This document shows positions 1 through 42,361 of a stretch of DNA of 42,361 bases, piece by piece (the first letter of the stretch is position 1; every line of letters begins with the position of its first letter). The position numbers were made by a program, and so were the translations under genes. The notes under the pieces are model-generated. The model saw only the letters and a program-made list of their open reading frames with translations. It was not told the origin of the DNA and made no database searches. Source of the DNA: an uncultured Cryomorphaceae bacterium (GTDB lineage: Bacteria > Bacteroidota > Bacteroidia > Flavobacteriales > Schleiferiaceae); assembly GCA_913049845.1 (NCBI GenBank), contig CAJWZE010000010.1:1-42361 (forward strand), in the 5' to 3' direction.

Positions 1-2088
1 TTCCTTAGTATGAAATACTTCATTACCCCAACGATCGAAAACAAAGAATTCGTAGCCTTCAAAGCCGACACCTTTGATTTCTAAACACTCATTTAGCCCG
101 TCACCATCTGGGGTAAACGCTTCCGGTATATAGAGGTAAAAGTCCGTTTCCACGGTAACCGTAATAGTGATTGAATCGATACACCCGAAGTCGCTTGTCA
201 CCACCTGTAAAACTTTATAATCACCCGAGCGTGCAAAATCGTACTCAAACGTTGGTCCAGTCAGAACAACACTGTCAATGTACCATGTCCAACTGACCTC
301 ATTTTGTGCTTTCTCGTTGAATAAAACTCTTAGAGGGACATAAGGATCGTTAAAATACTGAAAACCGGCGCTTGGTTGTGGCATATTGACAGCGAGTACA
401 CTGTCCATAAATAGTTCACCACATCCATCAGTTAAAGAGAATGTGTAAAATGATGAGTCCGTAATCGGCAATACTGTCCTAGGAATGTTGTTTGTCAAGT
501 TATCTAGCCACGTGAATACAACCGGATCTTCTCCACCGTAATAATATGGCACCAACATCGCAGAATCTCCCGGACATACTCGCACTGTATCTTTTTCGTA
601 TACAATCGGCTCGTATGGCTCAACAAAAAGATCCTGCTGTAATAATAGAGTGTCTCCACATTCGTCATAGAGTGTAAAGAATACCGTGGTATCTGTATTG
701 ACTTCTACATATCTAGTAAAGGTTATGGACGAATCTCCATGCCAAAATCCATAATAGTCTCCTTCGTGCGAACTCAAAAGAACAGAAAGTTGAATACTGT
801 CCCCCGGACAACTCACACTATCCGTTGTAGACGGTAATATCAACTCGCCAATCAAAGAATCCTTATCCCTAATGTAGTATGGAAAGCGACGAACAGGGTA
901 ATTGTAACAATCCGTGTATATATAATCTTGAATAATGACCAAGGTATCTATACCCTCAACAAGGTTATCATCGTACGCCCAAAATGTCAAAGTATCCGAA
1001 GTTTCACCAGGTGATAAGGTGATGGTATCTGGTAGTGTGGAGAAATCTAACCCTTCAATGACCGTACTTAATAGCGTGTCTACAGCAATCGGAATCTTCA
1101 TCTCTACGCTTAGGTTTACAGACCTAGAAAAAATAATATGGTTCTCATTACATCCCTCAACGATATAGTTATCATTAAAAGTATTTCCAACGTTCGTTGT
1201 ATCCACTACAGTAATCTCAGGACCTTTTAAGGAGCTCTGTTCTAAGAATACAGCAGAACTCAATGCATTATCACTGACATTGGAGAGCTTTAGTCGAATG
1301 GTGTACCATCCTCCACACTCCACCTCTGCCTTAGCAGTAAACTTGTCCGTGTAACCATCGAGTGTGGTGATGGAGCCGTTCGAAGCATTGTAATAAGTAC
1401 TGTGAGCGACAAAGTTTGGATTCGCAGAGGTACAGTTTGAGGCCGGATACGACCCAGAAGGGCTCCCAGAATTAATCGTATTTACTGCAATAGGTATAAT
1501 TGTTCCAGGGATGGTAGCAATATTACGGACTATGGTTTGTCCCGTAGGTGCAGTAGTACCATTGATGTAGCTTCCCTCCAAAAAGAAGCCAAAAACATCG
1601 TTAAAGTTGGAGCAGGTATATCCGTCATATTCGTGTGAACCGAAGCAGTAATTAAAGGAAATACTATCGGATTGGGCGATAAAGCTAAATTCGATTTCAA
1701 CCATATCCTTAATGGCATACCCTGAACTACCCAACTGTGTAAGTACACTGGCCAATTCTGTATCTGTAAAGGTCACATTGTTACCCGCGCCATTGGTGGA
1801 GGCAATAACGTCACTTGCGTTCTGTGCAGCAACCATGACAATCCCGCTTTGAATCGGAAAAGTAGTATCGTTCGACTGGAAATAACCAATCTGGTTTGTT
1901 GCCGACTGAGTTAGAGGCAATCCATTCTGGCCTGAATTATAAATGGACAACGTAGAGTCTACCAAGATGTTGGCTGCCATCCAATACGGTTTATTATAAT
2001 TTCCGCTTGAGCTAACCGTCATGCTAGGGGTTTGGGCGGAAACAAAGTACCCGATGAACAGTAAAAAGATGACCAATATCTTCCGCAT
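1..2088 (-). CDS. Choice-of-anchor L, T9SS type B sorting-domain surface protein (3' end cut by window edge)
   Basis: Reading the minus strand from the ATG at 2088-2086 gives an uninterrupted frame to base 1 (696 residues), so only the extreme C-terminus is missing. It opens with a Sec signal peptide (MRKILVIFLLFIGYFVSAQ). Residues about 20-260 resemble the choice-of-anchor L domain (YCFGSHEYDGYTCSNFNDVFGFF; paired Cys and many Ser/Asn). Several Cys-containing Ig/PKD-like segments follow, of the 'CPGDSA' kind. Residues 657-696 are a classic gliding-motility-associated C-terminal (type B) domain: AFTPDGDGLNECLEI, then a DRWGNEVF element. Proteins with this domain are exported across the outer membrane by the T9SS and stay at the surface or are released. 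SprA, encoded in this window, is part of that machinery. The specific function (adhesin or other) cannot be told from the sequence. The adjacent M20 gene is divergent. Confidence 0.85.
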   Translation of the reverse strand, partial: MRKILVIFLLFIGYFVSAQTPSMTVSSSGNYNKPYWMAANILVDSTLSIYNSGQNGLPLTQSATNQIGYFQSNDTTFPIQSGIVMVAAQNASDVIASTNGAGNNVTFTDTELASVLTQLGSSGYAIKDMVEIEFSFIAQSDSISFNYCFGSHEYDGYTCSNFNDVFGFFLEGSYINGTTAPTGQTIVRNIATIPGTIIPIAVNTINSGSPSGSYPASNCTSANPNFVAHSTYYNASNGSITTLDGYTDKFTAKAEVECGGWYTIRLKLSNVSDNALSSAVFLEQSSLKGPEITVVDTTNVGNTFNDNYIVEGCNENHIIFSRSVNLSVEMKIPIAVDTLLSTVIEGLDFSTLPDTITLSPGETSDTLTFWAYDDNLVEGIDTLVIIQDYIYTDCYNYPVRRFPYYIRDKDSLIGELILPSTTDSVSCPGDSIQLSVLLSSHEGDYYGFWHGDSSITFTRYVEVNTDTTVFFTLYDECGDTLLLQQDLFVEPYEPIVYEKDTVRVCPGDSAMLVPYYYGGEDPVVFTWLDNLTNNIPRTVLPITDSSFYTFSLTDGCGELFMDSVLAVNMPQPSAGFQYFNDPYVPLRVLFNEKAQNEVSWTWYIDSVVLTGPTFEYDFARSGDYKVLQVVTSDFGCIDSITITVTVETDFYLYIPEAFTPDGDGLNECLEIKGVGFEGYEFFVFDRWGNEVFHTKE

Positions 2089-2140
2089 TCCCGAATATAG
2101 AAAAATCCCCCGTTATAAGCCGAAGTTCGTTTGGCACGAT

Positions 2141-2148
2141 TAACTTTG
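2141..2148 (+). promoter_or_regulatory. Putative -7 box (TAACTTTG) of the M20 peptidase operon
   Basis: TAACTTTG fits the Bacteroidota -7 consensus TAnnTTTG exactly. It lies 27 bases before the ATG at 2176, which leaves a leader of about 20 bases. No TTG/TTTG -33 element is visible at the usual spacing, so the assignment rests on one box. It argues against a start at the upstream in-frame TTG (2131), because that codon would lie before the transcript begins. Confidence 0.45.
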
Positions 2149-2175
2149 GAGAACAATCAAATTAGCGACTTATAC

Positions 2176-3555
2176 ATGGACCCTAAATCCTTTATCGAAA
2201 GCAATAAAGATCGGCTACTCAAAGAACTGTTTGAGCTCTTGAGAATCCCTTCAATTTCTGCTGATCCGGCCTACAACGAAGATGTTGCGAAATGTGCTAC
2301 GGCTATTCAAGGGCATATGTCGACACTTGGACTAGAAAATGTGGAGGTCTTCCAGACCAGAGGACACCCTATTGTTTATGGAGAATGTATAGTAGACCCA
2401 TCTTTACCTACAGTTTTAGTGTACGGTCATTATGACGTACAACCAGCAGATCCGCACGAACTATGGGATACGGATCCATTCGAGCCCGTAATTAAGAAAA
2501 CTGAGATTCATCCGGAAGGTGCCATCTTTGCCCGTGGTGCTTGTGACGATAAAGGTCAGATGTTCATGCATCTTAAAGCTTTTGAAATTTTGAAAGCTAA
2601 TGGCGATGCTCCTTGCAATATCAAATTCATGATTGAAGGTGAGGAAGAAGTAGGTTCAATAAACCTTGAACCATTCATCAAAGAACACAAAGAAAAATTA
2701 GCATGTGATGTCATTCTCATCTCTGATACAGGAATGATTGCCAACGACGTCCCATCCATTACAACAGGACTTCGCGGTTTGAGCTATGTTGAAGTAGAAG
2801 TTACTGGACCAAACCGCGACCTTCACTCAGGGCTTTACGGTGGCGCAGTTGCTAACCCGTTAAATATTCTTGCACAAATGATTGGATCATTGCACGACAA
2901 AAATGGCGCAATCACCGTTGAAGGGTTCTACGATGGTGTTGAAATAGTAAGTGATGAGGGACGTGCTTTAATGGCAAAAGCACCGTTCTCGCAAGAGGCG
3001 TTCAATGACTCTATTGCCATTCCTTCTGGTCAAGGCGAAAAAGGCTACACTACTCCTGAGCGCACATCAATCCGACCGACATTAGACGTGAATGGAATGT
3101 GGGGTGGTTATATCGGAGAAGGTGCTAAAACTGTGATCCCTTCTAAGGCCTATGCAAAAATCAGCATGCGTTTAGTTCCTGGGCAAGACCCGGACGATAT
3201 CACTGAGAAATTCACCCAGCACTTTAAGGCGATTGCACCGAATAGTGTTAGTGTCAAAATCACACCGCACCACGGTGGATTACCGTATGTAACGCATACT
3301 TCCGATCCTGCTTATCAGAGTGCTTCAAAGGCATATAAAACTACCTTCGGGGTGCCAGCTTTGCCTGTTCGTTCCGGAGGCTCCATTCCTATTGTAGCAC
3401 TATTCGAACAAGTACTAGGTGCGAAAAGTATTCTAATGGGCTTTGGTCTTGATTCAGATGCCATCCATAGTCCTAACGAGCACTACGGCGTATTTAACTA
3501 CTTCAAAGGAATAGAAACCATTCCTTACTTCTATAAGTACTACGCGCAAAAGTAA
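2176..3555 (+). CDS. M20 family dipeptidase/metallopeptidase
   Basis: Encodes a 459-residue cytoplasmic di-zinc aminoacylase/peptidase of the M20 (carnosinase/CPG2-like) family, which cleaves dipeptides or short peptides. Visible metal and catalytic motifs are GHYDVQP (His85, Asp87), RGACDDKGQM (Asp124/Asp125), EGEEEVGS (Glu156-Glu157 region), SDTG (Asp184) and a C-terminal GLDSDAIHSPNE, where His is a likely ligand. The frame is open further upstream to a TTG at 2131. I chose the ATG at 2176 because the family starts near MDPKSFIESN and a -7 box overlaps the upstream stretch. It is the first gene of a tight plus-strand run: the next ATG is one base after its stop. There is no signal peptide. 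Substrate is not predictable beyond peptide-like amides. Confidence 0.9.
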   Translation: MDPKSFIESNKDRLLKELFELLRIPSISADPAYNEDVAKCATAIQGHMSTLGLENVEVFQTRGHPIVYGECIVDPSLPTVLVYGHYDVQPADPHELWDTDPFEPVIKKTEIHPEGAIFARGACDDKGQMFMHLKAFEILKANGDAPCNIKFMIEGEEEVGSINLEPFIKEHKEKLACDVILISDTGMIANDVPSITTGLRGLSYVEVEVTGPNRDLHSGLYGGAVANPLNILAQMIGSLHDKNGAITVEGFYDGVEIVSDEGRALMAKAPFSQEAFNDSIAIPSGQGEKGYTTPERTSIRPTLDVNGMWGGYIGEGAKTVIPSKAYAKISMRLVPGQDPDDITEKFTQHFKAIAPNSVSVKITPHHGGLPYVTHTSDPAYQSASKAYKTTFGVPALPVRSGGSIPIVALFEQVLGAKSILMGFGLDSDAIHSPNEHYGVFNYFKGIETIPYFYKYYAQK

Positions 3556-3556
3556 A

Positions 3557-5575
3557 ATGCCCAAGAATAGGCTCTCTAAATCTAAAAGTCTATACCTGCA
3601 GCAACATGCAGGTAACCCTGTTCACTGGCAAATGTGGTCGAGTGATTTATTAAGCGATAATTCTTCTGAAAACAAATTGATGATTATCTCGATAGGTTAT
3701 TCCTCCTGCCATTGGTGCCACGTAATGGAGGAAGAAAGCTTTGAAAATCATGATGTAGCTAAACTGATGAACACTCACTTTTGCGCTGTTAAAGTCGATC
3801 GTGAAGAACGACCGGATATCGACGCCCGTTATATGAATGCACTACAGATAATGACAGGGACAGGAGGTTGGCCGTTAAATATCATCGCACTTCCTGATGG
3901 AACACCGGTTTATGGAGGTACCTATTTTTCTCGGAAAGATTGGATGACTGTATTGACACAGGTTGCTGATTTATGGCAAACGGAAACAGAGCAGGTGCTT
4001 TCTTATGGCGCACAAATGCGAGAAGGGTTAGAGCAGATGATTGAATTGACCCTTAAGACGCAACCAAATTCCTTTCACACACAAGATTTCGAGGATGTTG
4101 TTGGGTTTTGGATGCGCACCATTGACCCAGTGAACGGCGGACCAAATGGCGCACCTAAGTTTCCTCTACCCTCAAATTATGCCTTCCTCTTGGATTATGC
4201 ATACCATACTAATGACTCTAAAGTTCTCGATTATTGTCTGCTTAGTTTAGAAAAAATGGCGCTGGGTGGTATTTTTGACTGGTTGCACGGGGGCATTACC
4301 AGATACAGTACAGACAGATTCTGGAAGGTGCCACATTTTGAAAAAATGCTGTACGATAACGGTCAAATCATGGGGGTTTTTGCTAAAGCATTTCGTGCCT
4401 CAACAAAAACTATCTTTTATACTGCAGCAACGTCTGTAGCTCAGTTTCTAGAATCTGAGATGAAACTTTCGAATGGGTTATATGCTAGTGCATTGGATGC
4501 AGATTCTACTACACCCGAGCACGCTCGAGAAGAAGGTGGATATTACACATGGACCTCAATAGAATTAGATAACCTCGAACTCGAAGAAAGGACTCTTTTT
4601 AATGACTATTTCGATATTACCCCCTATTCGGCCCGAGAAGGAAAATATATTTTACACCGCACACACGGATTAGATTTTCATTGCAAACAATGGGGCATCT
4701 CAATCACCAAAGGACTACAATTAGAAAACTCCTGGCATAAGACCTTGAAAAATGCCTCGAATGAGCGAATTCAAACGCATACTAAGCCCGTTAGAGACGA
4801 CAAGGCTTTATGCACCTGGAACGCCCAGTTAATATTGGGCTACTTCGAATTACACCTTGCCGCACCACAGGAAGGCTATATGGAAAAAGCGCTCGAATTA
4901 CTTAGCGCTATGAAAGAGCATATTTTGAAGGAAAGTACTATATTACACGAGTTCGGTGGTAATCAAGGATTTCTTGACGATCATGCTACCTTAGGCCTGG
5001 CCCTTCTCAAAGGATATGCATTAACGGGCAACGAAGACTATGTACTTGATGCACAAAAAGTCGCAGCCATTATTGATGCGAAGTTTTATAAAGAAGAGAG
5101 CAACTTCTATTTGTATGCTACCGGTGGTGATAATGCCTGGGAAGAAGTCATTGAAATTGAGGACAATGTCATCCCAAGCGCAAATTCTTACACCGCACAA
5201 TTCTTTTATGAACTCGGCTGCTATTCAGGGAAACGTAGCTGGATAAATCGCAGCACTGAAATGATAGAATCTATTCACGGAAAGGTCTTTAAGCACGGAC
5301 AAAACTTTTCCAATTGGCTTACCCTTGCACTGATGCAATGCTATGGCTCAAAGGAATTGGTCGTTGTTGGACCAAAGGCGCGGGAACTTTTAGGGGAATT
5401 GACAGAGAAAAACTATCGACCAAATACCATCTTTCTACAGAGTGAGCGAGATGGAAGATTACCCCTCACTCTAAACCGATTGAGTGATACATTAAAAATC
5501 TTCGTATGTGAAAATGGCGCTTGCAATCTACCTACCTCATCTTTAGAAGAAGCTGAGAAACTATGGAAGTTATAG
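3557..5575 (+). CDS. Thioredoxin domain-containing protein, YyaL/SPATA20-like (DUF255)
   Basis: A 672-residue protein of the family that joins an N-terminal DUF255 thioredoxin-like domain to an (alpha/alpha)6 barrel resembling N-acylglucosamine 2-epimerase or glycosidase folds. The family signature SCHWCHVMEEESF is at residues 50-62, giving a CHWC pair at Cys51 and Cys54, followed by VDREERPDID and the GTGGWPLN and PHFEKMLYDNGQ motifs typical of these proteins. The length is normal. No signal peptide, so cytoplasmic. The cellular role of the family is not settled. The gene follows the M20 gene by one base, and its last 13 bases overlap the reconstructed start of tag, so the three are probably co-transcribed. 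Confidence 0.9.
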   Translation: MPKNRLSKSKSLYLQQHAGNPVHWQMWSSDLLSDNSSENKLMIISIGYSSCHWCHVMEEESFENHDVAKLMNTHFCAVKVDREERPDIDARYMNALQIMTGTGGWPLNIIALPDGTPVYGGTYFSRKDWMTVLTQVADLWQTETEQVLSYGAQMREGLEQMIELTLKTQPNSFHTQDFEDVVGFWMRTIDPVNGGPNGAPKFPLPSNYAFLLDYAYHTNDSKVLDYCLLSLEKMALGGIFDWLHGGITRYSTDRFWKVPHFEKMLYDNGQIMGVFAKAFRASTKTIFYTAATSVAQFLESEMKLSNGLYASALDADSTTPEHAREEGGYYTWTSIELDNLELEERTLFNDYFDITPYSAREGKYILHRTHGLDFHCKQWGISITKGLQLENSWHKTLKNASNERIQTHTKPVRDDKALCTWNAQLILGYFELHLAAPQEGYMEKALELLSAMKEHILKESTILHEFGGNQGFLDDHATLGLALLKGYALTGNEDYVLDAQKVAAIIDAKFYKEESNFYLYATGGDNAWEEVIEIEDNVIPSANSYTAQFFYELGCYSGKRSWINRSTEMIESIHGKVFKHGQNFSNWLTLALMQCYGSKELVVVGPKARELLGELTEKNYRPNTIFLQSERDGRLPLTLNRLSDTLKIFVCENGACNLPTSSLEEAEKLWKL

Positions 5576-6138
5576 ATTCTCGATGTCCTTGGTGAAACGG
5601 TTCTGATTGTTATCAGGCATACCATAATTTAGAATGGGGACTTACAGTACGAGACGAGCAAAAGATGTTTGAGCTCCTTATTCTAGAAACTTTCCAAGCA
5701 AGACTTAATTGGATTACTATTTTAAACAAGCGGGATAATTTTCGCGAAGCCTTTTTCAATTTTGATGTAGATAAAATCGCTCAAATGGATGAAGACGATA
5801 TCGCTTATTTGATGCAAAATGCGGGAATCATACGAAACAGGCAAAAAATCAGAGCTGCTCTTCATAATGCTCATATGCTTAAAGGTGTGCACGATCGCGA
5901 CAAACGACTTGTAGAAATTCTTTGGAGTTATTTGGACGGAAAGCCCCTAGATATGAAGCGAACTTCTATTGAAGAACTGCCTGCCGTAAAGGCCTTATCG
6001 GTAAAAATTTTCGAAGACCTGAAGAAACTAGGATTTAAATCTATCGGTCCAAAAACGGTATATGCACATATGCAGGCCAGCGGAAAGGTTAATGATCATC
6101 TCGTAAGCTGTCCCGCTTACGACGATTGTCTAGAATAA
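5563..6138 (+). pseudogene. tag: DNA-3-methyladenine glycosylase I with in-frame TGA at codon 11 (nonsense-interrupted or recoded tag)
   Basis: Read from ATG 5563, the frame gives MEVIDSRCPW, then TGA (5593-5595), then NGSDCYQAYHNLEWG, and continues open to TAA at 6138. Together this matches Tag (about 190 aa), which excises 3-methyladenine in base excision repair. Cys8 and His21 have the 13-residue spacing of E. coli Cys4/His17, and the C-terminal NDHLVSC supplies the other zinc ligands. Glu42 and Trp50 correspond to E. coli Glu38/Trp46. Between the TGA and ATG 5665 there is no in-frame ATG, GTG or TTG. Initiation at 5665 would therefore give 157 residues lacking two zinc ligands and both pocket tyrosines (17, 20). 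The usual QAGLSW reads QARLNW here, a sign of drift. Most simply it is a recent nonsense mutation or a sequence error; readthrough is an alternative. Confidence 0.75.
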
Positions 6139-6801
6139 TTTCTTGGTTGATTTAAGGGCTACGAAATCCTTGAGGTATAAGGGCTCGAAATAAGCCACAT
6201 CTTCTTTCACCATGGAAGATGTATACAAGAAGGTTGCCATATCCTTTGCGCTTGGGTATGAGTTCTCAGCATAGGACCAGTGGGGATTAACATGCAATTG
6301 ACTCACTTTTTCAGCAGCATCGCCAATTACTTGTACTGACTGCTTAGCCAAATGCGGCCATGAATTTTCCGTAACGACAAGGGCTTCAACTTCAGAAGCC
6401 TTATGAAACACACCTTCGTTACGAACCCAATGTTGCGCGAATACCTCATCTCTACGCGCATCAATAACCGTAATAACATCATCTACATTTATATGGCTCA
6501 TATCAAAACATCCCAGCGTTGGGAGGCTGTATAAAGGCAACTTCGCTGCATAGCAAATACCCTTAGCTGCACTTACACCTATCCGTAAACCTGTGTAAGA
6601 ACCGGGGCCTTTACCAACGCATACCCCTTGGATGTCTGAAAAAGCAACACCGGCAGATTGCATACATTTTTGCACAATTAGGTGCAGTCGCTCACCGTGA
6701 ACGAATTTATCTGCACGTTCTGCGCTCCGGGCAATCACCCGACTATCAGAAACGATCGCAACACTGCAATTCTTTGTTGCTGTTTCTATGCAGAGAATCA
6801 T
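6130..6801 (-). CDS. tsaB: tRNA threonylcarbamoyladenosine biosynthesis protein TsaB
   Basis: 223 residues with the ASKHA-fold signature of TsaB: MILCIETATKNCSVAI at the N-terminus and GKGPGSYTGLRIG at residues 63-75. TsaB is the scaffold partner of TsaD (and TsaE) in making the t6A37 modification of ANN-decoding tRNAs, in the cytoplasm. Length and N-terminal half are typical. The C-terminal half is divergent, as is usual in the family. Its ATG overlaps the stop of the HlyD-type adaptor gene (ATGA), indicating translational coupling. Its 3' end overlaps the convergent tag frame by 9 bases, with no room for a terminator. Confidence 0.92.
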   Translation of the reverse strand: MILCIETATKNCSVAIVSDSRVIARSAERADKFVHGERLHLIVQKCMQSAGVAFSDIQGVCVGKGPGSYTGLRIGVSAAKGICYAAKLPLYSLPTLGCFDMSHINVDDVITVIDARRDEVFAQHWVRNEGVFHKASEVEALVVTENSWPHLAKQSVQVIGDAAEKVSQLHVNPHWSYAENSYPSAKDMATFLYTSSMVKEDVAYFEPLYLKDFVALKSTKKLF

Positions 6802-8045
6802 TTTTCTTCTTTGGATTTTATCGAAGCGCCGTTTTTGAGTTCTCTTGATACTGCGCTGTAGGGACCAACGACTATAGCTGTACTGTCCTCTACTCTCTCA
6901 AGTATGATGTATTCATCGTCTTGAATACCACTCTTGACTACCTGGACGCTAACCTTGCCTCTTTGCGGTACGAAAACCACCTCGAAACTTTCGTCTAAGT
7001 CCTCTGAGGAACCGTATCGCTTCGCAGTTGTACTAGTATCCTTACGTACTGAAACCGCTTGTATTGGTGCCACTAGTGCGCCTTTAACCTTGTTCGTTAT
7101 GATCTCAACGGTTGCAGTCATTCCAGGACGAAACGGATTTGCACCGTAGGTAGAACTCAGGTGTTCATAGCTGCTGTTGAGAATGCGAATCTTAACCTCA
7201 AAATTTGTCACCTGATCGGCCGAAGCACCAAGAGCAAGGTTTGCACTATTGGCAATTTCACTTACTATACCCTCGAATTTTTCACCCAAGTAGGCATCTA
7301 ACTCAATGTAGGCCGTATCGCCAAGCATTAATTTTACAATGTCATTCTCATTGACCTCAACCAGAACTTCCATCGTATCTAGCTCAGCAATCCTTAGCAT
7401 TTCAGTTCCTGTCATCGTGGCTGTTCCCACCACACGTTCGCCAAGCTCAACATTTAACTGAGTAACTGTACCCGATATTGGAGCGACAATAGCGGTACGC
7501 TTTAAATTCTTATACGCTTCGTCAAGATTTGCCTCAGCACTGTGGAGGTTGTATTGCGCACTCTCTTGTTGCAATTCAGCCACGGTGATTGCACGTTGTG
7601 CAGCATCAAACTCCTGCTGAGAAATAGCGCCCTTCTCAAATAAGACTTTATTTCTATCCCACAATTTATTCGCTTCTATTAAAGTGGCCTTACTCTGTGC
7701 TAAGCTTGCTTTCGCACTATTTACTGCCGCACGAGACCTAGTAATGGCACTCTCATAAAGATCTGGGTTAATTTTAACTAAGAGTGTTCCTTCTTCTACA
7801 TATTGACCGTCTACCACATTGACCTCGGTTATTTCACCACTAACTTCAGGGCTCATCTTTACCTCGACCTCCGGTTGAATTTTACCACTTGCTGTTACAG
7901 ATTCTACAACAGTCCTCTTGTGAACATAACCTATCTCTACCTCTATGGCATTAGAGTTAGAATCTATCCAACCTTGCTTTTTTGCGACAATCACCATGAA
8001 AATCAGCAAAACAACGGGAACGATAATTTTATAATTCATTTTCAT
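6798..8045 (-). CDS. HlyD/MacA-type efflux periplasmic adaptor subunit
   Basis: 415 residues of a membrane-fusion/adaptor protein that links an inner-membrane exporter to a TolC-like channel. An N-terminal membrane anchor spans residues about 5-21. A barrel-sandwich half-motif (MSPEVSGEITEVNVVDGQYV) follows, then a coiled-coil hairpin from about 100 to 180, rich in Ala/Gln/Glu with repeated ANLDEA-like heptads. The second lipoyl half is APISGTVTQLNVELGERV. After it come beta-barrel and membrane-proximal domains with FRPGMTATVEI. The layout resembles MacA-like adaptors of MacB-type ABC or RND pumps. It lies between a tolC-like gene (12 bases upstream) and tsaB. No pump gene is in the window, so the exported substrate is unknown. 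Confidence 0.88.
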   Translation of the reverse strand: MKMNYKIIVPVVLLIFMVIVAKKQGWIDSNSNAIEVEIGYVHKRTVVESVTASGKIQPEVEVKMSPEVSGEITEVNVVDGQYVEEGTLLVKINPDLYESAITRSRAAVNSAKASLAQSKATLIEANKLWDRNKVLFEKGAISQQEFDAAQRAITVAELQQESAQYNLHSAEANLDEAYKNLKRTAIVAPISGTVTQLNVELGERVVGTATMTGTEMLRIAELDTMEVLVEVNENDIVKLMLGDTAYIELDAYLGEKFEGIVSEIANSANLALGASADQVTNFEVKIRILNSSYEHLSSTYGANPFRPGMTATVEIITNKVKGALVAPIQAVSVRKDTSTTAKRYGSSEDLDESFEVVFVPQRGKVSVQVVKSGIQDDEYIILERVEDSTAIVVGPYSAVSRELKNGASIKSKEEK

Positions 8046-8057
8046 GGTTAGCGGTGT

Positions 8058-9494
8058 TTAAAGGGTGATTTGGTTGAATAAATAAAACTCAAGGACTTTA
8101 ACCTTGAATAGATAATCAAATTTGGTTTGAATCTCTTGGCTTTTTGCAGCTAGAAATTGATTCTTCGAAAGTCCTAAATCAAAAGCGCTAATCACACCTT
8201 GATCGAAATTCAACTGAGCGTTGTTCAGCGCAAGTTTTGCAGCGGCGGAAGAAGAATTGGCTGCATTATAAAGCGCCAACGAATTCTTCGCGTCAACGAG
8301 GGCTCTTTCTATAGTTTGGCGCACTGTCAACTCACTGGCCTGCTTATCCAACGCCGCATTGTTTTCTTGAATCTTAGCACGTTGCACAGCGGCATGTGTC
8401 TGACCACCATTAAATAAAGGCACTTGGAAGCCAAAACCAATGAATTGGTTCCAGTTATCTGCCAACTGATGGCCTATGGTGTATTTAATCTGTGAATTTG
8501 GATCGGGCACATTTACAGTTTGGGGTAATTGTAAAATATTTCCAGTTGTAGGGTCCTGCACCAAGGTATACGTAGTTAGTTCGACATAGTCCGTGAAATG
8601 CGGCAAGCCTTGTACATAGTTAGAATTCAACTGCGCTAAGAAAAACAAACTTGGGTGCCTTGCTGCATTCGCGAGTTGAATGCCGTACTCCGCACTTTGT
8701 AGGTTTGCCTCCGCAGCTCGGACGGAAGGTTGTTTAAGGATAGCTTCTTCCTTTAAATCGGTCCTGCCGTAATCTTGTAAGCTCAACAGATTAAGATTGA
8801 CTTCGGGCATTTCTATTGTAAAGTCTTCAAAATTATCGTCAAGCTGTAAGAGTTGGTACAGCTGAAGTTTACTTATGAGTACGGCATTTCTAGCACTGAT
8901 AAGGTTGCCTTCGTCGTTTTTTGTCTGAGCAACGCTTTGTAAATAATTATCCTTAGAAATTGCGCCATTATCAAAGAGTAGCTGCGTTCTTTCCAAGCTT
9001 AGTAGAGAGGTATTTAATTGGCCTTGAGCAACCTCTTCAAGCTGCATATTCACAATGATTTGCAAATAGGCCGATGCAATATTCAAAAAGGTATTGTTCT
9101 TAACATCTTCAAGCTGGTACAGCGCAGCGACGCGGGTCATCCTTGCTTGTTGAAGCTGGTATAAATTTCTACCTCCCGATAGCAAATTCCAGTTTCCCGA
9201 AACTGTAGTACTGAGGGTTTGTCGTGAACCTGGCTGACGCGTATTGGTGATTGGATCAATGGTCAAACCAAAATTCCAATAGTAGCCGCCGTTTATGTTT
9301 GCCGTAGGAAGGAATGCAAGTTTACTTTGCATTTCTGTCAATTGAGCATTAGCCAAACCGTTCTGACCACGCTGAATATCGATACTATGCGTTCGCGCGT
9401 GCTCGATACAGCGGTTTAGCGACCAACTCTCCTGCGCCCAGATTGCCTGGGTGGTAAATGCTAGAAGGATTAAAAAGAGAAAGGATTTCTTCAT
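8058..9494 (-). CDS. TolC family outer-membrane efflux protein
   Basis: 478 residues with a Sec signal peptide (ending about ...TQAIWAQ) and two OEP repeats of long, Ala/Gln/Asn-rich helices typical of TolC-type trimeric channels. WSLNRCIEHARTHSIDIQ is the usual N-terminal helix start, and FDQGVISAFDLGLSKNQF is the equivalent in the second repeat, marking the internal duplication. The protein sits in the outer membrane and forms the exit duct for the adjacent adaptor. The adaptor ATG lies 12 bases downstream, so the two form an operon with tsaB. The gap to the preceding small gene is 42 bases and shows no convincing promoter; transcription may run through from the oxidase accessory genes. Confidence 0.92.
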   Translation of the reverse strand: MKKSFLFLILLAFTTQAIWAQESWSLNRCIEHARTHSIDIQRGQNGLANAQLTEMQSKLAFLPTANINGGYYWNFGLTIDPITNTRQPGSRQTLSTTVSGNWNLLSGGRNLYQLQQARMTRVAALYQLEDVKNNTFLNIASAYLQIIVNMQLEEVAQGQLNTSLLSLERTQLLFDNGAISKDNYLQSVAQTKNDEGNLISARNAVLISKLQLYQLLQLDDNFEDFTIEMPEVNLNLLSLQDYGRTDLKEEAILKQPSVRAAEANLQSAEYGIQLANAARHPSLFFLAQLNSNYVQGLPHFTDYVELTTYTLVQDPTTGNILQLPQTVNVPDPNSQIKYTIGHQLADNWNQFIGFGFQVPLFNGGQTHAAVQRAKIQENNAALDKQASELTVRQTIERALVDAKNSLALYNAANSSSAAAKLALNNAQLNFDQGVISAFDLGLSKNQFLAAKSQEIQTKFDYLFKVKVLEFYLFNQITL

Positions 9495-9536
9495 CAGTAC
9501 TGCGGTAAGGTTAGCGGTGCCGTGAAGATAGTGGAT

Positions 9537-9746
9537 TTAGTTGGCTTTTTTAGCTCGGTACAAACGATAAGCAATGCCTCCAATAATGAGGTAGGGAAAA
9601 ATCATCAAATACAATATTCCGTAGTTCAATCCAGCACCAAATACGCCGCCGTCTGCACTCTCAGCAACTGCTTTACACATACTGCATTGTGCTATGCTAA
9701 TGAATGGCAATGACAAAAAGGAAATTGCTAATACGAAATGCTTCAT
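9537..9746 (-). CDS. Small secreted/membrane CxxC protein at the end of the oxidase assembly operon
   Basis: 69 residues starting MKHFVLAISFL: a signal peptide ending SIAQ, immediately followed by CSMCKAVAES, a short Gly-rich loop, one transmembrane segment (about residues 42-60) and a basic tail RLYRAKKAN. The predicted topology puts the CxxC pair in the periplasm. The frame is open upstream to 9806, but the ATG at 9746-9744 overlaps the TGA of the DUF420 gene by one base (TGATG) and gives a proper signal peptide, so I chose it. I do not recognise a named family. Being coupled to SCO and DUF420 suggests a role in oxidase or copper-centre assembly; that is inference. Confidence 0.75.
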   Translation of the reverse strand: MKHFVLAISFLSLPFISIAQCSMCKAVAESADGGVFGAGLNYGILYLMIFPYLIIGGIAYRLYRAKKAN

Positions 9747-10294
9747 CAATAGTAGGGTTGCATGAATAGGTAAACCAAAACACCCGTGAAACTTACGTAC
9801 AACCAAATTGGGAAGGAGAATCTCGTAAGTTTTTTGTGCTTCACAATATCATTCGTCCACCCTCTCCAGATACTCAATAATGCGAATGGAATAACCGGGA
9901 TACTCAAAATGATATGTGAAATGAGTATAAAGAAGTATACGTAGCGCACAAAGCCCTCGCCAAGGAACTTCGCACTTGGGTGGGTAGTATGGTAAATCAC
10001 GTACGAGATTAGGAATACAGAACTCAATACCAGTGCAGAAATCATGAAGGTTCTATGTATGATAATTCGTTTATTTTTAATCGCTATCAGCGCTATGAGC
10101 AAGAACAGAAAAGTTAAACCGTTCAATACGGCGTGCACCAGCGGCAAATTACTGACAGGCGTATTCTCGTTCATACCAAAGCCCATTTTCCATTCGGTGG
10201 GCATTATCATCAATAATGCTACTGCAACGGGAATAACTGCACTAACGATGTAAATAAAATTAAGGACCTTCTTGTCCTGAGCTACATTAGTCAT
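9746..10294 (-). CDS. DUF420 (CtaM/YozB-like) membrane protein, oxidase assembly
   Basis: 182 residues with about five hydrophobic segments, matching DUF420. In Bacillus the DUF420 protein CtaM/YozB is needed for maturation of heme-copper oxidase. Conserved-looking His residues flank the helices (VHAVLN near residue 53, HRTFM near 80, YHTTHPSAKF near 105, ISHIILS near 125), consistent with metal or heme handling in the membrane. Its start overlaps the end of the SCO gene by 8 bases and its stop overlaps the start of the small CxxC gene, so it is translationally coupled to both. Direct function in this organism is inferred from family and position. Confidence 0.85.
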   Translation of the reverse strand: MTNVAQDKKVLNFIYIVSAVIPVAVALLMIMPTEWKMGFGMNENTPVSNLPLVHAVLNGLTFLFLLIALIAIKNKRIIIHRTFMISALVLSSVFLISYVIYHTTHPSAKFLGEGFVRYVYFFILISHIILSIPVIPFALLSIWRGWTNDIVKHKKLTRFSFPIWLYVSFTGVLVYLFMQPYY

Positions 10295-11000
10295 CTAACA
10301 AATTGTGTTTATACCGCTCATATTCAGCGATTAATACCTTAATGTCTGATTCTAAATCGTTCAATTGTGTTACATCTAAAACATCGTAAGAGCCCACAAT
10401 GTTCCCTAAATCATCTTTTCTGCTTCTTATGTGCCCATTCCAATCCACAATAATGGCATTAGTACTGTGCAAGAATCCGCCCTCAGCCGTCTGATCTTCG
10501 AAAGCATTCAGGAACAAACTTTTTGCTAAAACATAAATAGACTGTTTTTCTCCAGTAGTAAAAAGCCACTTAGCTTCCCTGTAATTGCGTTCTTTCTGAT
10601 ACTTAGCCAGTGCTTGAACAGAATCCTTTTCAGGATCTACTGTGATACTCAAAAGCTTAAAGTCTGGGTAACCTTTGAAACGATTCTCGATATCATTAAG
10701 GTGAAAGTTCATTGCAGGACAAATGGTAGGGCACGTCGCAAAGAAGAAGCTTACTACGTAGATGGTTGAATCCATCGATGTTTTATTCACTGGGGTTCCC
10801 TGTGAACTCATAAGATCAAACTCCGGTATCTCGTAATAGACAGTATCTCCAATTTCCTCGTCGTAAATCTTCTCTCCTACATAATCTAGGGTCTGAAAGA
10901 ACACCTCGTTCTGTCCGTAAACGAAGATGATATAAACTAAAGCGGGTAGCACTAATACTGCCATCAGTGCTACCCGTTGAAATACTGTTATCGCTTTCAT
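10287..11000 (-). CDS. SCO family copper chaperone for cytochrome c oxidase
   Basis: 237 residues: an N-terminal membrane anchor (about residues 9-28), then a thioredoxin-fold SCO domain in the periplasm. The copper ligands are visible: CPTICP (Cys90, Cys94) and the distal His178 in GGFLHSTNA. SCO proteins deliver copper to, or reduce, the CuA site of oxidase subunit II, whose gene is at 34179-35204. Between the anchor and the Cys motif is a family-typical FDLMSSQGTPV strand. The ATG overlaps the TAA of the subunit IV gene by one base (TAATG). Confidence 0.93.
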   Translation of the reverse strand: MKAITVFQRVALMAVLVLPALVYIIFVYGQNEVFFQTLDYVGEKIYDEEIGDTVYYEIPEFDLMSSQGTPVNKTSMDSTIYVVSFFFATCPTICPAMNFHLNDIENRFKGYPDFKLLSITVDPEKDSVQALAKYQKERNYREAKWLFTTGEKQSIYVLAKSLFLNAFEDQTAEGGFLHSTNAIIVDWNGHIRSRKDDLGNIVGSYDVLDVTQLNDLESDIKVLIAEYERYKHNLLDD

Positions 11001-11308
11001 TAACTAAAAAGGTATGAACCTTCGGTCAATAAGATAAATGTTAAATAAGGAATAAGAATCAGGCTAGGAAGGTACAGTGCATACTTCATTGCTTTCTTTT
11101 CATACTTAACGTGCATAAAAACTTGTACGATGTATCCTGCCTTTACCAATGTCAGGAGGATGAATACAATATTCAAAATAGACGTGCCAATAACCGGAGT
11201 TAATAAAAACGCAGGCTTGATAATACCGAGAACCACCTCGACTCCGGTGATTACTAAAAGGATCCAGAAAACTTTCCAAATCCACCATGTTCCATTGTGC
11301 TCTGCCAT
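11000..11308 (-). CDS. Cytochrome c oxidase subunit IV (prokaryotic CtaF type)
   Basis: 102 residues starting MAEHNGTWWIWKVF, with three hydrophobic helices and the family-typical KAGYIVQVFMHVKYE stretch in the middle. It is a small accessory subunit of the caa3/aa3-type oxidase in the inner membrane. The frame is open back to 11377, but that extension overlaps the subunit III gene and encodes an unrelated basic peptide; the ATG at 11308 leaves an 11-base gap to the subunit III stop and gives the family's normal length. Its stop overlaps the SCO start by one base. Confidence 0.88.
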   Translation of the reverse strand: MAEHNGTWWIWKVFWILLVITGVEVVLGIIKPAFLLTPVIGTSILNIVFILLTLVKAGYIVQVFMHVKYEKKAMKYALYLPSLILIPYLTFILLTEGSYLFS

Positions 11309-11319
11309 GATTTCTCTTT

Positions 11320-12240
11320 TTATACGAGGTAGAAAAATGTAAATACGAAAACCCAAACAAGATCTACGAAGTGCCAATACAAACCAACCTTTTCAACCAT
11401 ACGATAATGACCTCTTTTCTCATACGTTCCTAAAAGAACGTTGTAGAAAATTATAAAGTTGATGACCACTCCTGAGAATACGTGGAATCCGTGAAATCCA
11501 GTAATGAAGAAAAAGAAGTTTGCAAACTGCTTTCTTCCGTATTCGTTATGTATCATATTGGCACCTTGAACCACATCACCAGCCTCCAGAAAAGCTACAC
11601 TTTCAGCATGCGTGAAGGCACGACCGGCTTTTCCTGGTTCTTTTAAGTAAAGGGAGGCATCGCCTTGCATTGAAGAAAGTACTTCTGATTTTGTAAATGT
11701 TTCACCGTGGTTACTCGCATGACCTTCTTCCATGCCGTGAACAATCTGGCTAAAACTCAAGCGCTCACCTTCAGCATTGTATACATGCAAGATTTCTTGA
11801 CGGGTAGTTTCCACTGCACCGCTATCGCCAATGATGAAGTGGTACCACTCCCATGCCTGCGAACCAACAAAGATGAAACCACCAACGATGGTCCATAGCA
11901 TCCAGTTGGTTACGCCACCCCTGTTCATTTTCTCACCTGCGTTAACAGCTAATACCATAGTTACGGACGACATAATCAAAATAAAGGTCATCAAAGCTAC
12001 ATAGAGCAATGGCTGGTCGCCCTCTAGACCTGGAAAATGAGTAAATACATTTTCAGCGATTGGCCAATTGCTTTCATACTTAAAGCGCATTAAGCCATAG
12101 GCGGTTAGAAAGCCAGAGAAGGTCAATGCATCTGATAACAAGAAAAACCACATCATAAGCTTGCCGTATCGAGCGCCCATAGGTCTCGATCCTCCGCCCC
12201 AATGGTTGGTGTCTTGAACTAAATCAGCATTAGAAGACAT
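11320..12240 (-). CDS. ctaE: Cytochrome c oxidase subunit III (long form with periplasmic/loop insert)
   Basis: 306 residues of heme-copper oxidase subunit III. Five transmembrane helices are recognisable with family motifs MMWFFLLSDALTFSGF (residues 29-44), AWEWYHFI (129-136), FFFFITGFHGFHVFSG (242-257) and GLYWHFVDLVWVFVF (286-300). Between helices 3 and 4 there is a hydrophilic insert of about 95 residues (about 140-236) rich in Glu, His and Ser, which the shorter neighbouring paralogue lacks. Extended subunit III loops occur in other Bacteroidota. It follows the short subunit III gene by 32 bases. Function: structural subunit stabilising the catalytic core encoded at 32356-35204. Confidence 0.92.
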   Translation of the reverse strand: MSSNADLVQDTNHWGGGSRPMGARYGKLMMWFFLLSDALTFSGFLTAYGLMRFKYESNWPIAENVFTHFPGLEGDQPLLYVALMTFILIMSSVTMVLAVNAGEKMNRGGVTNWMLWTIVGGFIFVGSQAWEWYHFIIGDSGAVETTRQEILHVYNAEGERLSFSQIVHGMEEGHASNHGETFTKSEVLSSMQGDASLYLKEPGKAGRAFTHAESVAFLEAGDVVQGANMIHNEYGRKQFANFFFFITGFHGFHVFSGVVINFIIFYNVLLGTYEKRGHYRMVEKVGLYWHFVDLVWVFVFTFFYLV

Positions 12241-12272
12241 AACGAGTGTTTTGAATTATGATTCATGCAAAT

Positions 12273-12851
12273 TTAACGAATAAGAGTCAAAAAGATGAAC
12301 AAATATATCCACAAAAGGCCCACAAAATGCCAGTAGATTGAAGCAAGCTGAAGACCGTGATGATCTTCGTGTGAATACTTACCACCGTAGGCTTTTAAAG
12401 TCGTGTACAGTAATGAAATTATACCGCCACCTAGGTGAGCGAGATGGAAAAAGGAAATAGCGTACACCCAAGACCCTGCAGGGTTAGAGCCAGGCCCCGT
12501 AAAGAATACCTGACCATTAATCAATTCTACCCAGCCTCGTACCTGCAGAAATACAAAGACTACACCTAGTAAAATGGTCAACCACAAGTACGTTTTCAGC
12601 ATCCACGTATTCCCGGAGTTAATTGCTCTTTTACCAAGCCACAGAGTAATAGAAGAACCTATAATTGCTAAAGTGCTATGTTTGAAAGCTGTTGGTAATT
12701 CAAACACAAGCCAATTTCCAGATTCTACAAGTGTAGTTCTACTAACCACATAACCTGAGGTCAAGCCAGCAAAGGCCATGATAATTGAACCAATACCAAT
12801 CCACAAAAGCGGCTTAGATGCTTTTTTTCGTTGTTCTGCTAATGTTTCCAT
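12273..12851 (-). CDS. Cytochrome c oxidase subunit III, short paralogue
   Basis: 192 residues with five membrane helices of heme-copper oxidase subunit III. Recognisable elements are LWIGIGSIIMAFAGLTSGYV (residues 16-35), AISFFHLAHLGGGIISLLYT (about 131-150) and SIYWHFVGLLWIYLFIFL near the C-terminus, equivalent to the YWHFVDLVW of canonical subunit III. The length matches five-helix bacterial forms. A tandem pair of different subunit III genes (this and 11320-12240) is a common arrangement in Bacteroidota. Which of them packs in the main oxidase cannot be read from sequence. The start is 2 bases downstream of the cyoE stop, so the genes are coupled. Confidence 0.88.
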   Translation of the reverse strand: METLAEQRKKASKPLLWIGIGSIIMAFAGLTSGYVVSRTTLVESGNWLVFELPTAFKHSTLAIIGSSITLWLGKRAINSGNTWMLKTYLWLTILLGVVFVFLQVRGWVELINGQVFFTGPGSNPAGSWVYAISFFHLAHLGGGIISLLYTTLKAYGGKYSHEDHHGLQLASIYWHFVGLLWIYLFIFLTLIR

Positions 12852-12853
12852 TC

Positions 12854-13732
12854 TTAGATAAATCTATCAATAACATAAATGAGCTGCATACCTGTTAGAT
12901 AACCGATACTACTCAGCATTAGTTTTCTTGCAACCTTATCGTCGCCGCTCTTTAAGAGTTTCATGCCGTTGTTTAGCACCCATAGGCCTAAAACCAATAC
13001 AAGTGCCGCTCCAGTATAACTCAAAGTAAGCTCCCCGGTAATTCCAAAGACAGGAAGTATACTTACAATGATCATCCAAATGGTATAAATAATTACGTAA
13101 AGCTGACTCGGACGGTCTTTTGACCCTGAAGGCAGGAGGTTGTATCCAGCTCGCTTATAATCTTCAAAAGAGAACCAAGCAATGGCCCAGAAGTGAGGAA
13201 ACTGCCAGAAAAATTGTTGCGCGAACAGGGTGCCAGTTTCAATATCAAAGTCATTTCGTGCAGCTACCCAACCGAGCATATATGGGATGGCTCCGGGGAA
13301 TGCACCTACAAATACAGCTAATGAGGTACGTGCTTTTAAAGGGGTGTAAATAACTGCATATAAGAAGGCACTCAATCCTCCAAAAAAAGCTGAAAGCACA
13401 TTGATGCTGTAGAGCATAAACAAACCCATCAAGAGTGCTAGAACGGCCGCAGTATGGGCTTGGGATACGGTCATCGTTCCTGACGGAAGTGGTCGGTTTT
13501 TTGTTCTGTTCATTAAAGCGTCCTGCTCCACTTCGTAAATCTGATTGAATGCATTTGATGCAGCAACCACGAGTAATCCACCAAAGGTTAGAAGAAGGAA
13601 TTCAACCCATGAAAAAACCTGATATCCCAGGAGGTAGCCCGCTATCGAGCTTAATACTACAGATACTCCCAATCGAAGTTTTCCTAGCCGGACAACCTCC
13701 TTAAAAAGTGATGGTTTCTTTTCGTGTGACAC
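12854..13732 (-). CDS. cyoE: Protoheme IX farnesyltransferase (heme O synthase)
   Basis: 292 residues of a UbiA-superfamily prenyltransferase that adds a farnesyl group to heme B to make heme O for the oxidase. The prenyl-diphosphate/heme signature reads NQIYEVEQDALMNRTKNRPL (residues 64-83): the first acidic position is Glu rather than Asp, which I believe is normal for this phylum. The second loop, YKRAGYNLLP, is intact. About eight or nine membrane helices are evident. Translation appears to start at a GTG (13732-13730), and no nearby ATG gives a sensible N-terminus. It heads the oxidase accessory operon (cyoE-III-III-IV-SCO-DUF420-CxxC). The 55-base upstream gap has only a degenerate -7-like TATCTTGG. 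Confidence 0.93.
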   Translation of the reverse strand: MSHEKKPSLFKEVVRLGKLRLGVSVVLSSIAGYLLGYQVFSWVEFLLLTFGGLLVVAASNAFNQIYEVEQDALMNRTKNRPLPSGTMTVSQAHTAAVLALLMGLFMLYSINVLSAFFGGLSAFLYAVIYTPLKARTSLAVFVGAFPGAIPYMLGWVAARNDFDIETGTLFAQQFFWQFPHFWAIAWFSFEDYKRAGYNLLPSGSKDRPSQLYVIIYTIWMIIVSILPVFGITGELTLSYTGAALVLVLGLWVLNNGMKLLKSGDDKVARKLMLSSIGYLTGMQLIYVIDRFI

Positions 13733-13787
13733 CTAATGGTAATTTGACGGTGCCAAGATAAGATACACCGATGTGAAAATATGAGAC

Positions 13788-14585
13788 TTATAGCACAATA
13801 AAGTACGGATTCAATAAGTCTTCCTTATTGTATCTCAGCGGAGTTCTACCCTCTTTTTCAACCATACTAAATCCAGCTGCTTCAACTACTGCTTGACCCG
13901 CTGCAGTATCCCACTCCATTGTTGGTGCAAAACGTGGATATACATCTGCCAATCCTTCTGCGACCATACACATTTTAAGGGAAGAGCCCTTCGAGAGAAT
14001 AACTACCTCTCCGTGTTTTTCGTGATATTCCCTCAAAAAGTCTTCCGTCTCTTCATTCATGTGACTCCGAGAACCTACTGCGGTGAATGGTCGATTGATA
14101 GCCACTGGTAAATCAACGCCTGTTTCTAATATCTCGTTGCTTACAGAAGATGTTGGAGGTAGAGTAAGTTTCTTTGCACCTTTTGCGCCTGCGCCAACGT
14201 ACAACTCACCCGTAACTGGCACGTAAACCACACCCATAATCGGTCGACCTTGTTCTACCAATGCGATATTCACAGTAAACTCACCGTTGCGTTTGATGAA
14301 TTCTTTTGTGCCGTCCAAGGGATCTACAATCCATAGCATTGACCAAGAAGAGCGCTCGTCAAAAGATAGATGCTTGCCCTCTTCACTAAGTACAGGAATG
14401 CCTATAGGCTCGAGTAAGGACATAATTGCTTTATGGGCTCTAGTATCAGCTTGTGTCAGCGGACTATCGTCTCCTTTAACCTCAACCTGCAACTCTTCAT
14501 TGTTATAGACTTCTAGGATTTCGATTCCCCCGTGCAAAGCTGCCTGTGCAGCAATAATTGTAAGTTCATCCAACGTCCGGCTCAT
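13788..14585 (-). CDS. cysQ: 3'(2'),5'-bisphosphate nucleotidase CysQ
   Basis: 265 residues of the lithium-sensitive, Mg-dependent phosphatase superfamily. Motifs in order: SPLTQADTRAH (41-51), SEEG (67-70), the metal-binding DPLDGTKEF (88-96), and the C-terminal EWDTAAGQAVVEAAG. These match CysQ, which hydrolyses the 3'-phosphate of PAP/PAPS and so recycles by-products of sulfate activation. It is cytoplasmic and membrane-associated in some species, and the length is normal. It lies downstream of the tonB terminator and probably has its own promoter (see 14605-14612). Confidence 0.92.
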   Translation of the reverse strand: MSRTLDELTIIAAQAALHGGIEILEVYNNEELQVEVKGDDSPLTQADTRAHKAIMSLLEPIGIPVLSEEGKHLSFDERSSWSMLWIVDPLDGTKEFIKRNGEFTVNIALVEQGRPIMGVVYVPVTGELYVGAGAKGAKKLTLPPTSSVSNEILETGVDLPVAINRPFTAVGSRSHMNEETEDFLREYHEKHGEVVILSKGSSLKMCMVAEGLADVYPRFAPTMEWDTAAGQAVVEAAGFSMVEKEGRTPLRYNKEDLLNPYFIVL

Positions 14586-14604
14586 AAATGTCTTTTTGAT
14601 TTTT

Positions 14605-14612
14605 CAAAAATA
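14605..14612 (-). promoter_or_regulatory. Putative -7 box of cysQ, adjoining the tonB terminator
   Basis: On the minus strand this reads TATTTTTG, an exact TAnnTTTG match, ending 20 bases before the cysQ start codon. It is formed from the T-rich tail of the upstream terminator hairpin. No -33 TTG lies at the standard distance, because the hairpin occupies that space. Confidence 0.35.
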
Positions 14613-14615
14613 GAA

Positions 14616-14640
14616 AAGCCCGAGCCAAAGGCCCGGGCTT
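14616..14640 (-). terminator. Rho-independent terminator after tonB
   Basis: An 11-base-pair stem with a 3-base loop: arms 14616-14626 and 14630-14640. In the minus-strand transcript all pairs are Watson-Crick except one G-U, while in the plus direction the same position is an A-C mismatch. This indicates use on the minus strand. It is followed by TTTTCTATTTTT. It lies 20 bases after the tonB stop. Confidence 0.85.
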
Positions 14641-14660
14641 ATTATACCCTGATTTACCGA

Positions 14661-15365
14661 TTACTGCAATCTTGCATTGATCGGCACTGTGTACTGCATT
14701 CGCACTGGCTTACCGCGCTGCTTTGCAGGGGTAAAAGTTGGTAGTTTTCTGATTACACGCATTGCTTCATCATCAATCAACTTATCTACACCACGTGCAA
14801 TAGTGACAGAACTTACTTTTCCGTTTTTCTCAATTACGAAGTTAACATAAACCTTACCCTGAATACCCATTTGGCGCGCCAATTCTGGGAACTCAAAGTT
14901 TTTACCGATGTGCTTCATGATTTCTTGATTGAAACACATAAATTTATCCTCCTCTGTAGCTCTCTTTTCACAACCTGGGAAGATTGGTTTGTTCTCTACT
15001 ACCGCGAAGTTGAAAATCTCGTCGTCTTCTTCTTCCTCTTCAACGATTTCGATTTCCTCGCTCTCGTCAGTTTCAGTAGATTCAAATTCCACTTCTTCGA
15101 TTTCCAAATCGTTTTCTACAATCTGAATAACCTCTGGCGGTGCCGGTGGCGGTGGCGGTGGTGGCGGTGGTGGCGTTCTGTTTGTGATAATCGCAATCTC
15201 GTCTTCATCGTCATAACTCATCTTACCTAGCTCGCCAGGACCTGATTCGTAAGATCTGTATTCCAATACGAAGAGCGTGAGCGCCAGAGACAACGTAAGA
15301 CCGATTAGCAAGAAGAGATTCTTCTTGTTTTCCGAGTCTGCTTTGTAGGTTTTTCTATTCTTCAT
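14661..15365 (-). CDS. tonB: Energy transducer TonB
   Basis: 234 residues. A short cytoplasmic N-terminus (KNRKTYKADSENKKN) is followed by one membrane anchor (about 16-34), then a periplasmic linker with ten consecutive prolines (65-74) and an acidic stretch rich in Glu/Asp (about 90-118). The C-terminal TonB domain begins at FPGCEKRATEED and includes GKVYVNFVIEKNGKV, DDEAMRVIRKLPTFTPA and GKPVRMQYTVPI. TonB uses the ExbB/ExbD proton motor to drive TonB-dependent outer-membrane receptors. The Glu-rich linker replaces the Lys/Pro linker of enterobacteria, as is usual in Bacteroidota. It ends at a strong terminator. Upstream is a paralogous TonB-C-only gene in the same orientation. Confidence 0.92.
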   Translation of the reverse strand: MKNRKTYKADSENKKNLFLLIGLTLSLALTLFVLEYRSYESGPGELGKMSYDDEDEIAIITNRTPPPPPPPPPPAPPEVIQIVENDLEIEEVEFESTETDESEEIEIVEEEEEDDEIFNFAVVENKPIFPGCEKRATEEDKFMCFNQEIMKHIGKNFEFPELARQMGIQGKVYVNFVIEKNGKVSSVTIARGVDKLIDDEAMRVIRKLPTFTPAKQRGKPVRMQYTVPINARLQ

Positions 15366-15396
15366 ACGTTAGAAATAATTGAAGTGCTAAAATAGC

Positions 15397-15404
15397 CAAA
15401 ACTA
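15397..15404 (-). promoter_or_regulatory. Putative -7 box of tonB
   Basis: The minus strand reads TAGTTTTG, an exact TAnnTTTG match 32 bases upstream of the tonB ATG, implying a leader of about 25 bases. The expected -33 TTG is not evident. It lies in the 66-base gap between the TonB-C-only gene and tonB, so tonB could be transcribed separately. Confidence 0.4.
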
Positions 15405-15431
15405 CCATTAGCACAAATGTGTTTTTAGGAG

Positions 15432-15821
15432 CTATTTCTTGAATTGTACCGGTATGGTATAGGTAATAATTACGGGCTCGCCATTTTCTGTAGCAGGACG
15501 TAATATCTTAGGCAATGAGCGCAGTACTTTAACCGCTTCATCTGAAGCCAATTTAGAAAAACTTTTAATCACTTCAGGTTGCTGCAAGATTCCTTCTTCG
15601 TCTATGGTGATTTTGATGAGCACCTTCCCCTCGTCTTCCAATCCTTTTGGATAAGTCAAAGTGGTCATCACGTGTTCCATAAGCGTCCTGTTGAAACACA
15701 CCTGCATTTCCTCACTAATTTCAATGTGCTGGCAGCGTTTAAAGGTCGGGGCGACCATTTCTTGGGCCATCGTTGGGATAGTTGTAATCAGGGAAATAAG
15801 AAGTGCTACTTTAAATTTCAT
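15432..15821 (-). CDS. Secreted TonB C-terminal-domain-like protein, no membrane anchor
   Basis: 129 residues: a cleavable signal peptide (MKFKVALLISLITTIPTMAQ), then only a TonB-C-like domain. It aligns by eye with the C-terminal domain of the adjacent TonB: a Cys, about a dozen residues, then CFN..(L/I)M.H; GKVLIKITIDEEGIL; SDEAVKVLRSLPKI; and GEPVIITYTIPVQF. It lacks the Pro-rich linker and the anchor, so it cannot transduce energy as a normal TonB. It probably works free in the periplasm or at the outer membrane. Whether it binds TonB boxes, competes with TonB, or does something else is unknown. The gene is directly upstream of tonB (66-base gap) and looks like a tandem duplicate that has been pared down. 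Confidence 0.8.
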   Translation of the reverse strand: MKFKVALLISLITTIPTMAQEMVAPTFKRCQHIEISEEMQVCFNRTLMEHVMTTLTYPKGLEDEGKVLIKITIDEEGILQQPEVIKSFSKLASDEAVKVLRSLPKILRPATENGEPVIITYTIPVQFKK

Positions 15822-15842
15822 TGTAATTGTAACTTGACATTT

Positions 15843-15980
15843 ATGGGCAAAATGTACGACATTCTTACGGGCTTACTATTAATTTTAGCAGGTGTTAATT
15901 GCGGCAGGCCAATACAGGACTGCTTTTCGATTTTTATAGGTCGTCTGTACCCTCTAGACGAGGCGAATAAATTAAAATAG
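15843..15980 (+). CDS. Possible 45-residue small protein, unrecognised
   Basis: An ATG-to-TAG frame, with a second Met at codon 4, beginning MGKMYDILTGLLLILAGVNC and ending in a charged tail ...LYPLDEANKLK. The first part is hydrophobic enough for a short membrane segment or signal-like helix. Two cysteines (20 and 27) are present, but the first is not in a proper lipobox. The frame lies wholly in intergenic DNA and diverges from the TonB-like gene. I cannot match it to a family. Against it: short length, no clear promoter, and the frame simply extends an antisense open frame from the neighbouring gene. Treat as a candidate only. Confidence 0.22.
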   Translation: MGKMYDILTGLLLILAGVNCGRPIQDCFSIFIGRLYPLDEANKLK

Positions 15981-16002
15981 TCCAGAAATAATACAAAATA
16001 AA

Positions 16003-16029
16003 ATGAATCAGTTAATCACTGATATTCAT
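16003..16029. repeat. Imperfect inverted repeat (hairpin or operator candidate)
   Basis: Arms ATGAATCAGT and ACTGAT(AT)TCAT around the loop TAATC: six perfect pairs next to the loop, then four more after a two-base bulge. No T-run follows on either strand, so it is not a standard terminator. It could be a protein-binding palindrome or chance in AT-rich DNA. Confidence 0.3.
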
Positions 16030-16083
16030 CTCTCAAAGCGGATATAAATCACTCTCTGGAGCGAGGCAAGCATAGAAAACAAA

Positions 16084-16106
16084 AGCCCCAACCAATGGCA
16101 GGGGCT
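16084..16106 (-). terminator. Terminator downstream of gcvH
   Basis: AGCCCC/GGGGCT arms, with partial pairing inside (CCA/TGG), followed on the minus strand by TTTTGTTTTC. It lies 25 bases after the gcvH stop and would end the ruvA-sprA-gcvH transcript. Confidence 0.7.
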
Positions 16107-16131
16107 CTATATATCCAAGGATTACACATGA

Positions 16132-16509
16132 TTATCCCAGCATTGCTTGATATGCTGCTGAATCCATCAAATCGTCTAATTGAGACGCGTCGTTAATCTT
16201 AATTTTTACCATCCAGCCTTCGCCGTAAGGGTCCTCGTTTACCGCCTCTGGAACATCTTCAAGACCCTGGTTAAACTCGAGAACTTCACCTGCCACCGGC
16301 AAGAACAAATCACTTACCGTTTTCACAGCCTCTACACTTCCGAAAACCTCATCTTGGTCTAAAGACTCACCTTCTGTATCAACATCAACAAATACGATAT
16401 CTCCTAATTCACTTGCTGCAAATGCTGTAATTCCAATGAAGGCCTCATCGCCCTCAACGCGGATCCATTCGTGGTCCTTCGAGTACTTTAAGTTATCTGG
16501 GTAATTCAT
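16132..16509 (-). CDS. gcvH: Glycine cleavage system H protein
   Basis: 125 residues, the normal length. The N-terminus ([20 protein letters not shown]) and the lipoylation site [13 protein letters not shown], with acceptor Lys63, are clear. The protein carries the aminomethyl group between the P and T proteins through its lipoyl arm, in the cytoplasm. It follows sprA by 48 bases. The order ruvA-sprA-gcvH is conserved among flavobacteria without an obvious functional link. A TAnnTTTG match in the gap may give it a separate promoter. Confidence 0.97.
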
Positions 16510-16525
16510 TCGGTTGTATTTTTAA

Positions 16526-16533
16526 CAAATTTA
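16526..16533 (-). promoter_or_regulatory. Putative -7 box in the sprA-gcvH gap
   Basis: The minus strand reads TAAATTTG, an exact TAnnTTTG match 16 bases before the gcvH ATG. The leader would be only about 10 bases, and no -33 TTG is seen, so it is tentative. Confidence 0.3.
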
Positions 16534-16557
16534 AACTGATTTTTATTTCCGTGGGGT

Positions 16558-19500
16558 CTATTGTGCAAGATTAAATCTAAACGCAATTCCGGCATTCGTG
16601 TTCAAAGTTGGGAAGGCGTTTGATGTCTTAAATTTGCTGACAGTTTGATCGTAGTACAAGCGTGCTGTCAATTTTGACGATAGCATGTAATCAGCGCTTG
16701 CTTTTACCGACCAGATGCGTTGTCCAGCCGTAACCTGATCCACCCCTTCTTGAATACGACGAATTACCGTTTGATTGTCACGTAAACTAAAGTCTAATTT
16801 CAAATCTAGGTTTGAAGTAATCTTTTGTGGTCGCCCTTGACTAACGATATTAAAACTGACGTCTTTAATTATATATCCAGTACCAACCACAACTTCCATA
16901 CCGCGAGTATCACTCAACTGATTATTAACCAACGAGAGATTGAGCTGTCTATTGCGCTTAATATCTAAACGCAGACTCGCTTGATTTTTCAAACGCATAT
17001 TGAGGCCTACAAACGGACCAAAGTTTTCTGCAATACTCACCTGAGAAATCTGCTCCAGAGGCAAGAAATCCCCATTGGTATTTCGAATATTATTGGCCGG
17101 CTCCCCATTTTGTATGCGCTGCTGTAAAAGCATATTGCTTTGGTACGAATTCATTGTGTACATGCTCTTGTAGGTATGGGTAAGCGTGAAGGTTTGGAAG
17201 TTCTTTTTGAACCATGGAATCTTCATGAGTCCATTAAAGTTTACGTTCCAATTCGGCATTGGTAAATCAGGACGTCCGTTCATCACCACCTCGCTAGGGT
17301 CCATACCCCCGTAAGCCGCAAGGAAAGCAGGCACGAGCACCTCGGCACTATTGTAACTATATCCGTCATATCCTTCTCGTGTCCCGGTGCTGTCGTCTAC
17401 GGCCGTAATAAAGTTTCCTAAATAGGTCGGATCATTTGCAGCCTTATTATCTCGTAGACGCCGCGAAATGGTGTTTCTATTCGCTAAGAAGAGGTCGTAA
17501 ATCGGAGAATTAGATGAATCAATCGGTTCAAAAGCACTACCTATAGAAAGGAAACTGATGGAGTAATTCCCATTATCCATAGGGTTGAAATTATAGAAGC
17601 CTGCTGGCAGTCCAAGAGTGGAATCAATCAAGGGATCGTGGTACCTGAAGATTGACGAACTGTTTAGACCGGCGACCTTTGATGCGGTAATCTGTATTCT
17701 GAAATCTTGCCACGGCTCGACGGTTGCACGAAAGTTCAGATTCTCAGTAAATGTCTCCTGGAACTGGTTCGGTTGCCTAGTATTCTCGGTGACCCATCCA
17801 TTGGCCGCAGCTAACGCTTTAATATCACTTTGACGACCGAAGACGAAATCTAAACCGGGTGACATCAATGCACTTGGATCTATCCCGAAATACGTAGGGT
17901 TAGTAATAAGGCCCGGCAGCAATGTACCGTTCGTCTGTGCATAGGTCAACGAAGCCGAGCGAACCATCATTGCAATACGCACCGCGCCGAGGAGAATCTT
18001 ATTGTCTTTCTTATCCTTGTCTTTTTCTTCCTCTTTGCCTTCTTTTTTTGCAGCGCCTCTACGCTGTGGTGCTCCCCTGCGAGCCACAGGTTGCGGTCTT
18101 CCGCCTTGATTGGCTTTTCGTAAGAATGGAACTTGGTTGTAGAAGTTGATGAAGTTCGCGTTTGCTGAAAACTGGATATTGTTGGAGTTCTGTGCACGGT
18201 TACCAAAGTAAAGCTCAGGTTTGGCCTTAGGATTCAAGGCCGCCGTTGAATTCGTCTGCCAATCGTAATTGCCCGAATAACGAACACTTGCCGATGTCCA
18301 ATCCATAAATGGCAACTTACTCACCGGTATCTGCCAGTTAACGTTAAGGGTTTGGTGGAATTGAGTTGGTCTCCCCAAGCTTGAAAGGCCGGCAATAATC
18401 GTATCCCTGTTTGCCTGTGTTTTAGGATCTCCCGGCATTTCATCCACCCTACTCTGTGCAGTCGCATTGTAATCCAACTTCAAGCCCTTAGACAAATCGT
18501 ACGCAACATCGTACATGCGTTTTGAAGTTAGCGACTTGTTATAGGTAACCGGTAAGGCAATAGAAGGATCGAAAGTATTGCGCATTTGCATTGTGGCCAG
18601 TTGCCTTCTTACTTCGGTTCTCATACTAACCTTTGACGGCAAGTAGTAGAAGTTGAAATCGCGAATCAATGCCAGCTGTTTGCTCTGAATATTGTTTTTA
18701 AAAGGCGCAATATTCTTTGGTCTTGTTTGGTAATTGTAATTGACCGAGGCCGTATGCACCACGCGATGGTCCTGCACAATATTGATATTACGACGATCGC
18801 TCTCCGTGAATGCATAGGAGGTATTAAAGTTGCTTATGGCTAGCGGTGAGTTGGCCCAATTGATTCCTTTGGAGTTTGTTTCGCTGAATTCTTCTTTACC
18901 GCCGCCCTTGGGAGGTAATTTTGGCGCGGCTGACCGTAGACCTCCAGCACTCTTTTCTTTACGAACATTTGTAAAGTTGATGCTCTTACGCATCTGGTAT
19001 TCTTGTCCAGCGATTCTTAAACTATCGCGCTCCTCTTGAGTATTAACAGTTGCTAGAGACTCCTTGAAATTAATATCAGGGTCTAAAGGATTGAATTGCG
19101 GGTTTTTAAAACTTTCATTAAAGCTAAAGAACATTGGGAACTTAATACCTGCCTCCTGCGGTAAGAACTTGTCCAAATTCACATTGGTCTGAACCCCGTA
19201 CGAGCGTTCAGCAAATTTATTTCGTTCGTTAACCGTCTGGTCGATGGACCCAAAACCAATCGTACTCATAGTACCGGTTAGGTTCACATTCGCAATATCT
19301 GCGAGCTTTGCGCTTGCTGTAGCTGTAGCTGCCCAACCGCCGCGGTTGTCAAAGTCACTCAGGCGCAACTCATTGACCCATATCTCTGCACATTTGGCTA
19401 AACCGTCGTCACCATCACTTGCTGTGCGTTTTTTCGGGTTTCGTATACCTACAAGTAAGGTTCGGATATTGCCCAAGTTTGGTGAACCAACGACAGAAAG

Positions 19501-22500
19501 TTTATGGCCTTCTGGAGTAGTGACTGTGTATTTGTTGACCAAACTCAAAGTTGGATTGCTCTCCATGGCAGCATTTCGTGTGAGCTTGAGTATTTTTAAA
19601 TCTTCAAATACAACATCAATATTGTTATCGTTTGGCCATATATCTTCAGGAAGTAGCGCACCCCAAGGAGTGACTTTTAAGGGCACCTCGTATTCGTAAT
19701 AATTTCCATTATAATCCGAACCTAGCCGTACAAAAATGCTGAGATCACCATCATTGAGGTCTTCAATCTCCCCGGCTGCCTCTGCGTGAACGAACATACG
19801 CAGACGCTTGTACATTCGCATATCAAAGTTGAAATTGCGGAATACAGCACGTGCATCACCGTCTTGGATATCACAGATTTCAAGCGACATACTTTGTTCA
19901 TTCTGTTGTATGATTTGAGTACCACCGTATACCAACTGACGCTCGATATCTGGGGGCAATACATACGGGATAGGGGTACGTCCGCCATTCTCTTCAAGGT
20001 TTACTGCATTTACATTAAATGAGGTTTCGTCGTCCTCGTCGATAGGTACATTATCTCTAATATCATCCAAAGAGAATGGGAACCGACGCCATTCGCCTCT
20101 TACGAGTTCAAAGCGTGCAAAACGCATAACGATGGGATCCTCGAAGTCCCGGACAAACATTCTAAGGAATCGTATGGAACGAAAATCGGTGATACCACCC
20201 ACCTTTTTCTCTGGCTGAAAAACAGGAATTTTGAATTGGAGCCAACGGGTAGGACGGGATAAACCGTTTGGCAGATCATGACTTTTGGTCTCGTAAATAT
20301 CTGTGATATGGTTCTGGCCAACCACCAAATCCTCCGGACGCATCGATACGCGGTATTGGAAATAGCTTTCCGTTTTACTCAAAGTCTGGTCGCGGTTTGC
20401 ATCCTCCTTATCGGGGATGTTTGTAGCAGAGGCCGGTGCGCCGTTAACCGTTAACGTGGCGCTATTCCCTTGGGTTCCATTAAACGCCTTATAACGTTCC
20501 ATTATATCCGCACTCTCAGCATCAAGGCTATCGCTGCGGTAGAAATGGAAGTTATCCCTCGAAGGATCTGGATACGAAATTTGGTAAGCTCCAGAACCGG
20601 TACCGTAGGCATTGGATATTCTATTCAAGTAGCTTGACGAGCCGCTTGGTGCCCAAGTACGCTCTTCACTATCGAGTAATGCATCGAAACCCACATCTTG
20701 GGCATCGCGAGCGCCGGCTGCATTATCGAAAAATTCAGTGATGGGTTGAATTTCGCTCAGATACCCCCAGCCCGTGGTGTCCATCTGGCTCTTATCACCA
20801 TTAGCCGGAATACCATTTTCAAAGCTTTGCCGACCGTCTTTCAAGATGTCCTCACTAACACTACCAAGGTTGAAGTACAAATCACCACCGTCGGGCGCAT
20901 TGTCGTTTTGATAGAAAGGGTCCATCACCCAGAACTGGATAAATTCTATGTTCTGCTCTTCAAAATTGTTGATTTGCAAGGGACGCATAATCCCGGCCCA
21001 ACGGGACGAGGGGTCAACTAGTTCACCGTCTGCATTCAGACCTGCACTGAGGCTTGGCTCACCTTCCACGTCAAAATTATAGGGCCCTGGTTCGCTTGGG
21101 TAGTAGGCAAGGTCAAACATGGCTAAATTACGGGCCTCGTTCTGCGCCAAAGAGTAATTTGGAAATACCTCTTTAACCAAAACTTCGCGCATACGCTGGT
21201 CGGAAGTAATCTCTGGATCGTTAAGGATATTATCAGGTACAGCACTACCGCCGGTGTACAAGGATGGATCAATGATGTACCAAGCCAATTTTGCACGGTT
21301 ATACCCATAGGCTAAATCGTTATTGAGCGCACTCTCTGGGAATAAGTCTTCTTGGTTGCCTGGGGTAGATGCAAGATTCCAAGCGTTCAGACTACGCAGG
21401 TCTATGGTAGTCTGTGAACTTTCAAAGTCATCGAGATAGGTAGTCTCAGAACCTGTAATTCTAATTCCGCGTGGTGACCCTGGTATGAGGTGGGCGAATT
21501 CGCCACGGAATTGTACCTGACTTTTCTCCTTGGTTTCAATGAATGGTAAGGCATCCATCAAGCGTGTGAGGTAGGGTGCCTCGTTACTGTAGTTGGTGTT
21601 CATCCCCCAGATGGTATTGGAGATAGGTTCATCGCCAATATTCACCTTTTGCGTCAAGGGGCGTTCTGTCAAATGCAACCAAGTACCACCAATATTCAAA
21701 TGGTCGTTGACCTTATGGTCGATATTGGTACCGTAGAACGTCTTAGTTTGAACGTTGAACAACGTATTGTTTTCAAAATTCACCTTGATCGGAGAGCCCG
21801 AATTCATGACACCTTCGTTGATAATGCGTACGCGACCTAAAGCGTAATCTACCGTATAATCCTGGTTCTCGGTCAAGGTTCGACCGCCAGCTGTCACAGT
21901 AACAGAGCCTCGGGGGATGTTAAAAGCACCGAGTGAAATTTCGGAACCCGAGGCGCTCTTGTATTGACCGCGGAGGATGAATTTATTCTTTTGGGTTTGC
22001 TCTTGAGCACGGAACCGGGTACTGTCGTAAAGTGCATTGTAGACGTATTTGTTCCTTGCCTGTTCGGTGTCCAATTTTTCTTCGAGGTTCGATCCAAATG
22101 GTTCAATTACTGGGAATATAATTCGACCGCGCTGCTGGTCGATAGTCACTCCTGGGACAAAATCAAAAATCCCATCTGGGAACGGATCATTGTTGTTGTT
22201 CAATCGGTCCAGTTCCATCACTCCAACAAGCAACGTATCGCTCAAATTTCCGTCTGGAAGGAACGGAATAGGAACTCCAGTTTCGTCGTTCATGTATAAA
22301 ACGTCCAAATAGAAATCTTCTCGGTCCAACTGGAAGGCGTTCAATGCGTAAATGTTCTTCATCATCAAATCCCAGGTGGGCATACGTACGTCCAAGACTG
22401 TACTTTTAAGAAGTTTAAGAATCAACGTCTTAGGTGGAGTTACACCGTCGTTCGAGAATTCCCCAACTTGGTACGTACGACCGCCCGCGGTGTATTGGAA

Positions 22501-23862
22501 CGCAACTGCCAAAACCTCATCTTGGTTGAGGGCTTGATTCAATGTGATATAACCGAGCTGCGGATGAAACTTGTATTGATTCTGTTCCAACTTCCGGGCA
22601 TTGGCCAGTTCGATATATTCTCGCGCCTCCAAGAAACCCGAGGTACTCAAATCTTGGTTCGCAGTAGCGATATCGCGAACACCCGGAATATTTGCTTCAA
22701 GAGATAGAGGGTCCAGTTGGTTGTTGGCATTATTAGGATACCCTTCAATATTTACATTGGAACCTGGAAAAATACCTACACCAGGGAGAGTGGAATTAGG
22801 ATATCGATACGCAAACTTTGCATCTGCTCCAAGGTCCATAAAGGCTACAATATTTCTAAGGTTTTGCGTGGAGCTACGTTCGTTGGTCACCCATACCTCC
22901 ACCTTCGTAATTTGAACTGGCGAGGTTACAAGCGGCATATTCTCTAGGTATTCTTCGAAGTGTTCACGGAAGAATTGGGCCAAGAAATAGTGACGATTCG
23001 CTTCGTATTGGTCGCCTTGAATGTAGAATTCGGTCGTGGTCCCCCCACCCTGAACATTGATGCTCTGACTTTGTGAACGCTGCTCAGAAAACACGGTGGT
23101 GACCATGGTATTTCCAAATTGGAATTGGCCCTTCAAACCAAAGAGACTCTGCGCACCTGTTATTAATGAACTATTAAGTGGCATATTGATGTTACCCATC
23201 TCCAAGCGCTTGACAATATCGTCTTCCTCCCCCTCAAACTCCAATTTCATCTGATTGTCAAATGCAAAAGAAGCCTCAGTATCGTAGTTGATTCCCAACT
23301 CTAATCGATCACCAATTTTCCCTTTGACGTTCATTTGAATACGCTGACCGAAATCAAAGGCAAAGGTCTTTTGATTTCGAACGGGAATTCCCGGATTCTC
23401 AACATACTGATAACGGCCACCAAAACGGATTTCAGCCATTCCCTGCGGACGGATTTCAACCAAATCACTACCGAAAACCTTTCCTAGAGCTTCGTTGCCC
23501 GTTTGAATCTGTGGGACGAGCCCTTCCCCATCGCGAGGATTGTCACCTGTAGGATTGTATATCGCTGCTTTGTTTGCCATATAATCCTGCTCGGAAATAT
23601 CGTACATGTATTGGCGGTACTGATCGACTGTCCAAACCTCAGGAATGGGTAGACGGATATCTCCAATCTTTTTGTAGACCAGGTAGTTGCCAGTAGTTGG
23701 GTCGTATATGATTTCTTTGGCGTAGTTGGATGGTTCGGGCAAAGAGACCGCCACACCATCAGTTCCTGTAGTGTCCGAGCTTTCTTGTCCGTGGCTCATC
23801 ACTGGAATAAATAGCAGAGCGAGAACCGTTCTACTTACATATTTCTTCCAATTTCTTGGCAT
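16558..23862 (-). CDS. sprA: T9SS outer-membrane translocon SprA (gliding motility / type IX secretion)
   Basis: 2434 residues, the size expected of SprA, the giant outer-membrane beta-barrel that forms the T9SS protein-conducting channel. A signal peptide (about 1-26, ending SHGQ) leads into the SprA N-terminal region (YAKEIIYDPTTGNYLVYKKI). Strongly family-like stretches include the ETKEKSQVQFRGEFAHLIPG motif, EWRRFPFSLDDI and ADYMLSSKLTARLYYDQTVS at the C-terminus. Two low-complexity inserts are visible: residues about 1633-1667 (Gly/Lys/Pro) and about 1916-1954 (Arg/Gln, then alternating Lys/Glu/Asp). The ATG directly follows the ruvA stop (TAAATG). SprA exports cargo with C-terminal sorting domains, several of which are encoded in this window. 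Confidence 0.97.
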   Translation of the reverse strand: MPRNWKKYVSRTVLALLFIPVMSHGQESSDTTGTDGVAVSLPEPSNYAKEIIYDPTTGNYLVYKKIGDIRLPIPEVWTVDQYRQYMYDISEQDYMANKAAIYNPTGDNPRDGEGLVPQIQTGNEALGKVFGSDLVEIRPQGMAEIRFGGRYQYVENPGIPVRNQKTFAFDFGQRIQMNVKGKIGDRLELGINYDTEASFAFDNQMKLEFEGEEDDIVKRLEMGNINMPLNSSLITGAQSLFGLKGQFQFGNTMVTTVFSEQRSQSQSINVQGGGTTTEFYIQGDQYEANRHYFLAQFFREHFEEYLENMPLVTSPVQITKVEVWVTNERSSTQNLRNIVAFMDLGADAKFAYRYPNSTLPGVGIFPGSNVNIEGYPNNANNQLDPLSLEANIPGVRDIATANQDLSTSGFLEAREYIELANARKLEQNQYKFHPQLGYITLNQALNQDEVLAVAFQYTAGGRTYQVGEFSNDGVTPPKTLILKLLKSTVLDVRMPTWDLMMKNIYALNAFQLDREDFYLDVLYMNDETGVPIPFLPDGNLSDTLLVGVMELDRLNNNNDPFPDGIFDFVPGVTIDQQRGRIIFPVIEPFGSNLEEKLDTEQARNKYVYNALYDSTRFRAQEQTQKNKFILRGQYKSASGSEISLGAFNIPRGSVTVTAGGRTLTENQDYTVDYALGRVRIINEGVMNSGSPIKVNFENNTLFNVQTKTFYGTNIDHKVNDHLNIGGTWLHLTERPLTQKVNIGDEPISNTIWGMNTNYSNEAPYLTRLMDALPFIETKEKSQVQFRGEFAHLIPGSPRGIRITGSETTYLDDFESSQTTIDLRSLNAWNLASTPGNQEDLFPESALNNDLAYGYNRAKLAWYIIDPSLYTGGSAVPDNILNDPEITSDQRMREVLVKEVFPNYSLAQNEARNLAMFDLAYYPSEPGPYNFDVEGEPSLSAGLNADGELVDPSSRWAGIMRPLQINNFEEQNIEFIQFWVMDPFYQNDNAPDGGDLYFNLGSVSEDILKDGRQSFENGIPANGDKSQMDTTGWGYLSEIQPITEFFDNAAGARDAQDVGFDALLDSEERTWAPSGSSSYLNRISNAYGTGSGAYQISYPDPSRDNFHFYRSDSLDAESADIMERYKAFNGTQGNSATLTVNGAPASATNIPDKEDANRDQTLSKTESYFQYRVSMRPEDLVVGQNHITDIYETKSHDLPNGLSRPTRWLQFKIPVFQPEKKVGGITDFRSIRFLRMFVRDFEDPIVMRFARFELVRGEWRRFPFSLDDIRDNVPIDEDDETSFNVNAVNLEENGGRTPIPYVLPPDIERQLVYGGTQIIQQNEQSMSLEICDIQDGDARAVFRNFNFDMRMYKRLRMFVHAEAAGEIEDLNDGDLSIFVRLGSDYNGNYYEYEVPLKVTPWGALLPEDIWPNDNNIDVVFEDLKILKLTRNAAMESNPTLSLVNKYTVTTPEGHKLSVVGSPNLGNIRTLLVGIRNPKKRTASDGDDGLAKCAEIWVNELRLSDFDNRGGWAATATASAKLADIANVNLTGTMSTIGFGSIDQTVNERNKFAERSYGVQTNVNLDKFLPQEAGIKFPMFFSFNESFKNPQFNPLDPDINFKESLATVNTQEERDSLRIAGQEYQMRKSINFTNVRKEKSAGGLRSAAPKLPPKGGGKEEFSETNSKGINWANSPLAISNFNTSYAFTESDRRNINIVQDHRVVHTASVNYNYQTRPKNIAPFKNNIQSKQLALIRDFNFYYLPSKVSMRTEVRRQLATMQMRNTFDPSIALPVTYNKSLTSKRMYDVAYDLSKGLKLDYNATAQSRVDEMPGDPKTQANRDTIIAGLSSLGRPTQFHQTLNVNWQIPVSKLPFMDWTSASVRYSGNYDWQTNSTAALNPKAKPELYFGNRAQNSNNIQFSANANFINFYNQVPFLRKANQGGRPQPVARRGAPQRRGAAKKEGKEEEKDKDKKDNKILLGAVRIAMMVRSASLTYAQTNGTLLPGLITNPTYFGIDPSALMSPGLDFVFGRQSDIKALAAANGWVTENTRQPNQFQETFTENLNFRATVEPWQDFRIQITASKVAGLNSSSIFRYHDPLIDSTLGLPAGFYNFNPMDNGNYSISFLSIGSAFEPIDSSNSPIYDLFLANRNTISRRLRDNKAANDPTYLGNFITAVDDSTGTREGYDGYSYNSAEVLVPAFLAAYGGMDPSEVVMNGRPDLPMPNWNVNFNGLMKIPWFKKNFQTFTLTHTYKSMYTMNSYQSNMLLQQRIQNGEPANNIRNTNGDFLPLEQISQVSIAENFGPFVGLNMRLKNQASLRLDIKRNRQLNLSLVNNQLSDTRGMEVVVGTGYIIKDVSFNIVSQGRPQKITSNLDLKLDFSLRDNQTVIRRIQEGVDQVTAGQRIWSVKASADYMLSSKLTARLYYDQTVSKFKTSNAFPTLNTNAGIAFRFNLAQ

Positions 23863-24447
23863 TTACAACAGTTGCAAAGCTTTTCTTACTAATTCTTCTG
23901 TGCTCATAGTAGGATCTTTCTTGAGCAATTTGTTCAAGGCACCTTCGGCTTGTTTGGTAGAAATACCAAGGGTAGTCAACGCAGCATATGCTTCGGAACG
24001 AGCCCCGCCCGATCTTGCACGTATCGGCGAGTCACCGGCTGCGGAAACTTTAGCTACTTTATCGCGGAGATCAATGACGATACGTTGTGCAGTTTTAGCA
24101 CCAATGCCTTTGACACCTTGCAGGGTCGCGGCATCTTCGGACACGATGGCTTGCTCTACCTCTGCAGGAGACAATGAACTCAATATGACTCTTGCAGTAT
24201 TTGCACCAACGCCACTCACTGAAATGAGCAACTCAAAAAGAGCTTTTTCTCGTTTTGTGGAAAAACCAAAAAGGATTTCCGCATCCTCACGCACCAAATG
24301 ATAGGTGAAGAGCATACCTTCCGCCAGAGGCTCGATATCTGCAAAAGTATTCAGAGAGATCTGGACGTTGTAACCAATTCCGGCACAGTCAACAATCACA
24401 TTGGTCGCGGTTTTCTCAACAAAATTGCCTTTAACGTAATAAATCAT
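23863..24447 (-). CDS. ruvA: Holliday junction branch migration protein RuvA
   Basis: 194 residues. It has an N-terminal OB-fold domain (MIYYVKGNFVEKTATNVIVD), two helix-hairpin-helix motifs (SVSGVGANTARVIL about 73-86; GVKGIGAKTAQRIVIDL about 108-124) and a C-terminal domain III (ALTTLGISTKQAEGALNKLL) that contacts RuvB. RuvA tetramers hold the Holliday junction while RuvB drives branch migration. ruvB is in this window at 31252-32280 but in a separate unit. The stop codon abuts the sprA ATG, so sprA is translated from the same message. Confidence 0.97.
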   Translation of the reverse strand: MIYYVKGNFVEKTATNVIVDCAGIGYNVQISLNTFADIEPLAEGMLFTYHLVREDAEILFGFSTKREKALFELLISVSGVGANTARVILSSLSPAEVEQAIVSEDAATLQGVKGIGAKTAQRIVIDLRDKVAKVSAAGDSPIRARSGGARSEAYAALTTLGISTKQAEGALNKLLKKDPTMSTEELVRKALQLL

Positions 24448-24510
24448 AATCAGTATGTCAATCTTAGGATAACGTGTTAAAATACTCTTTCGTGCGCCTA
24501 AAATGAAAAA

Positions 24511-24529
24511 GCCGCGCTATGGGCGCGGC
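24511..24529 (-). terminator. Terminator of the T9SS cargo gene 24552-25229
   Basis: A perfect 7-base stem GCCGCGC/GCGCGGC with a 5-base loop, followed on the minus strand by TTTTTCATTTT. It lies 22 bases after the cargo gene's stop and separates it from ruvA. Confidence 0.85.
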
Positions 24530-24551
24530 AAAATCTGTAATTTGGAAAATT

Positions 24552-25229
24552 CTAGTGATTAATGACAACTCGTTTTAAAGTGGAGCCGTCAATACTGTAG
24601 AGATAGATACCGTTGGACAAATCTGCCACAGAGACTGAATTATGACCAGGTACGAAGTGAGTTCGTTTTACCTCTTCACCCAAGATATTAAACAGTCGGA
24701 ATGCACCGGATTTTTGGGTTTCAATGTGAAGGACGTTCACCACAGGGTTGGGATATACTTTATCCTCAGTGACACTTAACTCAATGGTTCCGACAGTTGG
24801 ACCTGCAGAAATTATTACCCAAACGCTCAAAGAATCGCTATTATCATTTCCGTTAAAAAAGACATATCGAGTACTGTCTAAACAAGAGTTACCCGTTGTA
24901 GGTGAATATACGTGACCCGAAAAATCCCCCTTAACTACCCCGGGCTGGATGTTGATGTAACCAATAGAGCTGTCGATGTCGCTGCCGTAACAGTAATCCC
25001 AACAGAAATAGCCGCTATCAAAGGCACAATCCATCTCATGGTAAGCTCTACGAACATAAACGTCCGCATCTGTGGCGCTCGTGTTCTTGATGTCGATAGA
25101 AAATCCATAGTCTGCCATAGCCATGGAATTTACCTCTAGCACCGTATCCATCTCATGGACCGCAAGTGATTGTGCGTTTAGACCAAGAACAGAGAAGACA
25201 AACGATAGGAGTAATAGGGATTTTTTCAT
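24552..25229 (-). CDS. Small T9SS type A sorting-domain secreted protein
   Basis: 225 residues with a signal peptide (MKKSLLLLSFVFSVLGLNAQ). The mature part of about 130 residues is rich in Asp, Tyr and Cys (CAFDSGYFCWDYCYGSD, then a distant NSCLDSTRY), suggesting disulfides in a beta-sandwich-like fold. The C-terminus (about 152-225) is a type A sorting domain: VYPNPVVNVLHIE, FNILGEEV, and LSNGIYLYSIDGSTLKRVVI. The protein is therefore predicted to cross the outer membrane by the T9SS and be anchored or released. I do not recognise the N-terminal domain. The gene ends at its own terminator and diverges from the cargo gene at 25335, so each needs a promoter in the 105-base gap. Confidence 0.85.
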   Translation of the reverse strand: MKKSLLLLSFVFSVLGLNAQSLAVHEMDTVLEVNSMAMADYGFSIDIKNTSATDADVYVRRAYHEMDCAFDSGYFCWDYCYGSDIDSSIGYINIQPGVVKGDFSGHVYSPTTGNSCLDSTRYVFFNGNDNSDSLSVWVIISAGPTVGTIELSVTEDKVYPNPVVNVLHIETQKSGAFRLFNILGEEVKRTHFVPGHNSVSVADLSNGIYLYSIDGSTLKRVVINH

Positions 25230-25334
25230 TTCTAATATAATTTCAATGCTTAAAGATAACCAATGTTCTTAAAGAAGAAACGATAAAATTTTCGTTGTTT
25301 TTTTGTTAAATTCAGTCCGTATAATTTAGACTTC

Positions 25335-27230
25335 ATGAAAAAACTTTTACTAAGCCTATTTGCAGTTTTTACCGCAATATTAGCGATGGCGCAAGGACAA
25401 AGCGTTATCTATTCTTCTGATTTCAACAGCGGTATCCCAGCAGGATGGACGCAGTCGACTCAAGCCACGGACGGTGGTTTCCTTTCCGGCTCGGCTTCTA
25501 CGTTGAGCTCTAGCTACTTTACTTTTACCGATCCAGGTTCAAACTTTGTTGCTACAAACGACGACGGTTGTAACTGTAACAAATCAGATGAGTACCTCAT
25601 AACGGATACGATTGATTTGAGCAACTATTCTGTAATGCACGCAACCTTTAAATCATTCTACTACGGCAGCACCTACAACGGTGCTACAGAGGTTGCTGAA
25701 TTCTTGTATACTACTGACGGTGGTTCTAATTGGACGACATTAGCTACTCTTGACCCGTCAGTTGATTGGGTAAGTCAATGGATCGATGTAAGTGCGGCTT
25801 GTGGTAACGCCAACGTACAGTTCGCATTCAACTATCAAGACGGCGGTGGCTGGTTATACGGTCTAGGTATCGATGACTTCACGATTTTCGCACCTTACAA
25901 CTTTGATGTAGCAGTGGAGTCTCTAAATATGCCTCCTATCATTGGTTTGAACAACGCACCTATCACTGTGGAAGGTACATTGAAAAACTGGGGTGGTACA
26001 ACGATTACTTCAGCGACTATCAATTACTCAGTTAACAGCGGTACGGCAGTTACTTCAAACTTGACAGGTTTGAATATCGCTCCTTACGACACATACACTT
26101 GGACGCATTCAACTAATTGGACTCCAACGACGATAGGCAGTTATGATATTGAAATTTGGGCTTCAGCTTTGAATGGGACTTATGACCAAAACAACAGCAA
26201 CGATACCATAAAATCGAACATAGAAGTAATTACTTTAGCTACCGAAAAAACTATTCTCGCAGAGTCATTTATTTCGTCTACCACACCAATGTTTGCTTGG
26301 TATAATCCAACCTATTTAAACATACTAAACTCAAATAATCCTAATTCCTCTAATAGTCGCATAAACTCCGTCAATTACCACATGAATTGGCCACAACCAG
26401 GTAATGATCCTGCTTACAATTCTGAAGCTTATGATAGACGTATTCAATTAGATATTAATGCAACACCTGATATTGTTTTATCTGGATTTAATTCAAGTTT
26501 AAACGCTAGCCCTACCCAATTAGAATTGGATGAGATGATTTCCGTACCAGCTGTCGTGGAATTGGAAGCAAGTTGGGGCTTTACGGGTACATATATTCAA
26601 TGCGACGCAGAAGTGAAAGCGCTAACAGGTATCGGTAATGATATTGTACTTCACATGGCTATGATTGAAAAAGCAATTAGTCATTCGATTGTATCTAATG
26701 GGGCGGATTCCAGTTACTCCAATGTTTTTAGAAAGTTCATGGATGGTTCAAGCGGTCATTTAATCGGATCAATGACCTCAGGAAGCACCTACAATCACTA
26801 CGCAAACTCAACGATTACAGTTAGTTCGTCTCCCGCTCAAGGTTCCTTTGATTTTTGGATAGGCACCAGTAATATGGATATAATCGTTTGGGTTGAAAAA
26901 TCTAGTACCCGAGAAGTTTTGCAAGCTGCATTGGCAGAATACACTACCTCAGGGGTTAGCGAGATGGATGACATAGCTCGTTACATTGCAGTTTACCCTA
27001 ATCCAGCAAACGAATTTGCAGGTTTAGAGATTGATTTAATTGACCGTTCTGACGTTACATTGAACGTTGTAAATGGTTTGGGTCAAACAGTGTTTACAGA
27101 TGCTATGACTATGGACGCCGGTACTCAAAAAGTGGAGCTTCCTGCAAGTACTTTGAGCGCTGGTCTATACTTTGTGAATGTTAACGTGAATGGCGTGAGC
27201 AAGACCTTACGACTTAACGTTGCTCACTAA
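25335..27230 (+). CDS. T9SS type A cargo protein with choice-of-anchor J-like and Cys-less Omp28/thioredoxin-like domains
   Basis: 631 residues. Order: signal peptide (1-20, ending AMAQ); a choice-of-anchor J/MAM-like jelly roll (about 22-188: SSDFNSGIPAGWTQS, TDTIDLSNYS, LGIDDFTIFAP); a CARDB-like repeat (about 190-298: LKNWGGTTITSATINYSVN); an Omp28-like thioredoxin-fold region (about 300-530); and a type A sorting domain (about 548-631: VYPNPANEFAGLEI, LPASTLSAGLYFVNV). In the third region the place of the usual SCGPC-type motif reads SSTTPMFAWYNPTY (314-327), so the redox cysteines are absent. The later YHMNWP motif is retained. Exported by the T9SS; role unknown, perhaps substrate binding rather than redox. 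A separate promoter starts the next operon right after it. Confidence 0.85.
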   Translation: MKKLLLSLFAVFTAILAMAQGQSVIYSSDFNSGIPAGWTQSTQATDGGFLSGSASTLSSSYFTFTDPGSNFVATNDDGCNCNKSDEYLITDTIDLSNYSVMHATFKSFYYGSTYNGATEVAEFLYTTDGGSNWTTLATLDPSVDWVSQWIDVSAACGNANVQFAFNYQDGGGWLYGLGIDDFTIFAPYNFDVAVESLNMPPIIGLNNAPITVEGTLKNWGGTTITSATINYSVNSGTAVTSNLTGLNIAPYDTYTWTHSTNWTPTTIGSYDIEIWASALNGTYDQNNSNDTIKSNIEVITLATEKTILAESFISSTTPMFAWYNPTYLNILNSNNPNSSNSRINSVNYHMNWPQPGNDPAYNSEAYDRRIQLDINATPDIVLSGFNSSLNASPTQLELDEMISVPAVVELEASWGFTGTYIQCDAEVKALTGIGNDIVLHMAMIEKAISHSIVSNGADSSYSNVFRKFMDGSSGHLIGSMTSGSTYNHYANSTITVSSSPAQGSFDFWIGTSNMDIIVWVEKSSTREVLQAALAEYTTSGVSEMDDIARYIAVYPNPANEFAGLEIDLIDRSDVTLNVVNGLGQTVFTDAMTMDAGTQKVELPASTLSAGLYFVNVNVNGVSKTLRLNVAH

Positions 27231-27251
27231 GTATTAAATATGTTACTTTTG
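27220..27251 (+). promoter_or_regulatory. Promoter of the TlpA-DUF6029-Omp28 operon
   Basis: The -33 element TTG (27220-27222) and the -7 element TACTTTTG (27244-27251, an exact TAnnTTTG match) are 21 bases apart, fitting the Bacteroidota sigma-A pattern. The -33 element lies inside the last codons of the preceding gene. Transcription would begin about 7 bases later, inside or just ahead of the hairpin at 27253-27272, leaving a leader of about 40 bases. Confidence 0.6.
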
Positions 27252-27252
27252 C

Positions 27253-27272
27253 GGGGGGCCGAAAGGCTCCTC
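27253..27272 (+). promoter_or_regulatory. GC-rich GAAA-tetraloop hairpin at the predicted mRNA 5' end
   Basis: An 8-base-pair stem (27253-27260 with 27265-27272, two G-U pairs) closed by a GAAA tetraloop. It is followed by GTTATTTTAATA, not a clean T-run. Given the promoter just upstream, it could be a 5'-terminal stabilising or regulatory structure of the TlpA operon. Alternatively it is a weak terminator for the preceding cargo gene. Confidence 0.5.
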
Positions 27273-27297
27273 GTTATTTTAATATACCCTAAAATAA

Positions 27298-27798
27298 ATG
27301 AAACAACTTCTTACCGCAATCGCCTTTTTCGGTCTTTTTCAGCTTGGCGCTCAAGAATTGCCGAGCACTAATCTTAAGACCCTCGACGGTCAAAGTATAA
27401 ACATTCAAGATGCTATAAGTGAAGAAGGACCAACAGTCATAAGCTTTTGGGCAACATGGTGTAAACCGTGTATTAAAGAATTGACTGCTTTTATGGATTA
27501 CGCCATTGACCTTGAAGAAGAGGTAGGTGCTAAGGTTCTTGCCGTAAGTATTGACGATTCACGCAATTCTGCACGTGTAGCGCCAATGGTCCAAGGACAA
27601 GGTTGGGAATACACCGTACTCCTTGATGAAAATCAAGACCTAAAAAGAAATTTGGGTATTGTAAATGTGCCCTTCACCCTAGTGCTCAATAAAAAAGGAG
27701 AAGTTGTTTGGAAACACAGCGGTTATTCGCCTGGTGACGAAGAAGAACTTGCTGAAGTCGTCCAAGAGGTAGCTGCAGGTCACGACCCAAGCCACTAA
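27298..27798 (+). CDS. Secreted TlpA/ResA-like thiol-disulfide oxidoreductase
   Basis: 166 residues: signal peptide (about 1-18), then an AhpC/TSA-type thioredoxin fold with the active site WATWCKPC (Cys55, Cys58) preceded by GPTVISF. The cis-Pro motif is VPFTLVLNKKGEV. It is a periplasmic redox protein, presumably reducing or rearranging disulfides in exported proteins. First gene of an operon: the DUF6029-like gene starts 3 bases after its stop, followed by an Omp28-like protein also carrying a CxxC. The arrangement suggests a small extracytoplasmic thiol pathway, but the partner substrates are not evident. Confidence 0.88.
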   Translation: MKQLLTAIAFFGLFQLGAQELPSTNLKTLDGQSINIQDAISEEGPTVISFWATWCKPCIKELTAFMDYAIDLEEEVGAKVLAVSIDDSRNSARVAPMVQGQGWEYTVLLDENQDLKRNLGIVNVPFTLVLNKKGEVVWKHSGYSPGDEEELAEVVQEVAAGHDPSH

Positions 27799-27801
27799 TA
27801 C

Positions 27802-29490
27802 ATGAAAAGATTTCTCCTATTCGGTTGGGCCATTTGTAGTGCTAATGCATCCTTTGCCCAAGAGCAAAATACTTTTGGTGGGCAACTGCACGGTAACTTC
27901 CAATTAGACTGTCAGTTATATCTGCGCGATGAAAGTATTGATCCTACGGGTGAGTTTTATCCAGACGAGCGCTTCTTAGGCCAAGGCTATGCCAATTTTG
28001 TGTATACCGACGGTAACTTTTCTTCAGGCCTTCGTTACGAAAACTACCAAAATGTAATGCTCGGTTTTCCCGAGGGCTACCGCGGTGAAGGCATCACATA
28101 CCGCTACTTACAATTCAAACAGGACGGGTTGGATATCACTGTTGGCAATTTCTATGAGCAATTTGGAACAGGTATGGTTTTCCGTTCCTACGAGGAGCGC
28201 GGGCTTGGCTACGATAACGCCATGGACGGTGTTCGTATAAAGGTTAATCCTTTGAGCGGTTTAAGCATCAAAGCAGTTATGGGTCGGCAACGTTTCTACT
28301 TTGAGAAGAGTCCTGGGCTCTTGAGAGGGATTGACGCCGAATATAACCTCAGTAAGGAACTATTCCCGAAGCTAGATTCAGCCGGTTTTCGATGGACCGT
28401 AGGCAGCAGCTATATTAGTAAATACCAACGTGCAAATGATCCGTTCTTAGTATTGCCTGAAAATGTTGCCGCAGGCGGAGTCAGAACACAATTATCGAAA
28501 GGTCCATGGGCCATGCAGTTAGAATATGCCTACAAGGCAAACGACCCATCTGCCGACAATGGTTACATCTATAAAGACGGTAACGGAATTATCGCGAATG
28601 TGAGTTACAGCAAGAACGGTCTTGGAATTATAGCCGGAGTTAAGCGTATCGATAATATGTCATTTAGAACGGACAGAAACGGTTCCACCATAGACATGCT
28701 TGTTAACTATTTGAGTCCTACCGCCCAAGTACACACCTATGCACTACCCGCGCTATATCAATATGCGACCCAGATTAATGGTGAGGAAGGCATTCAACTT
28801 GAAGCCAATTACAAGTTCAAACGCAATACAGCCTTAGGTGGAAAATACGGTACATTGCTTAGTTTTAACTACAGTCTTGTAAGGAGTATAGATAAAGATT
28901 ACGTTGATCCTGCAATGGATACTTTGAGAGCGCTTCAAGGCTACTACAGCAATCCAATGATGCGTGGAGAAATCTCATACTTTCACGATTTCAATATGAC
29001 CCTCAGCAAGAAGGTCAATAAGAAATTGAAGGTAAATGCCATGTACCTCAATCTATTCTACAACCGCAGCGTGTTAGAAGACGGTTTGGGCGATGAAAGC
29101 ATTTTACTGAATCCTGACGGTCAGAAACTGATGAGTGGGGATATTTTCATTTTAGAAAGTCTCTACAAGGTAAAGCGCAAGCATTACTTGCGAACAGAAT
29201 TCCAGCACTTAAGCACCAGAGACGATCGCGGCTCTATGTTCATGGCGCTGGCAGAGTATAGCATTGCTCCGCACTGGTTCTTCAGCGTACAGGACATCTA
29301 CAATTACGGCAATCCTAATGAAGCGCAACGACTTCATTATCCGTTGTCCTCCGTGGTTTATACTTCAGGAACTAGTCGCTTTCAACTCTCTTATGGGCGT
29401 CAACAGCGAGGTATCTTCTGTGTGGGTGGCGTTTGTCGTGTCGTCCCTCCTTCAAACGGTGTGAGCTTCTCCCTAACTACAAGCTTCTAG
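27802..29490 (+). CDS. DUF6029-like outer-membrane beta-barrel protein
   Basis: 562 residues with a signal peptide (MKRFLLFGWAICSANASFAQ) and a mature part full of alternating aromatic/polar strands characteristic of an outer-membrane barrel. Examples are LRYENYQNVMLGF, LDITVGNFYEQFGTGMVF, LRTEFQHLSTRDDRG and FQLSYGRQQRG. The GNFYEQFG(T/S)G.VFR and GYDNAMDGVRIK motifs are what I recall from the DUF6029 family of Bacteroidota. A terminal CVGGVC pair (Cys near 546 and 550) lies just before the C-terminal strand. It is placed between TlpA-like and Omp28-like genes with 2-3 base spacings. Function of the family is undescribed as far as I know. Confidence 0.72.
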   Translation: MKRFLLFGWAICSANASFAQEQNTFGGQLHGNFQLDCQLYLRDESIDPTGEFYPDERFLGQGYANFVYTDGNFSSGLRYENYQNVMLGFPEGYRGEGITYRYLQFKQDGLDITVGNFYEQFGTGMVFRSYEERGLGYDNAMDGVRIKVNPLSGLSIKAVMGRQRFYFEKSPGLLRGIDAEYNLSKELFPKLDSAGFRWTVGSSYISKYQRANDPFLVLPENVAAGGVRTQLSKGPWAMQLEYAYKANDPSADNGYIYKDGNGIIANVSYSKNGLGIIAGVKRIDNMSFRTDRNGSTIDMLVNYLSPTAQVHTYALPALYQYATQINGEEGIQLEANYKFKRNTALGGKYGTLLSFNYSLVRSIDKDYVDPAMDTLRALQGYYSNPMMRGEISYFHDFNMTLSKKVNKKLKVNAMYLNLFYNRSVLEDGLGDESILLNPDGQKLMSGDIFILESLYKVKRKHYLRTEFQHLSTRDDRGSMFMALAEYSIAPHWFFSVQDIYNYGNPNEAQRLHYPLSSVVYTSGTSRFQLSYGRQQRGIFCVGGVCRVVPPSNGVSFSLTTSF

Positions 29491-29492
29491 AC

Positions 29493-30332
29493 ATGAGAAA
29501 ACTCTTCTTATTTTTTGCCCTACTCTCTCTGATATTCCTCACCCCGCAATGTGATGTTGTGGAACAGCCTTTCAAAGGCGGGATTATTGATACTACAAGT
29601 TCCGAGCAGCTCCGCAATGTGCTTATTGAAGACTGGACGGGACATAGATGTAAGAATTGTCCTAAAGCATCAAAAGTCATAGAGAATCTAGTTGACACTT
29701 ATGGTAGTGAACGTATAATAGGTCTGGCAGTTCATGGACGTCCTAGCTCATTCACAGGAGTTACGTCTGATTATCCAACGGATTTTACAACCCCTGAGGC
29801 AAAGGCTTTACAAAACTTTTTCTTTGGTAATAGTCCTCCCCTGCCTATCGGTATGCTAAACCGGGAAAATTGGGCAAGTACTGGTAATGGGCACTTATCT
29901 GGTCGTAATGATTGGCCCACCTTAAGTGCCGAAGCAATGGACAGTACCTTGCGCATCGCCCTCGAAGCATCTACCTCTCTTGACTTAGGCCAACTCAATG
30001 TGAGCGTCCAAGGATTTCCGCAAACCAGCCTACTGCATGATTTAAAAATTGTTGTCTTGGTAAAAGAAAGCAACATCATGAGCCCTCAGCTTATGGAGGA
30101 CGATACTCGTGACCCAGATTACGTGCATATGAATGTCCTTCGTGATTACGTGACCGATACTTGGGGCAGCAGCTTCGGTACCAGCCCAATGGTTCCTGGC
30201 GACACCCTAAACGGCTCTTATTCCTTGGCTTGGAATGGGGATTGGGTGAAAATCAATACTGCGATTGTGGTGTATGTCTTCAACCCGGACAACTACCGTA
30301 TCTTGCAGGTTATTGAAGTCCCTGTAGGCTAA
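29493..30332 (+). CDS. Omp28-related outer-membrane/secreted protein with CxxC
   Basis: 279 residues from the ATG two bases after the previous stop. The frame is open further upstream (29433), but that overlaps the barrel gene and lacks a signal peptide. The N-terminus is a signal sequence ending LIFLTPQC; Cys20 could be lipidated, though TPQC is a poor lipobox. A thioredoxin-like motif WTGHRCKNCPKAS (Cys53, Cys56) follows VLIEDWT, as in Omp28-family proteins, then an Ig-like C-terminal half (LLHDLKIVVLVKESN, NTAIVVYVFN). Predicted periplasmic or outer-membrane-associated redox-active protein. It is the last gene of the TlpA operon and overlaps convergent queG by 4 bases. Confidence 0.8.
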   Translation: MRKLFLFFALLSLIFLTPQCDVVEQPFKGGIIDTTSSEQLRNVLIEDWTGHRCKNCPKASKVIENLVDTYGSERIIGLAVHGRPSSFTGVTSDYPTDFTTPEAKALQNFFFGNSPPLPIGMLNRENWASTGNGHLSGRNDWPTLSAEAMDSTLRIALEASTSLDLGQLNVSVQGFPQTSLLHDLKIVVLVKESNIMSPQLMEDDTRDPDYVHMNVLRDYVTDTWGSSFGTSPMVPGDTLNGSYSLAWNGDWVKINTAIVVYVFNPDNYRILQVIEVPVG

Positions 30333-31252
30333 TCCTTTTTAGCGAAAGTCATATTTCTCTTGAACCCTTCGAAGCCGGTCCTGCTAATGGAGGAACCCTT
30401 CATCATCTCGTCCCAAAGTTCATGGGTGATTTCCTCCCATGCTTCCCAGTCGTATTCCTTGATTGCAGGTCGTAAGTCAAAATCTTTTTCTTGGTGCGGC
30501 GCAGAGAATCGATTCCAAGGACAAACATCCTGGCAAATATCACATCCGTACACCCATTCTTCCATTTTCTCCTGATACTCTGATGGTAGCGCCTCTTTGT
30601 ATTCTATAGTCAGGTAACTAATGCATTTGTTGCTGTCGATGACTGTAGGGGCCACAATGGCCTCAGTTGGACAAGCATCAATACATGCAGTACACGTGCC
30701 ACAATGATCGGTTGTAGGACCGTCTGGCTCCAATTCTAGATCTACAATCAGTGCTCCGATAAAGAAAAAACTACCCGCACCCTTGCTCAGTAGCAAACTG
30801 TGTTTACCAATCCAACCCAAACCACTTTTACGCGCCCACGCCCGATCCATCACTGGGGCACTATCCACAAATCCCCTACCTTCTACTTCTCCTATCACAG
30901 CCTGTATGCCTTGCAGCATACGCTTGAGTTTACCGCGAACCACTTTATGATAATCGCGTCCGTAGGCGTATTTAGAAATCTTTGGAGCACCCTCCTCTTG
31001 CGTTTCTTCTGGAAAATAATTTAGAGTAACACTGATGACAGATTTTGCTCCGGGGACAAGCTTTCTTGGATCCAAACGTGCATCAAAATGATTCTCCATC
31101 CAGCTCATAGTACCGTGGTAACCCGCTTTAAGCCACTTCTCTAGACCCGTGGCTTCTTCTTCTAAGAATTTAGCCGTAGAAATACCACAGGCGTCAAAGC
31201 CTTGTTCCTTAGCAAGACGTTTTACAATCTGAGATGCCTCAGTCCGTGTCAT
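30329..31252 (-). CDS. queG: Epoxyqueuosine reductase QueG
   Basis: 307 residues. A cobalamin-binding reductase domain comes first (GFDACGISTAKFLEEEA, YHGTMSWMENHFDARLDPR, VISVTLNYFP). Two 4Fe-4S motifs follow: CGTCTACIDACPTEAI (about 184-199) and CDICQDVCPWNRF (about 238-250). QueG performs the last step of queuosine synthesis, reducing epoxyqueuosine in the wobble position of GUN tRNAs. It lacks the C-terminal HEAT-like extension some homologues have, which is common in this phylum. The ATG overlaps the ruvB stop by one base (TAATG), so it is coupled to ruvB. Confidence 0.95.
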   Translation of the reverse strand: MTRTEASQIVKRLAKEQGFDACGISTAKFLEEEATGLEKWLKAGYHGTMSWMENHFDARLDPRKLVPGAKSVISVTLNYFPEETQEEGAPKISKYAYGRDYHKVVRGKLKRMLQGIQAVIGEVEGRGFVDSAPVMDRAWARKSGLGWIGKHSLLLSKGAGSFFFIGALIVDLELEPDGPTTDHCGTCTACIDACPTEAIVAPTVIDSNKCISYLTIEYKEALPSEYQEKMEEWVYGCDICQDVCPWNRFSAPHQEKDFDLRPAIKEYDWEAWEEITHELWDEMMKGSSISRTGFEGFKRNMTFAKKD

Positions 31253-32280
31253 TAGAATAGTGATCCTGTATTGCCCTTTTGTGGACGATTCAATCCAAGA
31301 TGCGTATATGCCTTTTCCGTTACCATTCTACCACGAGGCGTCCTGAGTAAGAAGCCTTCTTTGATGAGGTATGGCTCATACACCTCTTCGATCGTCTCTG
31401 CTTGCTCTCCTATGGCCGTACTCAAGGTATTCAAACCAACTGGGCCTCCAGCAAAGTTATCTACGAGTACGGTCAATATCTTATTATCCATTTCATCTAG
31501 TCCTTTGCTATCTACATTCAAGGCATTCAGTCCAAATTCAGCAATTTCCACATCAATGGTTCCGTTCCCTTTAACCATAGCAAAATCTCTAACTCTTCTC
31601 AGGAGTGCATTGGCAATACGTGGTGTCCCTCGAGAACGAGATGCAACGCGGATGCAAGCCTCGTATTCTGCTTGAACCTCTAGAATTTCAGCACTTCGCT
31701 CAACAATAGTAGTCAGGAGTTCAACGTCGTAATATTCCAATCTTGAATTAATCCCGAAACGCGCTCGCAACGGTGCCGTTAAAAGTCCGGATCGGGTGGT
31801 TGCGCCAATAAGCGTAAATGGATTCAAGCTGATCTGTACACTGCGTGCACTGGGTCCAGAGTCAATCATAATATCAATCTTGAAATCCTCCATTGCACTG
31901 TAGAGGTACTCCTCTATCACAGGGGATAAGCGATGAATCTCATCGATAAATAGTACATCACTCGGTTCAAGATTGGTGAGTAGACCGGCGAGGTCTGACG
32001 GCTTATCCAATACAGGACCTGAAGTGACTTTAATACCCACACCAAGTTCATTAGCTAATATGTGACTTAATGTCGTCTTACCTAGTCCAGGTGGACCGTG
32101 CAACAAGACATGATCCATGGCCTCGTCGCGCATTTTAGCCGCCTCAACGAAAATCTTGAGGTTCTCTAATACTACAGCTTGACCTGTAAAGTCGTCAAAG
32201 CTCAATGGCCTTAACTTCTTTTCGATCTCACGTTCCGTATTTGTGAAGTTTCCCCCTGTAGGATCTAAGTGCTCATTCAT
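31252..32280 (-). CDS. ruvB: Holliday junction branch migration ATPase RuvB
   Basis: 342 residues from MNEHLDP. Six further codons upstream (to 32298) are open, but the family starts here. AAA+ motifs: Walker [11 protein letters not shown], Walker [10 protein letters not shown], sensor 1 [10 protein letters not shown], arginine finger region PLRARFGI, and the C-terminal winged helix ([17 protein letters not shown]). It is the motor partner of RuvA (encoded at 23863-24447). It is the first gene of a ruvB-queG pair, with the respiratory-operon terminator 24 bases upstream. A degenerate -7 sequence (GTAATTTG) lies just before the start. Confidence 0.97.
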
Positions 32281-32303
32281 AGTTTTACAAATTACCACAA
32301 AAA

Positions 32304-32329
32304 ATCCCCTAACCGCGCGGATAGGGGAT
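32304..32329 (-). terminator. Terminator of the act-cox respiratory operon
   Basis: An 8-base-pair perfect stem (32304-32311 with 32322-32329). Its loop can pair further through CCGCGCGG. It is followed on the minus strand by TTTTTT. It lies 27 bases after the coxA stop and separates the respiratory operon from ruvB. Confidence 0.88.
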
Positions 32330-32355
32330 CTAATATTTTAAAGTGAGATGTGGGT

Positions 32356-34155
32356 CTAGTGACCGCTCTCCTCACCTTCTGCCAATGGTACGTTTTGTGG
32401 AACAAAATCCTCTTCAGCACCTGGCTTCGAATAATCGTATGCCCAACGGTATACGACAGGTACATCACCCGGCCAGTTACCGTGAATATGCTCTACAGGA
32501 GTTGTCCACTCAAGTGAATTACCTCTCCACGGATTTTGTTTTGCCTTAGGGCCTCTCCAAATGCTGTAGAAGAAGTTGAAGATAAATATCAACTGTGCAG
32601 CACCACCGATGATGGCAAAATAAGTAATCAATACATTTATGTCTGCCAAATTATCAAACATTGGGAATGCTGTGTTACTGTAGTAACGACGTGGCAGACC
32701 TGCCATGCCCAAGAAGTGCATTGGGAAGAATACACCGTAAGCAGTTATAAAGGTCAACCAGAAATGCGCATAACCCATTGATTTATTCATCATACGGCCG
32801 TACATCTTAGGGAACCAGTGGTATACTCCAGCAAACATACCGTAAATCGCACTAAGACCCATTACAATATGGAAGTGAGCAACTACGAAGTAGGTATCGT
32901 GAACGTTGATATCCAAGGCGCTATCACCAAGAATAACACCAGTCAAACCACCGGTAACGAATGTACTTACCAATGCTATAGAGAAGAGCATTGCAGGAGT
33001 GAACTGGATATTACCTTTCCACAACGTAGTGATATAGTTAAACGCCTTTACTGCCGATGGAATCGCAATCAATAGTGTCGTGAACGTGAAGACTGAACCT
33101 AAGAACGGGTTCATACCTGTAACGAACATATGGTGACCCCATACGATAAAACTCAAGAAAGCAATTGCCAAGATTGAACCTACCATTGCGCGGTAACCGA
33201 ATATCGGCTTACGTGAGTTTGTAGCAATGACCTCAGATGAAATACCCAAAGCAGGTAAAAGGATAATGTATACCTCTGGGTGTCCCAGAAACCAGAACAA
33301 GTGCTGATACAATACTGGAGAACCACCGCTGTAGCTCAATACTTCACCACCCATGAAGATATCACTTAGGTAGAATGACGTACCCAACATACGGTCGAAC
33401 ATCAAAAGCAACGCAGCACTAAGTAGCACAGGGAATGAAAGAACCCCTAAAACTGCTGTTACAAAGAATGCCCAGATGGTCAAAGGTAGACGTGTCATGC
33501 TCATACCTTTAGTACGCATATTTAAAACCGTTACGATGTAGTTCAAAGAACCTAATAATGACCCCACAATAAAGAGTGTCATCGAAATCAACCACAGCGT
33601 CATACCTGCGCCTGAACCCGGCATTGCTTGAGGAAGTGCAGAAAGTGGTGGGTATACCGTCCATCCTGCTGAGGCAGGACCAGACTCCACAAACAATGAT
33701 ACCACCATAATAACTGAGCTCAAGAAAAAGAACCAGTACGAAAGCGCATTCATAAAGCCTGAGGCCATGTCACGCGCTCCAATCTGCAAAGGAATCAGTA
33801 AGTTCGAGAATGTACCTGATAGACCCGCGGTCAATACAAAGAATACCATAATGGTACCGTGAATGGTCACTAATGCTAAGTACATATTGGGATCCATCAC
33901 ACCGTCAGGAGCCCATTTACCTAAGAAGAATTCTAAGATTGGGAAGCTTTGCTCAGGATATGCAATCTCCAAACGAAAAAGCATTGACATCATAACACCA
34001 ATGATACCCATGAACATACCGGTAATCAAAAACTGCTTACCAATCATCTTGTGGTCCGTTGTAAAGATATACTTCGTGAAGAAGTTCTCCTCATGATGAT
34101 GCTCCATCAAGTAATCCTGGATGTGATTATTTTTTTCAGTCGTTGTAGTTGACAT
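32356..34155 (-). CDS. ctaD: Cytochrome c oxidase subunit I (heme a / a3-CuB)
   Basis: 599 residues, about twelve membrane helices. Signature elements: the CuB/cross-linked Tyr region WFLGHPEVYIILLPALG (the Glu marks an A1-type oxidase), the CuB histidines in VWGHHMFVTGM, and VAHFHIVMG with the heme a3 and heme a histidines. The N-terminus has a hydrophilic leader with MEHHHEENF. It reduces O2 to water and pumps protons across the inner membrane. Last gene of the Act-oxidase operon: subunit II ends 23 bases upstream. Subunits III and IV and the assembly genes are 20 kb away at 9537-13732. Confidence 0.97.
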   Translation of the reverse strand: MSTTTTEKNNHIQDYLMEHHHEENFFTKYIFTTDHKMIGKQFLITGMFMGIIGVMMSMLFRLEIAYPEQSFPILEFFLGKWAPDGVMDPNMYLALVTIHGTIMVFFVLTAGLSGTFSNLLIPLQIGARDMASGFMNALSYWFFFLSSVIMVVSLFVESGPASAGWTVYPPLSALPQAMPGSGAGMTLWLISMTLFIVGSLLGSLNYIVTVLNMRTKGMSMTRLPLTIWAFFVTAVLGVLSFPVLLSAALLLMFDRMLGTSFYLSDIFMGGEVLSYSGGSPVLYQHLFWFLGHPEVYIILLPALGISSEVIATNSRKPIFGYRAMVGSILAIAFLSFIVWGHHMFVTGMNPFLGSVFTFTTLLIAIPSAVKAFNYITTLWKGNIQFTPAMLFSIALVSTFVTGGLTGVILGDSALDINVHDTYFVVAHFHIVMGLSAIYGMFAGVYHWFPKMYGRMMNKSMGYAHFWLTFITAYGVFFPMHFLGMAGLPRRYYSNTAFPMFDNLADINVLITYFAIIGGAAQLIFIFNFFYSIWRGPKAKQNPWRGNSLEWTTPVEHIHGNWPGDVPVVYRWAYDYSKPGAEEDFVPQNVPLAEGEESGH

Positions 34156-34178
34156 AGCTAAATATTTATTGCTTCTAC

Positions 34179-35204
34179 TTAAAGTGTCTCAGCGACGGTT
34201 TTTTGTTCTTTTAACCAAGCGTTGAATTCATCTTGAGTTTCAACAACTATGTCCATTTGCATATTGTAGTGTGCAGAACCACAAATCTTGTTACAAAGGA
34301 GCACGTAATTGAAATCCCAAACGTCTTCACCCTTGGCTTTCCTAATCTCGTTTACTTCCTCAACGTGCGCTTTAACGTCTTTGTTCTGACGAATTTCAGC
34401 CGTGGTAATTGTAGGTGTGAACTGGAAGTTTGTTATCGAACCAGGAACACAGTTCATTTGTGCACGGAAGTGCGGGAAGTAAGCAGAATGAATAACATCT
34501 TGCGATCGGAAAGCAAATTGGATTGGCTTACCCGTTGGAAGGTGTAATTCCTTAGTAATTATATCATCAGCAGAGGCTGGATCCTGGGTATCTACACCCA
34601 CGATATTAGCACCGGCGATTTCGTGTACTGTTGCATAACCCAATATGTTGTCGCCACCGCTGTAGCGTACTGTCCAGTTGAACTGCTGAGCATAGAGTTC
34701 TACAAGGATTGGCTCCTCTTCATTTTCTGGCATCATCAAGGTGCTCCATACATTGAGACCCCAGATAATCAATACTGCTAAAGCAAGCGCTGGAACCATG
34801 GTCCAGAACAACTCCAAACGGTTGTTGTGCTCGTAGTAGGTAGCTGTGGTTCCTTTCTTACCTCTATACTTATAAGCGAAGTAGAAAAGAATAGGCTGAA
34901 CAATAAAGAAAACGATATTGATGATTAACATACTTAGGTTCCAGAGGTTATCGATCTCTGCACCGTGTGCTGAAGATGGCTCAGGAAGGCTATGTCTTCC
35001 CCAAGCGATGTACATCACTACAACGCTAATAATAAAACCAAAACCTACCAACAACATTAAGCGCCCTTGGGTGTCATTATCCTTTGAACTTACCTCGTTG
35101 TCCTTACCTTTCTGGATTTCAGAAGAAATCTCAGAGATTCTCATGACCTGTACTAGGGTGAGGATGACTAAAACAACTAATACTATGATTAAAGCTGCAC
35201 TCAT
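34179..35204 (-). CDS. ctaC: Cytochrome c oxidase subunit II (CuA)
   Basis: 341 residues. Predicted four hydrophobic segments, two of them (about 2-18 and 49-67) ahead of the usual hairpin pair, then the cupredoxin domain in the periplasm. CuA ligands: DVIHSAYFPHFRAQM with the first His, and CNKICGSAHYNM (Cys304, Cys308, His312, Met315). The Glu common in this motif is Lys here; that residue binds copper through its backbone, so the site should still form. It accepts electrons from cytochrome c or directly from the Act complex. No fused cytochrome c domain, so it is not a caa3 subunit by itself. It sits between actF and ctaD. Confidence 0.95.
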   Translation of the reverse strand: MSAALIIVLVVLVILTLVQVMRISEISSEIQKGKDNEVSSKDNDTQGRLMLLVGFGFIISVVVMYIAWGRHSLPEPSSAHGAEIDNLWNLSMLIINIVFFIVQPILFYFAYKYRGKKGTTATYYEHNNRLELFWTMVPALALAVLIIWGLNVWSTLMMPENEEEPILVELYAQQFNWTVRYSGGDNILGYATVHEIAGANIVGVDTQDPASADDIITKELHLPTGKPIQFAFRSQDVIHSAYFPHFRAQMNCVPGSITNFQFTPTITTAEIRQNKDVKAHVEEVNEIRKAKGEDVWDFNYVLLCNKICGSAHYNMQMDIVVETQDEFNAWLKEQKTVAETL

Positions 35205-35223
35205 TATTTAGTGTCTTTTCTTA

Positions 35224-36714
35224 TTATTGATGGAAGTTTTTAGACTCCGTTATCATTGGGTGGTTCTTGTGTAGCAATGGGGCTTTAGCTACTGATGATA
35301 AAACTACGTAGATGTGCAGACCAGCGAAGAATAGAATTGGACCTAACTCTACTAAACCGAAACCGTAGTGACTACCGACAGTACCTGGCATAATCATAAC
35401 GTAGTGGTCCATATAGTGACCTACGAGTACAAATACAGCAGCCATTACTACAGTGCCTGGAATACGCTTCGCTGGACGGCTTAAAACAGCCAATACAGGA
35501 AGGACAAAGTTTAAGACCAACATCGTAAAGAATGGCACTTTATACTGCTCAAAACGTTGCATGTAGTACGTAACCTCTTCTGGAATATTTGCATACCAAA
35601 TAAGTACGAATTGCGAGAACCACAAGTAGGTCCAGAACACAGAAAAGGCAAACATGAACTTGCCCAAATCATGTAAGTGGTTTTCATTGACCCATTCCAT
35701 TAGTCCTTGTCCCTTCATGTATAGCGTTAGGAAGATTAACGCAGCAAATGAACTCACAAACATACCGGAAAAAGTATACCATCCGAATAGCGTAGAAAAC
35801 CAGTGTGCATCAATAGACATAATGAAATCCCATGCACTCGTAGACGATGTAACAGCATAGAATACGGTGAACGCAGCAGCAACACCACGGTTTTTCTTCC
35901 ACATAAGCACGCCGTCACCTGTGTCAGACATCAGCGAATACTTACGAAGAGTCTTAGCAGCCCAGACCCATCCACCGATGTAAACAAGAATGCGTATTGT
36001 GAAGAAGGTGGGATTCAAAAAGCCTCTTTTACCAGCAATAATTGGGTCAAAATTATCATGACCGTCGATATGGATGCCTTCAGCCATCCAATGGAACATG
36101 TGATGCACATGTCCAAAACCTAAGATTGATAAGATTGCTATTACTAATAGAGGTGCGATGATAGTGAAAGACTGTGCTTCCATCAAACGCAACAAACCTG
36201 CAGACCATCCTGCTTGTGCTACATATTGAATTCCCAGGAAAAATAATTGTCCTATACCTAATCCGAAGAAGAAAATCGCTGCTACGTAAAGTGCCGACCA
36301 AGGGCGGTTGGCTATTTGATGAGCAGCGTGGCTATCGTGTGCATTGTGTCCTTCTGTGTGATAGGTATCTTCACTATTATCAATATGATCGGCGTGTGCC
36401 TCTTCCGCATGTGTATCATGAACTTCATTGACCTGATCTGAACCATAGGCAGCTATCATTGAAGCATGAGCCTCACCGGGGTATTCATCGGCCTCTTCAG
36501 TATGTAAACCATAACTATGGTCATCGTGCGCTTCTTCAGCATGTGCATCGTAGCGCGCATCAATATGCACTTCTTCAGTAAGATGCGCGTCGTGACCGTG
36601 TCCCGCATCGTGAGATGACGAACCATTTAGGGCAAATCCAACGACCCAAAGGATAGCACCTAACAGCGTAAGAGCGATTGCCAATTGTTTTGTTTTTGTT
36701 TTAAACTCAAACAT
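35224..36714 (-). CDS. actF: Alternative complex III subunit ActF (NrfD-like, quinone-binding subunit 2)
   Basis: 496 residues with about ten membrane helices, matching the quinol:cytochrome c oxidoreductase subunit ActF, the second NrfD-like integral subunit. Helix 1 (about 10-30) is followed by a hydrophilic loop (31-133) containing 19 His between residues 35 and 132 with many Asp/Glu, including a near-duplicated block (56-66 and 100-110: DAHAEEAHDDH and DTHAEEAHADH). The rest carries family stretches NRPWSALYVAAIFFFGLGI, RGFLNPTFFTIRI and WYANIPEEVTYY. It lies in the inner membrane and may conduct protons and bind quinol with ActC. It is 15 bases after actE and 19 before ctaC. Confidence 0.92.
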   Translation of the reverse strand: MFEFKTKTKQLAIALTLLGAILWVVGFALNGSSSHDAGHGHDAHLTEEVHIDARYDAHAEEAHDDHSYGLHTEEADEYPGEAHASMIAAYGSDQVNEVHDTHAEEAHADHIDNSEDTYHTEGHNAHDSHAAHQIANRPWSALYVAAIFFFGLGIGQLFFLGIQYVAQAGWSAGLLRLMEAQSFTIIAPLLVIAILSILGFGHVHHMFHWMAEGIHIDGHDNFDPIIAGKRGFLNPTFFTIRILVYIGGWVWAAKTLRKYSLMSDTGDGVLMWKKNRGVAAAFTVFYAVTSSTSAWDFIMSIDAHWFSTLFGWYTFSGMFVSSFAALIFLTLYMKGQGLMEWVNENHLHDLGKFMFAFSVFWTYLWFSQFVLIWYANIPEEVTYYMQRFEQYKVPFFTMLVLNFVLPVLAVLSRPAKRIPGTVVMAAVFVLVGHYMDHYVMIMPGTVGSHYGFGLVELGPILFFAGLHIYVVLSSVAKAPLLHKNHPMITESKNFHQ

Positions 36715-36729
36715 TTCTACTCTAAGGTT

Positions 36730-37290
36730 TTATTCTTGATCAGCTCTAAGTTTCACAACGTAACGAACGATTTTCCAACGCTCGTCGTACGTAATCTGTG
36801 AAGAATGTGACCCCATGATTCCTTTACCATGCATAATTACATGGTACATAGAACCAGGAGTAATATCTGGTAGTCTTGAGGATGCGTACGAAGGAACACC
36901 CAAGATTTTCTCTTGCATTACCAGAGGACCGTTGCCGTCTCCCTTCTCACCATGGCAGTGGTCACAGAAGATGTTGTACAATTCTTTTCCTTCAGCAAGA
37001 GCCTCCTCAGAATCAAATTCTAGAGGAAGCGTCAATGTGGTGCGTGCAGCCTCGTATCCTTCGTTGCTGTTTGCAAATTCGTAAGGATGGTATCCACGTG
37101 GAACAGTTCCCTCAACAGGAAGTTGAGCGCTTAGACCATTTGCAAATTGAGCAGAAGGCTCATAGGTTTCATAAGATGGACTTTGGTACATATCGTCCAT
37201 GTATGTGTAACCCGGTTTTGACTTATCGAAGTTACAGCTCGCGAGTGCAGCTGAAGCTGTGAGCATTATGATGGTAGTAATTCTTTTCAT
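36730..37290 (-). CDS. actE: Alternative complex III subunit ActE (mono-heme cytochrome c lipoprotein)
   Basis: 186 residues from MKRITTIIML. The open frame extends to 37323, but that overlaps actD and lacks a signal peptide. A lipobox (ALASC, Cys19) makes it an outer-leaflet lipoprotein of the inner membrane. The heme motif is CDHCHGEKGDG with a downstream Met ligand candidate (VIMHGKGIMGSH). Residues before it (PRGYHPYEFANSNEGYEAA) are typical of ActE. It passes electrons from ActB/ActA toward the oxidase. The actD stop is one base upstream of its ATG. Confidence 0.9.
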   Translation of the reverse strand: MKRITTIIMLTASAALASCNFDKSKPGYTYMDDMYQSPSYETYEPSAQFANGLSAQLPVEGTVPRGYHPYEFANSNEGYEAARTTLTLPLEFDSEEALAEGKELYNIFCDHCHGEKGDGNGPLVMQEKILGVPSYASSRLPDITPGSMYHVIMHGKGIMGSHSSQITYDERWKIVRYVVKLRADQE

Positions 37291-37291
37291 C

Positions 37292-37831
37292 TTATGCTTC
37301 GACTTTAGAAATTTCAAGAGCACCCAATTCTTGGAGCTTCTTTGTTAAATCTGCCTCTTCGCCCTCTAATTCAACTTCCATTAGAAAGTGATCATCCGTA
37401 GTACGAGGATCCGGATTCTGTGCTTTGGCACCTGGATATAGCTTGTTTACTGCGAAGTAAGACCAGCACATCAAGTGTGCAGCAAAGAATACCGTCAACT
37501 CAAACATAACAGGTATGAATGAAGGCATATTTAAGGCCCAATATTCATTCGGCTTACCTCCAATATTTTGCGGCCAATCTGAAATCATTGTATACCATGT
37601 TAACCATGAACAGAAAAACAAGCCGGTCAAGCCGTAGAAAAATGCAGCAGTACTCAGGCGAGTTCTTTTTAGACCCATTACTTCATCCAATCCATGGATT
37701 GGAAATGGAGAATAAACCTCACTTATGTGGTAACCGTTTGAACGGAGATCTTTTACGGCATTCAAAACGATATCATCGTCATTGAATAGAGCGCGTACAA
37801 TAGGATTATGCTTAGTGTGTCCCATGCTCAT
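37292..37831 (-). CDS. actD: Alternative complex III subunit ActD (DUF3341)
   Basis: About 179 residues from the Met at 37831; Mets at 37855 and 37825 are alternatives. The family region starts at PIVRALFNDDDIVLNAVKDL, so either of the later starts fits. A cytoplasmic ferredoxin-like domain (ISEVYSPFPIHGLDEVMGLK) precedes two membrane helices (about 64-85 and 102-123) and a short acidic tail. ActD is a small membrane subunit of the Act complex. Its start region overlaps the end of actC, showing translational coupling. Confidence 0.88.
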   Translation of the reverse strand: MSMGHTKHNPIVRALFNDDDIVLNAVKDLRSNGYHISEVYSPFPIHGLDEVMGLKRTRLSTAAFFYGLTGLFFCSWLTWYTMISDWPQNIGGKPNEYWALNMPSFIPVMFELTVFFAAHLMCWSYFAVNKLYPGAKAQNPDPRTTDDHFLMEVELEGEEADLTKKLQELGALEISKVEA

Positions 37832-39200
37832 TGTGATGTTTTTTGAAGTTTTCACCGGAAGACTTCAAGATAGTTTTCAATTCTGCCTGTGCAATTACTG
37901 GGAACGTTCTCGCGTATAACAAGAAGAGTACAAAGAAGAAACCAATAGTTCCGATATAAATACCGATATCAACAAACGTAGGAGAAAACATCGACCAAGA
38001 AGATGGTAAGTAATCTCTATGAATAGAAGTAACAATAATCACGAAACGCTCAAACCACATACCAATATTTACAACGATTGAAATCACAAAGGTGAAGATC
38101 AAATTGGTACGTAATTTCTTCGACCACATAAACTGTGGAGAGAATACGTTACAGGTCATCATTGACCAATAAGCCCACCAATATGGGCCCGTTGCTCTGT
38201 TCAAGAAGGCGTATTGCTCGTACTCTACACCTGAGTACCATGCAATGACAAGCTCCGTGATGTAAGCAACACCTACAATCGAACCTGTGACCATGATAAC
38301 GATATTCATCATCTCAATATGTTCAATATTGATATAATCTTCCATTTTAAAGATTTTGCGTACAATCAAAAGAAGCGTCTGTACCATTGCGAAACCAGAA
38401 AAAATTGCACCTGCTACGAAGTAAGGCGGAAAGATAGTCGTATGCCAACCAGGAATCACTGAAGTTGCAAAGTCAAACGATACAATTGTATGTACAGAAA
38501 GTACAAGTGGTGTAGCAAGGCCTGCCAACACCAATGAAACCTCTTCGAAACGCTGCCAATGCTTAGCTTGACCACCCCAACCAAAAGATAAAATCTTATA
38601 GATGTGCTTTTGTACTGGGTTAATCGCACGATCTCGAATCATAGCAAAATCTGGAATCAAACCAACGTACCAAAATACAGTACTTACAGTAAGATACGTT
38701 GAGATCGCAAATACATCCCAAAGAAGTGGTGAATTAAAGTTTACCCAAAGTGAGCCGTATTGATTTGGTATAGGCATAACCCAATAAGCATTCCATATGC
38801 GTCCCATATGTATCAACGGGAACAAACCTGCTTGGATAACTGAGAAAATAGTCATTGCCTCTGCTGAACGGTTAATTGCCATTCTCCATTTTTGACGGAA
38901 AAGGAGGAGTACTGCAGAAATCAAAGTTCCTGCGTGACCAATACCTACCCACCAAACAAAGTTGGTAATATCCCAGGCCCAATCAACGGTTTTATTAAGT
39001 CCCCAGACACCAATACCGGTACCAATGGTATATAGTATACATCCCAAACCCCACATAAACATAACAAATGCAATAGAGAAAGCAATCCACCATGAACGTG
39101 GTGCTTTTGACTCTATGGGTTTCGCTATATCGTTGGTGATTTCTGAATACGACTTATCTCCAAGTATGAGCGGATTTCTAACAGGCGATTCGTAATGCAT
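37812..39200 (-). CDS. actC: Alternative complex III subunit ActC (NrfD-like quinol-binding subunit)
   Basis: 462 residues with about ten membrane helices of the NrfD/PsrC family. Characteristic pieces are NPLILGDKSYSEITNDIAKP at the N-terminus, TNFVWWVGIGHAGTLISAVL, RSAEAMTIFSVIQAGLFPLIHMGR and FVIIVTSIHRDYLPSSW. It receives electrons from menaquinol at the periplasmic side and hands them to the iron-sulfur domain of ActB. The start is 16 bases downstream of actB, and the His-containing C-terminal tail overlaps the actD start. Confidence 0.94.
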   Translation of the reverse strand: MHYESPVRNPLILGDKSYSEITNDIAKPIESKAPRSWWIAFSIAFVMFMWGLGCILYTIGTGIGVWGLNKTVDWAWDITNFVWWVGIGHAGTLISAVLLLFRQKWRMAINRSAEAMTIFSVIQAGLFPLIHMGRIWNAYWVMPIPNQYGSLWVNFNSPLLWDVFAISTYLTVSTVFWYVGLIPDFAMIRDRAINPVQKHIYKILSFGWGGQAKHWQRFEEVSLVLAGLATPLVLSVHTIVSFDFATSVIPGWHTTIFPPYFVAGAIFSGFAMVQTLLLIVRKIFKMEDYINIEHIEMMNIVIMVTGSIVGVAYITELVIAWYSGVEYEQYAFLNRATGPYWWAYWSMMTCNVFSPQFMWSKKLRTNLIFTFVISIVVNIGMWFERFVIIVTSIHRDYLPSSWSMFSPTFVDIGIYIGTIGFFFVLFLLYARTFPVIAQAELKTILKSSGENFKKHHNEHGTH

Positions 39201-39216
39201 GTCGCTTTCTTATTTA

Positions 39217-42216
39217 TTAAGCTCTATTTCTGACTTTGGTCTGATAGAAGACACTTGGCTGTGTACCTATTTCCTCTAAGAGGTAGTACATTCTAGGATC
39301 TTCCTTCTTCTCATTGATTTTGTTTTCAGGGTTATTTATATCACCGAAGACAATTGCATCACTGCCGCATGAATTCAAACATGCGATGTCTATATCACCC
39401 TCCTTCAAAGGGCGACCAGCTTTCTTAGCTTTTAATTTACCCATTTGAATGCTTTGAATACACATTGAACATTTTTCAATGACACCGCGAGATCTTACAG
39501 TCACATCAGGGTTCAGAACCATTCGACCATAATCGTCTTGTGATGGGTTGACGTCAGCAAACTTATCGTTACCCTTGTAGTTGAACCAGTTAAAACGTCG
39601 CACCTTGTACGGACAGTTATTCGCACAATATCTTGTACCAATACATCTATTGTAAGCCATATGATTCAAACCTTCACGAGAGTGAACTGTGGCTCCAACA
39701 GGACATACAGTTTCACAAGGTGCGTGATTACATTGAACACACATAACCGGCATAAAGGTTACCGAAGGGCTTTCAGAAGGTACCTCCATTTTTGCATACT
39801 TCTCAATCGCACCAACTCCCTCTTTTTTAGCCTTTTCCGGTGTCATGTCGGAAGAGTAGTAACGGTCGATGCGTAACCAATGCATATCTCTATGGCGACG
39901 CACTTCGTCCTTACCAACAATTGGAACATTGTTTTCAAGGTGGCAAGCAACTATACATGCTCCACAACCGTCACAAGCGTTCAAATCAATACTAAGATTC
40001 CACATGTGAGAAGTTACATGATCGTGGTCATCCCAAAGGTTCGCTTCACTAGGCTGCAAAGGACCTCTGAATGATTCAAAAGTAGGTCTCTCATTCCACT
40101 CAGATGCAGGCTTGTTTAGATAATCAGGTAAGTTGACTTCGTTGACAATTTTCCTGCCCATCATCGTATGCGCTAACTGAACTGAAGCAAATTCATGTTC
40201 ATTTTCAGTAGCAGATATAGTCTCTACAGCGGCGTAAGATTCATCTGAAGGAAGCAGCTGCAAAGCATTCCAACCAATGTTATTACCGACCTTACCAGCC
40301 ATAGTTCTACCGAAACCCAATGCCATTCCAATGGTTCCTTCTGTTTGTCCTGGTTGAACCCAGATGGCAACGTTCGTTAAAACTACACCATTAACTTTGA
40401 GATTAACTGTAGTACCATTCATAGCACCATTAGATTCTGCCCAATTCTCAACGCCCAATTTCACCGCATCAGCAGCACTCATTACTAAGTAATTATCCCA
40501 TGATAAGCGGGTAATAGGATCCGGTAATTCAAATGCCCAAGGGTTATTGGCATATTTACCAATTCCCATACCCGTTTTAGAATATGTATAGAATTCTAAT
40601 TCCGTAAGAGGCTTTCCAATAGCCACGTCAGTAATATCAATAATTGTGAGATCGCTAAAAGAAAGAGTTTTTCCTGCACTCGTTTCGGCAAATCCGTCAT
40701 GTAGCAATGAATTCCATCCCTTAGCCAAGCCTAAATCCTCAACACTTTCTTGTAAAAGTTCCTTAGCAGTAGCGTTTTTACCAGATAATGTAAACAAAAT
40801 CTCTATAGCAGATTTACTGTCAAAAAGAGGATTTATAGTTGGTTGAGCAACGCTGTACACACCATCTTTTGGGATGAAGTCACCCCATGATTCTAGATAG
40901 TGACTTAGAGGAAGAATAACTTTCGCTTGTGAAGCCGTTTCATCTTCACGTTCGCTAATCGCAACGAGGTTCACTTTAGATAAATCTAAACCAGTAATAT
41001 CGTGCGCCGGGTTAATATCTAAGGTTATGAGTGTGTCTACCTTCCCTTCAGCTACATCAATAATAAGCTGCCCAATCTCCTCATCTTTCGAAGAATTTAA
41101 GTAGACAAGATTACTCGTATCGATACAACTCGAACCTATCATTTGGTTGATTGCCAAGGCTAACTTTTCACCGGTAACACTATTAAAACTGCTTACAATA
41201 AGGCCATGCTGAGCAGCGTCAAACAACTCTTGCGCTGAATTCAGTACTTGCATCTTAATATCTTCACGCAAAGGATAGAGCTTCAACGTAGGCTGACCAA
41301 CTTTCTTTGCAATGTAATTATAGATGTGCCCTAAGACCAATTCATATTCAGAAACGCGGGCCTTAACTCTCAAGTCAGCATTAGCACCAGATATAGACAT
41401 TCCTGCTTCAATCTGAATATGGCGCAGCATTTCGGGCGAAGGTTTTCTGCGATTGGCATAATCGGCGCCAAACCTTTGACCGTCATAATCGCCTAAGAAG
41501 TCAGCGCCTAAGCCAACCACGACGTGCGCATTTAGAAGACTTACACTTGGCAAAGCTCGTTTGCCTAACAATTCTTCGTATACATCAAGTCGTTTAGATT
41601 GACTGATAGCGTCAAACGTGATATGCTTAACATTTAAAGTCTCTATAGCCTTCTTAAGAGAAGGTGATATGATTGTAGGTGTAAGTAATACCGATGTATC
41701 GGAAATCATAGACTTCGCCTGTGAAATTGCTGTTGCCCATGAAGAGTCCTTTTTATTCACCTTTGGTCCTCTAAGACGTGCGCCATCGTAGAGGTTCAAA
41801 ACTGACGACTGCAAACGTGCGTTCGTACATGTATTAAATGCTGCCTCGCAGTTTGGTTGAACTAAAATTGGTCTTCCTTCTCTTGTTTTGATTAATAACG
41901 ACGCATAATCCTGTCCGTCAAACATTGAAGTTGCGTAGAATGATGGCAATCCCGGAGTTAAGCTATCAGGTTTTACCACATAAGGAATACTTTCGACAAT
42001 TGGTGCCTCACATGCAGCGAGAGTTGCCGCCGCAGTTGTGAACCCCATAAACTTCAAGAAATCGCGACGTGATGTTTCCGCTTCTCCTACATTATCATCT
42101 CCTATGAAGTCAAGCGTCTCTGGAGCAGTGGCAAATTCGTTGTCAGCTAATTTTTTCGTAAGATCTGGATTAGATTGCTCCTCAATCCCTCTCCAATATT
42201 TATTGTTCTCAGTCAT
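39217..42216 (-). CDS. actB: Alternative complex III subunit ActB (Tat-exported iron-sulfur/molybdopterin-like subunit)
   Basis: 999 residues from MTENNKYWRG; an upstream open extension to 42264 overlaps actA and was not used. After a 48-residue leader comes a twin-arginine signal SRRDFLKFMG (49-58) with LAAC, suggesting Tat export and possible lipidation. The first two thirds resemble a molybdopterin oxidoreductase domain, which in Act complexes holds no cofactor. The C-terminal third is a ferredoxin-type domain with CDGCGACIVAC, MCVQCNHAPCETVCP, CIGTRYCANNCPY and CSMC...CLNSC motifs: ligands for three 4Fe-4S and probably one 3Fe-4S cluster. It relays electrons from ActC to the hemes of ActA/ActE. 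Confidence 0.95.
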   Translation of the reverse strand: MTENNKYWRGIEEQSNPDLTKKLADNEFATAPETLDFIGDDNVGEAETSRRDFLKFMGFTTAAATLAACEAPIVESIPYVVKPDSLTPGLPSFYATSMFDGQDYASLLIKTREGRPILVQPNCEAAFNTCTNARLQSSVLNLYDGARLRGPKVNKKDSSWATAISQAKSMISDTSVLLTPTIISPSLKKAIETLNVKHITFDAISQSKRLDVYEELLGKRALPSVSLLNAHVVVGLGADFLGDYDGQRFGADYANRRKPSPEMLRHIQIEAGMSISGANADLRVKARVSEYELVLGHIYNYIAKKVGQPTLKLYPLREDIKMQVLNSAQELFDAAQHGLIVSSFNSVTGEKLALAINQMIGSSCIDTSNLVYLNSSKDEEIGQLIIDVAEGKVDTLITLDINPAHDITGLDLSKVNLVAISEREDETASQAKVILPLSHYLESWGDFIPKDGVYSVAQPTINPLFDSKSAIEILFTLSGKNATAKELLQESVEDLGLAKGWNSLLHDGFAETSAGKTLSFSDLTIIDITDVAIGKPLTELEFYTYSKTGMGIGKYANNPWAFELPDPITRLSWDNYLVMSAADAVKLGVENWAESNGAMNGTTVNLKVNGVVLTNVAIWVQPGQTEGTIGMALGFGRTMAGKVGNNIGWNALQLLPSDESYAAVETISATENEHEFASVQLAHTMMGRKIVNEVNLPDYLNKPASEWNERPTFESFRGPLQPSEANLWDDHDHVTSHMWNLSIDLNACDGCGACIVACHLENNVPIVGKDEVRRHRDMHWLRIDRYYSSDMTPEKAKKEGVGAIEKYAKMEVPSESPSVTFMPVMCVQCNHAPCETVCPVGATVHSREGLNHMAYNRCIGTRYCANNCPYKVRRFNWFNYKGNDKFADVNPSQDDYGRMVLNPDVTVRSRGVIEKCSMCIQSIQMGKLKAKKAGRPLKEGDIDIACLNSCGSDAIVFGDINNPENKINEKKEDPRMYYLLEEIGTQPSVFYQTKVRNRA

Positions 42217-42229
42217 TCTTACTTCTCGA

Positions 42230-42361
42230 TTAATAGTGACACTTACCACATTCCAAACCACCAATCTTTTCAGCAGTGATTTTTTCTCCGTGGTACTTTT
42301 CAGTTAATTCTTCGTGGAAGTCTTGGTAGTAACCGTTCTTCTCAAACTGAACTTCTGTTTC
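42230..42361 (-). CDS. actA: Alternative complex III subunit ActA, multiheme cytochrome c (C-terminal 43 residues only)
   Basis: The minus strand from the right edge reads 43 residues ending GGLECGKCHY and a TAA at 42232-42230. The last CGKCH is a c-type heme motif at the extreme C-terminus, as in the pentaheme ActA subunit, whose gene precedes actB in this operon type. The rest of the gene and the operon promoter lie beyond the window. The gap to the actB ATG is 13 bases. Confidence 0.85.
   Translation of the reverse strand, partial: ETEVQFEKNGYYQDFHEELTEKYHGEKITAEKIGGLECGKCHY

Follow-up and report, generated by a model that had tools for sequence, protein, structure and literature searches.

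A tag gene interrupted by an in-frame TGA in an uncultured Schleiferiaceae bacterium, probably a recent loss of DNA-3-methyladenine glycosylase I

The tag frame and its neighbours

The window, by which we mean the whole stretch of 42,361 nucleotides analysed here, represents contig C10 in the draft genome (G000) of an uncultured bacterium of the family Schleiferiaceae, a genome of 1,785,730 bases in 106 contigs that is 85% complete with 3.3% contamination. On the forward strand, at 5563–6138, it carries what is probably a pseudogene of tag, the gene for DNA-3-methyladenine glycosylase I, as judged from a match to PF03352 and from a gene slot conserved in relatives. The frame runs from the ancestral ATG at 5563 to a TAA at 6136–6138, and its codon 11, at 5593–5595, is an in-frame TGA. 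PF03352 matches 5590–6114 over model positions 1–175 of 177 (E = 2e-64, 216.7 bits) with this one internal TGA, and since the match spans the TGA, the homology is real on either side of it. The first-pass annotation had claimed that the rest of the frame is open and that no usable start precedes codon 35, and our reading of the frame agrees: the codons from the TGA up to 5665 include no ATG, GTG or TTG, and neither a second stop nor a frameshift is found in tag. From the ATG at 5665 an open remainder of 157 amino acids extends to 6138 on the forward strand, covering PF03352 positions 26–175 only and lacking the N-terminal RCxW / YxxYHDxEWG segment. Read through its stop, the window thus matches the family profile over essentially its full length; an uninterrupted Tag frame that includes the N-terminal zinc ligands is not present, because of the TGA. 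We take the matching ligand residues in E. coli to be Cys4, His17, His175 and Cys179.

The likeness to the Tag family, for which structures 1LMZ/1NKU, 2OFI, 2OFK, 4AIA and 2JG6 are available, lies in this profile match, and the intact Tag protein of a related genome, G011, can be aligned over residues 7–184 of its 191 with the best of the solved chains. The window differs from the solved proteins in having a stop at codon 11, and it also differs from chains 2OFI, 2OFK and 1LMZ at codons 22, 47, 49 and 160, where these chains agree with the window's relatives.

Upstream of tag lies a DUF255/thioredoxin-like gene (3557–5575, forward strand, PF03190), open throughout, of the YyaL type. The start of tag overlaps its end by 13 nucleotides, an arrangement that is identical in G007 and G011. 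Downstream, a convergent gene, also open throughout (6130–6801, reverse strand, PF00814), overlaps the end of tag by 9 nucleotides and is presumably tsaB rather than tsaD because of its product's length of 223 amino acids. The slot of tag between these two genes, overlapping both, is common to the nearest relatives. As an observation on the upstream gene, its counterpart in G012 (L046 12167–12274) is missing about 108 residues mid-protein relative to that of the window.

Tag in the genus and family, and the loss of conserved residues

A Tag match is found in 22 of the 25 genomes of the genus, the window's own counted, and codon 11 is Cys in all 21 of the others; 20 of these frames are readable, and the last, in G003, shows Cys shortly before a run of N. 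The first-pass annotation had said that this position is often Cys, and had called for an alignment of orthologues. The 17 proteins that we aligned from other genera show Cys, Val, Leu or Pro here. Cys is thus fixed at codon 11 across the genus sample, yet the position tolerates other residues.

Tag itself is not universal. Across the family 62 of 88 genomes have a Tag match and 26 have none, and among the 56 genomes with completeness of 90% or more and contamination of 5% or less the figures are 39 and 17. Within the genus, no tag lies between the YyaL-like and tsaB-like genes of G009 (58% complete) and G020 (86% complete), where the two genes adjoin, the YyaL-like gene being recognised there by eye from its translation. 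G024 also appears to lack tag, but tsaB itself was not found there either.

Beyond codon 11, the window's frame has lost residues that other Tag proteins keep. We aligned 38 Tag proteins, consisting of that of the window, those of 20 genus loci (L002–L021) and those of the 17 best-scoring loci from other genera (L056–L072); the alignment omits the 23 other non-genus family genomes with a Tag match, and G003 because of the N run in its tag. Of 49 columns invariant in the 37 others, the window breaks four (D22N, G47R, S49N and F160S), a test that does not include the stop-free Tag genes of genus g17, which mostly score 206–240 bits, about the window's score. Among the 37 proteins themselves, 33 break no such column and four break one, so that the window fails to keep residues otherwise invariant in Tag. 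When the threshold is relaxed to 95%, it breaks 6 of 55 columns and the runner-up, L070, breaks 3 of 55.

A comparison along the window's own branch points the same way. At columns invariant among the outgroups (10 genomes for tag, 8 to 10 for neighbouring genes), tag has changed at 8 of 82 and 11 neighbour genes at 29 of 2049 (Fisher p = 5e-5). With the first 50 codons set aside, tag still shows an excess (4 of 55, p = 0.0097), and the altered residues include those at codons 47, 49, 143, 146, 160 and 175; four of the eight changes at invariant sites lie at most 115 bp from the TGA, which leaves some room for a local cluster of errors. Eight of the 19 private residue changes in tag hit invariant columns, a share close to the 46% that chance would give; it is higher than the 29 of 129 in the neighbours, but not significantly so (p = 0.064). 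Private nonsynonymous and synonymous changes number 22 and 17 in tag, 17 and 19 in tsaB, and 39 and 73 in the YyaL-like gene, so the nonsynonymous share in tag is only moderately above that in tsaB.

The ratio of nonsynonymous to synonymous rates along the window branch, omega, is 0.151 in tag versus 0.069 (p = 0.048) and is still below one (p = 0.015). These estimates cover seven of the twelve genes, with hlyD, tolC, cox3b, M20pep and cysQ outside, and the test is weak, silent sites being near saturation: even the tsaB-like gene does not differ significantly from one (p = 0.11). Our conclusions rest instead on the tests of invariant sites. On a naive and rough reading, about 9% of the branch spent at the neutral rate would yield the omega observed for tag. 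The frame, then, combines a disabling mutation with constraint that is relaxed relative to both orthologues and neighbours, a picture to which omega adds only weakly. Among the seven genes covered, the highest window-branch omega belongs to cox3a, one of two cox3-like genes (window 12273–12851), at 0.244 against a background of 0.056.

Loss, sequence error or read-through

How could a frame so well matched to Tag come to carry a stop at its eleventh codon? The first-pass annotation had offered three answers, namely recent loss, a wrong base, or read-through of the TGA. We consider the first of these probable: tag would be a young pseudogene that records a genuine and recent loss, with no read-through required. 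A recent loss of Tag is supported because other conserved sites have changed, because tag is missing from its slot in G009 and G020, and because 26 of the 88 family genomes have no Tag match. Against it stand the lack of a frameshift or second stop in tag and an omega that is still below one, so any loss must be recent. In this scenario a nonsense change at codon 11 would end translation after ten residues, a restart at codon 35 would yield a product predicted to lack part of the base pocket as well as the zinc ligands of the N-terminus, and purifying selection on the frame appears, on statistical grounds, to have relaxed along the window branch. On this reading the locus shows gene decay of an ordinary kind, against a modestly interesting background of lost repair genes.

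A base-calling or assembly error in an otherwise functional tag is, in our judgement, unlikely, although several features of the data would suit it. The genome is a draft, with the contig number, completeness and contamination given above; tag has only the single stop and no frameshift; and private changes cluster near the TGA, with seven nonsynonymous and one synonymous between 5578 and 5708. However, an error at the TGA alone would leave the other changes in tag unexplained, and some invariant sites a long way downstream of it, at codons 143, 146, 160 and 175, have changed too, in keeping with the excess that holds beyond codon 50. We also compared 143,473 bases of the genome's own sequence, a sample of 8% of the genome, with open reading frames from stretches of G007 and G011. 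At an identity of 60% or above, 110 places aligned, covering 116.6 kb of the 143.5 kb. Stops occurred in eight of them: tag, two at last codons, three upstream of a probable true start and two in open reading frames judged spurious; no gene among the 110 was split by a frameshift. Since tag alone carries a stop inside a conserved domain, stop errors are uncommon in this 8% sample.

There is little chance, we believe, that unspecific suppression of the TGA, or reinitiation at 5665, maintains some useful product. The open frame downstream and a branch-wide omega below one are what such a product would lead one to expect, but the changes at invariant codons 47, 49, 143, 146, 160 and 175 are not, and a protein started at 5665 would lack the N-terminal zinc ligands.

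The remaining possibility, that a functional Tag is made by reading the TGA as selenocysteine, is suggested by the position of this codon exactly where the genus has Cys, the classic pattern of bacterial selenoproteins, in which UGA stands at a Cys position. The search for selA, selB and selC that the first-pass annotation proposed speaks against it. The window's genome has no match to selA, and its matches to selB, tRNA-Sec and selD all stay below cut-off, the best for tRNA-Sec reaching 42.2 bits, where the cut-off is 47, among the 111 of 134 tRNA candidates that were scored. Across the 25 genus genomes selA and selB (over cut-off) are found in one only, G015; selD over cut-off is found in none, and neither is tRNA-Sec, for which 111 candidates were scored in most genomes. 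To judge from scores and lengths, most of what matches selB, tRNA-Sec and selD below the cut-offs probably consists, respectively, of elongation factors of other kinds, of long-armed tRNAs of the usual sort and of proteins of the ThiL/PurM type. Nor does the sequence after the TGA fold unusually: a 61-nt segment from 5590 has a z-score of -0.17, with 81 of 200 shuffles folding at least as well, and an Rfam scan of 5400–6200 gave two matches, both at chance level. With Val, Leu or Pro at codon 11 of Tag in part of the family, and with conserved Tag residues lost elsewhere in the window's frame, we reject this reading. Even with the caveat that the genome is 85% complete, selenocysteine here is very unlikely, and we attach almost no probability to it; the annotation's suggestion of read-through by this route is contradicted, and a tempting but wrong candidate for a recoded TGA is thereby removed.

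General reassignment of TGA, which the first-pass annotation had dismissed, is indeed unsupported. Of the 32 open reading frames chosen as the main genes of the window, 22 end in TAA, eight in TAG and two in TGA, and because it ends these two, TGA serves as a stop here, though rarely.

The sole one of the 25 genus genomes with selA and a selB over cut-off deserves a remark of its own. In G015 the two genes are adjacent on C147 (L031 and L043), a contig of about 3.4 kb as inferred from L031 and L043, and yet this genome shows no tRNA-Sec over cut-off; the pair may have been gained recently, or may be contamination from binning.

AlkD and other alkylpurine repair enzymes

AlkD (PF08713), another alkylpurine glycosylase, also varies across the genus. 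It is found in 11 of the 25 genomes, including G003, G007, G011 and G012, and not in that of the window. When the alkD region of G011 is compared with contig C5 of the window's genome, two blocks match (query 16–3349 and 4090–7501) that lie 35 bp apart there, at G000:C5 24724–24758, flanked by the L112 and L114 blocks, and the 720-bp alkD gene (query 3371–4090) is missing between them, at a locus that is assembled. A tblastn search found no significant alkD remnant. Elsewhere, G004 lacks the gene at the same place, G007 and G012 match without a break, and G014 gives no match. In our tree G007 plus G011 form the sister group of the window's genome and G012 plus G014 branch outside, and because of these relationships the simplest reading is that alkD was lost in the window's lineage.

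Other candidates are few. AAG (PF02245) is found in none of the 25 genus genomes. Proteins of the HhH-GPD type number at most two per genome in ten genomes, with lengths that we take as those of Nth and MutY; the window's genome has one, of MutY-like length, and no AlkA-like HhH protein was found in it. Taking the genomes as they stand, many of them incomplete and one at 58%, ten have both tag and alkD, eleven tag only, one alkD only and three neither, the window's genome being among the last.

The window's lineage thus seems to have lost both Tag and AlkD, with tag decaying as a young pseudogene and alkD apparently gone from its syntenic site, and the two losses together would fit a family that has little need of alkylpurine glycosylases. 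It is possible, and we put it forward only tentatively, that this is a probably free-living Flavobacteriales bacterium without any known 3-methyladenine DNA glycosylase, as far as Tag, AlkD, AAG and AlkA-like HhH proteins are concerned. If true, it would mean life without base excision of 3-methyladenine, or excision by an unrecognised enzyme. More generally, our analysis points to a clade in which alkylpurine repair genes come and go and which, if this is confirmed, would offer a natural test of the need for 3-methyladenine repair in nature.

Repair-gene loss and genome reduction are treated in a review (PMC4285135, available part), and the likeness of our case to repair-gene loss in small genomes lies in a genome that measures about 1.8 Mb and lacks repair genes. 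It differs in that the window's clade loses Tag and AlkD, neither of which is mentioned in the available part of that review. We found no account of the window's tag locus among the papers found on Tag pseudogenes, on Tag and selenocysteine, on the zinc snap and 3-methyladenine, on streamlining and repair loss, or on Schleiferiaceae, nor in the available parts of PMC4285135 and PMC9266487.

The window's genome also encodes, at L079 5009–5443, a protein with the DNA-binding domain of O6-methylguanine methyltransferase.
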